Shown here: positions 1 through 64,000 of the stretch, one piece after another | Layout: every line of letters starts with the position of its first letter | Position numbering within the stretch: position 1 is the first letter of the stretch | Assembly: GCA_028687475.1 (NCBI GenBank) | Contig: JAQUAB010000003.1 | Span: 62,001 to 126,000 of the forward strand | Reading direction: 5' to 3' | DNA length: 64,000 nt | Source: Candidatus Gracilibacteria bacterium | GTDB taxonomy: Bacteria > Patescibacteriota > Gracilibacteria > BD1-5 > UBA2023 | The notes under the pieces: generated by a model | Told to the model about the DNA's origin: nothing | Databases searched by the model: none | What the model saw: only the letters and a program-made list of their open reading frames with translations | Translations under genes and position numbers: made by a program

Positions 1-2
1 GA

Positions 3-89
3 CTTCTTCGTGACGGGAAATTCACATGGACACATCCACCACGATTCCTGAATCATCCCCGCACAGCAACGTATCCAGAACTCAACTAA
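3..89 (+). CDS. 3' end of an unidentified gene (partial)
   Basis: The frame is open from the window edge to a TAA at 87-89 and encodes 28 residues ending PRTATYPELN. A strong terminator hairpin follows 14 bp later, which supports this frame as the tail of a real gene. Another plus-strand frame stays open slightly longer but would run through the terminator. Too little is present to name a family. Confidence 0.4.
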   Translation, partial: LLRDGKFTWTHPPRFLNHPRTATYPELN

Positions 90-103
90 ACAACTCACTC
101 TTC

Positions 104-143
104 AAAAATTCAAGATTTCTCTCGTAGAATATCTTGAATTTTT
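104..143 (+). terminator. Rho-independent terminator upstream of truB
   Basis: A perfect 13-bp stem (104-116 with 131-143) has a 14-nt loop, and the 3' arm ends in five T. It ends the upstream gene and argues against starting truB at 134, which would lie inside the stem. Confidence 0.85.
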
Positions 144-154
144 ACTATTTAATA

Positions 155-1024
155 ATGTTTCTCATGTTTTATCTCATTGATAAACCAATTCAGATGACGA
201 GTTTCGATGTGATACGAAAACTCCGAAAAATCCTGAATATCAAGAAAATCGGACATTCTGGAACGCTCGATCCACTCGCGACTGGTTGTCTTCTCATTGC
301 TACGGGAAATAGTACAAAACTGATTCCAGAACTCGAGAATACATATAAACGCTATACTTTTCGTGTACGTCTCGATGGAAAAACAGATTCACTCGATCTC
401 GGAACAGAAGTTATTCCAATGGATACCAAAAATATCCAAGAAAAAACCGCAGAAGAACTAAAAATATTTCTCGAAAATCAAAAAACGCAAATTCCTCCAA
501 AATACAGTGCACTGCATGTTCATGGAAAACGTGCCTATGATCTGGTGCGACAAGGAATCGAATTCGAGATACAAGAAAGAAATATACATATAAAGGATGT
601 GAAAATACTTGATTTTTCTCTTCCGGATACCATTTCTATCAGTCTGACTATATCTTCTGGAGGATATATCAGGTCCCTTGCTCCCACTATTAGTTCGTTT
701 TTCGGACTCGAGAGCGGTTATATCAGTGAACTCCGGCGAACCCATATTTTTCTGGATAGAGGACATTATCTGGAGGAATCGATGTGTACCGATATCGAAA
801 ACCCGACGCCCATTCCTTACGATATTCTTTTTCCACATATACCAACTATTTCGATAGAAGAACCGGTCTACCTCGATCTGAAAAATGGAAAAGAAATTTT
901 CCTTCAAAATAAGCACTCAGCTCTTGCTTGAGGAATGAAAGTATTTCTCAAGTATTGAGATATTTTCCTTTCTCTTTGCCTTTTTGATGGAGAAAAATTC
1001 ACGGTTCTTCGGAATAATGTCTAA
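155..1024 (+). CDS. truB: tRNA pseudouridine(55) synthase TruB
   Basis: TruB converts U55 of tRNA to pseudouridine in the T-loop. The 289-aa product starts with the family pattern FYLIDKP..MTSFDVIRKLR and has GHSGTLDPLATG, which carries the catalytic Asp, plus the later SGGYIRSL motif. Two in-frame TGA codons at 929 and 947 are read as Gly; the real stop is TAA at 1022. Stopping at the first TGA would remove the C-terminal extension. The start at ATG 155 (or ATG 164) is preferred because 134 falls inside the preceding terminator. Identity is firm; the exact start is not. Confidence 0.93.
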
Positions 1025-1087
1025 TCTTCACGGAAAATTTACATTGGAGATTTGCTTTTCTGAATATTGCGAGTACTCTTCAGCCCA

Positions 1088-1570
1088 ATGAAACGATTTC
1101 TTCTTTCCATCATTTTCTTTTTCTCCTTATTTTCTAGCATATTGATGCCTAGAAATAGTCTTTTTGCAGCCCAAGAAAATGAAGAAGTAACCAATGAGGT
1201 AACGACAGGAAGTGGAGAAGATATACTCGAAAAAAGTGCATCAGGCAGTATCACACCACAAGAAGATTCTCACATTATCACACCCGAGGAAGAGGAGCAA
1301 GTAAAGAAAGATCTCAATGAATATATCATCGAGTCATACAAAATTCAAGGGACAAAAATTCTCAAAGAACTCGATGCACAGCTCCAGAAGAGTTTACCTG
1401 AGGAGAGTGAAAGGAAGGAAGCCTACAAGAAAATACTAACATCACTTGAGTTACGAGAAAAACGTCTGGAAAAGATGAAAGTCAGTGAAACAAAAAAAGC
1501 GATTCTCAAAGAATTTCTCGAACATATGATATATATTCTCGAAAAGAAGGTGGAAAGTCTCCAAAAATAA
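1088..1570 (+). CDS. Small secreted or membrane-anchored helical protein, unknown
   Basis: A 160-aa product with a basic-hydrophobic N-terminus (MKRFLLSIIFFFSLFSSIL) that looks like a signal peptide, an acidic linker, then a charged helical part rich in Glu, Lys and Leu, likely coiled coil. A TTG start at 1067 is possible, but ATG 1088 puts the charged residues right before the hydrophobic core. No TGA codon occurs. I recognise no family. The stop codon lies in the 5' arm of a terminator. Confidence 0.65.
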   Translation: MKRFLLSIIFFFSLFSSILMPRNSLFAAQENEEVTNEVTTGSGEDILEKSASGSITPQEDSHIITPEEEEQVKKDLNEYIIESYKIQGTKILKELDAQLQKSLPEESERKEAYKKILTSLELREKRLEKMKVSETKKAILKEFLEHMIYILEKKVESLQK

Positions 1571-1600
1571 AACTCTTGTTTGCAATACAGGAGTTTTATT
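1569..1600 (+). terminator. Terminator after the small secreted protein
   Basis: An 11-bp stem with one G-U pair (1569-1579 with 1587-1597) is followed by T-rich sequence. The TAA of the preceding gene overlaps the 5' arm. Confidence 0.75.
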
Positions 1601-1627
1601 TATAATGGCTCCATAATTTTGTATTCT

Positions 1628-2794
1628 ATGCACCACGATCTATCCATCTGGATCAAGAAAATCCTTATTCTTATTTTCATAGTCTTCGGATTTTATATTC
1701 TATATATTCTCTCCCCTATCATTCTCATAATAGGAATTGCAGGATTCATTACTATTCTCGTGAATCCGCTAGTAGAAAAATGGGAGAAGTATCATATTCA
1801 TGCAGGAGTGACAGTCATTATTGTATATATTATCATATTGCTTCTTGGAAGTATTGTGATTGGAACGCTTATACCGATTATTATTGACTATCTCACAGAT
1901 ACAGTGACTCTGGTGATCAATTGGGTGAACCAAGCTCAAGAGGTATATATGCGAGAAGGAATTACTGGATTTCACTTCAATGCATATATTGAGAAAATAA
2001 TTCTTTTTATTCTGGGAGAAAATAATATCGAACATACTCTCGATATAATCAAACAAAATGCGGGAAATATCCAATCTATCCTCACCAATCAAATATCATC
2101 TCTCACAAGTGGCGGAATATCAATAGTCAGTGCCGTCGGGGGTGTTGTCACGAATTGGATTCTGATAGGGATTACCACATTTCTCATGGTACTCGAACGA
2201 AAAACTATTGGAAACTTTATCATAGAAATTGCCCCTGATCGCATCGATACATACCTCAGGAATCATTACCGATCGATTCAACAAGTGTGTACATCATGGA
2301 TTCGAGCCACACTGATTCTCTCATTGAGTATATTTGTTACAACGTACATTGGACTTCTTTTGGTAAAATGGATTTTTGGTTTTGATACATGAAGTACCTT
2401 CACATTGGCACTTATTGGCGGAATCATGGAATTCATTCCATATATCTGACCACTGATTGCACTCATTCCTGCTGCTATTATTGGACTCTGAACTTCTTGG
2501 AAGGCAGCATTTGTCATTATTATCCTCTATATCATCATCCAACAACTCGAGAATAATGTTTTTGTTCCTTATGTTATGAGCAAAGCGCTCGATCTTTCTC
2601 CATTTCTCGTTTTTATTGTTATGCTTGCAGGGGCTTCTCTTGGGGGAATTGCTGGTATTATTCTCGCTATCCCAATCACTGGAGTCGTTCATGTGATGTA
2701 TAGCGACTACAAAAATAGAAATCAGAGTATTCACGAAGTATCTACAGAGACTACGAAAAAAGGCAATATAAAAAGAAAGGTGGAGAAACATTAG
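1628..2794 (+). CDS. AI-2E family transporter (PerM/YdbN type)
   Basis: A 388-aa multi-pass membrane protein of the AI-2E transporter family (PF01594), whose members export or exchange small solutes across the inner membrane; the substrate cannot be told. The signature stretch reads ALIGGIMEFIPYIGPLIALI, in which the Gly of IPYIGP is a TGA at 2448. Three TGA codons (2390, 2448, 2489) fall at plausible glycines. The C-terminus keeps the family pattern of membrane segments and a short charged tail. ATG 1628 is chosen over 1580 because 1580 lies inside the preceding terminator. Confidence 0.88.
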
Positions 2795-2930
2795 GAGACA
2801 TTTATCAGGAAAACTATTGTTTTTTATATTACAAGAGAGAATTATTATACTTCAATAGAAAAATTGTGGACAAATTTGCAAGAATAAGACGAAAGTGTTA
2901 TTCTACAAGAAGTATTATTTTATTCTTTTT

Positions 2931-3803
2931 ATGGTAAACAACACTCAAGAATCTGCTTCATGACAGGAATCTACTACTCCATGAACGGATGATAACACTT
3001 TTCTCACGAAGAAAGCAGATACCTCGGTATATAGTGACTTCTTCCAGGAAACAAGTGACGGGAAAATCAGTGTCGGAAAAAAGGCGGAAAAGTCGGGCCT
3101 CGAAACGGTCACAACTGTTCTTTCGTATGTTTTACCGATTGCTATTGTAGCGGTGATTTTGGGTTCGCTTCATGTTTTCTTGCGTTCTCAAGAGACTGGC
3201 TCATTCGCGACAAAATATCCATTCCTATGCCCGTATATGAGCTATGGTGTAAACCTTGATACTGAAACTCGAGGATGCAGTACAATCACGACCATTGGAA
3301 ATATCTACGCCGAGAAGCAAAAACAACTTCAGGAAGACATTCTCAAAAAACTCAATGAATACATTCCCATTAAGATTACCCGAAATCTCATGGCGAATTC
3401 CAAGGAGAAACTTTTTGTGATAGATATGCATGACAAGAAAGTACGGGTCGACACAATTATGAATCAATTTCAAAATGTCATGAATACATCACAATATATG
3501 GTGAATAACATCCAATGTACTGGTATAAGTATTGATGCTGATGGTGTACTCACTACACAGTGTACTATCGATGGAAAAGATATTGGTGCAGACAATACCA
3601 ACGGAGGGCTCGGATCATCCCGTATAGAAGCTCTTGATTTTATCGAGGCATTGAATGATACTACAAAGAGTCATTTTATTCTTCTCAATCCTCCAACAAC
3701 GCTCAGTTCTGATAAAATCAACGAAACGGAAGGAAATAAAATCTTCAGTACACGAACAACTCTTCCTATTCAGGTACGATATGTACCATTTGATGAAAAA
3801 TAA
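2931..3803 (+). CDS. Bitopic membrane protein of the type IV pilus block
   Basis: A 290-aa protein with a polar N-terminal 70 residues, one membrane segment around residues 63-82 (TTVLSYVLPIAIVAVILGSL) and a large extracytoplasmic part. Two TGA codons (2961, 2982) lie in the first 20 codons, so under the standard code its start is lost. It is followed 14 bp later by a second single-span protein and then pilB and pilC, so a role in pilus assembly is likely by context. I see no motif that equates it with PilM, PilN or PilO. Confidence 0.6.
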
Positions 3804-3817
3804 TAACTTTTTTCTTT

Positions 3818-4954
3818 ATGCTTACGAATTCCCAAAAAGAACATCTCACCTATACGGCTATCGGACAAGTTACAATTCTTTTTGTGCTTGGAATATGGAC
3901 TTATTCATATATCGTTTCTGGTATTGATAAGATCAATGCTGCTACTGAAGTAACAAATGCAAATATTGATACGTATCAAAATACGGAAGCAAACGGATTG
4001 ACACTCACTGATCTTGACACTATTATCGGGAAAAGAACTGAATATACTGAGCTCCTCAAGATTATGAAATCAGATGTGGATGGAACAAAAGAGGTTCTCA
4101 AGAAAAGTCCTGCTGCGCAAAATAACACATATCTTGAATGGCTCAAAGACGCCATGGGAAATGATGTAACGCAAGATGAGAAAAAAGTTATCAACCAATA
4201 CAAGAAAAAACTTAACAGTATCCTTCCAACACTCAGTCCTGTATCAGGAACTATTGAAGAAGACAATATAACTCTAAAAGAATACGTCCAATTTATTGAA
4301 ACAAAGATTCTCAAAAAATTCAATCTGGAAAGTAACCTTATCCTTTGAATGCAAGGAATTACGATCGGAAAAGAAGGCACAGAAATACCAGAAAATATTG
4401 GAACATTTGATCTCCAAATATCTTTCAAGGCAAAAAATAAAGATATTACGGATTTTATCCAATTCCTGAATATTACAGGTAATCCTGAGCTTCTCACAAG
4501 TACAGGTGTCATGACGGAAAAAGATATTCCTGGTGTCATGACAAATCCTCTGATTACAATCGTGAATTTTGGACTCCAAGATCCTGTAGAAGATCAACCA
4601 ACAGACAAAGAAAATTCTGGACGTGTCACTCTGCGATTCTATGTACGTGGTGTTTCTGCAACTGATATGATTGCTCTCGAAGAAAATATCAAAGCACGTG
4701 AAAAAGTGTTGAGTGAATCTCTCACTCAGAATATAGAAGAATGTACAAAACAATGATCTTTGTGTGGAGATACGAAAACAGCACTCAGTACCCTTTCTCA
4801 GAAATTCCAAGAGTACAAAAATGGAACAAGCGGTATAGTTTCATCACCTACTGCAGATGCAGCAAGTCAAGTATATATGCTCGCTCAGAGAGCCAATACA
4901 CTCCGATCTCTGGAAGATGAATTCGAAAAAATCGTTGTGTTCACCAAGAAATAA
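3818..4954 (+). CDS. Single-span coiled-coil protein next to pilB (PilO/PilN-like by position)
   Basis: A 378-aa protein with an N-terminal membrane anchor (TYTAIGQVTILFVLGIWTYS) followed by a helical region and alpha/beta segments. Size, topology and position directly upstream of pilB fit an inner-membrane alignment protein such as PilO or PilN, but sequence alone does not prove it. TGA codons at 4346 and 4754 are read as Gly; read as stops they split it into three pieces. It ends 9 bp before the pilB start. Confidence 0.6.
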
Positions 4955-4963
4955 TAAAAAAAT

Positions 4964-6223
4964 ATGTCTACTTCCTCTATAGAAATACTCAAAGAACAAA
5001 TCTACAAATGAGAAAACGTCAGTCAAATCTGTGATCTCATGATTATTGGTGCGGTGGAAATAGGAAGTTCTGATATTCATATCGAACCTCTGACCAATAT
5101 TGTCCGCCTCCGGTATCGTGTAGATGGTACTCTTCGTGAGATTCTTGAGTATCAGACATTTCTCCATCAACAGGTTGTAGCCAGATTCAAGATTATGGCG
5201 AATCTGAAAATCGATGAATCACGTATTCCACAAGATGGTCGTATCTCTACTGTTATCAACAATAAAGCTCTCGATCTTCGTGTCTCAACTCTGCCAACAG
5301 TTCATGGAGAAAAGATAGTAATGCGTATCGTAGACAAAAGTAAAAAAATTCCTGATCTTTTCGAACTCGGTATCGAGTGACACAATAAGGAATTGCTCGA
5401 GAAAGCAATTTCTCTTCCAAACGGAATTATCCTCACTTCTGGACCAACTGGTTCTGGTAAATCGACCACTCTCTACTCTTGCCTCTCGAAGCTCAATTCT
5501 CCTGATGTGAACATCATGACGCTCGAGGATCCAGTAGAAAGTCAAATCGATGGGCTCAATCAATCTCAGATGTTTCCAGACATTGGATATAACTTTGCCT
5601 ACGGACTCCGTACTGCTCTCCGCCAAGATCCTGATATTATCATGGTTTGAGAAATCCGTGATCATGAGACCATCAATGTCGCGATCGAAGCAGCCTTGAC
5701 AGGTCACCTCGTGGTATCGACGATCCATACGAATTCTGCTGCTGAGACAATTACTCGTATTCTCAACATGGGAATACAGCCATTTCTTCTTCCAGCTTCT
5801 ATCAATGCTATCATCGCGCAACGTCTTATCCGAAAACTCTGTAAGTGTAAAAAACCTGTAACAATGCAGGATCTCGATCCGCACGTTCGTTCTCGTGTAG
5901 AAAAAGCTCTCAAGAGAACCAAAAAAGAAGAACTTATTTCTCGTATCCCTGCAGAAATTCTCCAGAAACCATTGTTTTATCAGGCAGTTGGTTGTCCAGA
6001 ATGTGATAATGTCGGGTACAAAGGTCGAGTTGGTATCTATGAGATTCTGGAAATCACTCCAAATATCAAGAAAATGATCATCGAAGGATCAAGTGCTACA
6101 GCTATCAATGACACTGCAATCGATGATGGAATGACTTCGCTCGAGCAAGATGGTATCATCAAGGCGCTCAATGGACGAACTTCACTGGAGGAAGTCTATG
6201 CAGCGGCAAAAGAAAATACATAA
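4964..6223 (+). CDS. pilB: Type IV pilus assembly / type II secretion ATPase PilB (GspE)
   Basis: The hexameric cytoplasmic ATPase that drives pilin polymerisation. The 419-aa product has SSDIHIEP, Walker A GPTGSGKS (about residues 161-168), an Asp box LEDPVE, Walker B PDIIMVGEIRD, a His box ([12 protein letters not shown]) and a C-terminal Cys cluster (LCKCKK..CPEC). The Gly of GEIRD (5648) and of LGIEG (5378) are TGA. It is shorter than typical PilB (about 560 aa) because the N-terminal GspE_N-type domain is missing. It lies 9 bp after the upstream membrane gene and 30 bp before pilC, so one operon. Confidence 0.95.
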
Positions 6224-6253
6224 AACCTTTATCTATACTCTATAAACGGAACT

Positions 6254-7405
6254 ATGCCTACAAACACCAATGCAGATATCATCATCATGGATATCAAGGA
6301 ATGAATCCAAGAAAAAAAGGAAGAAAGTATTCTGACGTACATGCTGGGGATTGTTTTCAAGAAATGATCTATCAGTTTGCGTCAAAAAGTAGTATTCTTC
6401 CGAATCATGGCGACAATGGTGAATGCGAATCTCACGGTTCTCAAGAGTCTTTCTGCACTGAAGAAACAAGAGAAGGACAAGAATATGATAAAGTTCTATG
6501 AATTTATGATCGGAAAAATCCAGGGATGATCACCGATGCACGATGCTCTGGAACAATATTATTGATGTTTTGCTGATGCTGAAGTATCTATCATAGAAGC
6601 CTGAGAAAAAACAGGAAAACTCAATCAAGCGCTCATACAAATCGCAGATCAGACAGAAAAAGTAGACTCAATCACACGAAAAATCAAAGGAGCTATGACC
6701 TATCCGATTCTCCTGATTGTCGGTATGGTGATATGTGTGACAGTCCTTATGGTAAAAGTTATTCCGACATTGACTTCGTTTTTCTGAGATCCTGAGACTC
6801 TTCCAACTGCGACACAATACATCCTGAAAACGAGTCATTTTTTCCAGAATAATTGGCTCACACTTGCAATAATAGGAGTTGGATTTTATGTGGCTCTCAA
6901 TATCTGGAAACGAACAAGAGAGGGAAAATATCGTTACGATGGCATGTTATTGCATATGCCTATTTTTGGACCACTCCTCAGAAAAGTAGTACTTTCCCGC
7001 TTTGCACGTGTATTCTCGAACTTGATTGCCAGTGGAGTTTCTGTTGTAGAAGCGATTCGTATCGTAGCAAATGCTGTCGGTAATGAGGTATACCACCAAC
7101 GCCTTCTCCTACTCCGAAATGATGTGAAAAATGGTATGAAGATGGCTGAATCCCTCGAAGATGACCCACTCTTCCCTGATCTTCTTATTTCTATGCTTCG
7201 CGTAGGTGAAGAAACCGCACAAATCGGGGAAACAATCATCAAGATCGCGGACTTCTACGATGAAGAAGTGGATATTGCTATCGGTGGTATCCAGAAAATG
7301 ATTGAACCAATTATTCTATCTATTATGGCGGTTGTTATCGGTTTTATTGCGGTAGGTATTATGCAACCGATTATGAACCTCGCTGGTGCTATCTCTGGAG
7401 GATAA
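6254..7405 (+). CDS. pilC: Type IV pilus inner-membrane platform protein PilC (GspF)
   Basis: The polytopic platform on which PilB acts. The 383-aa product has the two repeated GspF domains: the first with EAGEKTGKLNQALIQIAD, the second with RVGEETAQIGETIIKIADFY, and three membrane spans. Seven TGA codons lie in the first 540 nt, including the Gly of EAGEKTG, so only the second half is visible with the standard code. A terminator follows. No pilin or prepilin peptidase lies in this operon; a prepilin-like gene sits at 22297. Confidence 0.93.
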
Positions 7406-7434
7406 GAATCAAGAAAACAAACGAACATGATCTG

Positions 7435-7470
7435 AAATAGAAATGAGAAAACTTCATTTCTATTTTTTTA
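7435..7470 (+). terminator. Terminator of the pilus operon
   Basis: A perfect 12-bp stem (7435-7446 with 7454-7465) is followed by four further T and an A, about 30 bp after the pilC stop. Confidence 0.85.
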
Positions 7471-7537
7471 TACGAAAATTTGCTTTTTCTCATATTTCCC
7501 TATAATGCGCAAGCTTATTTCATAACTCGCATTATTT

Positions 7538-8152
7538 ATGCATACTCTCGAAGCAAAGATCCGTACAGAGACCGCTCGTGAAACCCGTGAAAACGGTTCA
7601 GTTCCAGCAGTCGTATACGGCAAGGATGTCCCTTCGACAAGCGTAAAGGTGGGAACTTCTGAGTTCATTCGCCTCTACCGAGAAGTCGGACAAAGTCATG
7701 TCTTCACTCTCAATGTAGAGAAGAAGTCTTACCCTGTTCTTATCCAAGAACTCCAGAAGCACCCTGTGACTGGAAAACCTCTTCATATCGACTTCCTCAC
7801 AGTAGATATGAAGGCTGAAGTTCATGTTCATATTCCTGTGACTCTCGTTGGAACATCTCCAGCAGTCATCGAAGGTGGACAAATTCACCAATCACTCGAG
7901 TCTATCGAAGTAAAATGTCTTCCAAAAGATATCGTTGATGCGTTTGAGGTTGATATCTCTGCGCTCGACCATATGGGAAAGACTCTTCATATTTCTGATG
8001 TGAAAATTGATGCGAAAAAATTCCAAGTTCTCTCTCATGCGGAAGAAGCAGTCGTCACTGTACATGCTCCGAAGAAGCAAAAAGAAGAAACTGAAGCAAC
8101 ATCCGTTGCAGACGTTGGTGTCGCTACAGCAAAAGAAGAAAAAGCTGAATAA
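7538..8152 (+). CDS. rplY: Large ribosomal subunit protein bL25 (Ctc form)
   Basis: Binds 5S rRNA in the large subunit. The 204-aa product is the long Ctc/TL5 type: an N-terminal L25 domain (VPAVVYGK, SHVFTLNV, PVLIQELQKHPVTGKPLHID) plus the C-terminal beta domain (ALDHMGKTLHISD) and a Lys/Glu/Ala tail. No in-frame TGA is used, as in the other highly expressed genes of the window. It is monocistronic between two terminators. Confidence 0.95.
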   Translation: MHTLEAKIRTETARETRENGSVPAVVYGKDVPSTSVKVGTSEFIRLYREVGQSHVFTLNVEKKSYPVLIQELQKHPVTGKPLHIDFLTVDMKAEVHVHIPVTLVGTSPAVIEGGQIHQSLESIEVKCLPKDIVDAFEVDISALDHMGKTLHISDVKIDAKKFQVLSHAEEAVVTVHAPKKQKEETEATSVADVGVATAKEEKAE

Positions 8153-8159
8153 TCGAAAT

Positions 8160-8180
8160 ACCGCCTTCGGGCGGTTTTTT
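8160..8180 (+). terminator. Terminator of rplY
   Basis: GC-rich 5-bp stem (ccgcc/ggcgg) with a ttcg tetraloop and a run of six T. Confidence 0.9.
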
Positions 8181-8236
8181 CTTGCTTTTTTCTGGAAATT
8201 CATATTCTTTCTTGTGATATATACTCAGGAATTATC

Positions 8237-8362
8237 CCCTGTTTTGTCATCCCGAGGAACGAGGGACCCCTTTCAAACTCATCTTATGATGAAGAAATTA
8301 TATTTATACTCATAATTGCAAGAAAAAGAGATTTCTCCTTCGTCGAAATGACAAAAGGCCCA
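8237..8362. repeat. Intergenic palindromic repeat element
   Basis: The ends are imperfect inverted copies: ttttgtcatcccgagg at the left and a sequence ending gtcgaaatgacaaaagg at the right. The same tgtcat...atgaca type ends occur in elements inserted inside ligA (9517-9624) and an ABC exporter (35120-35192). It sits between rplY and the next gene. Confidence 0.65.
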
Positions 8363-8392
8363 TAAAGATTACCAATAACTAATCACCATTCT

Positions 8393-8728
8393 ATGCTCAT
8401 AAAACTCGTTGGTTCTGGAACAGAACTCGAAAATCTCCAAACACTTGTAAACCAAGCACTGACAGAACTCGCGCTCGCAGATGCTGTACGCGTCGAAACT
8501 ACCGATGATCCAGCCTACAAGATGGAGCTTGGAATCACAGAAAATCCTGCTCTTGCTATCGAAGAGGAATCTATCGAATTCCGCGATATGATATTTCAGG
8601 GTGAAGTACCTGCATATGATGAGATCAAGAGCATGTTCATCTCTATTCTCGGTGACGATGAGGATCATGAACACGGAGGTTCTTGTGGAACGGGAGGATG
8701 TGGAGATTGTGGTGGTGGATGTCATTAA
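8393..8728 (+). CDS. Thioredoxin-fold-like protein with Gly/Cys/His-rich tail
   Basis: A 111-aa protein. Residues 1-80 resemble the small thioredoxin-3 fold (N-terminal IKLVGSGT, a cis-Pro-like ITENPALAIE, then GEVPAYDEIKSMF), but the CXXC active site expected after residue 7 is absent. Instead the last 21 residues carry four Cys, three His and eleven Gly (for example GGSCGTGGCGDCGGGCH), a probable metal-binding tail. This suggests a redox-inactive fold reused for metal handling; that is inference. It is flanked by a terminator on each side. Confidence 0.65.
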   Translation: MLIKLVGSGTELENLQTLVNQALTELALADAVRVETTDDPAYKMELGITENPALAIEEESIEFRDMIFQGEVPAYDEIKSMFISILGDDEDHEHGGSCGTGGCGDCGGGCH

Positions 8729-8771
8729 TCTCCTGATTCGTCAACTCCAATTCCTTGCGATAAAGCGAAAT

Positions 8772-8803
8772 AAATGCTACTCTAAATGGAGTAGTATTTT
8801 TCT
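8772..8803 (+). terminator. Terminator after the Cys-rich protein
   Basis: Stem ctactc/gagtag with flanking pairs and a 6-nt loop, followed by five T and a C. Confidence 0.7.
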
Positions 8804-8813
8804 TTATATACAT

Positions 8814-9109
8814 ATGAAAATCAATGTCCTCTATCGTCTCGATGCTCCGTCCGGAGTTATCGAATCAGCTGAATCTACAAAACTCCCAGAAGATGTCGAA
8901 AAGACAGTACTCGCAGAACTCGGAAATCTCCTCAAAGATCCAGAGGTTATTACATGAGTACAAGATCGGGTAAACGCAATTCAAGATATCACTCAAAGAC
9001 AACTTCTTCAGGCAACTCTCAATCGTATGGAACGAGTCGGCGATGGTGTTGCTGCAATTCACCAATCCACTCATGATAGACTCTCTTGGCTTCAAGATAC
9101 AATCTCAGT

Positions 9110-9113
<4 letters not shown>
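8814..9113 (+). CDS. Small helical protein, unknown
   Basis: A 99-aa product (start MKINVLYRLDAPSGV) with one TGA codon at 8955 read as Gly and a TAA at 9111. The second half looks alpha-helical. No family recognised. It converges with ligA: the two stop codons share 4 bp (9110-9113). Its terminator lies inside the ligA coding region. Confidence 0.6.
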
Positions 9114-11365
<2,252 letters not shown>

Positions 11366-11401
11366 GAGATGAGTATAGAAATTTTTCGGAAAAAAGAAAT
11401 A

Positions 11402-11430
11402 TTGACAGATGAAAATTATAAATATTATAT
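11402..11430 (+). promoter_or_regulatory. Promoter of the hidden 110-aa gene
   Basis: A consensus -35 TTGACA at 11402-11407 and an AT-rich -10 (TTATAT, 11425-11430; 17-bp spacer) lie 25 bp before ATG 11456. Confidence 0.55.
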
Positions 11431-11455
11431 ATATAACTTCTAACTTAAAAAAACT

Positions 11456-11788
11456 ATGTGACTTGATTTTTCGGAAACCCAAAAACCTAATTGAGGAGCT
11501 TGATATATTCCATCGCGAGTTACACAATGATTACCGCCTTTAAAGGCCGATGAAACATCGGCTATCATTCTAGCAAAGATGCTCGCGTGATCCGAAAACC
11601 CTTCATGAATACAATGGATACTCCAACATCTCTATAAAACATGAGACGTTCTACGTCAAACATCTCTTCGAGTTGAGAAAAGAATTGCCCCAGAAACAGA
11701 ACATCGTTGGTCTGGAAGATGCGTTCTCATGTGCTATTGTGGATGAGTGGAAGGTTGTCCACATAATGAATCTCCACTAATTAGGTAA
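11456..11788 (+). CDS. Hidden 110-aa protein visible only with UGA = Gly
   Basis: Open from ATG 11456 to TAA 11786 with eight TGA codons and no TAA/TAG. The product contains PPLKADETSAIILAKMLAG, an amphipathic middle (IQWILQHLYKTGDVLRQTSL) and a Cys-rich end (CVLMCYCGGVEGCPHNE) with four Cys and one His that could bind metal. A promoter lies upstream and a terminator downstream, so it looks like an independent gene. Family unknown. Confidence 0.7.
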
Positions 11789-11825
11789 TATTTTTTGCCT
11801 TTTCCTCACTTTCTCATATAATTCT

Positions 11826-11847
11826 CCCGTTTTATTCGGGATTTTTA
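11826..11847 (+). terminator. Terminator of the hidden 110-aa gene
   Basis: Short stem cccg/cggg with A/T extension and five T, about 40 bp after the stop and 43 bp before tig. Confidence 0.6.
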
Positions 11848-11890
11848 TTTCTCATAAAATCGAATTTTTAATTTCTAATTCAGAACTGCA

Positions 11891-13219
11891 ATGCAATCTA
11901 CTGTTACTCGCAAGAATAGCTACCTCCTCTCTGTCACTGTGAAGGAATCAGGAGTAGAACTCGAAAAGGCGAAAAAAGTTGTCATCGAGAAAATCCGCGC
12001 CGAAGGTCGTGTGAAGGGATTCAAGAAGGGATCAAATATTCCTGATACTGTTATCATCCGTGAATACGGTGAGGAATTCATCCAGAACCAGGCACTCGAT
12101 CATGTTGTTGAGAAGCTCTATCCGAAGATGCTCAAGAAGGACAATATCCTCCCTATTGCTCCTGGAAAAATCACCGAAGTAAAATCTCTTGATCCAATCG
12201 AGCTCATTATCGAGATCGAAACACTTCCAGAGATTGAGATCGATGAGAAGAAACTGGGCAAAATCAAAGTAAAGAAAACTCCATTCGAAGTCACTGACGA
12301 ATCTGTGGATGCTGAGATCGAGGCTATCAAGGCTCGATTCACACATTTCCACGAAGCTGGTTCTCATACTGATGATGGTGCAGATACTTCTACTCTCACT
12401 ATCGAGAATGGAGATCGTGCCACTATCTCTGCACAGGGATACGACAAGAAGGGTGGTGAAGCTATCGCGGAAACTCGCGTTCCGAACTATCCACTCGTGA
12501 TTGGTTCTGGAAATTTCATTCCTGGATTCGAGGAGAAACTCATTGGTGCAAAAGTTGGAGATGAAGTGGCTTTCGATATCACTTTCCCGAAGGATTACCA
12601 TAGCGATGATTTCAAGGGACGAAAGGTTCATTTTGTTGCCAATATCGAAAAGATCGAGAAACCACACACTCCAGAATTCACTGAAGAATTCATCGAGAAA
12701 CTCCGTGGCAAGAAGACAGATCTCGCAGGTCTCAAGGAGATTATTCGAGGAGAGCTCTCAGCCAAGAAAGAATACGAAGCTCGCGCAAAAGACGAAGATA
12801 CACTCATGCAACAGATGATCGAGGCTGCTTCATTCGAAGTAGGACCTGAACTTCTCGCGAATGAGATCAATCAACTCTTTCAGGAACATACAGCCAATCT
12901 CGAACAACAAGGATACAATATGAAGATGTACCTTGATCACCTGAAGAAATCCGAAGAAATGTACAAGGAAGAAACAGTAAAATCTGAAGCAGAACGTCGT
13001 CTCAAGGCAGAACTCCTTCTCCGTAAGATTCGTGAACTCAAGGGTACAGAAGCAACGGAAGAAGAAATCAAGGTAGAGGTTGAGAAAGTGATTTCTCAGT
13101 ATGAAAATGAGGCAGTCGTGACTCGTCTTCGAGAAAAACTCGTTCCAGGAGATGCTTACTACGAAGATATCAAGAATCGTCTTGCATACCGAAAAGTAGT
13201 TGATACATTCTTCGAATAG
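11891..13219 (+). CDS. tig: Trigger factor (ribosome-associated chaperone, PPIase)
   Basis: Binds the exit tunnel and shields nascent chains. The 442-aa product has the N-terminal ribosome-binding domain (RVKGFKKGSNIPDTVI, a variant of the GFRxGxxP motif), a middle FKBP domain (YPLVIGSGNFIPGFEEKLIG) and a long helical C-terminal domain. Length matches the family. No in-frame TGA is used in 442 codons. Monocistronic with its own terminator. Confidence 0.97.
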   Translation: MQSTVTRKNSYLLSVTVKESGVELEKAKKVVIEKIRAEGRVKGFKKGSNIPDTVIIREYGEEFIQNQALDHVVEKLYPKMLKKDNILPIAPGKITEVKSLDPIELIIEIETLPEIEIDEKKLGKIKVKKTPFEVTDESVDAEIEAIKARFTHFHEAGSHTDDGADTSTLTIENGDRATISAQGYDKKGGEAIAETRVPNYPLVIGSGNFIPGFEEKLIGAKVGDEVAFDITFPKDYHSDDFKGRKVHFVANIEKIEKPHTPEFTEEFIEKLRGKKTDLAGLKEIIRGELSAKKEYEARAKDEDTLMQQMIEAASFEVGPELLANEINQLFQEHTANLEQQGYNMKMYLDHLKKSEEMYKEETVKSEAERRLKAELLLRKIRELKGTEATEEEIKVEVEKVISQYENEAVVTRLREKLVPGDAYYEDIKNRLAYRKVVDTFFE

Positions 13220-13225
13220 AAACTC

Positions 13226-13255
13226 AAATCCCTCCTAAATCGGAGGGATTTTTCT
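13226..13255 (+). terminator. Terminator of tig
   Basis: Stem aaatccctcc/ggagggattt with a 6-nt loop and T-run directly after the tig stop. Confidence 0.85.
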
Positions 13256-13274
13256 ATCATTTTCTCTCAAAACA

Positions 13275-13302
13275 TTGACATAGCCACGAGAATACATATT
13301 AT
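13275..13302 (+). promoter_or_regulatory. Promoter of the Phe-leader transcript
   Basis: -35 TTGACA at 13275-13280, 16-bp spacer, -10 TATTAT at 13297-13302. The expected start point is at or just before the leader-peptide ATG (13309), so the leader would be translated without a Shine-Dalgarno sequence. Confidence 0.7.
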
Positions 13303-13308
13303 CCATTC

Positions 13309-13392
13309 ATGCAAAAGAGTATTTCCTCTACATTCTTCTATTTCTCTTTCTTCTTTCAGAATACACTGAAGGGGAGATTTATGGAGTTTTAG
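13309..13392 (+). CDS. Phe-rich leader peptide (attenuation)
   Basis: A 27-codon ORF, ATG to TAG, with the cluster FFYFSFFF: seven Phe codons in eight positions, like known pheA-type leaders. It starts at the promoter and is followed by competing hairpins and a terminator before the gene at 13467. The ribosome position on the Phe codons would decide which hairpin forms. Confidence 0.75.
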   Translation: MQKSISSTFFYFSFFFQNTLKGRFMEF

Positions 13393-13447
13393 AAATATTC
13401 CAAGAAATCATGTACCTCTCCTTCAGTAAAAACTGGAGGAGTTTTTA
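13365..13447 (+). promoter_or_regulatory. Phe-type transcription attenuator (antiterminator versus terminator)
   Basis: Region 2 (13365-13376) pairs with region 3 (13416-13427) over 12 bp with one G-U; region 3 (13418-13427) pairs instead with region 4 (13432-13441) over 10 bp with one G-U, followed by five T (13442-13446). These are mutually exclusive structures. Region 2 overlaps the end of the Phe-rich leader ORF, as in classical attenuators. Confidence 0.75.
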
Positions 13448-13466
13448 TTTTCTACTATTTTATTTT

Positions 13467-13781
13467 ATGAATGCACGTGTTCAGACGGAAGTTATGATTA
13501 ATCCAATAGTAATGGAATCAATTATTGTCGATAAAAAAGAACAAAAAGAAGGAAGGAAAGTAATACAAGCCACTTGTAACGGAAAAGTTATAAGAATATT
13601 ATTCCCTGATTATAGAGAGAATGGTGAAGGTATTCCTATCATAGACGCATCTGGAAAAGAAATTGGGAAACTCCCACAAAGTTCACCAATCATAGAAGCA
13701 ATCCTCAAAGTGCAAAAAGTGGTCTATCTTCAAAATGCTATGGGAAGCCCTATTGGCAGATGAAGCTGGGTAAAAGTATAG
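13467..13781 (+). CDS. Unknown 104-aa protein under a Phe attenuator
   Basis: The product starts MNARVQTEVMINPIVMES and seems to be mainly beta-strand with a charged middle; one TGA (13761) is read as Gly, ending RGSWVKV before TAG. No family recognised. A start at 13410 would lie inside the attenuator, so ATG 13467 is used. The Phe-rich leader predicts expression when charged tRNA-Phe is scarce, which hints at aromatic amino-acid supply or transport, but nothing in the protein itself shows this. Confidence 0.6.
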
Positions 13782-13785
13782 AAAA

Positions 13786-15102
13786 CTAAACCATCACCTG
13801 ACTCTCAATCTCCATCAATATTCGCTCGATAACTTGTCGATCATTCCATGGTCGTGGGCCAAACTGAAGCACTTGTGTTGTCTCAGCACCTTTCCCTGCT
13901 GCGAGGAGAATATCTCATTTCTGAAGCATCAAGAGAGCTGTACGAATCGCATCTTCACGATCGGGAATAATCCAGAATCAGTTTCCTTCTTTTCGCTTGA
14001 TACCAACTGCAACATCACGAATGATAGCAAGTGAATCTTCTGTATATGTATCATCATCCGTGAGAATCACAACATCGGAAAGAATATCGACAATACGTCC
14101 CATTTTTGGTCGTTTTGTTTTATCTCGATCACCTGTCGCACCAAAAAGAGTAATAATTCGTTTTGTTCCTTCGATTTTCTTCAGAGTCTCGAGAACACTC
14201 TTGAGAGACTCTTCCGTATGTGCATAATCGACAAATATCTTTGCACCGCGCATATTCGGAATTTCTTCGAGACGCCCAGGAATTCCACCTATTGTTCAGA
14301 GCATTTTCTGAATAGTTGCAATATCGACTTTCTGTGAGACTAATACACAAATCGCCGCAAGAATATTCATGATGTTGAACTCGCCCTGAAGTTTCGAATC
14401 AATATGGAACTGAGCAGAAGCCATACGAACATCGAATGAAACTCCCGTAGCAGAAAGAAAAACATTCTCTGCACGTACTTGCGCAGTAGGTGAGAATCCA
14501 AAAGTATACACATTATCGACAACAATATCTTTCGAGAGAAATCGAGAAGCATAGTCAGAATCAATATTTACCACACCGACTTTTCGTATATTCTTACGGA
14601 TTCCGTATTTGTACAGATTCTTGAAAAGAAGAAGTTTCGTATCGACATAATTCTCCATCGTCTTGTGAAGATCGAGGTGATCCTGACTCACATTCGTGAG
14701 AACGGCAACGTCATAACGGAGACCGTAGACACGATTGTAGTAGAGTGCATGACTCGAGGTCTCCATGACGAGATAGTCACATTCTGCATCCTTGGCTCGA
14801 CGGATAAAATCCCAAACAACAAATGGTGATGGCGTTGTCATTTTGAGTTTATTTTCTTCCTCTTCCCCATTGATGATCGTATTTACCGTAGAAAACATCG
14901 CTACTTTTTTCCCTGCAGCAATGAGTCCTTTTGCGACAATATTCGATGTCGTTGTCTTCCCCTTTGTTCCTGTGATGCCAATCACGACCATATCTCGCGC
15001 AGGATTCCCTGAGAGATAGTATGCGAGCATCCCTCGAAAAGAGTGATACATGACACGAATTGGAGAATCGAGAGCAATCAGTTTTCGGAGGAAATTAAGC
15101 AT
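13786..15102 (-). CDS. murE: MurE-like UDP-MurNAc-peptide ligase lacking the N-terminal domain
   Basis: Mur ligases add the third residue of the murein stem peptide using ATP. The 438-aa product has the P-loop GITGTKGKTTT near residue 45, ETSSHAL, TNVSQDHLD, and the C-terminal domain with IFVDYAHTEESL and GATGDRDKTKRPKMG. The usual N-terminal UMP-binding domain (about 100 aa) is missing, and the amino-acid-selecting DNPR motif reads DDDTYTED, so the added amino acid cannot be predicted. TGA at 14296, 13975 and 13918 are Gly. The stop TAG is 4 bp from that of the convergent gene. Confidence 0.88.
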
Positions 15103-15239
15103 AATTCTAGAAATTATAAATCCATTTAGCCATTGAATTGACTTGAATTTTATGGGAAATACTCTATTATTCAACTAGAAAATTGCATTTTCCTTTACAT
15201 TTCTTTTTATCTGTTTTTCCTTCTTTATAGCACAGAACT

Positions 15240-15743
15240 ATGGCAAAATTTCTTATCGAAACCGGTGATGACAATGAAATTCTCAGATCCATCTCAGATA
15301 CTATCCGCAATGACGAAATCCGAAAATACAAATCCCTCGCAGAAGATATGGTAAAGTATGTGAAAAATGTAGACAATGGTGCTGTCGGACTCGCTGCACC
15401 CCAGATAGGTGTCAACAAAAGATTAATTGCCGTCTCTTTGATGCAAGATTATGAAGATGAGAACTTCCGTACTATTGCCATGATCAATCCTGAAATCACA
15501 GAACATACGGAGGAAACTTGTTCTGATAAAGAAGGTTGTCTCTCTGTTCCTGGGAAATCAGGAGAAGTAGAAAGATGGACAGGTATCAAGGTTACATTTC
15601 TTGATCCTGATGGAAAAAAATACGTCATGAAGCTCTCGAATCTCTCTGCACGAATCGTACAACATGAAGTCGATCATCTCGATGGAATTCTCTTCACTGA
15701 CAAAGTGAATACACCAATCCTCCAGAACAAAAAAAGAGCCTAG
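15240..15743 (+). CDS. def: Peptide deformylase
   Basis: Removes the formyl group from initiator Met. All three metal-site motifs are present: GLAAPQIG, EGCLS and QHEVDHLDG, in a 167-aa protein of normal length. No TGA codon used. The TAG stop lies at the centre of a terminator palindrome shared with the opposing gene. Confidence 0.96.
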   Translation: MAKFLIETGDDNEILRSISDTIRNDEIRKYKSLAEDMVKYVKNVDNGAVGLAAPQIGVNKRLIAVSLMQDYEDENFRTIAMINPEITEHTEETCSDKEGCLSVPGKSGEVERWTGIKVTFLDPDGKKYVMKLSNLSARIVQHEVDHLDGILFTDKVNTPILQNKKRA

Positions 15744-15757
15744 GCTCTTTTTTTTAG
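15727..15757. terminator. Bidirectional terminator between def and the convergent gene
   Basis: Perfect palindrome aaagagcctaggctcttt extended by A on the left and T on the right. It works in both directions and contains the def stop codon. Confidence 0.85.
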
Positions 15758-16209
15758 AATGTTTTCGCAACATTATTCAGAAGTGTTCGTTTATCTCATG
15801 CATAACGGATATTCTCGAGATAACGGATGAGTTTCTCGAATACGAGATATGGATTCAGTGAATCATAGATAAATGCATTCCCTTCGAACTTCATCGGATC
15901 AAATTCTGAGAAGCTTCCGATAAGTGGATGATTCTTTGGAAGGATTGATACTACAGAAGATTTTGTGAGATTGATGAGATTCAACTCACCAAGACCATCA
16001 GTTATGCAGGCATCGCACGCGCTCATATCCTCTTCGGAATCTGACTCGATGATCCCAATATTGAGCACTCTGGAAGCATCCATGATAAATGAATGGATCA
16101 CATCATCTCGAATATCGAGCAAGATAACTGCTCGGACGGACTTTGGAAATGCAAACTTTCGAAGCAATGCTTCTCGTTTCTGTTCTTTCTGATTGAGAGT
16201 TTTTGGCAT
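15754..16209 (-). CDS. Unknown 151-aa protein
   Basis: The product starts MPKTLNQKEQKREALLRKF and has an alternating hydrophobic pattern (VRAVILLDIRDD, VVSILPK) suggesting a small alpha/beta fold. The C-terminal part (YLVFEKLIRYLENIRYA) is helical. One TGA (15796) is Gly; the stop is TAA at 15754. No motif allows a functional call. Confidence 0.6.
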
Positions 16210-16375
16210 AACAACTATGTATATGTGTATGAATATGTCTTCATAATAGCATGTTCGAGGGAAAAAGGCGAAAAAATCTATTTGACATATTATGAATATA
16301 AATAATTGTAATATATAAAAGTTGGATTTTTCAGGATTTCTGGATATAAATTCGCCGATTATCACTGTATTTTCT

Positions 16376-17461
16376 ATGAATAAGAACTTCTGGTCGGAAC
16401 TCGCATCCCAGTGACCCATATCAGCACTTGCCCCTATGGATGGCTATACAGATAGCCCCTACCGTCAGATTGTAAAAAAAATAGCACCTCAAACGGTGGT
16501 TTTTAGTGAATTTTTCTCAGCCGATGGACTCGTACATTCGAAAGAGCTCCAGAAAAAAGCGCTCACTCATAATCCAAGCGAATATCCACTGATTATCCAG
16601 ATTTTCGGGAAAGATCCCGTCATGTTCCGTGAAGCAGCAAAAATCATAGAATCCTACGGCATCACCGGAATCGATATCAACATGGGTTGTCCTGCGAAAA
16701 AAGTCGTCAAAAGCTGACATGGATCATCACTCATGATCAATCGTGATACCGCATTCAAGATTGTAGAAGAGATGGCGAGCGCAGTCAAGATTCCTATTTC
16801 CGTAAAAACACGTCTTGGTTGGGAAGATTATTCTCCACTCATTGAGTTCTGTCAGTGACTCGAGAATGCGGGTGCTAATCTCATATCCGTACATGGACGT
16901 ACCTACAAACAAGCATTCACTGGAAAGGCAGATTTCACTGGCATCTACGAGCTCAAACAACATCTCCATATTCCTGTCCTCTGCAATGGAGATATCCTAT
17001 CATATGAAGATGGGGCGCAAAAGATGATTCATCCTGAGAATAGATGAATACAGTGAACTAAGAATCTTAACTCTGAATCCAAAGATTGAGCCTTTCACAA
17101 AAATCTTGACGGTTTTATGATTGGTCGTGCATCTTTCGGTAATCCTTGGTGTTTTCTCCCAGGTAACTATATACCAACACTTGGTGAAATCCTCGAAACC
17201 ATGAAACTACATGGAGAACTCCTGTGGGAATGGAAAAATAGAAAAGGAATGATGGAAGCACGAAAGCACCTTGTCCAATATCTCCATGGATTCCCATGAG
17301 TGAAAGAATACCGAACAGCACTCGTGCATGTAGAAAAACCAGAAGATATCTATGAAGTTCTCGAAAAAATCCGCAACGACCATCCGACACTTCTCTCAGA
17401 AAGACTCAAGAACACAAGCCCAGAGAGTAATCTCGCAGTATGGGATTGCGAATGTAACTAA
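16376..17461 (+). CDS. dus: tRNA-dihydrouridine synthase
   Basis: FMN enzyme that reduces uridines in the tRNA D-loop. The 361-aa product has ALAPMDGYTDSPYR, the FMN/tRNA-site motif DINMGCPAKKV with the catalytic Cys, VKTRLGW, SVHGRTYKQAF and the late FMN loop DGFMIGRASFGNPW. Eight TGA codons are read as Gly, including KSGHGSS (16716), which matches the family Gly. The stop TAA shares 4 bp with the convergent glycosyltransferase (17458-17461). Confidence 0.95.
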
Positions 17462-18600
17462 GGATAGAACACTTCTTTATCGAAAGAGTGAGGCAGAAGC
17501 AAAATCTCTTGATTCGGAAAATGTGCACGAATATTCTTTTCGAGAAATGATGAGAAAATAATATGCTTCGTGTTGTCTGGTAGTACGCTCTTCAGGAGCG
17601 TAACATATCACCACTTAAAAATACTGACAATCATCCGCACAAGAGATAAGTCTCGTGGAATAAAAGCGAGGAGTGAAGCATTATTTGGAATCTGATTTTC
17701 TTCTGTGATATGCTGTGGAAATGGAGCAATAAGCCCAACGTCATGATGCGAAAGAAATACAGAAACATTTCTTCCTCGAGTATATCGTGCCACTTCTCGA
17801 ACTCACCATATTCCCACATAGCGTAAAACGGAATGCATCCAGATCGCATCTGGCTGGTTTTGTTCGAGTATTTTTCTCAGACGAATTCACCTCCAGAAAG
17901 CAAAAAGAGACACTATAAACATAATTCTCCGTTTCCATGGAGTTGTTTTTCCATGATATCCGAAAAATAAAACTCTTTTCCCAAGAGATGAGAATGATTT
18001 CTTCACTGTTTCTATATAGTATTCCGCACCACCGATGAGATCATCATAATCATGCACAAGCAAAATCTGCTCTTTTCATCCGAAAATCTGACTCACACTA
18101 TCTATCCAAAAATGTTGATCGTACTTTGAAATATCTATTGGATCTGGAATATCTTGATAAATGTATTTTCTGAGAATCTCCAGAAGAGAATCAACTGGTT
18201 CTAATGGATTGATAGCAAGTTCATCAGGAATAAATACATCGAGTCATCCTTTTTTCCATCCAATAATTGGAGTACCACATGCAAGCGACTCCAGAGCTGT
18301 CAATCAAAAAGTCTCGAGAAAACGTGATGGCATAAGAAGAAAGTCTGCCTCTTGATATAACTCTCGAAGTTTCTGTGGTTTTACTTTTCCATAATATTTC
18401 ACATTCTCTGGATATTTTATCGCAAGTTCATGAATGGTATTTTCATATCAACCATCAGAACAAATATACCAATCCAAATATGGACCAAATTGGTCATCTT
18501 GCATGCTTTTCTCGATAGCCTCTATGATAATATCGACTCATTTTTCATAGACGAGTCGGGAAGCAAAAAGAAGTTTTATGTGTTTTTTATCGTGAAGCAT
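17458..18600 (-). CDS. GT4-type glycosyltransferase with swapped (circularly permuted) domains
   Basis: A 380-aa GT-B enzyme, the normal length, but in reverse domain order. Residues 1-165 are the usual C-terminal, nucleotide-sugar-binding domain (KLLFASRLVYEKGVD; EX7E pair E96/E104 in ETFGLTALE; LACGTPIIGWKKGG). Residues 178-380 are the usual N-terminal acceptor domain (ILLVHDYDDLIGGAEYYIET, then IIFSSF..ILLLPHSFDKEVFYP), and the protein ends exactly at the normal interdomain hinge. One frame with TGA = Gly; no TAA or TAG. The start ATG overlaps the end of the O-antigen ligase-like gene by 14 bp, so the two are translationally coupled. Probable role: surface polysaccharide assembly. Confidence 0.85.
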
Positions 18601-19882
18601 GACTTCATCGTGAAGAGTAAGAAGCAAGATACAGCCCTATGACAATGAACAAGGAAAGCGACAACATACTTGATTCGAATGTATGAAGAAAGAAATTCAT
18701 AATCAAAATGGAAATGAACATTCCCGAAAGAATCACATGAACTCGGAAAAGTCAGAAAAGTATGAATCACATAAGAATAAGAAATATGAATCCTCATAGA
18801 AATCCGCCTTCTATAAATTGCTGGATATACCAACTCTCAGGGATGTAATATGTATCGGTTTTCTCTATCTCGTTTTTTTCTTTCCCCGCAAGATCGAGTA
18901 CATGGCGATATGCTGGACCTGCAGAGCCAAGTCATTGTCCAAGAGGATGGGATACAGATCGTTGGACTCCGATAAGCATGCGTTCTGCATGTCATTTTGA
19001 CGACCCACCACGCTCTATGATAGCTTTTATGTTTCCACCATACTGGAGAAATATACCACCGATTCCGAGAAGTGCAATAAGGGCTAATGCAATAGTTTGT
19101 TTTGGGAAATTTTGGTACAAATATCGCCCAGAGAAAAGTATGATAAATCATACTCAACCGAAAAGCCCCAAGAGTGCGCTTCGAGAATATGTGTAAATAA
19201 TACATGCGATAAACAGCAACACAATTCCTCCAATGACAAAATGCCATGCTTTATAATTTCGGAAATAGTATACAAAAACTCCAATATAGAGAAGAAGGAA
19301 TGCTCCCATAGTATTTGGTCAATCAAAGAGCCCCTGAAATCTCCGAATATTTGCTCACTCTACTCCATGAAAAATCGGAACTGCAGAACCAAACTGCCAA
19401 TTCGAAGGATTTCCTGAATAACCAAAATAGAGAAGAATATCTTCCGAAAGCGGCCACTTGAGAAGCATACCAAGAAATAGTGCTATTCAACCGGAAATAA
19501 GGAAAATCCGTATATAATATGATGCTGGTCGAGAGAGAAAAATAAAGCCATGAAAGACAACAAAAAACACAACCAAGAATTCAAAATCATACCTCCCTCC
19601 ATACACGAGTCCCGAAATACCTGTTGTAAATAGTGTAATACATGCAAGAAGAATAACATACACTCCTATAAGGAAATCGTATTTTGTCCACTGTATCTTG
19701 ATTTTTCACTGCACATATCCAATAAAGAGACAGAAAAGCATCACAAAAATAAGCCCTTCTTTCAAAAATGAGACTCATGGAATCCCAAGTTTCTGTGATG
19801 TAAAAACAGACAGAAAAGTTGTGAACGGAAGAATACCGATCAATATCCTGAGAGAATAATCGTAGATGCGCTGAAGATGCAT
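18587..19882 (-). CDS. O-antigen ligase / Wzy-like membrane protein
   Basis: A 431-aa protein with about ten membrane segments. Family features are the periplasmic loop with GHAERMLIGVQRSVSHPLGQ and GLGSAGPAYR, then PESWYIQQFIEGGFLGF, typical of WaaL/Wzy-type polymerases and ligases that join or polymerise lipid-linked glycans. The gene is readable only with TGA = Gly. An upstream in-frame ATG at 19921 is possible. It overlaps and precedes the glycosyltransferase, giving a two-gene surface-glycan unit. Confidence 0.85.
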
Positions 19883-19904
19883 AAGAAAATGACAAAAGTT
19901 ATTC

Positions 19905-19932
19905 TTGCGAATAATAGACATTTCTCTATAAT
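19905..19932 (+). promoter_or_regulatory. Promoter of the ferredoxin gene
   Basis: -35 TTGCGA at 19905-19910, 16-bp spacer, -10 TATAAT at 19927-19932, about 40 bp before ATG 19973. Confidence 0.6.
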
Positions 19933-19972
19933 ACGCAAGACTTTATGAGTTATTTATTCTCTTTATTTTTCT

Positions 19973-20245
19973 ATGAACACCGACGCAATCAACACTCTCA
20001 AGAAAATACGAAAACCGCACGTTAATAGTACTTGTATCGGCTGTAGCGCTTGTACCGCTATTTCAGGGAATGTCTTCGAACTCAATGACCAAGGGCTATC
20101 CATCGTACGACACTGTGAAACATACGAATGACAAGATGTCGATGATTCTATTGCTGCGTGTCCAGTGAATGCTATCAGCTGGCAAGAAGCATACGAAAAC
20201 GGTGAATACACCAACGGTGTTGTCGAACATCAGGATATTGTCTAG
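19973..20245 (+). CDS. [4Fe-4S] ferredoxin
   Basis: A 90-aa single-cluster ferredoxin. The cluster ligands are CIGCSAC (about residues 21-27) and the distant CP of AACPVNAISW. The spacing matches the Fer/4Fer4-type electron carriers of anaerobes. One TGA (20130) is Gly; under the standard code it is cut to about 50 residues. It is followed by a strong terminator. Confidence 0.92.
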
Positions 20246-20266
20246 CAATTATTTTCTTGTTATTTG

Positions 20267-20297
20267 AAAAATCTCCATAATTAATGGAGATTTTTGT
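20267..20297 (+). terminator. Terminator of the ferredoxin gene
   Basis: Perfect 12-bp stem (aaaaatctccat/atggagattttt) with a 5-nt loop. Confidence 0.85.
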
Positions 20298-21520
20298 TAT
20301 ACTTTCTTTCTTTTCTGCAGTGAAGAAAATCCATGCATTGCATTGGGACGGTACTCTACATAGCGAGAAATATTGAGGAGAATTCCTGTCGCAATCAGGA
20401 GTGAGATCAGAGATGAGCCTCCATAACTCACAAATGGCAAGGTAACTCAAGTAAGTGGTACTACATTGAGGTTCACTCCAACATTGATGAACATCTGTAC
20501 AAGAATCAGTGTAGTGATGCCGAAAGCAGCATACTTTCAGAATGGATCCTTCACGCCTCGAGCAATCGCATACCCACGATAAGCAATCATCAAATATGCT
20601 GAAAAAAGAAGCATCACACCAAAAAATCCGAGTTCTTCCACAATAACCGAAAAGATAAAATCTCATTGCACTTCTGGAAGATATCCGAATTTCTGGATGG
20701 ATTTCCCAAATCCAAGACCAAAAAATCCACCACTTCCGATAGCAATGAGCCCTTGCTTTATTTGATAATCTTTCCCATCAGGATTTTGTTTCTCGAATAA
20801 TACTTGAGTATCTTGGAAGAAGTTATCAATACGTCATGAAATATATGCTAGAGAATTTTGTTTTGGATCGCCCAATTTCCCCAATCCATAAATGCTTGCA
20901 GCCCCAATAAAAGCAATAAAAAGCGTCACAAGCAGGTAGCGAATATTTCATCATGCTACGAAATATATTGCCGTAACAACAGGTGCAATAATGAGAATAG
21001 AACCAAAATCTGGCTGAAAAGCAAGAAGCAAAAATACAGAAGATGCAATCAGAAAAAATGGAATAAACCCCTCAGTAAAACTCGGAAGCATGGAACGGCG
21101 TTTCTTCACAAAAAATGCGAGAAAAAGTACTAACCCAAGCTTCGCAAATTCCACTGGTTGAATCGATGGAAGTCCAGGAATATTGAGCCATCCTCGTGCA
21201 CCATTGTATTCTACTCATACAAAAAGCACAGAAAACAATAACAACAGGGAAACGAAGAAGATTATTTTTACATGTTTTTCGAAAAAGAAGTAAGGAATCT
21301 TCGAGAAAATCATGAGAGAAAAGAGTCCGATAATAACGTGCGCAATGTTCTTCGAGAGATAGAAATAGTTATTGGATTCTGAAAGAAGTCACTGGCTCAC
21401 CATACGAGAAGTGATCTTGAACGATGGATATACACTCACGGAACTAATCATAATCATTCAGAAGATTACGAGTGCAATAACAATAAAAACGAGTGTTGAA
21501 TCAATACTTTTTTTTTGCAT
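20297..21520 (-). CDS. ftsW: FtsW/RodA/SpoVE-family murein glycosyltransferase
   Basis: SEDS-family lipid II polymerase. The 407-aa product has ten hydrophobic segments, AFQPDFGSILI (with the catalytic-type Asp), IAIGSGGFFGLGFGKSIQKFGYLPEVQGDFIF and the C-terminal signature TLPFVSYGGSSL. Assignment to FtsW rather than RodA rests on general similarity only. Multiple TGA codons are read as Gly or lie in frame with no TAA/TAG until 20297. Confidence 0.9.
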
Positions 21521-21540
21521 TTGTAGGGAAAAAGAGAAGG

Positions 21541-21567
21541 AAAAAAATACCGAGCAAGCTCGGTATA
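21541..21567 (-). terminator. Terminator of the LPxTG-protein gene
   Basis: On the minus strand, stem taccgag/ctcggta with a 4-nt loop is followed by seven T, 8 bp after the stop. Confidence 0.8.
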
Positions 21568-21574
21568 AGAGATA

Positions 21575-22243
21575 TTAGAGAGTTCTTTTTCTCATCAATA
21601 GAAATGCGAGAGGCAGAATCACCACGAGAAAGAAAAATGGATTCATACCTGTCAGAGGAAGTTCTTCAGTAACTGGTACAACTGGAGTAGCTCCTGTTGC
21701 TGTCTCAGAAGTAGAGTCTACTGGACGGAGATTCGGAAGCCCTGAAGTAGTAGGAGTCAATCCTGTACTAGTAGTCATCACTGCATTTGGATTGGTTGGA
21801 GCATTGAGCGATTCGTCACTCTTTTGGAGTATAGTCGGAGTGATGAAATCACGAATCGCAAGAGCACCATCAGTGATCACTGCACCACTTTCTGCAACAA
21901 CAGATATAACAGTAAGTGTGTAGGCAGTTCCTTCCTGAAGTTCCGTGTCGAGATTCACGCCCACCATAGAGCTATCCTCTATACTTCCAGTGAGAGAAGC
22001 AATCTTCAGTGTACTATTATCAGATTGTTTGGTGATCTTGAGTTTTACTGTGTCGAGATTTACTCTCTCAGAAAAGATGACATTCAAGCGAAAGTTATCT
22101 ACCGTGTCTACTGAAGTAACCTTCAGTGAAGCAATTGTCTGATCTGAGACGGTATCGGACGTCATGTCACCTGTGGCCGCAAGAGCTACACCGCCAGAAA
22201 CAAAAACAAGAAACGAAAGAAGAAGAGTAAAAATATATTTCAT
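21575..22243 (-). CDS. Secreted surface protein with sortase motif LPLTG
   Basis: A 222-aa protein: signal peptide (MKYIFTLLLSFLVFVSGGVALA), a domain with the alternating beta pattern of a bacterial Ig-like or invasion-type repeat (FRLNVIFSERVNLDTVKLKI), a Thr/Pro/Ser-rich linker, then EELPLTGMNP, a hydrophobic span and the RKR tail. This is the classic cell-wall sorting signal, so the cell should encode a sortase; none is in the window. The stop is TAA and no TGA occurs. Confidence 0.85.
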   Translation of the reverse strand: MKYIFTLLLSFLVFVSGGVALAATGDMTSDTVSDQTIASLKVTSVDTVDNFRLNVIFSERVNLDTVKLKITKQSDNSTLKIASLTGSIEDSSMVGVNLDTELQEGTAYTLTVISVVAESGAVITDGALAIRDFITPTILQKSDESLNAPTNPNAVMTTSTGLTPTTSGLPNLRPVDSTSETATGATPVVPVTEELPLTGMNPFFFLVVILPLAFLLMRKRTL

Positions 22244-22296
22244 ATTTGAAAATAAGGAAAAATGAATAAAATCTGTGTGAATAATAAAAATTCTCT

Positions 22297-22878
22297 ATGA
22301 AAAGGCAATACCACATGTGGAAAATCCAGAAATATGGCTTTACAATGGTTGAAATTATGCTCGTAATAGCAATGATTGGGATTTTTATCGGTGCTACCAA
22401 TTCATTCAACTGGAAACCACAGACGGATATAGAGAAAGCTAATCGAATAAAGTACGCCGTTTCTGATAAGCTGCGCGATGAATCTCTAAAAATCTTCACT
22501 GGGCATATGCCAAACTATGATGGAGAGATTGCACGAGAAACAACATTAACAATTGGGAGTGGAGGCATAGAAACAACTTATAAAGACGCAAATGGAGTTA
22601 TCTTGTCAACAGGAACATTTCAGCGACCTTTCTATGATGGCGATCGAAAATATTCTATCATCAATGTTGCATGGTGTACTGGTTCAACTATAGAATCTGC
22701 CGTTTGGAATGGTACTGGACAAATTCTTATGACACAAACTGGTACATTTTTTAGTACTGGATCGGCGGGTGTTATCAATAGAAATATCATTATGCTTTTT
22801 GTGGAAGTATGATATGATTCTCGTTCTCGAAAAGTTTCATTCGATAGACGTACAGGAAAGATCAGTGTCGATAGCTAG
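22297..22878 (+). CDS. Type IV prepilin-like (pseudopilin) protein
   Basis: A 193-aa protein with a short basic leader (MKRQYHMWKIQKYG) and the class III prepilin motif GFTMVEIMLVIAMIGIF: cleavage would follow Gly14, leaving Phe1 and Glu5. The rest is a polar beta-rich head. One TGA (22810) is Gly. It is the only pilin-type gene here and could be a substrate of the PilB/PilC machine at 5-7.4 kb. Its TAG stop shares 4 bp with hflX. Confidence 0.85.
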
Positions 22879-23999
22879 CCACCGATGATGGCCTTCTGAG
22901 ACAGTAAGTACACAAAATCACTGATTCCCTCATGACTCCGTGCCGAGAGAAATATTGGTTTTAGATCTTGAAACTGCATCAGAAGGTTCTTTTTTTGTTC
23001 ATCAGAAATAGTGTCAGATTTATTGAAAACATAGATTCGTTTTTGATGTGCCCCGATTTTTTCGAGTGTCTCATCGACAATTCGGATTTTCTCATCGATC
23101 CAAGGATCTCCAGCATCTACCACATGAAGGAGAATATCTGATTCTATCGAATCCTCAAGCGTGGAACGAAATGCGGCAATCAGATTCGGTGGAAGATCAC
23201 GAATGAAACCAATTGTATCATTCAAGAGAATCTCTTGTCCTCTTCCATCTTCCGTCTCGATATACATCTTCCCTACACTGGTTCCGAGTGTCGCAAAAAG
23301 CTTATCTTCTGCAAGGACTCATTTCTTCGTCAGTGCATTGAAGAGAGATGACTTCCCTGCATTGGTATATCCGACAATTCCCACAGTGAGAAATCCTTTT
23401 CGTTTGCGATTTTCGCGATGAAGCGAACGGGTTTTCTGGTACGTTTTCAGTTTCTCAAGAAGGACAAATTCTTTCTCACGCAAGTGTCGCTTCATGATTT
23501 CTGTATTGGTTTCACCTTGTCATTTTGCATTTTTAGATCCACCTCATTGGCGCGAAAGTTCCATTCCCATACCAAAGATTCGTGGTCACATATGTTTGAT
23601 GGCAGCGAGCTCAATCTGGAGCTTGGATTCTGGCGAGACAGCATGAAGTGCGAAAATCTTTAGAATCAAATCCACTCGATCCCAGGCTTGGATTTTTGAT
23701 TTCGCTTCTCGAAGATATTCATTCACGTTCCAGACTTGAGCAGGTTTCATGATGTTTCCGATGATGAGAAGCTCCGCTCCGAGTTCTTCCCCGATAGCAA
23801 TAATCTCATCGAGTTTTCCACTTCCGATAAATGTCCGATAATCAGGAGTGAATCGCTTCTGAACACGCTTCACGATCGTCACTCATCCATAAGTCGAAAC
23901 AAGTGATTCGAGCTCATTCATGCGATGATCAAGTTCCTCATCCGAGAGTCCTGGTGGTGCAATGTCGATGATAATAGTTTTGAGTTGATTGGCAGTCAT
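22875..23999 (-). CDS. hflX: GTPase HflX (ribosome-splitting factor)
   Basis: Stress GTPase acting on 50S subunits. The 374-aa product has the N-terminal HflX domain (YRTFIGSGKLDEI, PQ-type RIFGMGMELSRQGGGSK), the helical linker and a G domain with G1 GYTNAGKSSL, G3 DTIGF, G4 NKSD and G5-like LSARS. TGA codons fall at VSTYGGVT, GPRIF, QGGG, KGQG and others. A hairpin with T-run precedes the start by about 15 bp. Confidence 0.93.
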
Positions 24000-24011
24000 A
24001 TATTTTTTGGG

Positions 24012-24046
24012 TAAAAAAAGTCTCGAGGAAAAATCCCCGAGACGAA
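24012..24046 (-). terminator. Minus-strand hairpin with T-run before hflX
   Basis: On the minus strand gtctcggggattttt/cctcgagac folds and is followed by seven T. It could end the GNAT transcript or act as an attenuator in the hflX leader, since a TATAAT-like -10 lies at about 24067-24072. Confidence 0.6.
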
Positions 24047-24157
24047 AATTTCGTATCTTAGGGAGGATTATATGCGAAGAATTACATTGCTCATGATGAT
24101 AGATGGAGTTATCAAGTGGGCCCTATTGTATTAATTCCCGAGAGAAAATCAATGGCA

Positions 24158-24676
24158 TTAAAGAAGTTCTATCCAATACCTCCTCGACTTTTGTCCATTA
24201 AATTCGGTATACCGCTCAAATATCCCACCATTTTTTTCGATGGTTCGGATAAAACCAATATTGTCATCGAAACATCCGAGCATAACTCGGTCGAGTCAGA
24301 TTTTTCGAGCTTCATCGAGCGCGAGTCGGAGCATCTCCGTCGCATATCACCGACGTCGCTCACTCGGACGTATTCCATAGCCGATATGTCAGCCATATTC
24401 TTTCAAATTCGGATGTTCGATATGATGTCGAATCTGGATTCCTCCAAGAATTTTCTCTCCATCCATGAGAAAAAAGAGCGTGGCAGGAACTCATCGATTC
24501 CGATCGTCAGTGAGGTCACCTTCTGATATTTGGAGAAATTCCTCGAAAGTATTCCCACGAAAGAGTGCTCACGGAGAGACATGTCATTGCTCAAATTCTC
24601 CGCTTTGCTTCCATTCAGTGAGCATTTCAAGGTAAGCAGATTTGTGCGAGATGTTGGGGAAAGAGAGGTGGAGCAT
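24158..24676 (-). CDS. GNAT-family N-acetyltransferase
   Basis: A 172-aa protein revealed by reading TGA as Gly. It shows GEKILGGIQIRHHI (beta4), the acetyl-CoA loop GIRPSERRRGYATEMLRLAL (Q/RxxGxG/A type), and the C-terminal GCFDDNIGFIRTIEKNGG. It resembles the predicted acetyltransferases of the Acetyltransf_3 type; the substrate is unknown. It starts 10 bp after the stop of the upstream gene. Confidence 0.88.
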
Positions 24677-24685
24677 AGGGAAATA

Positions 24686-25438
24686 TTATAAAGTATCAAA
24701 GAATGGAATCTTTCCTTCGGAATCTCTCGTGAGATCTCGCCATCGAATCGCTTCTTTTCCAGGATGACTGAATAAAACTGTGTTCGCAATTCGCGAAAGC
24801 ACTTTATCATAATCTGCGCGCGTTGTAAAAGCAATTCGCTTGCACTGATTCGGGAAATCATATTCCAAACGGATACCAATTTCTCCAAGCATTCATACAT
24901 GGGTGGATATATCAGAATCTAATTCACTAGGAGCTATCCGAGCATTTTCCATAATAAGTCCTCCGATATGTTTCTGGAAATTATCTATAGGAATTCGATT
25001 TTCTGTGGATCATGCCTCAAGTGATCAAACCGCATCAGAATAAGAAGAAAATTGATGAAGCGGACACACAGAATGCATATTGGAATGGGTTTTTATGGCG
25101 CCTCTTCCCATTGCTCATATTTCTCCAAGTCTAATATGAAGCAAAGAACAATCCACTTCATATCCTATATCCCTATGAGTGCAATTCATACACATAGCAT
25201 CAAGTGGAAGTTCGATAGGATCATTCATCGAGAGAAGAGTAATCCTAGAAAGTAGTCTCTGAATAGTATCTTTCATTTTAAGTATTTCCATCCTTGCAAA
25301 AGAGCCTATGAAATCATACGAATCAAGCCCAATAGGTTTATCTGGAGCATAGATTTGTACTCACGCTACATCAGCAACCGGAAAATATTCTGGTCATCGA
25401 TTTTGTTCGGCAATGTATCCTTCGAGAGTATATGGCAT
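24686..25438 (-). CDS. Unknown 250-aa Cys-containing protein
   Basis: Starts MPYTLEGYIAEQNRGPEYF and ends at TAA 24686. It contains MCMNCTHRDIGYEVDCS and HSVCPLHQ, which could form a Cys/His metal site, and a C-terminal part (GMLGEIGIRLEYDF..KRIAFTTRADYDKVL). At least six TGA codons are read as Gly. No family recognised. It lies 13 bp downstream of trpS, upstream of the GNAT gene, likely in one transcript. Confidence 0.6.
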
Positions 25439-25451
25439 GTAAGGTATAATA

Positions 25452-26621
<1,170 letters not shown>

Positions 26622-26631
26622 AGAGGAAATA

Positions 26632-27765
26632 TTATTTTTTGATTATAAGTTCTTGTGTAGGGAAAGCAATATCAATATGCGCTTTGGTGAATGATTCTTT
26701 GATACTCAGATTGATGGCAGTTTTCTGCTTCAGATAGAGACTATAGTCATCGATGAGAGAAAAGTATGTCACAGAAATACCAAGTGAAAAATCCCCAAAA
26801 TTATCAAAATTCACTCGATACGAATCCATCTCTCATTTTTCTACGAAGCCTTCGAGAATCTTCTCGATGATCGCCATCGCTTCTCTGAGCTTCACGAGAC
26901 TCGTGTCATACGTTACTCCAATAGTGAAGTCAGTTCTGCGATTGGAACGCTCAGTGAGATTTTCGATACTTGCTGAGAGGAGATTCTCATTCGGGATGAG
27001 GATCGTGTGTCATGCGAGATCAGTGAGAGACAGGTATGTGAATCCGATGTCAGAAATCGTTCCGATCATCCCATTGATACGGATCGTTTCTCCGATTTTG
27101 AATGGCTGATTGACGAGAACTGAGATAGCACCAAAGACATTCGAGAGAGACTTCTGAGCCGCAAGAGCAATAGCGATACCTCCAATTCCTGCTCCCGTCA
27201 CGAGCGCGCTGATATTGTAGCCGAGATTCCCGATGATGGTGATGCCACCGATAATCCAGAGAAATACAATAAGTATCTTTTTGATAATCGGGAACATCTG
27301 TTTCGAAAGTGCAGAAGTTCCATAACTCTTCGCCACTTTCCCGAATGTGCTATTGATCAGTGAAGTGAGGAGGATGAGTACGACTACGATGAAGACGACG
27401 TCAAAAACTATGTCGACAATGCTCTGTACGCTCGGTGGTATCGTGACCATCTGAAATCCCACATAGAGTGAAGCGAGATATTTGGAGAGGACGATGAATC
27501 GCATCAAGATACTCACCAAAATATCATCATACGTGTTTTTGGTTTTCTTTGCCCATTTTTCCAGAGACTTTCCGATTTTTTCTTCGATGATTCCGATGAC
27601 TCCATAGAGCACAAATACGAGCACAAGAGCGTTGAGATACGAGAATCACATATCGATCGTTTCGTGACTCTGCATGAATCCTGCATACATCGTCGAATAC
27701 GATGAGAGCCCGTAAATGAGAAAAAAATAGAGGATGCCTCCGACAGCAGAGAGATAATGTTTCAT
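26632..27765 (-). CDS. mscS: MscS-family mechanosensitive channel
   Basis: Small-conductance channel releasing solutes on osmotic downshock. The 377-aa product has several N-terminal membrane segments, the pore helix ALVTGAGIGGIAIALAAQKSL with the Gly/Ala packing pattern, the beta domain (PFKIGETIRINGMIGTISDIG, LIPNENLL) and a C-terminal alpha/beta domain. TGA at 27009 and 27648 are Gly. Confidence 0.92.
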
Positions 27766-27834
27766 GACAAAAAAGGAAAAGTAACAATTCGTCTTGAAGT
27801 ATCTTAAAGAAAAAGGGGGAAATGGCAAAGTAAA

Positions 27835-29643
27835 TTATTTGTAGGAAAGCATTCTCTGAAGTTCATTTTTCAATATTTCATATCCGTTTTCACTCATGAC
27901 GGACTCGGGATGGAACTGGAATCCAGAGATATTTCTTTCCTGAATCACATCCAACGGATAATGATTTGCTCAGGCATCAAAGTACCCTGATCGTTTATGA
28001 AAAATTGGAACAAATGAATTATAGAATCACACATTTTCGTAAGCCCCATTTATATAAACTTTATCTTGCTGTCATTGTTTTGATTCACTCATTGCTTGAA
28101 CGGATAATCCCATTTCCTTTGCAATCGACTGATGCCCGAGACAGATTCCGAGGAGATTCTTCTTCTGCTTCATGAGTTCTCTCGTATGTTCTGCGAGTGT
28201 TTTCATTTTCGAGTCACTCATATCGTTGATATTGCCAGGACCAGGTCAGATAACGATGATATCAGAAGCATCAGTAGTTGAGTCAAAATCAATAGTTTTC
28301 ACGATATCTACTATCATTCCCATTGTCGTCATCATACGAGCAAGCATGTTTGTGAAGTTGTCCTCATTATCGATGATGGTTACCGTCTTTCACTGGAGTT
28401 GTTCGCATGTCTTTTGCTCAGATTGTTCGAGAAAATGAAATTTGGAGAGGTATTTATTTCGTTCCTGGAGCTTGGTTATCACCTCAGGGTCATCGAGTAT
28501 TGACTGAACATCTGGGGGAGTTTGGGATTTCCCGAGAAGCGCTGCTTGCATACCACCAGTTTTCATCTTTACTTCTTGAGCTTCTCCCAGTGGCTTAGAG
28601 TTCTTGGTGATGCCAGCACCAGCCTGAATCGTCACCGTGCCATCTGCGTCAAAGTGAGCCATTCGGATGAGGATAGCGGTATCGAGATCTCCATCTGGTG
28701 TGAGAATCCCGATTTCTCCACCATAATACCTCCGAGATTGTTTCTCGTATTTTTTGATGAGTCTGGCAGCACTCTCGATCGGTCAACCAACGAGCGTCGG
28801 GGCATGGAGAGTTTCTCGCAGTGCGTCAAGAGGTTCGATACGAGGGCTTCTCTTTCCGATGAGCTTATACTCTGTATGTACAACAGCTCCATTTTGTCTC
28901 AGAAATGGTCATTCGATTTTTCCTCATTCATCACACACAATCTCCATCATCTTGAGCTCTTCATCAAGCACTTGAAAGAGCTCATTTCGCTCCTTTGTAT
29001 CTTCGAGAAATTGGAGAAGACGTTCTCTGAAAGTTTCTGGAGCTCACTTCTTGAGGGTGCCTGCAATAGGATCCATAGTAACCCTATCAGGAGTTATCAT
29101 GAGGTGTTGTTCTGGTGTGAGTGAAACAAAATATTCTCATTCCCCATCACTAAAAAAAAGAGTCATATACTGTCACTTTTGCCTCAGTGCATTCCGGAAA
29201 GCTGACTCGACATCATGTTCTGAGAAATCCTGAATCTTCCCAGTATATGGTTGTGAGAGAATCATCTGACAGATATTCCCACCTGCGATTTCTGTCTGTT
29301 GAATCTGTCTTACAATATCTGCAAATTCATCATCACTTTGGAGCGGAGTGATAGGGTGCTCGAATCGAATATCCTTACCAGAAAGAGTCTTCTCGATAGA
29401 TTCACGAGTCAGTGAAGTGATGTTGGAAACCTGAATAGCAAGGATTGGCTCATCTCCATGTGACTCGAATCCACGTTCACGAATCGTACAAAATGGAGTC
29501 AGAAAGATAATGGTCGATGTCTGTTGTTTATAGAATTCCTGAAGCCCCTGAAGCGAGGCAAACTTATAGAGAATTCCATCGTATCGAGTAATCACATCAT
29601 CTTTCTCGATGATGGCATATGGTTGGTGTGAATGAGTTTTCAT
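27835..29643 (-). CDS. trpEG: Fused anthranilate synthase, TrpE-TrpG
   Basis: A 602-aa fusion. Residues 1-415 form a chorismate-using TrpE/PhzE-type domain (MDPIAGT, LVGGPIESAARLI in place of the usual SGAPK motif, YYGGEIG, IQAGAGI, final E..K helix). From about 420 comes a class I glutamine amidotransferase: VIGPGPGN, GICLGHQS (catalytic Cys near 499), FQFHPES (His/Glu). TrpE/G, PabB/A and PhzE cannot be separated by sequence alone, but the Trp-codon leader directly upstream supports anthranilate synthase. Many TGA codons are Gly. Confidence 0.85.
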
Positions 29644-29668
29644 ATAATAAAAGTTAAAAAAGTTAAAT

Positions 29669-29734
29669 AAAAAAATCTGCCAAAAAGTTTCCTCTCTGAC
29701 AGATCGATAAAGCAGGTTCACTACAATATCCGCC
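29669..29734 (-). promoter_or_regulatory. trp attenuator before trpEG
   Basis: Minus strand. Region 3 ATCTGTCA (29704-29697) pairs with region 4 TGGCAGAT (29682-29675), followed by at least six T: a terminator. Region 2 GGCGGAT (29734-29728), lying in the leader ORF, can pair with region 3 instead (two G-U), helped by a second pairing TTCCTCT with AGAGGAA. Region 2 is a near copy of region 4, the expected competitor layout. A ribosome stalled at Trp-Trp (29759-29754) leaves GGCGGAT free. Confidence 0.8.
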
Positions 29735-29786
29735 AAAAAGGAAGAGGAATATTCCACCAAGATGTGAGAAAAGTAATTATGAACAT
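29721..29786 (-). CDS. trpL: trp leader peptide (Trp-Trp...Trp)
   Basis: A 21-aa ORF from ATG (29786) to TAG (29721), reading MFIITFLTSWWNIPLPFWRI plus Leu. It has adjacent Trp codons at 29759-29754 and a third inside the antiterminator region. It starts 8 bp after the hisIE stop and lies 77 bp before trpEG. Three Trp codons in 21 is far above background and is typical of trpL. Confidence 0.82.
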   Translation of the reverse strand: MFIITFLTSWWNIPLPFWRIL

Positions 29787-29794
29787 ATGAGTTA

Positions 29795-30592
29795 TTATTT
29801 GCGACGTTTTACAATTTCTTCTTCAACTGCTTTCCAAGGAATATCCGCTTTTACGAGAAGTATCTGGAGACGATACATAAGATCAGCTACTTCTGAAATT
29901 AAAAGTTTTTCATTGTTCATTCTTTCAAGAACTGGTCTATCAAACATTTCTAGTTTTGCCTTATCTGGAAAACTAATTCCATTTAATTGCTTGACTGTAT
30001 TTATTGTATCATCGATCTCATCCAGTGCACGATTCGATGTAGCAATGTCCATAAATGCAAGAGAGACCTCTACTCATTCTTCTGCGACCTTCTGGGCGAT
30101 ACGACTCACTTTTCACTGAAGTGCTTTTGCTGTAGATGATTTTTCAGGATCCGCATCTTTTCTGGTCATTATCATTTTTTCTTCATCTTGAAGAACTCGA
30201 GACCAATTCGGGAGATCAGTTGGCTGCTGTTCTATATCTCCCGTTATAAGATTCACTCTTCTACGGAAACAAGTTCTCCAACCATCAATGTGACAAGCAC
30301 CAGCTCCATTTACTTTCACGAGATATATGAGGGTATCATTATCGCAATCGGTGAATATATCTTGTACTTCAAGAGTATCTCATGAGGTGAGTCATTTTGT
30401 CCAGAGTTCATTGCGACTCCGTGACCAGAAAGTGGCAAGACCTGTCTTTCGGGTTTCTTCGAGAGCAAGAGGATTTACGAATCCTACCATCATAATAGAT
30501 CCTGTATCAATATCTTGGGCAATAGTAGGCATAAGATTTTCTGTGTACTTTTGGAAATCAAGCGCAAGATTTGGTGAATTAAGAGTTTTCAT
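29795..30592 (-). CDS. hisIE: HisIE: phosphoribosyl-AMP cyclohydrolase / phosphoribosyl-ATP pyrophosphatase
   Basis: Steps 2 and 3 of histidine synthesis. The 265-aa product has the HisI core (FWSRSRNELWTKGLTSGDTL, FTDCDNDTLIYLV, GACHIDGWRTCF with the metal Cys residues) and then a HisE-type helical domain (KVAEEGVEVSLAFM, EVADLMYRLQILL). Both Gly of KG..SG are TGA, strong evidence for recoding. No other his genes are in the window. A leader with Trp and His codons precedes it. Confidence 0.9.
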
Positions 30593-30616
30593 AAGTATAA
30601 AAATTATAGATAAATA

Positions 30617-30650
30617 AAATCCGCCTATTTCTGGCGGATGATTTTTTGTG
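30617..30650. terminator. Hairpin just before hisIE
   Basis: Perfect 7-bp stem atccgcc/ggcggat with T-rich sequence on both strands; it lies 27 bp before the hisIE start on the minus strand. It may be a second leader hairpin or part of the adjoining repeat. Confidence 0.55.
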
Positions 30651-30681
30651 GAGAGATTCTGAAATAAATTCAGAATGACAC
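30651..30681. repeat. Short palindromic repeat fragment in the hisIE leader
   Basis: gagattctgaaataaattcagaatgaca is a partial inverted repeat with the same atgaca end as the larger palindromic elements of this genome. Confidence 0.45.
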
Positions 30682-30773
30682 ATGAAAAAATTACCGCCGA
30701 TGCGACAAAAAATGATGCCAGATATTTTGCCAAGTTTGTTTGGATTTGAAGTAGAAATACATATGAATTTGAT

Positions 30774-30863
30774 TAAAAAAAATCCCCCGAAAGTTAGAAA
30801 ACTCACGGAGGATTTTGGAAAATATTTTTTCGAAATATCTAGGCAAAAATACCACACCGTGAG
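30774..30863 (-). promoter_or_regulatory. Attenuator before hisIE (Trp/His leader)
   Basis: Minus strand. Terminator: AATCCTCCG (30814-30806) pairs with CGGGGGATT (30789-30781), one G-U, followed by a T-run. Antiterminator: CTCACGG (30863-30857), inside the leader ORF, pairs with CCGTGAG (30808-30802), which removes the 5' arm of the terminator. A ribosome stalled on the TGG-CAT pair (30880-30875) leaves CTCACGG free; one reaching the stop codon is likely to cover or displace it. Confidence 0.7.
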
Positions 30864-30907
30864 GTGAGGGTACGATGCCAAGATGCGATAAAAATTTGTT
30901 GAGTCAT
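30839..30907 (-). CDS. Leader peptide with adjacent Trp-His codons
   Basis: A 22-aa ORF, ATG 30907 to TAG 30839, containing ...IASWHRTLTSRCG.... Trp and His codons are adjacent, matching a region that encodes one His-pathway and one Trp-pathway enzyme. The ATG lies at the predicted transcription start, so translation would be leaderless. Only one codon of each residue is present, so confidence is lower than for trpL. Confidence 0.62.
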   Translation of the reverse strand: MTQQIFIASWHRTLTSRCGIFA

Positions 30908-30913
30908 ACAATG

Positions 30914-30940
30914 AGTATATGGATTCGTAGAATTTGTCAA
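30914..30940 (-). promoter_or_regulatory. Promoter of the hisIE-trpEG region
   Basis: Minus strand -35 TTGACA (30940-30935) and -10 TATACT (30919-30914), spacer 15 bp. The start point would fall at the leader-peptide ATG (30907). The leader before hisIE is about 315 nt. Confidence 0.6.
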
Positions 30941-30942
30941 AT

Positions 30943-31962
30943 CTACGCGTATTCTCCGCTTTTCATCATGCAATAATCATGACCATAAGTCCGCAAGAGA
31001 AACTCCTGTTTCCAGTATTCTGCAGCTCATCGAGTGACGAATGGATTCATATTTCCGAGAACTTTTTTATTTTCCCCGACTCATTTGAGATTATGCAAAT
31101 CAGAACCGAAAGTGAATATGAGATTATATTCTTTTCGTACCATGGCAATAGCTCTTACCCATTCTTCAGGAGCATCAGAATTTATCTCTACTGCATTGAT
31201 TCATTGTGCGACAAGCCCACCGATTCGAGCGCGGAATTCTTCGATACTTTCGAAAGTTTTATGCGGATGAGCCACCGATACTACTGTATTTTTCATGTCC
31301 AATTCTCTTGTCACAGATGCAAGTGTTGGTTCATATGGTGGAAGTTCTTCTGGAAGTGATACGATTTTTGTGTATTTCCCTTCTCGTTTGAAGCCTTCCT
31401 GATAGATGTTATCTTTAGTGATTCCATCATCCGTCAATCGACGGAGAATTGCTATATTTTCTGGAAGTTCTTCAACCAATGCAATCAGATGTGAATTATT
31501 GATACCATCAGCACGAGTTCCAGGAAAACGTGACTGTACAGAGAGAAATGAGAAAGGAATGTTTCTAAATGGAGTACGAATCATGAGTCCGATTTTTCCG
31601 AGATGATCACATTGGACTTGGATTTTATCCATTTTTCCCTGGCGAATACCAGCGAGAATCGTATCTATTTCTTCCGAGAAATGACGAGCATACATCGTGA
31701 TATGAAGAGATTTCTCATAATCGCTGTCTTTGTGACCGATAGAAACCTCGACTCATTCCACTGCATCGATATACGGAATCTTCTTGAGACTCCGACTATT
31801 TTCTCGATTGTATTCTCAGATAATTGCCAATACTTCACGATTCACGATATCATGATCCGTACAAGCGACAAGCGATACCTGACGGCGGATGATTTCTTGT
31901 GCGATTTCTTTTGATGTATTTTGTCCATCAGAAAGAGTAGTATGAAAGTGAAGATCAACCAT
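30943..31962 (-). CDS. PHP-domain phosphoesterase
   Basis: A 339-aa metal-dependent phosphoesterase of the PHP family (also used by HisK histidinol phosphatases and TrpH-type 3',5'-nucleotide phosphatases). Metal motifs: DLHFHTTLSDG, ACTDHD, VSVAHPHK, FGSDLHN. TGA codons at 31198 and others are Gly. It lies just upstream of the hisIE promoter on the same strand. TrpH-type or HisK-type function cannot be decided from sequence. Confidence 0.85.
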
Positions 31963-32121
31963 AGAAAAAATGAATATGTATGCATCATATGGATTCTCTG
32001 AACGGATTCCGTATTTATCGACAGATGTGAACAAAAATAATTCCATATTCCCAAAAAGAGTGTACAGAAAGCAGAAAATCAATATACTAAAACTGTACTT
32101 TTAAAAATACACTTTCAGAAT

Positions 32122-32886
32122 ATGCAGAAATATATTCATCTCCTAGAAAGAATTGGCATGAACGAAGCGGAACGAACCATATACATGACGCTCCTGAAGA
32201 ATCCATATATCACCCTTTCTGAGATATCGAAAAAAAGTCATTACCACAGACCGACTGTCTACAAGTGTATTCGCGGATTTGAATCAGATGGACTCGTAGA
32301 AAAATCGTATCTCGATGGGAAACGATATTACTACCATGTGACGAGTCCTGAGAAACTCAGACAAAAAATCCTCAACGTATCCCAGATGGCAGATCAACTC
32401 CTTCCTGAACTCACGGCAATATATCAGAAAACCCAAGATGCACCGATACTCTCTATCAAGGAATGAATCGAATGAATCCAGAATATTCACAAAGATCTCC
32501 TCGAAAGTGTACCAAAAGGTGGTATATATTACCGTTATAGCTCTCCAAGACGGGAGTACGATGGAAGAAGTCTCTATGTACCTGAGAATTATTTCGAAAC
32601 GCAGAAAAAGAAAGAAATAGAACGAATCGTTATCACAAGTGATTCGAAAAAGAAATTCCGTCTCTGAAATCCAAATAGAGAAGTTATCGCCATTCCAGAA
32701 TCTTTCGATACATTCGATGACAATATCACAAAACTCATCTATGCGAACAAGGTAGCAATTATCGACTATGATTCTCAGATAGGATGGGTCATCGAGAATG
32801 AATGATTCGCACGCTATGAAGAGAAAATATTTCGTCTTCTCGCAAAACTCCTGAAGGAACAAGAAACAAAAAACTCCAATCTATAA
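32122..32886 (+). CDS. TrmB-family transcriptional regulator
   Basis: A 254-aa protein with an N-terminal winged helix (MNEAERTIYMTLLKNP, LSEISKKSHYHRPTVYKCIR, DGLVEKSYLDGKRYYY), the pattern of TrmB/sugar-sensing regulators, followed by a ligand-type domain. TGA codons at 32464, 32473, 32665 and 32803 are Gly. Divergent from the PHP gene across a 160-bp AT-rich gap, so it may control that gene or itself. Ends in a strong terminator. Confidence 0.85.
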
Positions 32887-32901
32887 TGATTGGAGTTTTT
32901 A
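32868..32901 (+). terminator. Terminator of the TrmB-type gene
   Basis: Stem aaactccaat/attggagttt plus further A/T pairs; the stop codon lies in the loop. Confidence 0.85.
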
Positions 32902-32912
32902 TATTGAGATAA

Positions 32913-33530
32913 CTATTTCTTCGCTGGAGCCTTTTTTGCAACTGGAGTCTTAGTAACCTTTGGAGTTACTACTTTTGCTGGAGTAGCTTTCACTGAAGTC
33001 TTTTTTGCTACTGGTTTTTTGGTTGGAGTTTTGCGCGCAACAGGTTTCTTGACGGCAGGAGATTTTGGAGCTGGAACAATAACTTCAGTAATAACGGGAG
33101 TTACAACTTTTTTTGTGATAGATTTCTTGGCTGCAATCGGAGTCTTCTTGGCTACTGATTTTTTAGCTGGAGTTCTACGAACAGTAGGCTTCCGATTAGA
33201 AGGAGTTTTTGTTATTACTTTTGTAATAGGTCTTTTTACCACTACTAGTGTTTCATCCACTATGAGTTTCTTTTTAGGAGTAGATTTGGCCTCTTTTTTA
33301 GCAGAAATTCCTTTGACTTTCTTTGCTTGGATTTTTGCATTTTTCCTTGCCAGTTTTTCGAGTTTTTTCTTATCTTTACGAGCTCTCTTCTCGGCCTTCT
33401 TTTGAGCTTTAAGAAGAGTTTTAGCAGCCCTTTTTTCTTCTTTCATCTTTCTTTTGAGTTCTTTCTTCTGTGCCTTCTTTGAGAGAACTATTTCTTGTTC
33501 TTCAGAAGAATGTTTTTTATGTTTTGACAT
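32913..33530 (-). CDS. Histone H1-like Lys/Ala-rich basic protein
   Basis: A 205-aa, very basic protein. The first 75 residues are a Lys/Glu/Arg-rich probable coiled coil; the rest is Lys/Ala/Pro/Thr/Val-rich low-complexity repeats (PVAKKAPAKK, KPVARKTPTKKPVAKK). Composition resembles histone H1-like DNA-binding proteins. Stop is TAG. DNA binding is inferred from charge only. Confidence 0.75.
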   Translation of the reverse strand: MSKHKKHSSEEQEIVLSKKAQKKELKRKMKEEKRAAKTLLKAQKKAEKRARKDKKKLEKLARKNAKIQAKKVKGISAKKEAKSTPKKKLIVDETLVVVKRPITKVITKTPSNRKPTVRRTPAKKSVAKKTPIAAKKSITKKVVTPVITEVIVPAPKSPAVKKPVARKTPTKKPVAKKTSVKATPAKVVTPKVTKTPVAKKAPAKK

Positions 33531-33645
33531 AATGAGTAAATTAAGATACTGGGTATTGTATATATTTATAAAACCCTGTCAAATAAATACAGACAAGGGT
33601 ATTACAAAAATATATTGAATATTACTCTAATTATAGAATAATCAA

Positions 33646-34629
33646 TTATTCTATGGCAACTATCAATGAACGATATTGCATAGTTCACCACTTTCTCATC
33701 CATTCGAGATACGGATATACATGTCTTCCTGTATATGTATCCCACACCACGACATGCGTTGGTGAATCTTTTTTTCCGAGGTATCAGAGCAGGAGAAATG
33801 CATGCTCTCACGATAATCATTGTATCTCTTTTCCACTTGGAGTTTTCCATGAAAGAATACGATCTTCGTGAGATCGACCACACGGATTAATAGCAGAAAT
33901 CGGAAGATTATTTACGATATATGTATCGACTTTTTTTACGATACCATCATCACTCGATGATGTCGTACACCAGTCTCACCAGAGAATCACTCGTTTATCA
34001 GATTCTATAGCATCAAAAAGTTTTATAAGACGTTTTCTGGGGATGATATTCTGTCCATCCATCATATTCCCTGTCTCTGTCACAAATCCGAGACTTGTCA
34101 GATATTTTGCAATTGGTTTTTCATAGATTCCATATCCTGTTTTCAGATACTGACTTCCCGTAATTGATCCAACGAATCCAACATCTGGATCTCACCAAAT
34201 ACCTTCGGACGAAAGAGGTTCTGGCATAACTCGCAACGAACGAAAAATATCATCTTCCGAGATATTAATATTGGTGAGACTTTTTATAGTCATCTGTGTT
34301 GCAGCAATCTCACACGAAAGTTTATATTTCTGAATCACAAACTGAAACTTCGAGGAAATATCGAATGTTGGAGTAGCACGAGATCCGAGCTGGAAAGACT
34401 GATAGAGCCGAAGAGAATCATCAAGAAGTGCTTGACGTTGGACACTCATACGACTAATAATTGGCTTTCCAGAATTCGTCTCAATATATTTCCCAATACT
34501 CATAATCTGACTGAGATGACGCGTAAAAGTTGTATAATCCTCCGTCAGCATGAAGCGAGAATTACTCGCAAAAACTCAAACTGGTAAGAGAAAAATATAT
34601 ATCAATAAAAATGATTTTCGAAACAACAT
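33646..34629 (-). CDS. Secreted C39-like cysteine peptidase
   Basis: A 327-aa exported protein: signal peptide MLFRKSFLLIYIFLLPVGVF, a helical region, then a peptidase C39-like papain-type fold with the nucleophile in KLSCEIAATQM, a later GEHAFLLLGYLG His motif and VVWDTYTGRHVYPYLEW. The order Cys then His and the DP.VGFVG segment fit Peptidase_C39_2. Several TGA codons, including the Gly of LLLGYL, require code 25; the signal peptide also contains one. Confidence 0.78.
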
Positions 34630-34696
34630 TTGAAAAGAAAAGAAGGAGTATCTTGAGTATACGAATTACTGAATTTTTCCAAATATTTCTCATAAT

Positions 34697-36511
34697 TTAG
34701 AATCCACTTTGAAGCTTCAACATTCTCGCATAGACTCAATTGTTTGCAATCAATTCATCATGTTTGCCTTGTTCCGATATTCGACCGTGTTCGAGCACGA
34801 GAATCATATCCGACTCTCGCACCGTCTGCAATCGATGAGCAATGATGAGTACCGTTCTTCACTCGAAAAGTGTATGGAATGCCTGAGAAATTTTCTCCTC
34901 AGAAAAACTATCAAGCGCACTTGTTGGTTCGTCCAAGAAGATAAGTTGAGGGTTTTTGAGAAATATTTTCGCGATTGCAAGTCGTTGTTTTTGTCCTCCA
35001 GAAAGCTTCACTCCACGTTCACCGATCTCGGTCTCAAGTCCTTCGGGAAGACTGAATACAAAATCTGCCTGTGCATCCTGAAGTGCCCGCATGAGTCGTT
35101 GGTCAAGTTCTTTTTCTCTTTTGTCATCCTCAGCCTTAGCCGAGGATCTCTTTGTATTTTTGGAAAGGGATTCTCTTTCAGAGAATGACAAACCAGAAAC
35201 ACCTGAAACCCCAGACATAAGATTCTCACGAATCGTGCCGTCGAAAATCTGAGGATCCTGCGTCAGATATCCGATATTCGGATAAAATGTAGAGAGATTC
35301 ACCGTCGAAAGATCAAAACCATCCACCGAAACAATACCTTTCTGTGCAGAGAGAAAGCCTGATGCAAGCTTCATAACAGTGGTTTTTCATCCACCCGATG
35401 GACCAACCAATGCATACTTTTTTCCTGCTTCGAAAACGTATGAAAAATCCTTCAAAATCAGTTTCCCTGGAACGTATGCGAAGTTGATATTCTGGAAAAT
35501 AATTTCTCATTTCTGATATTCAAAATTATCACCAGAAAAAAGATTTTTGGTTTTCGGAGCATTCTCAATCTTATCCCATAATTGTTCGATACTCACCATC
35601 TGATCCGAGAGATTCATATAGTGTTCGGTCATATCGAAGAAAAGCCCATTCAAAGTCGCAACAAGAGAAGCAAGGAGAATCAGATGCGGAAGTGTCACTC
35701 ATCCATCGAGATATTGATGTCCGAGAATCCAATAGAGTGCAATCAGAATCACAAAAGAAAGAACACGCGAACCCTGGAACATCAGCATCTGGATTCCCAT
35801 TTGTTTCCGGAAAGCCTTCCAATAATTCATATTATATTCATCGAGTACTGCAAGATTTTTCTCGAAGCTGAGATTCTGCGTAATTTCGAGTCGAGACTGA
35901 ATAGCACGGATAAAACCTCGATCATATTCCATAGTTGACTTCGCGCGTTCGACTTTATAGATTCGCAGACGCTTATTCAGAAAATAAATAACAATTCCCC
36001 CGATTGTAATCGTCACAGAAGCAGCAAGTACCATGATTCATGATTGACGAGCAAGGAGAATGATCGTCGGAATCGCGATAATCAGAAGTCGAGAGAATTC
36101 CTGGAATGATGTCTTCAATGCCTCAGCCCATGCTTGTCCTCACTTATCAATGATAGAAAACAGACGACTGGAACCAATCGTTTCGGCGTAGTTATTATCG
36201 AGCTCACAGACCATCCGCACATAGCGACGATGGATAAATCTCCATACCTTCTGACGCATTCATGGAATCCCAGTATGCCGCATCAGAAAAACAAATATAT
36301 AGTACAATACGAGTGTGATTCCAAATCCACATACGAGTTGTTCAAAAGCAGCTACATTTCGTGCCATCAACAAAGAAGAAATCGTAGACAAAAGATAACT
36401 GATGACAAATGTTCAGAAAAAAGTGAATATCACTATTCGTATTGCAAAAAGGAATACGTCCATTTTTGCCTCAGCATATGGGAGAAAGAAAAGTTTGAGT
36501 CGAGATTTCAT
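34697..36511 (-). CDS. ABC exporter, fused membrane and ATPase domains (1)
   Basis: A 604-aa half-exporter: six membrane segments, then an ATPase domain with Walker A GPSGGGKTT, Q-loop [17 protein letters not shown], signature KLSGGQKQR, Walker [13 protein letters not shown] and H-loop AHRL. Between TIRENLMSG and the helical subdomain lie about 30 residues made by a palindromic repeat (35120-35192). The gene is 24 bp downstream of a second exporter of the same type, so a heterodimer is likely. The substrate is unknown. Confidence 0.92.
35120..35192. repeat. Palindromic element inserted in frame in ABC exporter 1
   Basis: Ends are inverted (tttgtcatcctcag / ctctttcagagaatgacaaa) with an inner hairpin (cctcagccttagccgagg). 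Same tgtcat/atgaca ends as the ligA element. Translated as [10 protein letters not shown] and following residues. Confidence 0.8.
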
Positions 36512-36535
36512 ATAATGTATATTTTAAGTTCAGTT

Positions 36536-38368
36536 CTAAAATCCACTCTGAAGTTCCAGCATTCGATTATAGATTCCATTTTTTGCAACGAGTGATTCAT
36601 GATTCCCACGTTCCACCACTTTTCCCTGTTCGAGTACGATGATATCATCCGCTTTTTTCACCGTCTGGAGTCTATGAGCTACGATGATGACGGTACGATT
36701 CCGAAAGAGCTCATCGAGTGCGATAGTGATTTGTTCTTCACTGAATGAATCCAGTGCAGAAGTTGGTTCATCAAGGAGGATGATTTCAGGATTTTTGAGG
36801 AATATCTTCGCAATGGCAAGTCGCTGTTTCTGTCCTCCTGAGAGCCTCACGCCACGTTCTCCTATCTCCGTATCGAGTCATTTCTCGAGTTCGAAAACAA
36901 AATCACAATGAGCAAGCTTGAGTGCTTTTATGAGTTGTTTTTCCTGAAGCTCCTTTTGTAAAGGAGCTGTCTGAAGCAAAGCGGAAGACTGAGGATTTTG
37001 CTCTGTTGTTTCGGACACAAAATCTCCCCGCCCTTCGGGCACTCCTCTTTGCAAAGAGGGTAAGGCAGAAACAAGATTCTCTCTGATGGTCGCATCGAAG
37101 ACTCCAGGATCCTGAGTGAGATATCCGATGTGCGGGTAATAGGTCTTCAGTGCTGTCTCATCGAGACGATTCCCAAGCACAGAAATGTTTCCGGATTCTG
37201 GATGGAGATATCCAGCGATGAGCTTCATGAGCGTTGTTTTTCATCCTCCGCTCGCACCGACGAGTGCAATCTTCTTCCCGGATTCGAGTGAGAGTGAGAA
37301 ATCCTCGAACACTTTTGTCTCATTGTACCCATAGGAAACATTCCGGATTTCTATATTTTTTCCCGATGAAGAAAAAGTACTTCCAGAATCGTATCACTTG
37401 ATAGGAGCAAGGGAATCGAAAGTGGACCAAAGTTGTTCAATATAATCAAATTCACGTGTAAGTTTTCTGAAAGTATCATACGTCGTACGCATAGCAGTCT
37501 CAATCATGGTGACGATGAGAATATACGTCGAAAATGTCCAAAAAGTACTCGTATGATCAAAAATGGATTTCCCAACAAAAATATACACAGAGAGGCGTAT
37601 CAAGAAACTGATTCATCGAATTCCGATATACATCCCTCATACAGAATTATCGATGAGAAGATTATTTCTTTTTATATCATCCAGAAGAGAATAAATTCTT
37701 TTTTGTTCCTGATGGAATTCTTGATTCTGCATATACTCCATCTTGGACATAAAAACTCTGGCAAGAACACGAGAATACTCAGTCTCAGCCTCTCTTCGAC
37801 CATTACGTGCAGGAATAGTAAAGTGCTTATCAATATAATACGTAGAAATAAGTAATACAACCAATACTCAAACAATCCCAAAACTATAGAGAGGATTATA
37901 AAATCCAATACGAATAATTCCATATACACTAGCCACGAGAAGAGCCAGATCAGAGGCTAAAAATTCGTGAATAATATGCATCCAAGTATCTTTTCCTCTT
38001 TTATAAATAGAGATAAAACGTCCTGTCCCTATTCGTTCGGTTATATTCGGTTCTGATTGAATAAATCTCGGAAGATAAGTATTTGCTATGAAAGTATCAA
38101 TAGCAACATAAATATTCACCCAACCCCAATGAATGACTCGTATCTTAAAGGCAACATACAGAACCATGAATATACCATATGCAATCAGATAATTCTCAAA
38201 AAGATTCCAATTATTTGATTGGATTGCTGCACCAATTTTCTCAAAAAAATAGAGTGAACTAATAAGATATAGTCCGTCAAATATTCCTTCAGTACCACTC
38301 TGAATAAAAACCTTTCTTGCATAAAAAACTGGCTCAAGGAATCTCTTTATTTTTTCAGTAAAAGTCAT
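36536..38368 (-). CDS. ABC exporter, fused membrane and ATPase domains (2)
   Basis: A 610-aa paralogue of the preceding exporter: membrane domain, Walker A GASGGGKTT, Q-loop YLTQDPGVFDATIRENL, signature RLSGGQKQR, Walker [14 protein letters not shown]-loop AHRL. The same position after TIRENL holds a different repeat element of about 40 residues (36943-37066). TGA codons near 37865, 37634 and 37604 are Gly. Confidence 0.92.
36943..37066. repeat. Palindromic element inserted in frame in ABC exporter 2
   Basis: Contains gctccttttgtaaaggagc and ctctttgcaaagag hairpins. Its left half is nearly identical (about four mismatches in 57 bp) to the element inside hemW at 48686, but here it is translated from the opposite strand. 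Confidence 0.8.
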
Positions 38369-38415
38369 ATAGGGAAATTTTATTATTCGAGTATAAATAT
38401 TTCCTCTCAAATATC

Positions 38416-38447
38416 AAAAAACTCCATCCGTAAGAGATAGAGTTTTT
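38416..38447 (-). terminator. Terminator of topA
   Basis: Minus-strand stem aaaaactc/gagttttt extended by gatgg-type pairs, ending in T, 5 bp after the topA stop. Confidence 0.7.
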
Positions 38448-38451
38448 ATAA

Positions 38452-41004
38452 TTATTTTGTTTTCTTCTTTGTAGCTGGCTTCTTGGCTGCTGTTTTCTTA
38501 GCTGCAGCTTTTTTCTCCTTGAATGCATCTGGAATTTGTTCCGTGATCATTTCTTTCACCTCATCGAGTGTCAGAGCTTGGATTTCTTCTGCTTCCGTGA
38601 TTTTCTTCCCACCACGCTTGAGATAGACATTCGCTTTTCCGAACTTGATATACGGCCCATAACGACCGTTCTCGACGGAGATCTTCAGTTCTGGCCAGTT
38701 GTGGATATAGCGATTCGCTTCTTTATCGACCTTGGCAGCGATGAGTTTCTCCGCCTCTTCTGGAGTGATGTTCTCGAAATCGATCGCACGAGGGACGTTC
38801 ACATAGAGATTTTTCCACTTGAGAAACGGGCCGAATCGTCACTTCCCTTTCGTGTATGGTTCTCCATCATAGGTTCCGACTGGCGCGTTCTCAATCTTTT
38901 TCGCTTCGATAATCTCGACCGCACGGTCGAGATCAACCGAGTGAGCATCTTCCCCACGAGGGATAGAGATAAATTCCTCTCACCACTTCACATACGGCCC
39001 AAATCGCCCTTGTCCGATGATGACATTTTTCTCTTCGTATTGCCCGATTTCTTTCGGAAATGAGAACAACTTCAGTGCTTCTTCGAGAGTGATATCATCG
39101 ATAGACATCCCTGGAGCAAGATTCGCATAGCGAGGTTTCTCCTCTTCTGCGAGTTCATCAGGCGCGCCAATCTGCACTACAGGCCCAAATCGACTCATAC
39201 GAGCAAGAACTGTCCGTCCTGTTGCTTCATCTTTCCCGAGAATACGTTCTCCAGCAAAACGTCACTCCGTACCGAGTGCCTCCTCGATAGACTCATGGAA
39301 TGGATTATAGAAATCTTCAAGCATTTTTTTCCATTCGAGTTTTCATTCCGCAATCTGATCGAACTGACTCTCCACTTCTGCCGTGAATGTATACTGCATG
39401 AAGTTCGAGAATTCCTGTTCGAGATAATCCGTCACGATGAAGGCAATATCCGTCGGAAGAAGTTTCTTGGATTCGATGACAACATATCCGCGATCCTGAA
39501 TCGTCTGAATCGTCGCAGCATATGTCGATGGACGTCCGATACCTTCGCTTTCGAGTTTTTTCACGAGTGATGCTTCTGTGTATCGCGGAGGCGGGAGAGA
39601 GAATTTCTGATTCCCGACGAAATCCGTCGAAACCACGGTTTCTCACTTTTTTACAACTGGGAGTTTTTTTGACTCTGACTCCTCATCCTGCTCTTCATCC
39701 GTTCCTTCGATATAGAGCTTCATAAATCCGGGAAACTTGATCACCTCGCCCTTCACGATCCAATCCTCATCATGACCCGCCGGAGTGAAGTGATACGTCG
39801 TCGTCTCGATTTCTGCTTCTTTCATCTGACTGGCAACGGTACGCTCCCAGATAAGACGGTAGAGCTTCGCTTCCATAGCATCAAGTCCGATATTTTCTGG
39901 GGTCTTATCCATGTATGTCGGTCGGATAGCCTCATGCGCCTCTTGAGCATTCGCTTGCTTTGTTTTATATTTTCGGCCATTTGGCATCGCATATTCTGGA
40001 CCGAATTCCTTCTCGATAAATGCGCGGGCGGAACTGATGGCGAGATCAGAAAGGTTCACCGAATCGGTACGCATATAAGTAATATGTCCTTCCTGATAGA
40101 GTCGTTGTGCGATATCCATCGTTGTTTTCACACCATATCCGAGCTTACGAGAAGCCTCTTGCTGAAGCGTCGAAGTCGTGAATGGAGCTCCTGGTGTTCG
40201 AGTGGAAGCCTTCACTTCTGCATCTTGGAGAACGAAATTCTCTGCATGAGACAAAGTGAAAACGGTATTTCCTTTTTTGTCCTTCTCAGGCTTGGTGGAG
40301 GTAATATTGATACCGTGATCCTCGAAAAAGTGAAGTGCATCAGATTCCTGTTTGAATTTCTGATTTTTGCCGCCGATTTTTGCGAGTTCAATCATCATAG
40401 GAGTTGTGCCGCCGATTTTCGCAGCGATTTTCCATGATTCCTCAGGAACGAATGTTCGAATCTCACGTTCACGCTCCACAAGAAGCTTCACAGCAACCGA
40501 CTGAACACGACCAGCCGAGAGACCAGTACGGATTTTGCGCCAGAGAACCGGTGACACCTCGTATCATACAATACGATCCAAGATACGACGAGATTGTTGC
40601 GCATTCACGAGATTGATATCTATCTTCGATGGATGAGAAAAAGACTCAGCAATCGCGCTCTTGGTAATCTCATGATATGTCACTCGTGTTGCTTCCTCGG
40701 GCTTGATACCGAAAACATGAGCCAAATGCCAAGCAATAGCTTCTCCTTCACGATCCGGATCTGTTGCGAGGATGATATTTTCTGCATTTTTCGCGAATGC
40801 CTTCAGTTCAGCGACACGTTTCTTCTTGCTCGGAGAAACCTCATATTCAGGAATGAATCATCCTGCAATATCTACACCCATATTTTTCTCTGGAAGATCG
40901 CGGATATGTCCTATGGATGCCTCTACTCGGTAGTCGCTTCAGAGATATTCGGAGATTTTTCGGGCTTTCGCTGGAGACTCGACGATAACGAGATTTTTTG
41001 GCAT
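38452..41004 (-). CDS. topA: DNA topoisomerase I
   Basis: Relaxes negative supercoils. The 850-aa product has the Toprim domain (NLVIVESPAKARKI, ATDPDREGEAIAWHL), the active-site region GHITYMRTDS with the catalytic Tyr, and EGIGRPSTYA. The C-terminus replaces zinc fingers with several GRFGPYV/IK-type topoisomerase C-terminal repeats and a Lys/Ala-rich tail, a common CPR and cyanobacterial arrangement. TGA codons, such as in IVGYEVSP, are Gly. Confidence 0.95.
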
Positions 41005-41338
41005 ATTTGGAGTATTAACTTGTCTAAGAAGGTAATAAGTGTCAAGCGAAAGTCAAAAGATTTTTCAAAAAGATAGAAAAATTTTGTCTCAAGATATATG
41101 GAAAATCATATATTTTCTCTATTTTCCAAAACGCAAAAAAAGACCTATACATACAGGAATTGTGAGAGAAAATTTTGAGAAATCACTGACCAAAGAGATT
41201 ATCTCGATATAGCACGTGCAAAAACAAGAGGTTTGCTTTAACAAAAATATTCTATGAAGTTCGAGAAAAAATGCAAATGAATTTTGAAATATTCACATTT
41301 CCGATACAATTTCTCTATACATTTCTAAAAAATCCACT
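41005..41338. other. AT-rich intergenic region between topA and the lipoprotein gene
   Basis: No credible gene in 334 bp. It holds an A/T inverted repeat (atatatggaaaatcatatat near 41094) and a possible promoter for the lipoprotein gene (TTGAAA at about 41284, TACAAT at about 41305). Confidence 0.5.
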
Positions 41339-41632
41339 ATGCGAACCACTCTTTCTATTCTTGTTATTAGTAGTTTTTTTCTCACAGGATGTCTCCAGAA
41401 TAATCAGCCACCAACCGATGTCACACCTACACCACAAGAGAGCAACTCTGGAGTGAATATGACCAATTCTGGAACAACAGATACAAGTTCTGGGAAATTC
41501 GCTCCCGAAGATACCAAAGAAGTCGAGAAAGAAATCTCTATCGAAACGAGAGTCACTCAATCAGGATCAAAAGAAGTGGACAAAGCGATCGATGATAGTC
41601 TCAAAGCGATCGATAACATTATGGGAAATTAG
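41339..41632 (+). CDS. Small lipoprotein
   Basis: A 97-aa protein with a lipoprotein signal peptide: lipobox FLTGC, Cys18 as acylation site. The mature part is Thr/Ser/Asn/Glu-rich and probably disordered. The last 18 bp of the gene region are duplicated in tandem right after (41617-41654). No family recognised. Confidence 0.75.
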   Translation: MRTTLSILVISSFFLTGCLQNNQPPTDVTPTPQESNSGVNMTNSGTTDTSSGKFAPEDTKEVEKEISIETRVTQSGSKEVDKAIDDSLKAIDNIMGN

Positions 41633-41654
41633 TTCCACATGGGAAATTAGTTCC
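41617..41654 (+). repeat. 18-bp tandem duplication at the lipoprotein stop
   Basis: atgggaaattagttccac occurs twice in tandem, so the final codons and TAG of the lipoprotein gene are present in two copies. Confidence 0.8.
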
Positions 41655-41656
41655 AC

Positions 41657-41688
41657 AAAAAAACCTCCAATTGAATTGGAGGTTTTTA
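41657..41688. terminator. Bidirectional terminator, lipoprotein / repressor
   Basis: Perfect 12-bp stem aaacctccaatt/aattggaggttt with a 2-nt loop between the ends of two convergent genes. Confidence 0.85.
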
Positions 41689-41696
41689 GAGAGGTT

Positions 41697-41963
41697 TTAA
41701 CGAACCGTTTTGAGCAGTACTCGAATCTCATCGAAATCTGTCTCAGCCAGTGCTGTTTTTTTCTCACTCATGCGCTCAAAGGCACAGAGAATCTCTTCAT
41801 TGGCAGCCTGTCCCATAGCACTTCTGATAGCAGAAAGTTGCTGAACAATCTCCTTCACATTCGCTTCATCTTCGATCATCTGGATGACGCCACGAATCTG
41901 TCATTCGATGCGACGAAGGCGGTCTGATACGCGCTTCTTTTGTGATAAATCTTTGATTTTCAT
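41697..41963 (-). CDS. CsoR/RcnR/FrmR-family repressor
   Basis: An 88-aa all-helical DUF156 protein: RLRRIEGQIRGVIQMIEDE is the family core, with the Gly of RIEGQ coded by TGA. The usual sensor ligands (Cys near residue 36; His-x3-Cys near 61-65) are not in place; the only Cys lies in ILCAFERM. The inducer is therefore unclear. It is autogenously controlled in many relatives, and a G-tract operator-like site lies about 40 bp upstream. Confidence 0.88.
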
Positions 41964-42002
41964 AGTGTTTTTTGAATTCAGATATAGGAAAACTCAACTA
42001 GT

Positions 42003-42020
42003 TACATACGGGAGTATATA
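42003..42020. promoter_or_regulatory. Possible operator of the CsoR-type repressor
   Basis: tacatacgggagtatata: a G-tract with flanking inverted TAC/GTA, the general form of CsoR/RcnR operators, upstream of the repressor start. Assigned by pattern only. Confidence 0.35.
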
Positions 42021-42071
42021 CAAAAATGGGCTCTATGCAAGAAATAATTTGACTTTCTCGGAAAGAGCCTA

Positions 42072-42348
42072 TTCGTGAATATTTCGCGAGTCAAATGGCG
42101 GATCAAGGACAGCCTGAGGCTAGAGAGGGGGATTTGCGAGTCAAATGGCGGAGAGAGGGGGATTCGTTCCTTTCGGTACTTCGTACCTGCAGGAGACAGC
42201 TCGGAGTCGAAAACTCAATTCGATGAGTTTTCTTTCGCTTTCAGCGAACTCCTCTATTCGAATCCAATCTTTTCCTGTTATTTTGCTCTTGAAATACTCA
42301 CTTCGTGAATATTTCGCGAGACAAATGGCGGAGAGAGGGGGATTCGAA
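42072..42348. repeat. Partial duplications of the tRNA-Ser 3' end and flank
   Basis: The sequence gaatatttcgcgag + (t/a)caaatggcgga occurs at about 42078 and 42308, and caaatggcggagagagggggattcg at about 42140 and 42322. Only the last copy belongs to a full tRNA gene. The intervening 42160-42300 holds short inverted repeats but no gene I can support. Confidence 0.65.
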
Positions 42349-42413
42349 CCCCCGATACCTTGCGGTATACACGCTTTCCAAGCGTGCGCACTAGGCCACT
42401 ATGCGACCTCTCC
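42326..42413 (-). tRNA. tRNA-Ser (GGA)
   Basis: On the minus strand: acceptor GGAGAGG/CCTCTCC with encoded CCA, D-arm, anticodon stem-loop CACGC-TTGGAAA-GCGTG (anticodon GGA), a long variable arm typical of tRNA-Ser and T-arm GGTTCGAATCC. 88 nt. Confidence 0.93.
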
Positions 42414-42524
42414 ATATCGTACGGCCCGATTCTATAGAAAATATATACTTTTGCAAATTCGCGAGAATAAAATTTTCCTTTTTTCATTTTCTCTATATAC
42501 TTTTGCCGATAATTATTCACACCT

Positions 42525-43055
42525 ATGCAAGAACTTTTCGATACATTTTTTCGTTGACTCGGTATCGCAGTCACTTCAGTCTCTGTACAAGAAGAAGGAG
42601 ATGATATTTCTGTAAAAGTTGAGACTTCTGATTCTCCTCTCATCATCGGTATGCATGGGAAAAATCTCGAAGTATTCCAACACCTTCTCGGACGTATGGC
42701 AGAAAAGAAATTGAATCGTTTCATTCATCTTCACCTCGAAGTGAATGACTACATGAAATCCAAAGACGAGCGACTTTTCCGATTTCTCGACTCCAAGATC
42801 GCATTCGTAACAGAAACAGGGAAAACTTCTCGTATACCGAATCTGAATTCATACGAACGAAAAAAAGCGCATAACTATATCGCAGAAAAGGCAATCAACG
42901 GGCTCGAAACAAAAAGCGAAGGAGAATGAGCAGAGCGCGCACTTTTTCTCTCATATACTGGTGAACTCAAGAAAGTAGAAGTCAAAGACTCTGCTCCCAT
43001 ATCCAGAACTCCTCGTATTGGTAACGATCTTTCCGAAGATGGAATCGGAATCTAA
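42525..43055 (+). CDS. khpB: KhpB/Jag RNA-binding protein (KH plus R3H)
   Basis: A 176-aa protein: KH-like domain with GMHGKNLEVFQHLLGRM (GxxG-type loop), then an R3H-like domain (SYERKKAHNYIAEKAINGL, KSEGEGAERALFL). Family members bind sRNAs and mRNAs and affect cell-wall synthesis. TGA at 42555 and 42927 are Gly; the second lies in the SEGE(G) motif. It lacks the long N-terminal Jag domain. Confidence 0.85.
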
Positions 43056-43075
43056 TAACTTCAACTAGAATAACG

Positions 43076-44176
43076 ATGAGAAGAACGTTTATTATCATCA
43101 GAGCTTTCTTCTATATATTCCTCCTTTGTGGAGGTTTTTGGATTTTCTATCACTTCAATACGAATCAACTCTACGGAGAATACAGCAATCTCTGGGATTA
43201 TCGACGTCTGCATCCAGAATTTCAGAGTGATGAAAAAATTATTCGACTAATTGATGCTGGACACGATACAACATATGCTGATATGTTATGGATAAATCTT
43301 ATCCAATATATTGCTGACAATCTCCGTGATATGAGATTCACTGAGTTCACGACACCGCTTCTCGATACCATTGCGGAACTCCACCCACATTTTACACGGA
43401 GTTATACTCTAGCTCTTCTCCTATCACCATCACTCGATCCAGAGAGTGATTCATATGAGAAAAATCGGAAAATGGCAGAATATACACTTTCTCTCGGAGA
43501 ACGTTGAATCCAAGAGAACTGCGACCAAAAGAAGATACAACAAATCCAAAGTGGAGGAATCGCACTTATGCCATGGGAAAAACCAGAACTGCAGAATCCT
43601 TGTATTGATGGAAATATTCCATACTATGCTGCATATGTTGCAGATACTCTAGGAGAGAGAGAAAAGTCCTCAAATTATTATACCATTGCCAGTGCAAACA
43701 CAGATGCTCCTGAAGCATCTCGATTTCTCGCAGTGCTAGAACAAGGAAAATGAGGAAATAGACTTGATGCTGCACTGCAGTTTTTTTTCATCGCTTCATC
43801 GGGATATGATGAATCTCCTTATATTTGTCAACAAGAATCGGTGCAACTTCTGACTCTCATAAAAAGAAATACCATTCTCGACGAAAGTATCATACAAAAG
43901 CTCCAGGAAACAGAAAAACTCATCAAGGCTCCTGAAGACACGAACAATCCGCTCGCAAGAAGTACGACGAATTGTTATGATTCGATCAATCGTGGAATCA
44001 AACAAATGTATCTCGAATACATCACAGAGAAATCCAAGAACTTCCCCAATATAAAAGATGGTGTATCCCTCGTTCAAGAAAAAATCGTCCCTTCAATTCC
44101 AGTTCCTCTGACACACTCAGGATTCACCGTCAGACGTGAAACGGATGGCAGTTGGGAATATAGGACGAATTACTAG
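43076..44176 (+). CDS. Membrane-anchored TPR-like protein, unknown
   Basis: A 366-aa protein with an N-terminal membrane anchor (FIIIRAFFYIFLLCGGFWIFY) and an extracytoplasmic helical region with repeat-like spacing (ADMLWINLIQYIADN, TRSYTLALLLSPSLD, ASRFLAVLEQGK), possibly degenerate TPRs. Two TGA codons are Gly. It ends 11 bp before an IscA-like gene, so the two may be co-transcribed. Confidence 0.6.
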
Positions 44177-44187
44177 ATTATTTCCTT

Positions 44188-44574
44188 ATGTCATATACAA
44201 TGCTTCACTTCGACAAAAATACTCTCGAAAGATGGAATATATCCAACATCAAAGATATCACATGTGTCTTGGAAAATGGTTGATGCGAATGAATGAAGCT
44301 CAATGTGAGAGAATGAATTGCTGAATGAGATTTTTCTATCGCCATCGATTGATCTGAGATACGTTGTTCTATAGAGAAAGATAGTCTACCAACTTTCGAA
44401 GATGCTTATATCACACATACTCCGGAAGGAAACTGGATACTCTCGAGCAAGAATATATTGACAAGATGTGGTTGTGGAAAAAGCTTTCAGACAAAATCAG
44501 GTGACCCAAAAATCGATAAAATTAAGCTCTTAAAGTCGAAACTGCACGAGAAAAATCATACACATCATCATTAA
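44188..44574 (+). CDS. IscA/HesB-like Fe-S carrier, atypical
   Basis: A 128-aa protein seen only with UGA = Gly (four TGA). A-type carriers deliver Fe-S clusters using three Cys: here GGCEGMKL (family G-GC-SG-x) and RCGCGKSFQ (family CGCG-SF) are both present. It has a longer tail ending HTHHH. IscA/ErpA-type function is likely; the partner apo-protein is unknown. Confidence 0.85.
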
Positions 44575-44604
44575 AAAAAGAACCTCGAGAAGGTTCTTTT
44601 TTCG
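44573..44604. terminator. Bidirectional terminator after the IscA-like gene
   Basis: Perfect 12-bp stem aaaaaagaacct/aggttctttttt with a 5-nt loop, between convergent genes. Confidence 0.88.
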
Positions 44605-44615
44605 AATGGAGGCTA

Positions 44616-45713
44616 CTACTTTCCAGAACACACAGCAGTATACTTGGTCACAAGCGATGTATCTTTGCTATAGGTAGCAATTACTTGAGCATCACAGGCT
44701 GTTTGCTTGTCGAGTTTCCCTATCGCTTCGATTTTTGCGATTTCTGCGAGCGATTCTGTATATTTCCCGATAATGAAGTATGTTCGATAACGAATTCGGA
44801 GAAGTTCATACGTTGGAGTATTTGCAGTGAGATAGCTATTCGAAAGAGAAATAACGGAAAGATATCGTTTTTCTGAATATGCCTTCTCAATATCTGTAAG
44901 CGATACCGTGGATGTGCCTGTGGGTGTCTGAGTGGTTGTACCAGAAGATGTAATAGTAGGGGAAGTCGAAACGCTCGGAGAAGCTGCTGTGGCAGTTGTC
45001 GGTGTTGTAACAGTTCCTATAAAAAATGGATCTTGAATAAATGTACGACTTACTCCTGCGAATGGATTGGATCCACTACGAGTGGTATATCTTTCAGTAG
45101 TCGCATTGTATTCGAAAAATCCAACCAATTTTCGTTTATACTGAGTTTTCTCGAATTGATAAAGGATTTTCGCATCATAAATTCCTGTTGTACCAGTTCA
45201 GAAAACAATGTCTACAAAAACATAATCTCCAGATCCAGATTGTACGAATTCATATCCACCAATATTTGCATTTTCTGGAAGACTATATGCATTTCGTATA
45301 TCTTTCCATTCTTTGTGGATTCGGTTCACAAATCCAGAAACATCAGCGCCATACTGGGCTGTAAATTGAGCTGATACTACTCCTGACGACACCGTGGAAG
45401 TGGTACTTGAGGCAGTGAGATTCGCCAAAATTCCTGTGAGATATACTGATGGTATAGATCCGCTTGATGTTGTGTTTTGTACAACAGCTCCTGTATATTC
45501 CGCGAGTGATATCTTGATTCCTGCTTTTACCATCTCATTCTTGAGAATATTATTCTCAGATTCGAGAAACTTGATACGAGCATCATATTGACTCACGAGA
45601 AGAATGAGTTGTTTGAGTGTTTCTTCCGTCGAGAGACTTCCTGTGGCTTCAGCAAAAACAGAAACTGGAAAGAGAAAGAGAAGCATGACAGCAATACGTC
45701 GAAATGCGTGCAT
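44616..45713 (-). CDS. Secreted protein with Ser/Thr-rich linker, unknown
   Basis: A 365-aa exported protein: signal peptide (RRIAVMLLFLFPVSVFA), a predicted coiled coil (LKQLILLVSQYDARIKFLES), a beta-rich domain, a Thr/Ser/Pro linker and a C-terminal helical repeat-like domain (DIEKAYSEKRYLSVISLSNS) similar to TPR. One TGA (45195) is Gly. Possibly surface-exposed. Family unknown. Confidence 0.65.
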
Positions 45714-45739
45714 AAGGACAAAGGTTAATTTATTTTTAA

Positions 45740-46492
45740 CTATAACGACGAAGAAGGAGAAATCAATCTTTTCACGGGAGCATAGCTCTTGCGGTGAATC
45801 GGAGTTATTCCATAATTAATAAGTGAATCTTGATGTTTCCTTGTTCCATAGCCTTTATGTGAGTCAAATCCGTACTGTGGAAAATCCTCATGAAATTCAC
45901 ACATTATCCGATCACGAATCACTTTCGCCACAATCGATGCTGCAGAAATCACAGGAACGAGAGAATCACCGTGAATGATATAGAAAATAGCTATGAGATA
46001 TGAATTATATGATATAAGATTTTTTTGTTTATTTATTTCATCTCTCATACCTCATATCTTATCGTTTATATCTATCCTTCTCCTCTTCTTCGCAAATACA
46101 TATTCACCGTCAAAACTATCAAACCTATAATTATCACATCCATCTATATAAATCTCAACAGAATCAGTATCATCTACGAATTGTAACAACGAAAGAATCA
46201 CATCCTGCATACACTGACGATTCGCTTCGCGAATTCCGAGTTCATCGATGATATCAGCATCACGATACGAAAAAGCGTATTGGCACTCAGAACGATACTG
46301 CATCATTTCTATCTGAGAAAAAAGACTTTCCCGTTTTTCATGCGAAAGCTGTTTCGAATCATCGAGTCCAGAAAGTGAAGAGAGAAGTCATTGAGCAATA
46401 GATGATTCTGCCATCCAACCTCCGACAACTACTGGCCCAGCCCAAGGACCACGTCCTGCTTCATCAATACCAATTATATATGTTTTTTTCAT
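45740..46492 (-). CDS. rnhB: Ribonuclease HII with an AT-rich insertion
   Basis: Removes RNA from RNA-DNA hybrids. The 250-aa product has [16 protein letters not shown] (first catalytic Asp/Glu), [29 protein letters not shown] and HKGYGTRKH. Between the second Asp region and ISAASI there are extra residues ([32 protein letters not shown]) coded by an AT-rich palindromic stretch (45985-46080). TGA codons at 46049, 46388 and elsewhere are Gly. Confidence 0.9.
45985..46080. repeat. AT-rich palindromic segment inside rnhB
   Basis: Contains gatatgaattatatgatataag on one side and ctcatatcttatcg on the other, imperfect inverted copies, much more AT-rich than the flanks. It translates in frame. Likely another inserted repeat. 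Confidence 0.55.
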
Positions 46493-46545
46493 GGAATGAT
46501 TCTAGTGAAAAGTTGCTTTTTTCCAAGTTTTCCCTATCATCAACT

Positions 46546-46952
46546 CGCTCTCATAAGGGACAGATACATGCGCCTTCGGGTGAGGAAAGTCTGGACATCA
46601 CTCCAAGAGGAGAAAAGCTAACGGCTTTGGTTCTGTGATATATCGAAAACACGGAACACGGAAAGTGCCACAGAGACAATACTACTTCCGCAAGGAAGAA
46701 AAGGTGAAAAGTCATTTGGTGTCTCACTTTTGATTATATGAATATTCGTATGTAAAAAGGAAAGGCTACAGATGAGTTCTGTGCAAACAGAAGTGGTAAA
46801 CCCTCTCTGATGCAAGGAGAATGGTATTCATACTGATAATGTCTTGGAGCAGTTGGTGTGAATATACTCCGCTTGAGGTACTACGTGAGTAGTATCCTAG
46901 ATAGATATGTATCGATCGTACAGAATCCGGCTTATTATCTTTTATGGGAGCG
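46546..46952 (+). ncRNA. rnpB: RNase P RNA (type A)
   Basis: The catalytic RNA of RNase P. Conserved blocks are present in order: gaggaaagtctggac (CR-I), acagagacaatac, tggtaaaccctc, and the 3' block gtacagaatccggctta. An 11-bp P1 helix (46546-46556 with 46942-46952, one G-U) closes the molecule and fixes the ends. Confidence 0.9.
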
Positions 46953-46992
46953 TTTTTGGAAATTCAAGATGCAAGATTAAAGATTCAAAATT

Positions 46993-47358
46993 ATGGTAGA
47001 TACTGATAATCTTATTCAGAAGCTCACATATGAATTTGCACTCAAGAGTATTGGAGTCTATAAAACTCTTACTGAAAATAAGAAAGAATTTATTCTTTCG
47101 AAACAATTTCTCAGAAGTAGTACTTCTATATGAGCAAATGTCGAAGAATCTTTATGAGGACAATCTCGAAAAGATTTTATTGCAAAAATGTCTATCGCAC
47201 ACAAAGAAGCAAAAGAAAGTCATTATTGGATTCGACTTTTACACGATAGTTGATATATTTCAGATGATGAATTTTCTATAATAGAAACTGATATTCTTTC
47301 TATTATTCGTATTCTCTCAAAAATTCTTCTCACAACAAAATCAAATATTTCTGAGTAA
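46993..47358 (+). CDS. Four-helix-bundle protein (23S rRNA-IVP family)
   Basis: A 121-aa protein readable only with UGA = Gly. It shows the family core FLRSSTSIGANVEESLGGQ, FIAKMSIAHKEAKESHYWIRLL. Members of TIGR02436 occur within 23S intervening sequences or as scattered genes; their function is not established. Flanked by related AT-rich inverted sequences (attaaagattcaaaatta before, taatctttaattttgaatt after), which hints at past mobility. Confidence 0.9.
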
Positions 47359-47392
47359 TCTTGAATTTTTAATCTTTAATTTTGAATTATTT

Positions 47393-48016
47393 ATGTCTCA
47401 TCTCATGCTCATCGGAATCCAGGGCTCTGGAAAAGGAACTCAAGCTCGCAAGATCCTCGAAAAATATCCAGAATACGTATTGTTCGAAATGGGAACTGAA
47501 CTCAGAAAGTTCGCAGCGAATGGAACTCCCGATGGAGAATATGTTCGCTCTTTTCTCGAGCAATGACTCAAAGCTCCAACAGAATATATTGTGAAACTTA
47601 CAGAGAAATTTCTTGCAGACAATAGAGATAAAAAGATACTCATAGACGGAGCTATTCGAAGTGCTGAGCAAAATGATGCTCTGGAAACTGTTTGGGGTGA
47701 TTTCGAAGTCCTCTGGCTCGATCTGAATGAAGAAACAGCAGTCGAGAGACTTTCTGGTCGTCGTATCGATCCTGTGACGAATGAGACATTCCCTGCAAGC
47801 TTCACCGGAGATACGAATCCAAAAACAGGAAACACTCTCGTCACACGAGCAGATGATACCCCAGAGGCTATACGAAAACGCATTGCCTGGTCCAAATGAG
47901 ACACACTCCCACTCATCGAAGTCTGGAAGCGTCACGGACACACGATTCACCATATTGACGCAAGTCAGAGTGAGGAAGATATTTTCCACTATGTAGAGAA
48001 TGCTATCAATAAATAG
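47393..48016 (+). CDS. adk: Adenylate kinase-family nucleotide kinase
   Basis: A 207-aa P-loop kinase: GIQGSGKGTQARKI (Walker A), FEMGTELRKFA, a lid region with GRRIDPVTNETF, and RADDTPEAIRKRI. This is the Adk/UMP-CMP kinase pattern; the DGAIRS segment differs from the usual DGFPR, so the substrate could vary. TGA at 47565 and 47898 are Gly. A terminator follows. Confidence 0.88.
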
Positions 48017-48252
48017 AACAAAAAAACAAGGGGCACAAAGCCCCTTTTATAATGCACTTTTCAGTGCGATGACCGCTCAGCCCTTCTTTCAGCGTCGAAA
48101 CGATTCCGTTGATTGGGAGTCATACTGGACTTCCCATATTGACGATAGTTTCGTTCCTCCGTTTCACGAAAATGCTTATCCTTCTGAGCCTGCTTAGCGA
48201 CCCTTTGTTTTTGTTTTTCCTGAGCCTCTTGGGCTCGTTTTTTGCGAGACAT
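47989..48252 (-). CDS. Small basic protein; reading frame runs through a TGA into adk
   Basis: Starts MSRKKRAQEAQEKQKQRVAK, a Lys/Gln/Arg-rich helix, then RQYGKSSMTPNQRNRFDAER. At 48061 a TGA would be the natural end (63 aa, before a terminator). With UGA = Gly the frame continues 23 hydrophobic residues (GFVPLVFLFYLLIAFS), through the adk terminator, to TAG 47989, overlapping adk by 28 bp. Either the tail is real or this is a rare residual TGA stop. Confidence 0.55.
48028..48050. terminator. Terminator of adk
   Basis: Stem aaggggc/gcccctt with T-run on both strands. Confidence 0.8.
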
Positions 48253-48436
48253 GATTATCTCCATCGCCACTATGTGTCCATAAGACACTCAAATAGGACG
48301 ATACCTAAAATGGTAAGGAGATTATAATCAAGAAAGTGGAAAGTCAATCCTATTTATAATATATAATATTTGTCAATTTTTGATTGTTTGCTTTTTTCTA
48401 TTGTATAGCTAATCTTCTTGTCGTAAATTATGAATC

Positions 48437-49759
48437 TTGAACTATTTCTACCTCCACATCCCTTTTTGCCGCCAGAAATGCCCGTATTGCAAATTTGCTC
48501 TGACGCCCATTTTTGATGACATGAAGAAAAGACGATACCTCGAATATCTGAAAAGGGAAATTCGAGGATATTTCTCAATTTCCAGTACTAACCTACTAAC
48601 CAACCAACCTGCTACTATCTATTTCTGAGGAGGCACACCATCAATTCTCACTACTACTGAAGTCAGAGAAATCCTCGAATGTTTCCCTGAAGTTCCTTTT
48701 CTAAAGGAGCTGTCTGAAGCAAAGCGGAAGGCTGAGGATTTTTCATGGATTTCTCAGGAAAAAAATCCCCCCTACCCCCCTTTACAAAGGGGGTTTCCAG
48801 AGATTTCTTTCGAATGTAATCCAGAAGACATCACAGAAGGATACGTACGACGACTTTTCGATCTCGGGATCAATCGAATTTCTCTTGGAGTTCAGAGCCT
48901 GAATAATACAACTCTACAATCAATTCACCGCAGTGATAGAGAAAGTATTTTTCATGCACTGGATGCAATACAATCCATCTATAATAGATGAAAAACAATA
49001 ATTGGGGGTTCGGGGGTGGAAACTGTTTGAGTCAGATGAAAAATAGAAAATTGATGAGCAAAGCGAACGAGTTTTTCCACCACCGAAACTTTTGATACTT
49101 TTGGTTACAAAAGTATGGAGAATGATATGAAAAGAAATATATCAATTAACATGGACTTCATTCTCTGACTTCCCTTCTCAAAACCTGGAGAAACGCTCAG
49201 AAATATTCAGGAACTTCATGAGAAATTCCCGTTCATCACTCACACAAGCGTCTACATGCTCGAAGAGGGAATGTACCCGAAAGATTGGAAAAAGAACTCT
49301 ATAAATGAAATCGAAATAGAACAGGAATATGCTGCAATCTGCAAGCATTTCGAGTCACTCTGATGGAATCACTACGAGATATCGAATTGGGCGAAGCCAG
49401 AATACGAAAGTGTACATAATCGCGGATACTGGAATCATACGAATTATCGAGGATTCGGACTCTCTGCAACCAGTTACGAAGATGGGAAGCGATGGGAAAA
49501 CAGCACCAGTTTTTCTCATTATTATCGATGAGAAAATATTTCTTCTGAAAAACTCACTCCTGAACAAATAGAGCTGGAAGAAATCATATTTGGAATCCGA
49601 ACTTTTTCTCTTGATGCTCAGATCTTCCCCAGAGAAATAGTGGAAGAATTGACGCAAGAATGAGCAATAAAAATCGAAGATGAAAGAATAATTCTCACTC
49701 CGGCTTGAATTTTCAGAGAAAATACTATAATCGCGAAACTGATAGAATATATCGAGTAA
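48437..49759 (+). CDS. hemW: HemW-like radical SAM protein with two in-frame insertions
   Basis: Related to oxygen-independent coproporphyrinogen III oxidase; HemW itself is a heme chaperone-type radical SAM protein. The 440-aa product begins NYFYLHIPFCRQKCPYCKF (CxxxCxxC cluster), then IYFGGGTPSIL (first Gly is TGA), FECNPEDI, NRISLGVQS, MDFILGLPF. Two non-family stretches, VPFLKELSEAKRKAEDFS... and IIGGSGVETVG..., come from repeat DNA. The start is TTG 48437: no in-frame ATG fits. Confidence 0.87.
48686..48800. repeat. Palindromic element inserted in frame in hemW (first)
   Basis: Contains gttccttttctaaaggagc and ccccctttacaaaggggg hairpins. The left 57 bp match the element in ABC exporter 2 (36943) with about four differences, but are translated in the other orientation. 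Confidence 0.8.
48992..49120. repeat. Second in-frame insertion in hemW
   Basis: Non-family sequence between SIYNR and the MDFILGLPF motif, including acttttggttacaaaagt, an inverted repeat. It uses five TGA codons as Gly and keeps the frame. Confidence 0.6.
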
Positions 49760-49761
49760 AT

Positions 49762-49837
49762 GCCGCCATAGCTCAGTTGGTAGAGCGCATCCATGGTAAG
49801 GATGAGGTCTCGGGTTCAAGCCCCGATGGTGGCTCCA
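49762..49837 (+). tRNA. tRNA-Thr (GGT)
   Basis: 76 nt: acceptor GCCGCCA/TGGTGGC, D-arm GCTCAGTTGGTAGAGC, anticodon stem-loop CATCC-ATGGTAA-GGATG (anticodon GGT), T-arm with GGTTCAAGCCC, encoded CCA. It starts 2 bp after the hemW stop. Confidence 0.95.
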
Positions 49838-49868
49838 GAAGATTTTATTTCGTAGAACAAGATGAAAA

Positions 49869-50114
49869 ATGTGAACAGAAAAAGGAAAATGGGATCTTTG
49901 ATGATTTGCTCCTCCAAAGAAGAATAATACAAATTCACGTTACTGGCCTCTTGGTTGGAAGCCATGACAACTCGATACAGTAGGAAACACCACAGGAAAA
50001 GTCGATACAGTAGGAAACACCACAGGAAAAGTCGATACAGTAGGAAACACCACAGGAAAAGTCGATACACTTCTTTCTAAAAAAGAAGATCCAGGAAATA
50101 AAAAAAGGAAATAG
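49869..50114 (+). CDS. Hidden small protein with three 10-residue repeats
   Basis: An 81-aa product from ATG 49869 to TAG 50112 with four TGA codons. It starts MGTEKGKWDLGGFAPPKKN, continues RYWPLGWKPGQLDT and then three copies of VDTVGNTTGK, ending in a basic tail (KKEDPGNKKRK). Under the standard code it is invisible. No family recognised. It lies between tRNA-Thr and the secE promoter. Confidence 0.6.
49975..50070 (+). repeat. 30-bp tandem repeat, three copies plus partial
   Basis: gatacagtaggaaacaccac plus aggaaaagtc repeats head-to-tail without spacers. The unit length is a multiple of 3 and keeps the frame of the small protein. Confidence 0.9.
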
Positions 50115-50116
50115 TC

Positions 50117-50144
50117 TTGACTTCCCTGTTTTCTCAATATAATT
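50117..50144 (+). promoter_or_regulatory. Promoter of secE-nusG
   Basis: -35 TTGACT at 50117-50122 and -10 TATAAT starting at about 50138, followed by a leader of about 130 nt with a small hairpin (tccccgagagggga). Confidence 0.6.
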
Positions 50145-50277
50145 CAGAACGTTGACATCCCCGAGAGGGGATTTTAAAATGCTTTGACGAAGAAGAAGTT
50201 TTCCATATACTTTTCTCGTTATTTTTGGAGAATGTTTCTATCTCCTCATTTCCTATCATCTTATCTTCCAATATTTT

Positions 50278-50589
50278 ATGTTCAAATTTTTCTCTGACGC
50301 AAAACAAGAACTCGAGCACGTTGTCTGGCCTACTCCAAATGAGACAAAAAAATACATGTACTACACTGTTGGCGTTATCGTTATTATGGCTTTTCTCCTT
50401 GCTGTTGCTGGATATGTCATGCAGACTTCTCTCTCATCTATGAGAACTGCTCTCGACATGGGAAAAGAAGTGACAACAACAACTTCTGGAGAAGAAAATG
50501 TGACACAAGAAGATCTGAGCAACATCATCGACAGTTTTTCAGGAATCACTACAGATCTCTCATGATCAGTAAGTAATGAGACAAACTAA
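50278..50589 (+). CDS. secE: Protein translocase subunit SecE
   Basis: A 103-aa single-span SecE: FFSDAKQELEHVVWPTPNETKKY is the conserved amphipathic helix, then one membrane segment, then a Thr/Glu-rich tail. One TGA (50563) is Gly. The order secE-nusG is the usual one. An in-frame ATG at 50179 would add 33 residues with an extra hydrophobic stretch; I keep the conserved start. Confidence 0.92.
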
Positions 50590-50617
50590 TATAAACCTCT
50601 TTAACCTTCAATTTTTT

Positions 50618-51169
50618 ATGTTTGATTTTTCCAAAAAAGAGCTCTGAGAATGGTATGTTATTCGTGTTATATCAGGAACAGAAGAAAATGTCCGCCAATC
50701 ACTCATGCAACGTCGTGAAGCATTCGGTCTCGAACAATATATTCTCGATGTTTTCGTTCCCACTCATGATTCTGTCTCTATCCGCGCTGGTGGCAAGAAA
50801 GTTCAACGCAAAAAGAATATTTTCCCTGGATATATTCTCGTACAAATGGTAGTAACCAATGAGAGTTGGTATATTGTCCGAAATACTCCGAATGTGACTG
50901 GTTTTCTTGGTGCAGGTACAGTTCCTGTTCCTGTTCGTGGTGAAGAACTCGAACAACTCAAGTGAATTCTCACAGAAAAGAGCGAAGAATATAATACTGA
51001 TATGCAGATTGGTGATTATGTGGTTGTGAAGAACGGTCCATTCGAAGGCAGTGAAGGCAAAATCATCGAAGTCAACACCAGCAAGGGTACTATCAAGATT
51101 ATGATCAACCTTCTCGGACGTGATACTCCCGTCGAGATCGAATTCGGAAGCGTAAAGTCAAAGAAATAG
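50618..51169 (+). CDS. nusG: Transcription termination/antitermination protein NusG
   Basis: A 183-aa protein: NGN domain (EWYVIRVISGTEENV, IFPGYILVQM, WYIVRNTPNVTGFLG) and a C-terminal KOW domain (VVVKNGPFEGSEGKIIEV). The Gly before EWYVI is TGA (50645). No large insertion. Co-transcribed with secE. Confidence 0.96.
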
Positions 51170-51194
51170 TTTCCTAAATTTCTTCCAAAAACCT

Positions 51195-51854
51195 ATGCGA
51201 ATAGCACTGATTCTTCTTTCCATCGTCGCTCTGATGTTCATCGGAAGTATCTCCTGGTCGCTCATACAATCGAGTGGAACATGGATACAACCGAAATCGA
51301 ATACAGAAAATTCATCGAATGGAACAGACATCGAAACTCTCAAATACCAAATAAAAACGGAAGAAAAGCTCAAAGAACTCGACAGTGTCGTACAAGAACT
51401 TGCGAAGAAAAATGGAATCAATCCTGGAACAAAAACAACAACAGAAGAAAATACAGGTAGTAAAGATGTGACCGATGTGAAACTCTCAGGAAAATTTCTC
51501 GCACAGATCATGCCAACTGCGACGCTCACACTGACGAAAAATAATGGCATATTCTGACTCTATACATTCGATACCAATACAGAATACTCCACATACGAAG
51601 ATGAAAAAATGAGTATGAAAGTTATCGCCAGTTCCGTGAACTACGATACAATGCTGAAAAATATGAAGGCTCTCGGAAAAGATGTATACACCGTAAATGA
51701 AACTAAGACTTTCCCCGTCAGAAGTTTCTATCTCAATCCTCCGAAAACAGATACTATTGTTCGTCTCGTACTCGAATATGAATCCCAATCGGTTGTTATA
51801 GAAATATCAAAAACAAAATTCCCTACTCTCAAAAATCTGCTCCTGAAGAAGTAA
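51195..51854 (+). CDS. Membrane-anchored protein of unknown function
   Basis: A 219-aa protein with an N-terminal anchor (MRIALILLSIVALMFIGSIS), a linker with a short coiled coil, and a C-terminal alpha/beta domain (MKVIASSVNYDTMLKNMKAL; IVRLVLEYESQSVVIEISK). One TGA (51555) is Gly. It lies 26 bp after nusG. No family recognised. Confidence 0.6.
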
Positions 51855-51899
51855 TTCCTCATTCATTATAATTTTTCCTACTTTCTAATTTCCTTATTT

Positions 51900-52391
51900 A
51901 TGGCTGCTGACAAGAAAATCCTCCTTACTCGCGAAGGTCTCATAGAACTCCAGGAAGAACTCCGTTTTCTCCGAGAAGAAAAACGTGTAGAAATTGCTGA
52001 AAAACTCAAAGAAGCTATCTCATACGGTGATCTCTCAGAAAATGCAGAATACCAAGAAGCTCGTGATGAACAAGCTCAAGTAGAACTTCGTATCGCAGAA
52101 CTCGAGGAAATGCTCAAGCCTGGGAACTACGACCTCATCGATGATGAGAAAGGAACAAAAAAGAGAAAAACTGGTATCAATGTCGGAAATACTGTTATCC
52201 TTCAAGAAACTGGAAGCTCAGAAAAAATCACTTATGTCATCGTTGGCGCACAAGAAGCTAACATTTTCGAAAATAAGATATCCAATGAGTCTCCTCTCGG
52301 AAAATCTCTCATCGGGAAAAACGCTGGAGATACAGCAAAAATGACTGCACCATCTGGACAACGAGAATACAATATTATCGAAGTAAAATAA
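51900..52391 (+). CDS. greA: Transcription elongation factor GreA
   Basis: Rescues backtracked RNA polymerase. The 163-aa product has the coiled coil with LTREGLIELQEEL, the acidic tip GDLSENAEYQEARDEQ and the C-terminal domain SPLGKSLIGKNAGD. Normal length; no TGA used. Confidence 0.97.
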   Translation: MAADKKILLTREGLIELQEELRFLREEKRVEIAEKLKEAISYGDLSENAEYQEARDEQAQVELRIAELEEMLKPGNYDLIDDEKGTKKRKTGINVGNTVILQETGSSEKITYVIVGAQEANIFENKISNESPLGKSLIGKNAGDTAKMTAPSGQREYNIIEVK

Positions 52392-52400
52392 TTTCTTCCC

Positions 52401-52832
52401 ATGATTCTCAGAGACATTCATTCCTACTTTTTGGAATATACCATCTCGATACCATTCTTCGCACTTCTTTTTGCTATCGGAGTCAAGTGACTTGTTCATG
52501 CACTCAAGGGACATTTTAGTGTGGCGCGCATGTTCGGAAGTGGTGGTATGCCATCAGCACATTCGACATTTGTCATCGCACTTGCTACTTCGATGGGTAT
52601 GAAATACGGCGTCTGGAGTGATATGTTTACTGTCTGTCTTGTATTTTCTATTATCATCATCTACGATGCTATGAACGTCCGCTACCAAGCTGGCCTTCAT
52701 GCGAAAATCCTCAATCGTATGAATCACCCGAAAGAAGAAGAACTTAATGAATCTATCGGACATACTCCGGCCGAAGCACTTGTCGGAGGAATTATCGGAT
52801 TCAGTACAGCAGTTCTCCTTCTCGGAATATAG
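52401..52832 (+). CDS. DUF212 / divergent PAP2-family membrane protein
   Basis: A 143-aa membrane protein (YuiD family) with GSGGMPSAHSTFVIALATS, an acid-phosphatase-like motif, and HTPAEALVGGIIG. Probably a lipid-linked phosphatase-type enzyme, by family. One TGA at 52488 is Gly. It lies 9 bp after greA. Confidence 0.88.
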
Positions 52833-52901
52833 TCCCATTCCCCAATACCAATACAAAGTTGCTACATTCTGGCAACTTTTATTATTTCTAAAAGCTATTC
52901 T

Positions 52902-53981
52902 ATGTTCTCCATCCACGACGAAAAACAAATTATCAATCTTCTCGAATCCAATGGGCACAAGAAATTCCGTTATGCTCAGATCGAGAATGCAATATATAAG
53001 AATCTCATCACAGACTTCGATGCTATAGAAACACTTCCGAAGGAGATTCGCGAACTCCTCAAGGAAAATTGTTTCCATAATTCTCTCATGATTCACTCAG
53101 AAATCACGAGTGACAACGGACAGACGACAAAGTTTCTCCTCAAAACGCAAGATGGGAAAATGATCGAAGCGGTGATTATGCGCCACCTCTCAGGACGCAA
53201 TACTCTCTGTGTCAGTTGTCAGGCTGGTTGTCCTATGGCCTGTAGCTTTTGTGCGACTGGAAAGCTCGGACTCCTGCGCAATCTTGAATTCTATGAGATT
53301 ATCGATCAGATCATGATAGCGAATATCACCCTCGCGAAAGAAGATAAAAAAATCCGAAATATCGTCTATATGGGAATGGGCGAACCGCTTCTGAATTATG
53401 CGAATGTTGCAGAATCTATCCGAATCGCGAGTCATCAGAAGAAACTCGATCTCTCGAATCGCCGTATCACTATTTCGAGTTGTGGTATTGTTCCAGGAAT
53501 TGAGAAACTCGGGAATGATTTTCCTCAAGTGTCGCTCGCTATTTCTCTTCATGCACCGAATGATGAAGCACGGAAACGTATCATGCCCGTCGAAAATACA
53601 TACCCGATTGACCAACTCATGGCAGCACTCGATCAATACGTCGAGAAGACGAATAAGCGCATTTTCTATGAATATATCATGATCGCTGGAGTGACAGACC
53701 GTCCAGAATACGCTCATGAACTTGCGAATCTCCTCCGTGGGAAGCTCGCACATGTGAACTTCATCCCCTACAATCCCGGAGAATGAACTTCGAGTGATGG
53801 ATTCCAGCCAACTTCCAAAATCATGATACAGAAATTCCAAGACACGCTCGAGAAAGCAGGAATCCCATCAACCGTCCGTCATACTATGGGTGATGATATC
53901 GATGCTGCTTGTGGTCAACTCGCGCTCAAGGAAGAAGGAAAATCCCTCGCGACAGAAAAAGGAAAGAGCATCACACAATAG
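52902..53981 (+). CDS. rlmN: 23S rRNA/tRNA adenine-C2 methyltransferase RlmN
   Basis: Radical SAM enzyme methylating A2503 of 23S rRNA. The 359-aa product has SCQAGCPMACSFCATGKLG (CxxxCxxC), YMGMGEPLLNY, LAISLHAPND and FIPYNPG, with the late catalytic Cys in DIDAACGQL. A single TGA at 53784 is Gly. Confidence 0.96.
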
Positions 53982-53992
53982 GTGATTTATAT

Positions 53993-54020
53993 TGATTTCC
54001 CGAGAGAAATTCTTATACTC
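53993..54020 (+). promoter_or_regulatory. Promoter of the TPR gene
   Basis: TTGATT at about 53993, 16-bp spacer, TATACT ending at about 54020. The start point would fall close to ATG 54027, again suggesting leaderless translation. Confidence 0.5.
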
Positions 54021-54026
54021 CGAATC

Positions 54027-54572
54027 ATGAAACTTCATATCGAATCCATCATCGACACTATAGAATCTCTCAAACAAGAGAGTAACTATCATCAGGCACG
54101 TGAGACAGCACTAGATGCACTCAAGAAACATACAGATGATTATCGTCTCTACGAAGAACTTGCCGATATTTATCTCTTCGAGAACAATCTCGAAAAAGCA
54201 GATGAAGTTCTCCAGATTGCTCGTACACTTCACCCAGAATCAGGAACAGGCATGTATCTCGATGGTTATATTGCTACTGCGAAATGAGAATTCGATCGTG
54301 CTATCGAAGCCCTAGAAACAGCAAATAAGAATCTTCCAAATAATGCAGAAATCCTGAGAAATCTCGGATGGGCATATGTGATGAAAGCAAATATTCCAAA
54401 ATGAATTATCCTTCTTCGTCGTGCTCATTCACTGGCACCAGACGAACCCATGATAATCAATGATCTTGCAGTAGCCCTTATGGCAACTGGCGCCGAGATG
54501 GAAGCACGAAATCTTCTCCAGAAAATCGGACAAGAAGCACTCCTGGATTCGATGAAAAATGCTATCAACTAA
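54027..54572 (+). CDS. TPR-repeat protein
   Basis: A 181-aa protein made of tetratricopeptide repeats (YRLYEELADIYLFENNLEKADEVL; AEILRNLGWAYVMKANIPKG; MIINDLAVALMATGAEMEAR). A scaffold for protein contacts; partner unknown. TGA at 54286 and 54403 are Gly. It lies 8 bp before a YceD-like gene. Confidence 0.85.
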
Positions 54573-54580
54573 ATATTTTT

Positions 54581-54949
54581 ATGTTTTCTATTCCTGTTTG
54601 AGATTTATTGGCGAGTTATTCATGAGATTCGAAATCTTTCTCATTCTCATGAGAAGTGTACGATGGATATTATGACGATATTTCATTTTTGGCACCTCTG
54701 AATTTCCAGATTCGTATCGTTGCTGTCGATAGTGGAGTGGAAGTGATTTTTGATAACCTCACAACAGAAGTCATCTATGAGAATCGAAAACATATTATTC
54801 AGATTTCTGGATTCGAAAGAACATTCAAGACTCGCATTGATCCACTCGAAGATGCAGATGATGTACGTCAGATAGAAAATGGTGGACAAACGATAGATCT
54901 TGGACCTATTATTCGGGAGGAGATAATTATGGCTTGTCACTCATTCTAA
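54581..54949 (+). CDS. YceD/DUF177-family protein
   Basis: A 122-aa protein ending with TIDLGPIIREEIIMACHSF, the pattern of the DUF177/YceD family linked to 23S rRNA processing and usually placed next to rpmF. Three TGA codons in the first 28 positions hide its start under the standard code. No rpmF follows here. Confidence 0.72.
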
Positions 54950-54971
54950 TTTTTCATACTTTTCATACCAA

Positions 54972-55002
54972 CAAAATAGAAGCTATAAACTTCTATTTTT
55001 TA
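54972..55002. terminator. Bidirectional terminator, YceD-like gene / femX-like gene
   Basis: Perfect 10-bp stem aaaatagaag/cttctatttt with T-runs; the TAG of the convergent gene lies in the loop. Confidence 0.85.
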
Positions 55003-55918
55003 TTTTTCGAGCCAGAATAAAAAAATGATATTTTAGAGAAAGTGGGATCAGAAATTTTGGACCCAATTCTTTGATTTCTCCTCAGAATTTTTCCTTGAAA
55101 GAAGTCACTCAAGCCAGATGACCATCTATCTCTCCAGGTTTTGCAATTCCGAGAAAATCATATTGTATACATCAATGTTTTTTTCATTCCAAAATAGCAA
55201 ACCATTGAAGCAAATATGGAGCCATATGTTTTCGAACCTCCTTGTCAGAACTGGATGCTCCGTAGTAATAGATAGCGTCAGTTCAATGATAGACAAAAAT
55301 CCCTGCGGCAATGACTTTTTCTTCATAAAAAGCAAAAGCAAGTCGAGCTTCGGGACAAGCCAAGAATGATTCATAATATTTCTGACTATTATGAGCAAAT
55401 CCATCACGAGAAGTTGTATCAGCGAGAAGACTCATCCAGATAGCAATATTCTCAGAATGAGATTCTACCCATTGCACCTTCACTCACCGTTTCTCAGCAA
55501 GACGGATATTATACCTTCCCTTCTCATGCATCTGGGAAAGAATCATATTTTCATCTTGTGTAAGATCAAGTACTCGTGTATATGGCTCAAGAAAATACTT
55601 ATACGGAGTGCTCGATTTCCCTGGAATATTTCTCACCATTTCTGCATCGCAATACTCAATTTGCCAAAATATTGCCTTATATTTCTTCGCCAGAGTACAT
55701 CAATCATGATAAAATCACTCATCCGCAAGTGAAGAATGAACACCAAGAGAAAAAGCCCCAACCTGTCCAAGTCCAATAGAACGAAATTCTATATATATCA
55801 CTTGATCTTTATGAGAAAATTGCTCTACACGAAGTGCTTGTCCGGACGTAGTGAGAATATTCTTCCATCATTCTGATTGCCAAAAACTTCATGAAATATG
55901 ATTTTTCGTATGATTCAT
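54983..55918 (-). CDS. FemX-like peptidoglycan bridge aminoacyltransferase
   Basis: A 311-aa FemABX-family protein that adds an amino acid to the murein stem using aminoacyl-tRNA. It has GSFWQSEGWKNIL, LDLTQDENMILSQMHEKGRYNIRLAEKRGVKV and the C-terminal QYDFLGIAKPGE..HLAGVTSFKEKFGGE. Many TGA codons are at family glycines. With murE and ftsW it shows active murein synthesis. Confidence 0.9.
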
Positions 55919-56067
55919 GAAAAAAGTCTATAGAAAATCAGGGAAAAGCAAAGGAAAATTTGCATGAAAGAGAAAATCCTGCTATACTCATTCAGTAAAA
56001 GTTATGATTCCAGGCAAAGAATATACTCCTTGAGATTCATAATTTCGATTTATAACTTTATTGAACT

Positions 56068-56424
56068 ATGCTTACGCAGCTCGAAGTAAAGAAATCCAGT
56101 ACCAACACTGGTGTTCGTGTTTTCTCATTTCATGGTGAACTCGACGAAACAAATGTTGATACGACTTTTCCTGGCATTATTGGAGAAATCGGAGACTTCA
56201 ATAAAACACGTATTCTTTTCAATCTCGCAGAACTCTCTTATCTCAATAGTAAATCTATCGGATATATTGCCGATATTGCACAGCGCAGTGAAGATGGTGA
56301 TGGAAAGTTTGCTCTCTGTTGTCTCACGGATGAAGTCCGTGACACACTCGATCTCGTCGGAATCACGAATATTATTCCCGTATATGAGACGGAAGATACT
56401 GCCCTTATCGAACTTTCGAAATAG
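56068..56424 (+). CDS. STAS-domain protein (anti-sigma factor antagonist-like)
   Basis: A 118-aa STAS domain: VRVFSFHGELDETNVDTTFP, RILFNLAELSYLNSKSIGYIAD (with candidate phospho-Ser), CCLTDEVRDTLDLVGI. Usually a switch controlled by a Ser kinase. It has no partner kinase nearby. It lies 50 bp before the murein hydrolase. Confidence 0.88.
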   Translation: MLTQLEVKKSSTNTGVRVFSFHGELDETNVDTTFPGIIGEIGDFNKTRILFNLAELSYLNSKSIGYIADIAQRSEDGDGKFALCCLTDEVRDTLDLVGITNIIPVYETEDTALIELSK

Positions 56425-56474
56425 AGTTGATTATTCTCAGAAATTATCTAATATACAAATATAAATTTTACAGT

Positions 56475-58073
56475 ATGGCAATATTTTATCGACAAGACAT
56501 AGAAAAACCTGCACCAGCAGAAAAGCCTGATACACTCAAGGAAACAACTCAAGCACGACTTGATGCTCTGCAGAAAGAACTCGAATGAGAAAAAGATATT
56601 GAAAGAAAACGTCGCATCCGTGAGGAAATCCTCTCTATAAAGAGAGAATTTAATCGTACAAAACGATACACTGATATAATGAACATGAAGCCTGCTGAAG
56701 GAAAAAATAGTCTTGATACTATATCTGCAGCCAATCTCATGCGTATTGATAAAGAATCCAAGCTTCGTCGCGGAGAATTCCTCTCGAAGTCATTTCTCTA
56801 CAAACGAACGATAGATAAAGAAGGAAATATTTTTGAGGAACCCAGTGATGGAAAAAATCTCAAAGAATGAGATATTCTTTTTGTGGATTTCGGAAAGAAT
56901 AAGAGTGCCAATAATCGTATTGGACTCTGAAATATGCTCTCTGCTGATATTGGATATGTAAAAGTCGGTGAGAGAATCGGAGTGCGCGCTATCATAAACT
57001 GACGGGTTGGGTACTATACAAAACCATCACCAGATGGTTATATTCCTGTATTTACCAGTGACACTGTCATTTTCCCAACAGCAAGTGATATCTCAGTATT
57101 TGAGAAACAAAAAGACGCTAATCTCCAAAGAAACTCAAGCCAAGAAGAGAGTGATAAGGCAAATGACTTATATATAGAGCAACTCTCAAGAATACCAGAT
57201 CATAGATGAATTGAATTAAATATAATTACGAAAGAATCATACGATTTCTGGAAATCTAAATGATTCAGTCACGAACAAGCATGTGGAATAGTTGCAAATG
57301 AATATAGAGAAAGTTCTGCGAATCCAAAAGCAACAAATGGAATTGCTGTAGGTATCTTTCAGTGGGAATGACCAAGAAAAGATTCTATAGAAAAGAAATA
57401 TTGAAGGAATATTGTAGATATGTCGCATCTGGAACAACTTGAAATTGCATGGTGGGAAATGAACAATACAGAATCAAGAGTTCTTGAACCACTAAGGAAT
57501 ACAACAACCGCACAAGAAGCTGGAGCAATATTTTCACGAGTTTTTGAAAGACCAAGAGATGAGCAGTGAGAAATGAATGTACGATGAGAACTCGCAGAGT
57601 TGTTTGCAAGCCAAATAGAATGAAAGTGAGTTTCACCTATCGCAATACTATGATCCAATAAGGAAACAATAGAACACTCTCTCGTAAATACTTCATTCTT
57701 CTGAAATACTGTCAAGTTACACAAAGCTATAATCTGAGCATTACAAAACGCTGAAAGTGAGATAAAGAATGAATCATCATTAAAAGACTATAAAATATAT
57801 AGAGTAGATGGTTACAATTGGAGAAATATGCGAGGGAAATGAATACTAAGTAATCATGCTCTTTGAATAGCCCTTGATATCAACCCTGAAGAGAATATGT
57901 GAGATTTTTGAAATGGAAACACAGATATTCCTCAAAAATTTGTCGATATTATGAAGAAAAATGGTTTTGTATGGTGAGGTGACTGGAAAAATCCATATGA
58001 TCCTATGCATTTTGAATATTCCAAACCCGGACTTCTTACACAAGCTCTAAATAATAGCGATAATATTGCTTAA
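56475..58073 (+). CDS. Two-domain murein hydrolase: phage tail-type lysozyme plus M15 peptidase
   Basis: A 532-aa protein. N-terminal 60 residues are a coiled coil; a middle region is unassigned. Around 255-400 is a phage-tail-lysozyme-like domain (GFSHEQACGIVANEYRESSA, VGIFQWEGPRKDSI). The C-terminus from about 445 is an M15-type carboxypeptidase: RNMRGKGILSNHALGIALDI, FVWGGDWKNPYDPMHFEY (zinc ligands His, Asp, His). It uses 20 TGA codons, the highest density here. No signal peptide is seen, so it may leave the cell by a non-Sec route. It may act on own or host walls. Confidence 0.85.
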
Positions 58074-59239
58074 AACAACTTCCTTTGCCCCTCCGAAACC
58101 CTTTGGAGGGGTTTTTGTATGGAAAGGAGTTTCTTGTATTCTTCCTTGAGATTGTATCCGCGAATTTCCACTTCACTCCCGAGAAGCCAGGTGATGAAAT
58201 CAACAATATCCACAACATGTGAATCAATCGTATATATTTCCCCATCGAGAGAAATCCCGAGAATATCGCCATCGATTGCAAGTGTACACACCTCTTTTTG
58301 CCCTAGAAGATTTTGTAATTTCTCAATGTCAGCAAGATTCTTAATAACATTAGCTTCTTTCTTCGTGAGAACTTTTTGGACTATTTCTTGTCCACGAGGC
58401 AGAAGTGAACGGAATTGGTATTCCTGAAGAAGCTCTATATATGAACTACGAGAAACATGCGAAACAAGAGTATCGGCCTCTGTAAGCTTGAGTGTAATCT
58501 TGATATCTCGAATAATAGTCGCGAGCTTTTGTGAGAGAAACGCATTTTCCTTCTGATCACGAAGAATCTCCTGCATTTTCGGAGTGAGATCTCCCATATT
58601 CTCGTATATTCATTCAAGCGTTCCATATTTCTGGAGAAGATCAGTCGCCTTTTTCGGACCGAATCCAGCAATTCCAGGAATATTATCTGAACTATCCCCT
58701 ACAATCGCAAGATAATCACGAACCTGAGAAGTTGGAACTCCGAATTTCTCGGTCACATCCTTCTCCTTCATGAATTTCTGTTTCATCGCATCATAGATAT
58801 GTACATGACCATCCTGTACAAACTGGCAGAGATCCTTATCGGAAGAAATAATCACGAACTGGTAATCTGTCCATCCATTTGATCGTTCCGTCACAATAGA
58901 ACCAATGAGATCATCCGCTTCATATCCCTCCTGGGAAAGAATCTGGATTCCAGCAGCTTGAAAGAGTGCAAAAACCCCATCAATCTGGGAACGGAGATTA
59001 TCCGGCATACGATCACGCTGAGCCTTGTATTCACTATATTCCGTCGCACGGAAACTCTGTCCCACATCAGTCGCAACGACGATAGAATCATGCGGATGCT
59101 CATCTGAGAGAGACTTCAGGAATTTTGCCACTCAGAAAATCGCATTCACCACTCTTCCATCGCGCGTATGCATTTCTGGAATCGCATAGAACATCCGATA
59201 GATGAGATTGTAGGCATCGATAATGAAGAGAGTTTTCAT
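58070..59239 (-). CDS. Stand-alone 5'-3' exonuclease (PolA N-terminal type) with extra domain
   Basis: A 389-aa protein: residues 1-280 are the flap-endonuclease domain (FIIDAYNLIYRMFYAI, GYEADDLIGSI, ISSDKDLCQFV, GDSSDNIPGIAGFGPKKATDLL). Residues 290-389 resemble the start of the PolA 3'-5' exonuclease-like domain, without a polymerase domain. The last codons overlap a terminator of the convergent hydrolase gene, and the stops share 4 bp (58070-58073). Confidence 0.88.
58087..58117 (+). terminator. Plus-strand terminator embedded in the exonuclease 3' coding end
   Basis: Stem cccctcc/ggagggg with a 10-nt loop and five T, 14 bp after the hydrolase stop; on the minus strand it codes for QKPLQRVSEGQ. 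Confidence 0.85.
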
Positions 59240-59244
59240 AAGCT

Positions 59245-59826
59245 TTATTCTTGGAGTTTCCGAACCTTTGCAATCATACGAATAGTTCCTTCTTCTTCAA
59301 GATATTCTTCTATTCCATCGATATCGAACCACCGCATATCATCAGTCTCATCTTCCTGACGATGCATAACAACCGAATCAGAAATAATCCCAAGAAAACG
59401 AATATCGTAGTGTTTATGATCAGGTCGTCACTTGGCATCAGCTGGAATATTATGAATATCTATATCGAATATTGGGAAAGATTGCGACTCAGAATACTGG
59501 AAAATATCAGGTTCTTCTGTGATTCCCGATTCTTCATGGAACTCACGAATAGCAGTTCCGAGAACATCCGAAGAATCATCACTATGCCCACCGAATTGGA
59601 GCCATTTCTGAAGTTTCTTATGAAAAATCAGAAGCACTTTCGTGAATTCCCTATTCACAATGAACATAGATGCAGTAATATGACCATCATCCCAATGCTG
59701 ATTATGGAAAGACTTTTCTTGGTTTTTCTGGAGAAATTGGATTATTCTATTTGCAGAATCCTGCTCCTCTGGAAATCGAGAAGCATGTTCGCGAAGTGAC
59801 TGTATTAACTTTTCCATATTGTTCAT
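59245..59826 (-). CDS. NUDIX hydrolase
   Basis: A 193-aa NUDIX protein. The box reads GGHSDDSSDVLGTAIREFHE followed by ESGI: REFHEESGI is canonical, while the first Glu is replaced by Asp. Substrate unknown (nucleoside diphosphate derivatives in general). TGA at 59428 is Gly. Start ATG 59826 lies in a 14-bp tandem repeat; ATG 59817 is also possible. Confidence 0.85.
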
Positions 59827-59862
59827 TGTTAATTGTTCATTGTTAATTGTTCATTGTTAATT
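59819..59862. repeat. 14-bp tandem repeat at the tmk / NUDIX junction
   Basis: ttaattgttcattg repeats about three times, spanning the end of tmk and the start of the NUDIX gene. Its copy number would change the tmk tail and the distance to the next start. Confidence 0.85.
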
Positions 59863-60466
59863 TCTCTAGTATTCTTCAGAAAACTTCTTCCTCATCTCCA
59901 CTTGCATTGATACGAATGAATCGATTTTTCATTATTTCCAACTTTTCACACTGTTCATACCCGAGAATAATGGACTCAAAGAACTCCTTTCCCATCCGCT
60001 CCCATTTGTCACCATGCTCATCGAATATCCGAGAAAGTGCCGTCTCAGAACTAATATCCAGATAGAAAACGATATCAGGAAGTACTCAATCTATTGCCTC
60101 TCTATTGATATCAAAAACTTTTTCGATTCCGAGTCACTGAGTGTATCATTGTTGTGCGAGTGAAGAGAGAAATGATCTGTCAGAGATGACAATATCTCAT
60201 TTTTCCAGTGCTGGTTTCACAACCGTCTGAAGTGTCTGTGCACGCGCAGCTGCATAGAGATAAGCATTCGTGAGAGGATGCATCTGTTCACTTTTCCATT
60301 CTTTTTTCTGAGCGAGGTGACGAATATCCTCAGCAATAGGAGTTGATCCGGGTTCTCGAACTTGAATTACATTTTTATCAGGATATTTTGAACGAAAAAA
60401 TTCCACGAGTTTCTTTACTTGAGTGGATTTACCAGAACCAACAATGCCTTCAAGTACGATATACAT
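59843..60466 (-). CDS. tmk: Thymidylate kinase
   Basis: dTMP to dTDP. The 207-aa product has the P-loop GIVGSGKST, VREPGSTPIAEDIR, and DRSFLSSLAQQG (DR(Y/H) motif). TGA at 60123 and others are Gly. The ATG follows the dfrA TAG without a gap (TAG-ATG). The C-terminal LTMNN is coded by a tandem repeat. Confidence 0.93.
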
Positions 60467-60940
60467 CTACTTTTTCTCATAAGTAATAAACTTCCCTTGC
60501 TCGAAATTCTCGCTCTTCACTTCAGAAAAATTCTGTCTCCATTCTTTCACAAAAATATCTCCTTCATGTACACCATCAATAAGAGTAAGCTCCACCGTAT
60601 TAGCCAGTCACTTTTCGAAAAATTGATTATACAATGATGCTCAACCGATGAGGTATACTTTTCATACTTTTTCCTTTTTCAGAATTTCAATACATTCTTC
60701 AATGCCCGAATAACACTCCACCCCATCAATTAATTCGCGAGTAATAACGATATTTCGACGATTCGGAAGTGGACGCACTTTTTCTGGAAGAGAAAAATAG
60801 GTATTCTTTCCCATCATAACAATCTCCCCAGTGGTGAACTCTCGGAAGCGCTTGAGATCCTCGGGAATGTGCCATGGAAGTCCATTACTCTTCCCGATAA
60901 GAAGAGATTCATCCATAGCCAGAATAGCGATTATTTTCAT
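60467..60940 (-). CDS. folA: Dihydrofolate reductase
   Basis: Regenerates tetrahydrofolate after the ThyA reaction. The 157-aa product has IGKSNGLPWHIPEDLKRF, IVMMGKNTYFSLPEK, and VYLIGGASLYNQFF (second part after a TGA at 60662 read as Gly). Part of the thyA-folA-tmk set. Confidence 0.94.
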
Positions 60941-61001
60941 ATAATTGAAGTATATGGATAGCCTTTATGGAATCAATGGGATTTTTCAAAAAACCCTTCT
61001 A

Positions 61002-61871
61002 TTATCCGAAGAATCCCATAAACAGAACTCCCGAGAGAATAATCAGAGCAGCGATAAATCGTTTCAGAAGATCTTTCTCCTGGAAAAACCATCCACCAAA
61101 CATGACAGCAAAAAGTGAAGAAGCAGCCTTGAATCCGCTCGTATATGGTGCTATCACCTGCGAGACGATCCACATCTGAGAAACATAGATGAATGCATGG
61201 AGAAAAAGAATCATAGAAAGAACTTTCCAGAACTTCCCTATATGTCAGAGAAGAGTTTTCCTTTCGCGATATATATCTGGAATACTCATGACGAACATGA
61301 TACTATTCATCGCGAGAGTCCAGAGCCAGATATTGCTTCCCTGTACTCACATACGATCGAACGTGACAGTGAAACCATAGAAGAACACGGCAATCAGATA
61401 AATTTTTGATCCTGGATTTTTCCAGAGCGCTTGAATCGGAGCAAATATATGTGTATGTGTCTTCTCTATAGCGAGAAAATAGGTACCGAAGAAAATGAGG
61501 AAAATCCCCATTCCACCAGCCCAAGTAACACTTTCTCCGAGAAGAAGAAAACTCGAAAGTATGACAGAAATCGTCACAAGTCACTTCATCGGAGCAATGA
61601 GGGAAATATCTCCGAGAGAAAGTGCTGTGAAGTTGAAAAACTTCCCGAAATAATAGAAAATCCCACCTCATGCCACAACCCAGAGAAAAGAAAGCTCCAT
61701 GTGTTCAGGAATTCCTGTATAAAGAAGTGCTGGCAGACTAATGAGTATCATCACAAAAGCTGTCAAACCCGTCATCGCCCCAGCACTGACATCTTTGAGT
61801 CATTTCTTTATGGCAATATCCTTGAAAGCATTCAGAAATGTGAGAACGAAAAAGGCGTAGAGGAGGATCAT
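61002..61871 (-). CDS. EamA/DMT-family transporter
   Basis: A 289-aa protein with ten hydrophobic segments and two EamA repeats (SLGDISLIAPMKGLVTISVI; YTSGFKAASSLFAVMFGGWFF). Drug/metabolite transporter superfamily; substrate unknown. Stop is TAA at 61002; TGA codons are Gly. Confidence 0.85.
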
Positions 61872-61877
61872 TGTAAT

Positions 61878-62159
61878 TTACATAAATAACGTCTTGTCTC
61901 AGAAAAGAAATATACAGAGTGCAACAAAACAAGATATGGCACTTATTATCATTGCCCACATAGCAACTTTTAAACTCTTTTCCTGTATTTTAAGTGATTT
62001 TTCCAGCGCCCCTGTTTGTTCAAGCGAGCATTTTTCTTGCAAAGTTATAATTTGTTGACATTCTTTACATCTAAAAAAAGAAACTCCTTTTGCAAAAGTA
62101 TTCTCAGCATTTGCTTGAAAAACACATTGATGTTTACAGGTATCAAATAATTCCTTCAT
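61878..62159 (-). CDS. Small zinc-ribbon-like membrane protein, unknown
   Basis: A 93-aa protein with CKHQC and FRCKECQQI (four Cys in two pairs plus His), a helical linker and a C-terminal membrane segment (VAMWAMIISAISCFVALCI). TGA at 61899 is Gly; the stop is TAA at 61878. Probably a tail-anchored zinc protein. No family recognised. Confidence 0.65.
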
Positions 62160-62174
62160 TTTAGATTTTAACTC

Positions 62175-63140
62175 TTAATTCTCTTCATCCCTCCCTACCA
62201 TTCCTCCAACCACTGCCATCGCAGCCTTAATCGGTGGATGCGGATCATAGTTTTCGAGGATTATCATATCATGAGTGATATAATCAACATCCACAAGCGA
62301 ATCACTGATAGTGAGCATTGGAAAATCCTTTGGTTCACGAGCAAGTTGCTCTCGTGTCTGTTCCACATGTGTCTCATAGATATGTACATCACCAAATGTA
62401 TGAACAAAATCCCCTACTCCAACTCCGAGAAGTTTGGCGAGAATATGAGTAAGAAGTGCATATGAGGCTATATTAAAAGGAACTCCCAGAAAGAGATCAG
62501 CTGAACGCTGGTAAAGCTGACATGAGAGCTTCCCATCCTTGATAGAAAACTGGAACATCGCATGACAGATAGGAAACTTATTTGCTTCCTCAGGTTTTGC
62601 CATAGTGTACATGAATTCTGGATTCCACGCCGTGACAATAGCATTGCGCGCATCTGGATCTTCTGTGAGCTCACGAAGGACGAACTTAATCTGATCAATC
62701 GTTCGCTCTGGATCCTTCGTCGGCCAACGTCTCCAAGCCTCTCCATAGATATTCTTGAGATTCCCATGAGTCTCTGCGAAATCTGCATCTTCTAGGATTT
62801 TCTGGATGAACTCTTCTTTGGTCATTGCTGGAAGTTCTCCTTTTTTCGCTTTTCCATTGTAGATATAGAATGGATAATCATCCCAGATATGGACATTATT
62901 CTCGACCAAGAAACGAATATTGGATTGCCCTGTGAGGAACCAGATAAGTTCAGTGACAACTCACTTCCAGTAGACTTTCTTCGTTGTGAGAAGTGGAAAT
63001 CCCTTTGAGAGATCATATCGACACTGTGCACCGAAAAGACTGTATGACACGTCACCATTGGCACGGTCAACATTTCTGATTCCTTCGTCGAGGATGCGAC
63101 GAGCAAGATCGAGATACTGTTTTTCTGGATGATTAGACAT
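62175..63140 (-). CDS. thyA: Thymidylate synthase ThyA
   Basis: dUMP to dTMP with methylene-THF. The 321-aa product has [22 protein letters not shown] (Gly = TGA 62961), [10 protein letters not shown], the active-site region [42 protein letters not shown] and [12 protein letters not shown]. The catalytic Cys is in PICHAMFQ. Confidence 0.96.
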
Positions 63141-63159
63141 AATAATAAAAATAATAAAA

Positions 63160-63927
63160 TTATTGGTACGAATTATATGCAAGGTAGAGGAAATAGAAAG
63201 CAAAAATTATAATCGAAAATAAGAGAAGATTTCGGAGAGTATGGTTCCCAATTTTCACAATATGTTTCGCTCAGAAATACCCTCCGATAAACATCCCAAG
63301 ACCGAATGAAACTGCAACAGGAATATCATATTGTCCTCGAACGAGAATAGCTATGAAACTCCCAATAAACCAAAAAACACTCATAGCGGTTGCGAGTCAT
63401 TTGGCCATCAGTGCAGGAAGTTTGATGACAAAAGTATTATTGAAATAATACCACACTCCTGATCCTGCTATGAAACAATTTCCGAAAATATTCAGACAGA
63501 AAAGTCCACAATAATAGAGATATTCACGCCTTTTGGAAACATGAGGATTAGCATGAAATCAGACCTTCTTGATAAGAGAAGCAATAGTAAGAATTATCAT
63601 GCTTGTTCCAGAAACCGCATAAATAATCCAGTTTGGGATTGCGAAAATCAGATAGGTTCCAAGAAAACTTCCAACTATCGAAACCATTCATCCAATCCAA
63701 AGAAATCGTGTTGGGATATTGCCACTCTTATGAAAAATGTATATTCAACCAAGTACATCACCGATTTTTCCAAGCTTATAAGTGATACTTGCCATCTGTG
63801 GAGTGATACCCATAGTTGTCAGGAGTCCTACTCCAAGAACTGAGACTCATCCAGAAGAAAAACTCCCGAAATAGGCAGAAAAGAGTCAGATGAGGAAAAT
63901 GATGAAAATCTTGAGTTCTTCGGACAT
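63160..63927 (-). CDS. TauE/SafE-family membrane transporter
   Basis: A 255-aa protein with about eight membrane segments. [20 protein letters not shown] and the matching second repeat ([27 protein letters not shown]) fit the TauE/SafE sulfite exporter family; substrate unknown. Many TGA codons are Gly. It is 19 bp upstream of thyA on the same strand. Confidence 0.82.
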
Positions 63928-63928
63928 T

Positions 63929-64000
63929 TTATTCTACTGTAAATACTTTCTCTGTTCCATAATACTCTCTCCAATTCTGATTATAAAAATCGAACATGCG
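63929..64000 (-). CDS. 3' end of an unidentified gene (partial)
   Basis: The last 23 codons (RMFDFYNQNWREYYGTEKV...) end with TAA at 63929, just before the TauE start. Cut by the window edge; not identifiable. Confidence 0.5.
   Translation of the reverse strand, partial: RMFDFYNQNWREYYGTEKVFTVE

Follow-up and report, generated by a model that had tools for sequence, protein, structure and literature searches.

A candidate tryptophan attenuator ahead of a trpS-centred operon in Gracilibacteria

On the minus strand of a 64,000-nucleotide stretch of a Candidatus Gracilibacteria genome (the window; genome G000), a short Trp-rich open reading frame (ORF) and a hairpin lie between hisIE (29795–30613) and trpEG (27835–29643), an arrangement that raises the question of whether a tryptophan-responsive switch sits here and, if so, which gene it serves. 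Judging from sequence and predicted folds, we consider it highly probable that the element acts by ribosome-mediated transcription attenuation on an operon centred on trpS, in an organism auxotrophic for tryptophan, and that it would raise tryptophanyl-tRNA synthetase (TrpRS) when charged tRNA-Trp is scarce.

The leader element and its conservation

The leader ORF (29721–29786, minus strand) runs from an ATG at 29786 to a TAG at 29721 and specifies, in 21 codons, the peptide MFIITFLTSWWNIPLPFWRIL with Trp at codons 10, 11, and 18, in agreement with the first-pass annotation, which had described a 21-aa leader with WW and a third W. The presumed regulatory UGGUGG of codons 10 and 11 (29754–29759, minus strand) is invariant in 7/7 aligned family members. 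Eight long ORFs of the window have a Trp content of only 0.72%, at which a stretch of 20 codons would hold at least three Trp with a probability of roughly 4e-4. Leader-sized ORFs with WW number four in the 64 kb, both strands included, and a terminator is present at two of the four, one being the leader before trpEG; the other, a WWW ORF at 8683–8763 (plus strand), was rejected as a wrong-frame reading of the end of a Gly-rich gene. On inspection of the locus, neither a Shine-Dalgarno-like sequence nor a promoter was seen upstream of the leader ATG.

The same element is found in six other genomes of the family, from three further genera (four in all), located by a leader-core search and by scans of the trpEG and trpS loci. 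Their leaders are MSIIFRLTSWWNIPLPFWWIL in G013, MNPIVFLTSWWNLPLPHWRIF in G019, MSLLKYFTSWWNLPLPHWLRFL in G014, MFAIFILTWWILYTSLSWRLL in G015, MICTLFLTWWTAIIPLSWRLL in G005, and ...TSLTSWWNIPLSFWRVF in G004, where the start falls beyond the contig end; the peptide core TSWWNIPLP.W is retained, and in each of the six a terminator follows the leader, its 5' arm able to base-pair with the final part of the ORF. The loci L171, L172, L178–L180, and L188 match the leader core more weakly at the DNA level; these matches fall within other reading frames or have no leader features and were set aside. The neighboring genes vary, with hisIE upstream in G000, an unassigned 185-aa ORF in G014, and an AstE/AspA-like gene in G013 and G019, while the first gene downstream is trpEG in three genomes and a GNAT-like gene in four, with trpS thereafter in all. 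Because the upstream genes differ between relatives, the element is not left over from a single neighborhood, and for the same reason hisIE is not part of the switch.

A simpler reading of the locus would make the hairpin a mere hisIE terminator and the Trp-rich ORF a chance reading. The leader ATG does lie 8 bases past the hisIE stop, with no promoter-like site between them, but terminator-bearing WW leaders are very rare, and the element is kept behind varied upstream and before varied downstream genes together with its peptide core and alternative pairing, so conservation largely refutes this reading and leaves it extremely unlikely. The Trp codons and the alternative pairing, whose loss in close relatives had been named beforehand as evidence against an attenuator, are kept in all six relatives, and this conservation confirms, at the level of sequence, that the Trp leader/terminator element is real.

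Beyond the family, Trp leaders with terminators precede trpEG in G072 (MKSIFYKIIWWTTRGWWFFI), G047 (MNGFIKNISWGLWGWCW), G160 (MFKIINNWWELQKSRYQR), G048 (MIKNYSNISWGKKGWWFI, whose reading needs UGA=Gly), and the Peribacteria-like genomes G273 and G275. In three other Peribacteria-like genomes, G272, G276, and G172, WW comes right at the end of the ORF, and masking folds (described below) show different behavior; these were not counted for the mechanism.

Competing arms and ribosome position

The terminator hairpin and T-run that had been called at this site are present at 29669–29705 (minus strand). Arms 2 and 3 close around a GAAA loop with 14 pairs at about -17.5 kcal/mol, the hairpin spanning 29705–29674 and a run of seven T occupying 29675–29669; the helix is longer than first drawn because the supposed loop GAGAGGAAACTTTT closes further. 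Arm 1 (UCCUUUUUGGCGGAU, 29728–29742, minus strand), which forms the 5' side of the antiterminator in the masking fold, lies inside the leader ORF and includes Trp codon 18. Arm 2 (AUCUGUCAGAGAGGA, 29690–29704, minus strand) is common to antiterminator and terminator, as seen from pairing energies and masking folds. In G000, arms 1 and 2 pair over 15 bp, so an alternative arm in the leader ORF competing for the terminator's partner does exist, again in a longer form than described. The leader region as a whole is more stably folded than its dinucleotide-shuffled versions (z -2.93).

The masking folds, which are computed only, hide the RNA up to a chosen ribosome position and compare the half with the full transcript. 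With the ribosome masked to the first Trp codon of WW, the antiterminator forms in the half transcript with a probability of 0.62–0.99 in 7/7 family members (0.90 in G000); with the ribosome at the stop codon, it falls to 0.00–0.25 and the terminator reaches 0.85–0.99 in the full transcript across the seven. With the ribosome at the third Trp, formation of the antiterminator is already mostly prevented (0.03–0.46), which points to WW as the sensing site, and the proposal that stalling at WW leaves the antiterminator arm free agrees with these predictions. The antiterminator also forms with the ribosome far upstream at codon 4 (0.62–0.99, half transcript, 7/7 members), so an untranslated leader is predicted to read through. 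At equilibrium, the finished G000 RNA favors the terminator whatever the ribosome position (0.95 even with the ribosome at WW), and the decision must thus fall during transcription, by co-transcriptional kinetics.

The mechanism that we infer, from translation of the leader to termination in vivo and the response to tryptophan, would have a ribosome trailing RNA polymerase along the leader ORF. When charged tRNA-Trp is ample, the ribosome would reach the stop codon and cover arm 1, allowing arm 2 to pair with arm 3 as the terminator, and transcription would end near 29669. When charged tRNA-Trp is scarce, the ribosome would stall at codons 10 and 11, leaving arm 1 free to capture arm 2 ahead of the synthesis of arm 3; past the resulting antiterminator, the polymerase would continue into trpEG, the mscS-like gene, and trpS.

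Covariation of the arms across relatives, a check put forward in the first-pass annotation, was run as an arm swap, because the inner stem came out misplaced when the seven elements, with their differing loop lengths, were aligned with MAFFT, and column-wise pair counts from that alignment were dropped. The swap compares native arm 1:arm 2 duplex energies with those of arms exchanged between loci, by permutation and ignoring shared ancestry. With kinship thus ignored, native arms pair better than swapped ones both within the family (-13.6 versus -10.7 kcal/mol, p=0.005) and over 17 loci (-11.3 versus -7.0 kcal/mol, p<5e-5). A synonymous test, in which the peptide is kept and the codons are redrawn, gives the fraction of recodings that pair as well as the native sequence; this is 0.024 in G000, where the native pairing beats 97.6% of recodings, 0.006 in G014, 0.021 in G019, 0.006 in G160, 0.048 in G015, and 0.049 in G005. 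In the same test, the pairing of G004 is weakly better than its recodings (0.12) and that of G013 no better (0.49).

A real switch could also dispense with ribosome stalling, the RNA being acted on by the leader peptide itself or by a TRAP- or repressor-like protein factor. Trans-acting trp leader peptides are known from Sinorhizobium (PMC7298713), and the leader peptide core is conserved here at the amino-acid level. However, the peptides of other families (MNGFIKNISWGLWGWCW, MKSIFYKIIWWTTRGWWFFI) differ save for their Trp codons, the arms co-vary, and the predicted fold depends on ribosome position, so that we regard such action on the RNA as very unlikely and keep to ribosome stalling as the preferred reading.

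The controlled unit and tryptophan auxotrophy

The unit under control is trpEG–mscS-like–trpS. Its first gene after the attenuator, trpEG (minus strand), encodes a fused chorismate-binding enzyme and glutamine amidotransferase (Pfam PF00425, PF00117); the second (26632–27828, minus strand) encodes an MscS-like mechanosensitive channel (PF00924, PF21082, PF21088) and lies 6 and 10 bases from its neighbors; and trpS (25452–26621, minus strand; PF00579) is the single tryptophanyl-tRNA synthetase match in G000. Nine of the 11 in-frame TGA codons of trpEG correspond to Gly in the non-recoded G160 homologue, so the genome reads UGA as glycine, bearing out the earlier view that it is UGA-recoded. The leader itself is free of UGA. 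The attenuator heads trpEG–trpS in G014 and G004, and a GNAT-like gene plus trpS, without trpEG, in G013, G019, G015, and G005. Since these four relatives keep the attenuator before trpS, trpS is its constant target.

Profile searches of G000, G014, and G004 returned nothing for TrpD, TrpC, TrpB, TrpA, or chorismate synthase, each search being positive in 14/14 control genomes, and G072 (98% complete, with a Trp leader before trpEG) was likewise without them. G000 is thus very probably a tryptophan auxotroph, and the trp biosynthesis operon initially assumed as the target is not borne out, with these genes undetected and trpS constant across relatives. That the element is instead a conventional biosynthesis attenuator in a prototroph whose remaining trp genes were missed could be argued from a genome that is 96.4% and not 100% complete, and from the trpEG clade, which includes TrpEG-TrpD-TrpC fusions near trpB and trpA (G160, G121), also behind Trp leaders. 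Against it stand the empty profiles with their positive controls and the same gene set absent from the nearly complete G072, and we hold it to be highly improbable. For the preferred trpS-centred operon, the physiological role would be to raise TrpRS when Trp-tRNA is scarce, because the organism very probably cannot make tryptophan itself.

This leaves the place of trpEG in the unit to be considered. The best solved relative of TrpEG is 3r74 (263 bits), which we take to be PhzE; TrpE 1i1q scores only 79 bits. Its homologues in G160 and G121 (46–47% identity) form part of fusions with TrpD and TrpC, and trpB and trpA lie near them, so the clade can serve tryptophan synthesis; in a wider contig scan, matches were mostly to actinobacterial and proteobacterial fused synthases. 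We tentatively favor one of two roles for trpEG: it may be what is left of an operon that was formerly complete, or it may provide a separate or accessory anthranilate-type activity on imported chorismate.

In a similar way, hisIE (minus strand) looks orphaned, no HisA/HisF-family gene having been found over the cut-off in G000 or in eight same-family relatives. It is conceivable, though unlikely, that Trp/His-auxotrophic CPR bacteria retain lone enzymes (PhzE-like TrpEG, HisIE) under amino-acid-sensing leader switches, with starvation inducing a tRNA synthetase together with an enzyme working on the host's chorismate or histidine-precursor pool. If so, induced TrpEG might, for example, supply anthranilate and bypass host feedback control.

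Neighboring regulators and known systems

Other leader-like features occur around hisIE. A second leader ORF, MYFYFKSKQTWQNIWHHFLSHRR (30691–30762, minus strand), has tandem His codons and a terminator at 30612–30639, lies directly before hisIE, and behaves in masking folds as a predicted His attenuator would. A similar leader in G002 (L192), MKRSQLWINIWHHYLAHWR, has a terminator of like kind and precedes an unassigned gene and trpS. A third leader-like ORF, MTQQIFIASWHRTLTSRCGIFA (30839–30907, minus strand), lies upstream of the His leader and has a strong terminator at 30775–30816 (-19.5 kcal/mol); a ribosome placed at Trp10/His11 changes its predicted fold as well, and hisIE may thus be preceded by attenuators in tandem. 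Within the same leader region, the palindrome TGTCATTCTGAATTTATTTCAGAATC (30651–30680, minus strand) resembles the dispersed TGTCATTCCGGA...TCCGGAATC repeats of relatives (L015, L008).

TrpR was found in none of the attenuator genomes (0/7, G000 included) and is present in 51 of 118 relatives. Several trpEG loci have no Trp leader, e.g., in G028 and G030, and there a TrpR-family gene lies upstream instead. In G121 (L005, 3324–3635, minus strand), a TrpR-family repressor (Pfam, 47.5 bits) ends in the C-terminal tail SSWWQKLIWRA*, and this tail itself holds the position of Trp leader peptide for the attenuator that follows, ahead of the TrpEG-D-C fusion. Operator-like inverted repeats occur near leader starts in L155, L150, L012, and L005, for example, TGTACCGTTGTAACGGTACA in Peribacteria-like loci and TGTACTAGTGTACTAGTACAC in G121, which suggests that TrpR repression may be combined with attenuation at such loci. 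The order-level relatives G040, G051, G056, G059, G062, and G073 have trpS and a TrpR-family gene a few hundred bases apart, and it may thus be common within this order for another regulator to make trpS responsive to tryptophan.

The enteric trp attenuator consists of four segments, and its RNA terminates when untranslated. The G000 device differs in having three arms, with arm 1 inside the ORF and without a protector (1:2) hairpin, and its untranslated RNA is predicted to antiterminate; its targets are trpS and an orphan trpEG, not trpEDCBA. Shared with trpL of Escherichia coli (PMC7755916) are the short leader with tandem Trp codons, the intrinsic terminator, and an antiterminator selected by ribosome position. 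The match to enteric attenuation drawn in the first-pass annotation thus stands for the Trp-Trp leader, the terminator, the competing antiterminator, and the stalling logic but not for the layout, given three arms, no protector hairpin, and default read-through.

Candidate classical attenuators have been described in Actinobacteria before trp operons and trpS2 (PMC1262725), and these resemble the present element in their leaders with double or triple UGG, in complementary triples common to antiterminator and terminator, and in a tryptophanyl-tRNA synthetase target. In contrast, the standard code applies there, and trpS2 stands alone as a candidate in S. avermitilis; the G000 target belongs to a multi-gene unit and is the sole trpS match in the genome of an auxotroph. 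Chlamydia trachomatis trpRBA (PMC7755916) offers another likeness, in that the bacterium depends on its host and has an incomplete set of trp genes under Trp-codon-dependent control; there, the WWW motif works through YtgR in trans and a cis trpL is doubtful, whereas G000 has a cis leader, a clear terminator, and conserved arms. A T-box would give the same output, more aminoacyl-tRNA synthetase when the tRNA is uncharged, but G000 has a leader ORF, predicted to be translated, instead, and Rfam at gathering and permissive thresholds returned no T-box or other RNA family at the site and no Trp leader model at E<=5. A literature search, covering few subscription papers, found no report of such an attenuator in CPR bacteria. 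What is new is the phylum and the context, that is, a candidate Trp attenuator with an unusual target (trpS) and a predicted default-on layout; the kind of attenuator is already known.

If this reading is right, minimal host-dependent CPR bacteria retain a translation-coupled transcription switch for amino-acid shortage, and such a switch would require tight coupling of ribosome and polymerase in CPR cells. It would also provide a natural default-on, three-arm attenuator for comparison with the default-off enteric one, and it flags orphan TrpEG and HisIE as enzymes with an unexplained role. Above all, in an auxotroph it would be trpS, and not tryptophan synthesis, that is worth regulating, the switch being kept while the neighbors of trpS change.
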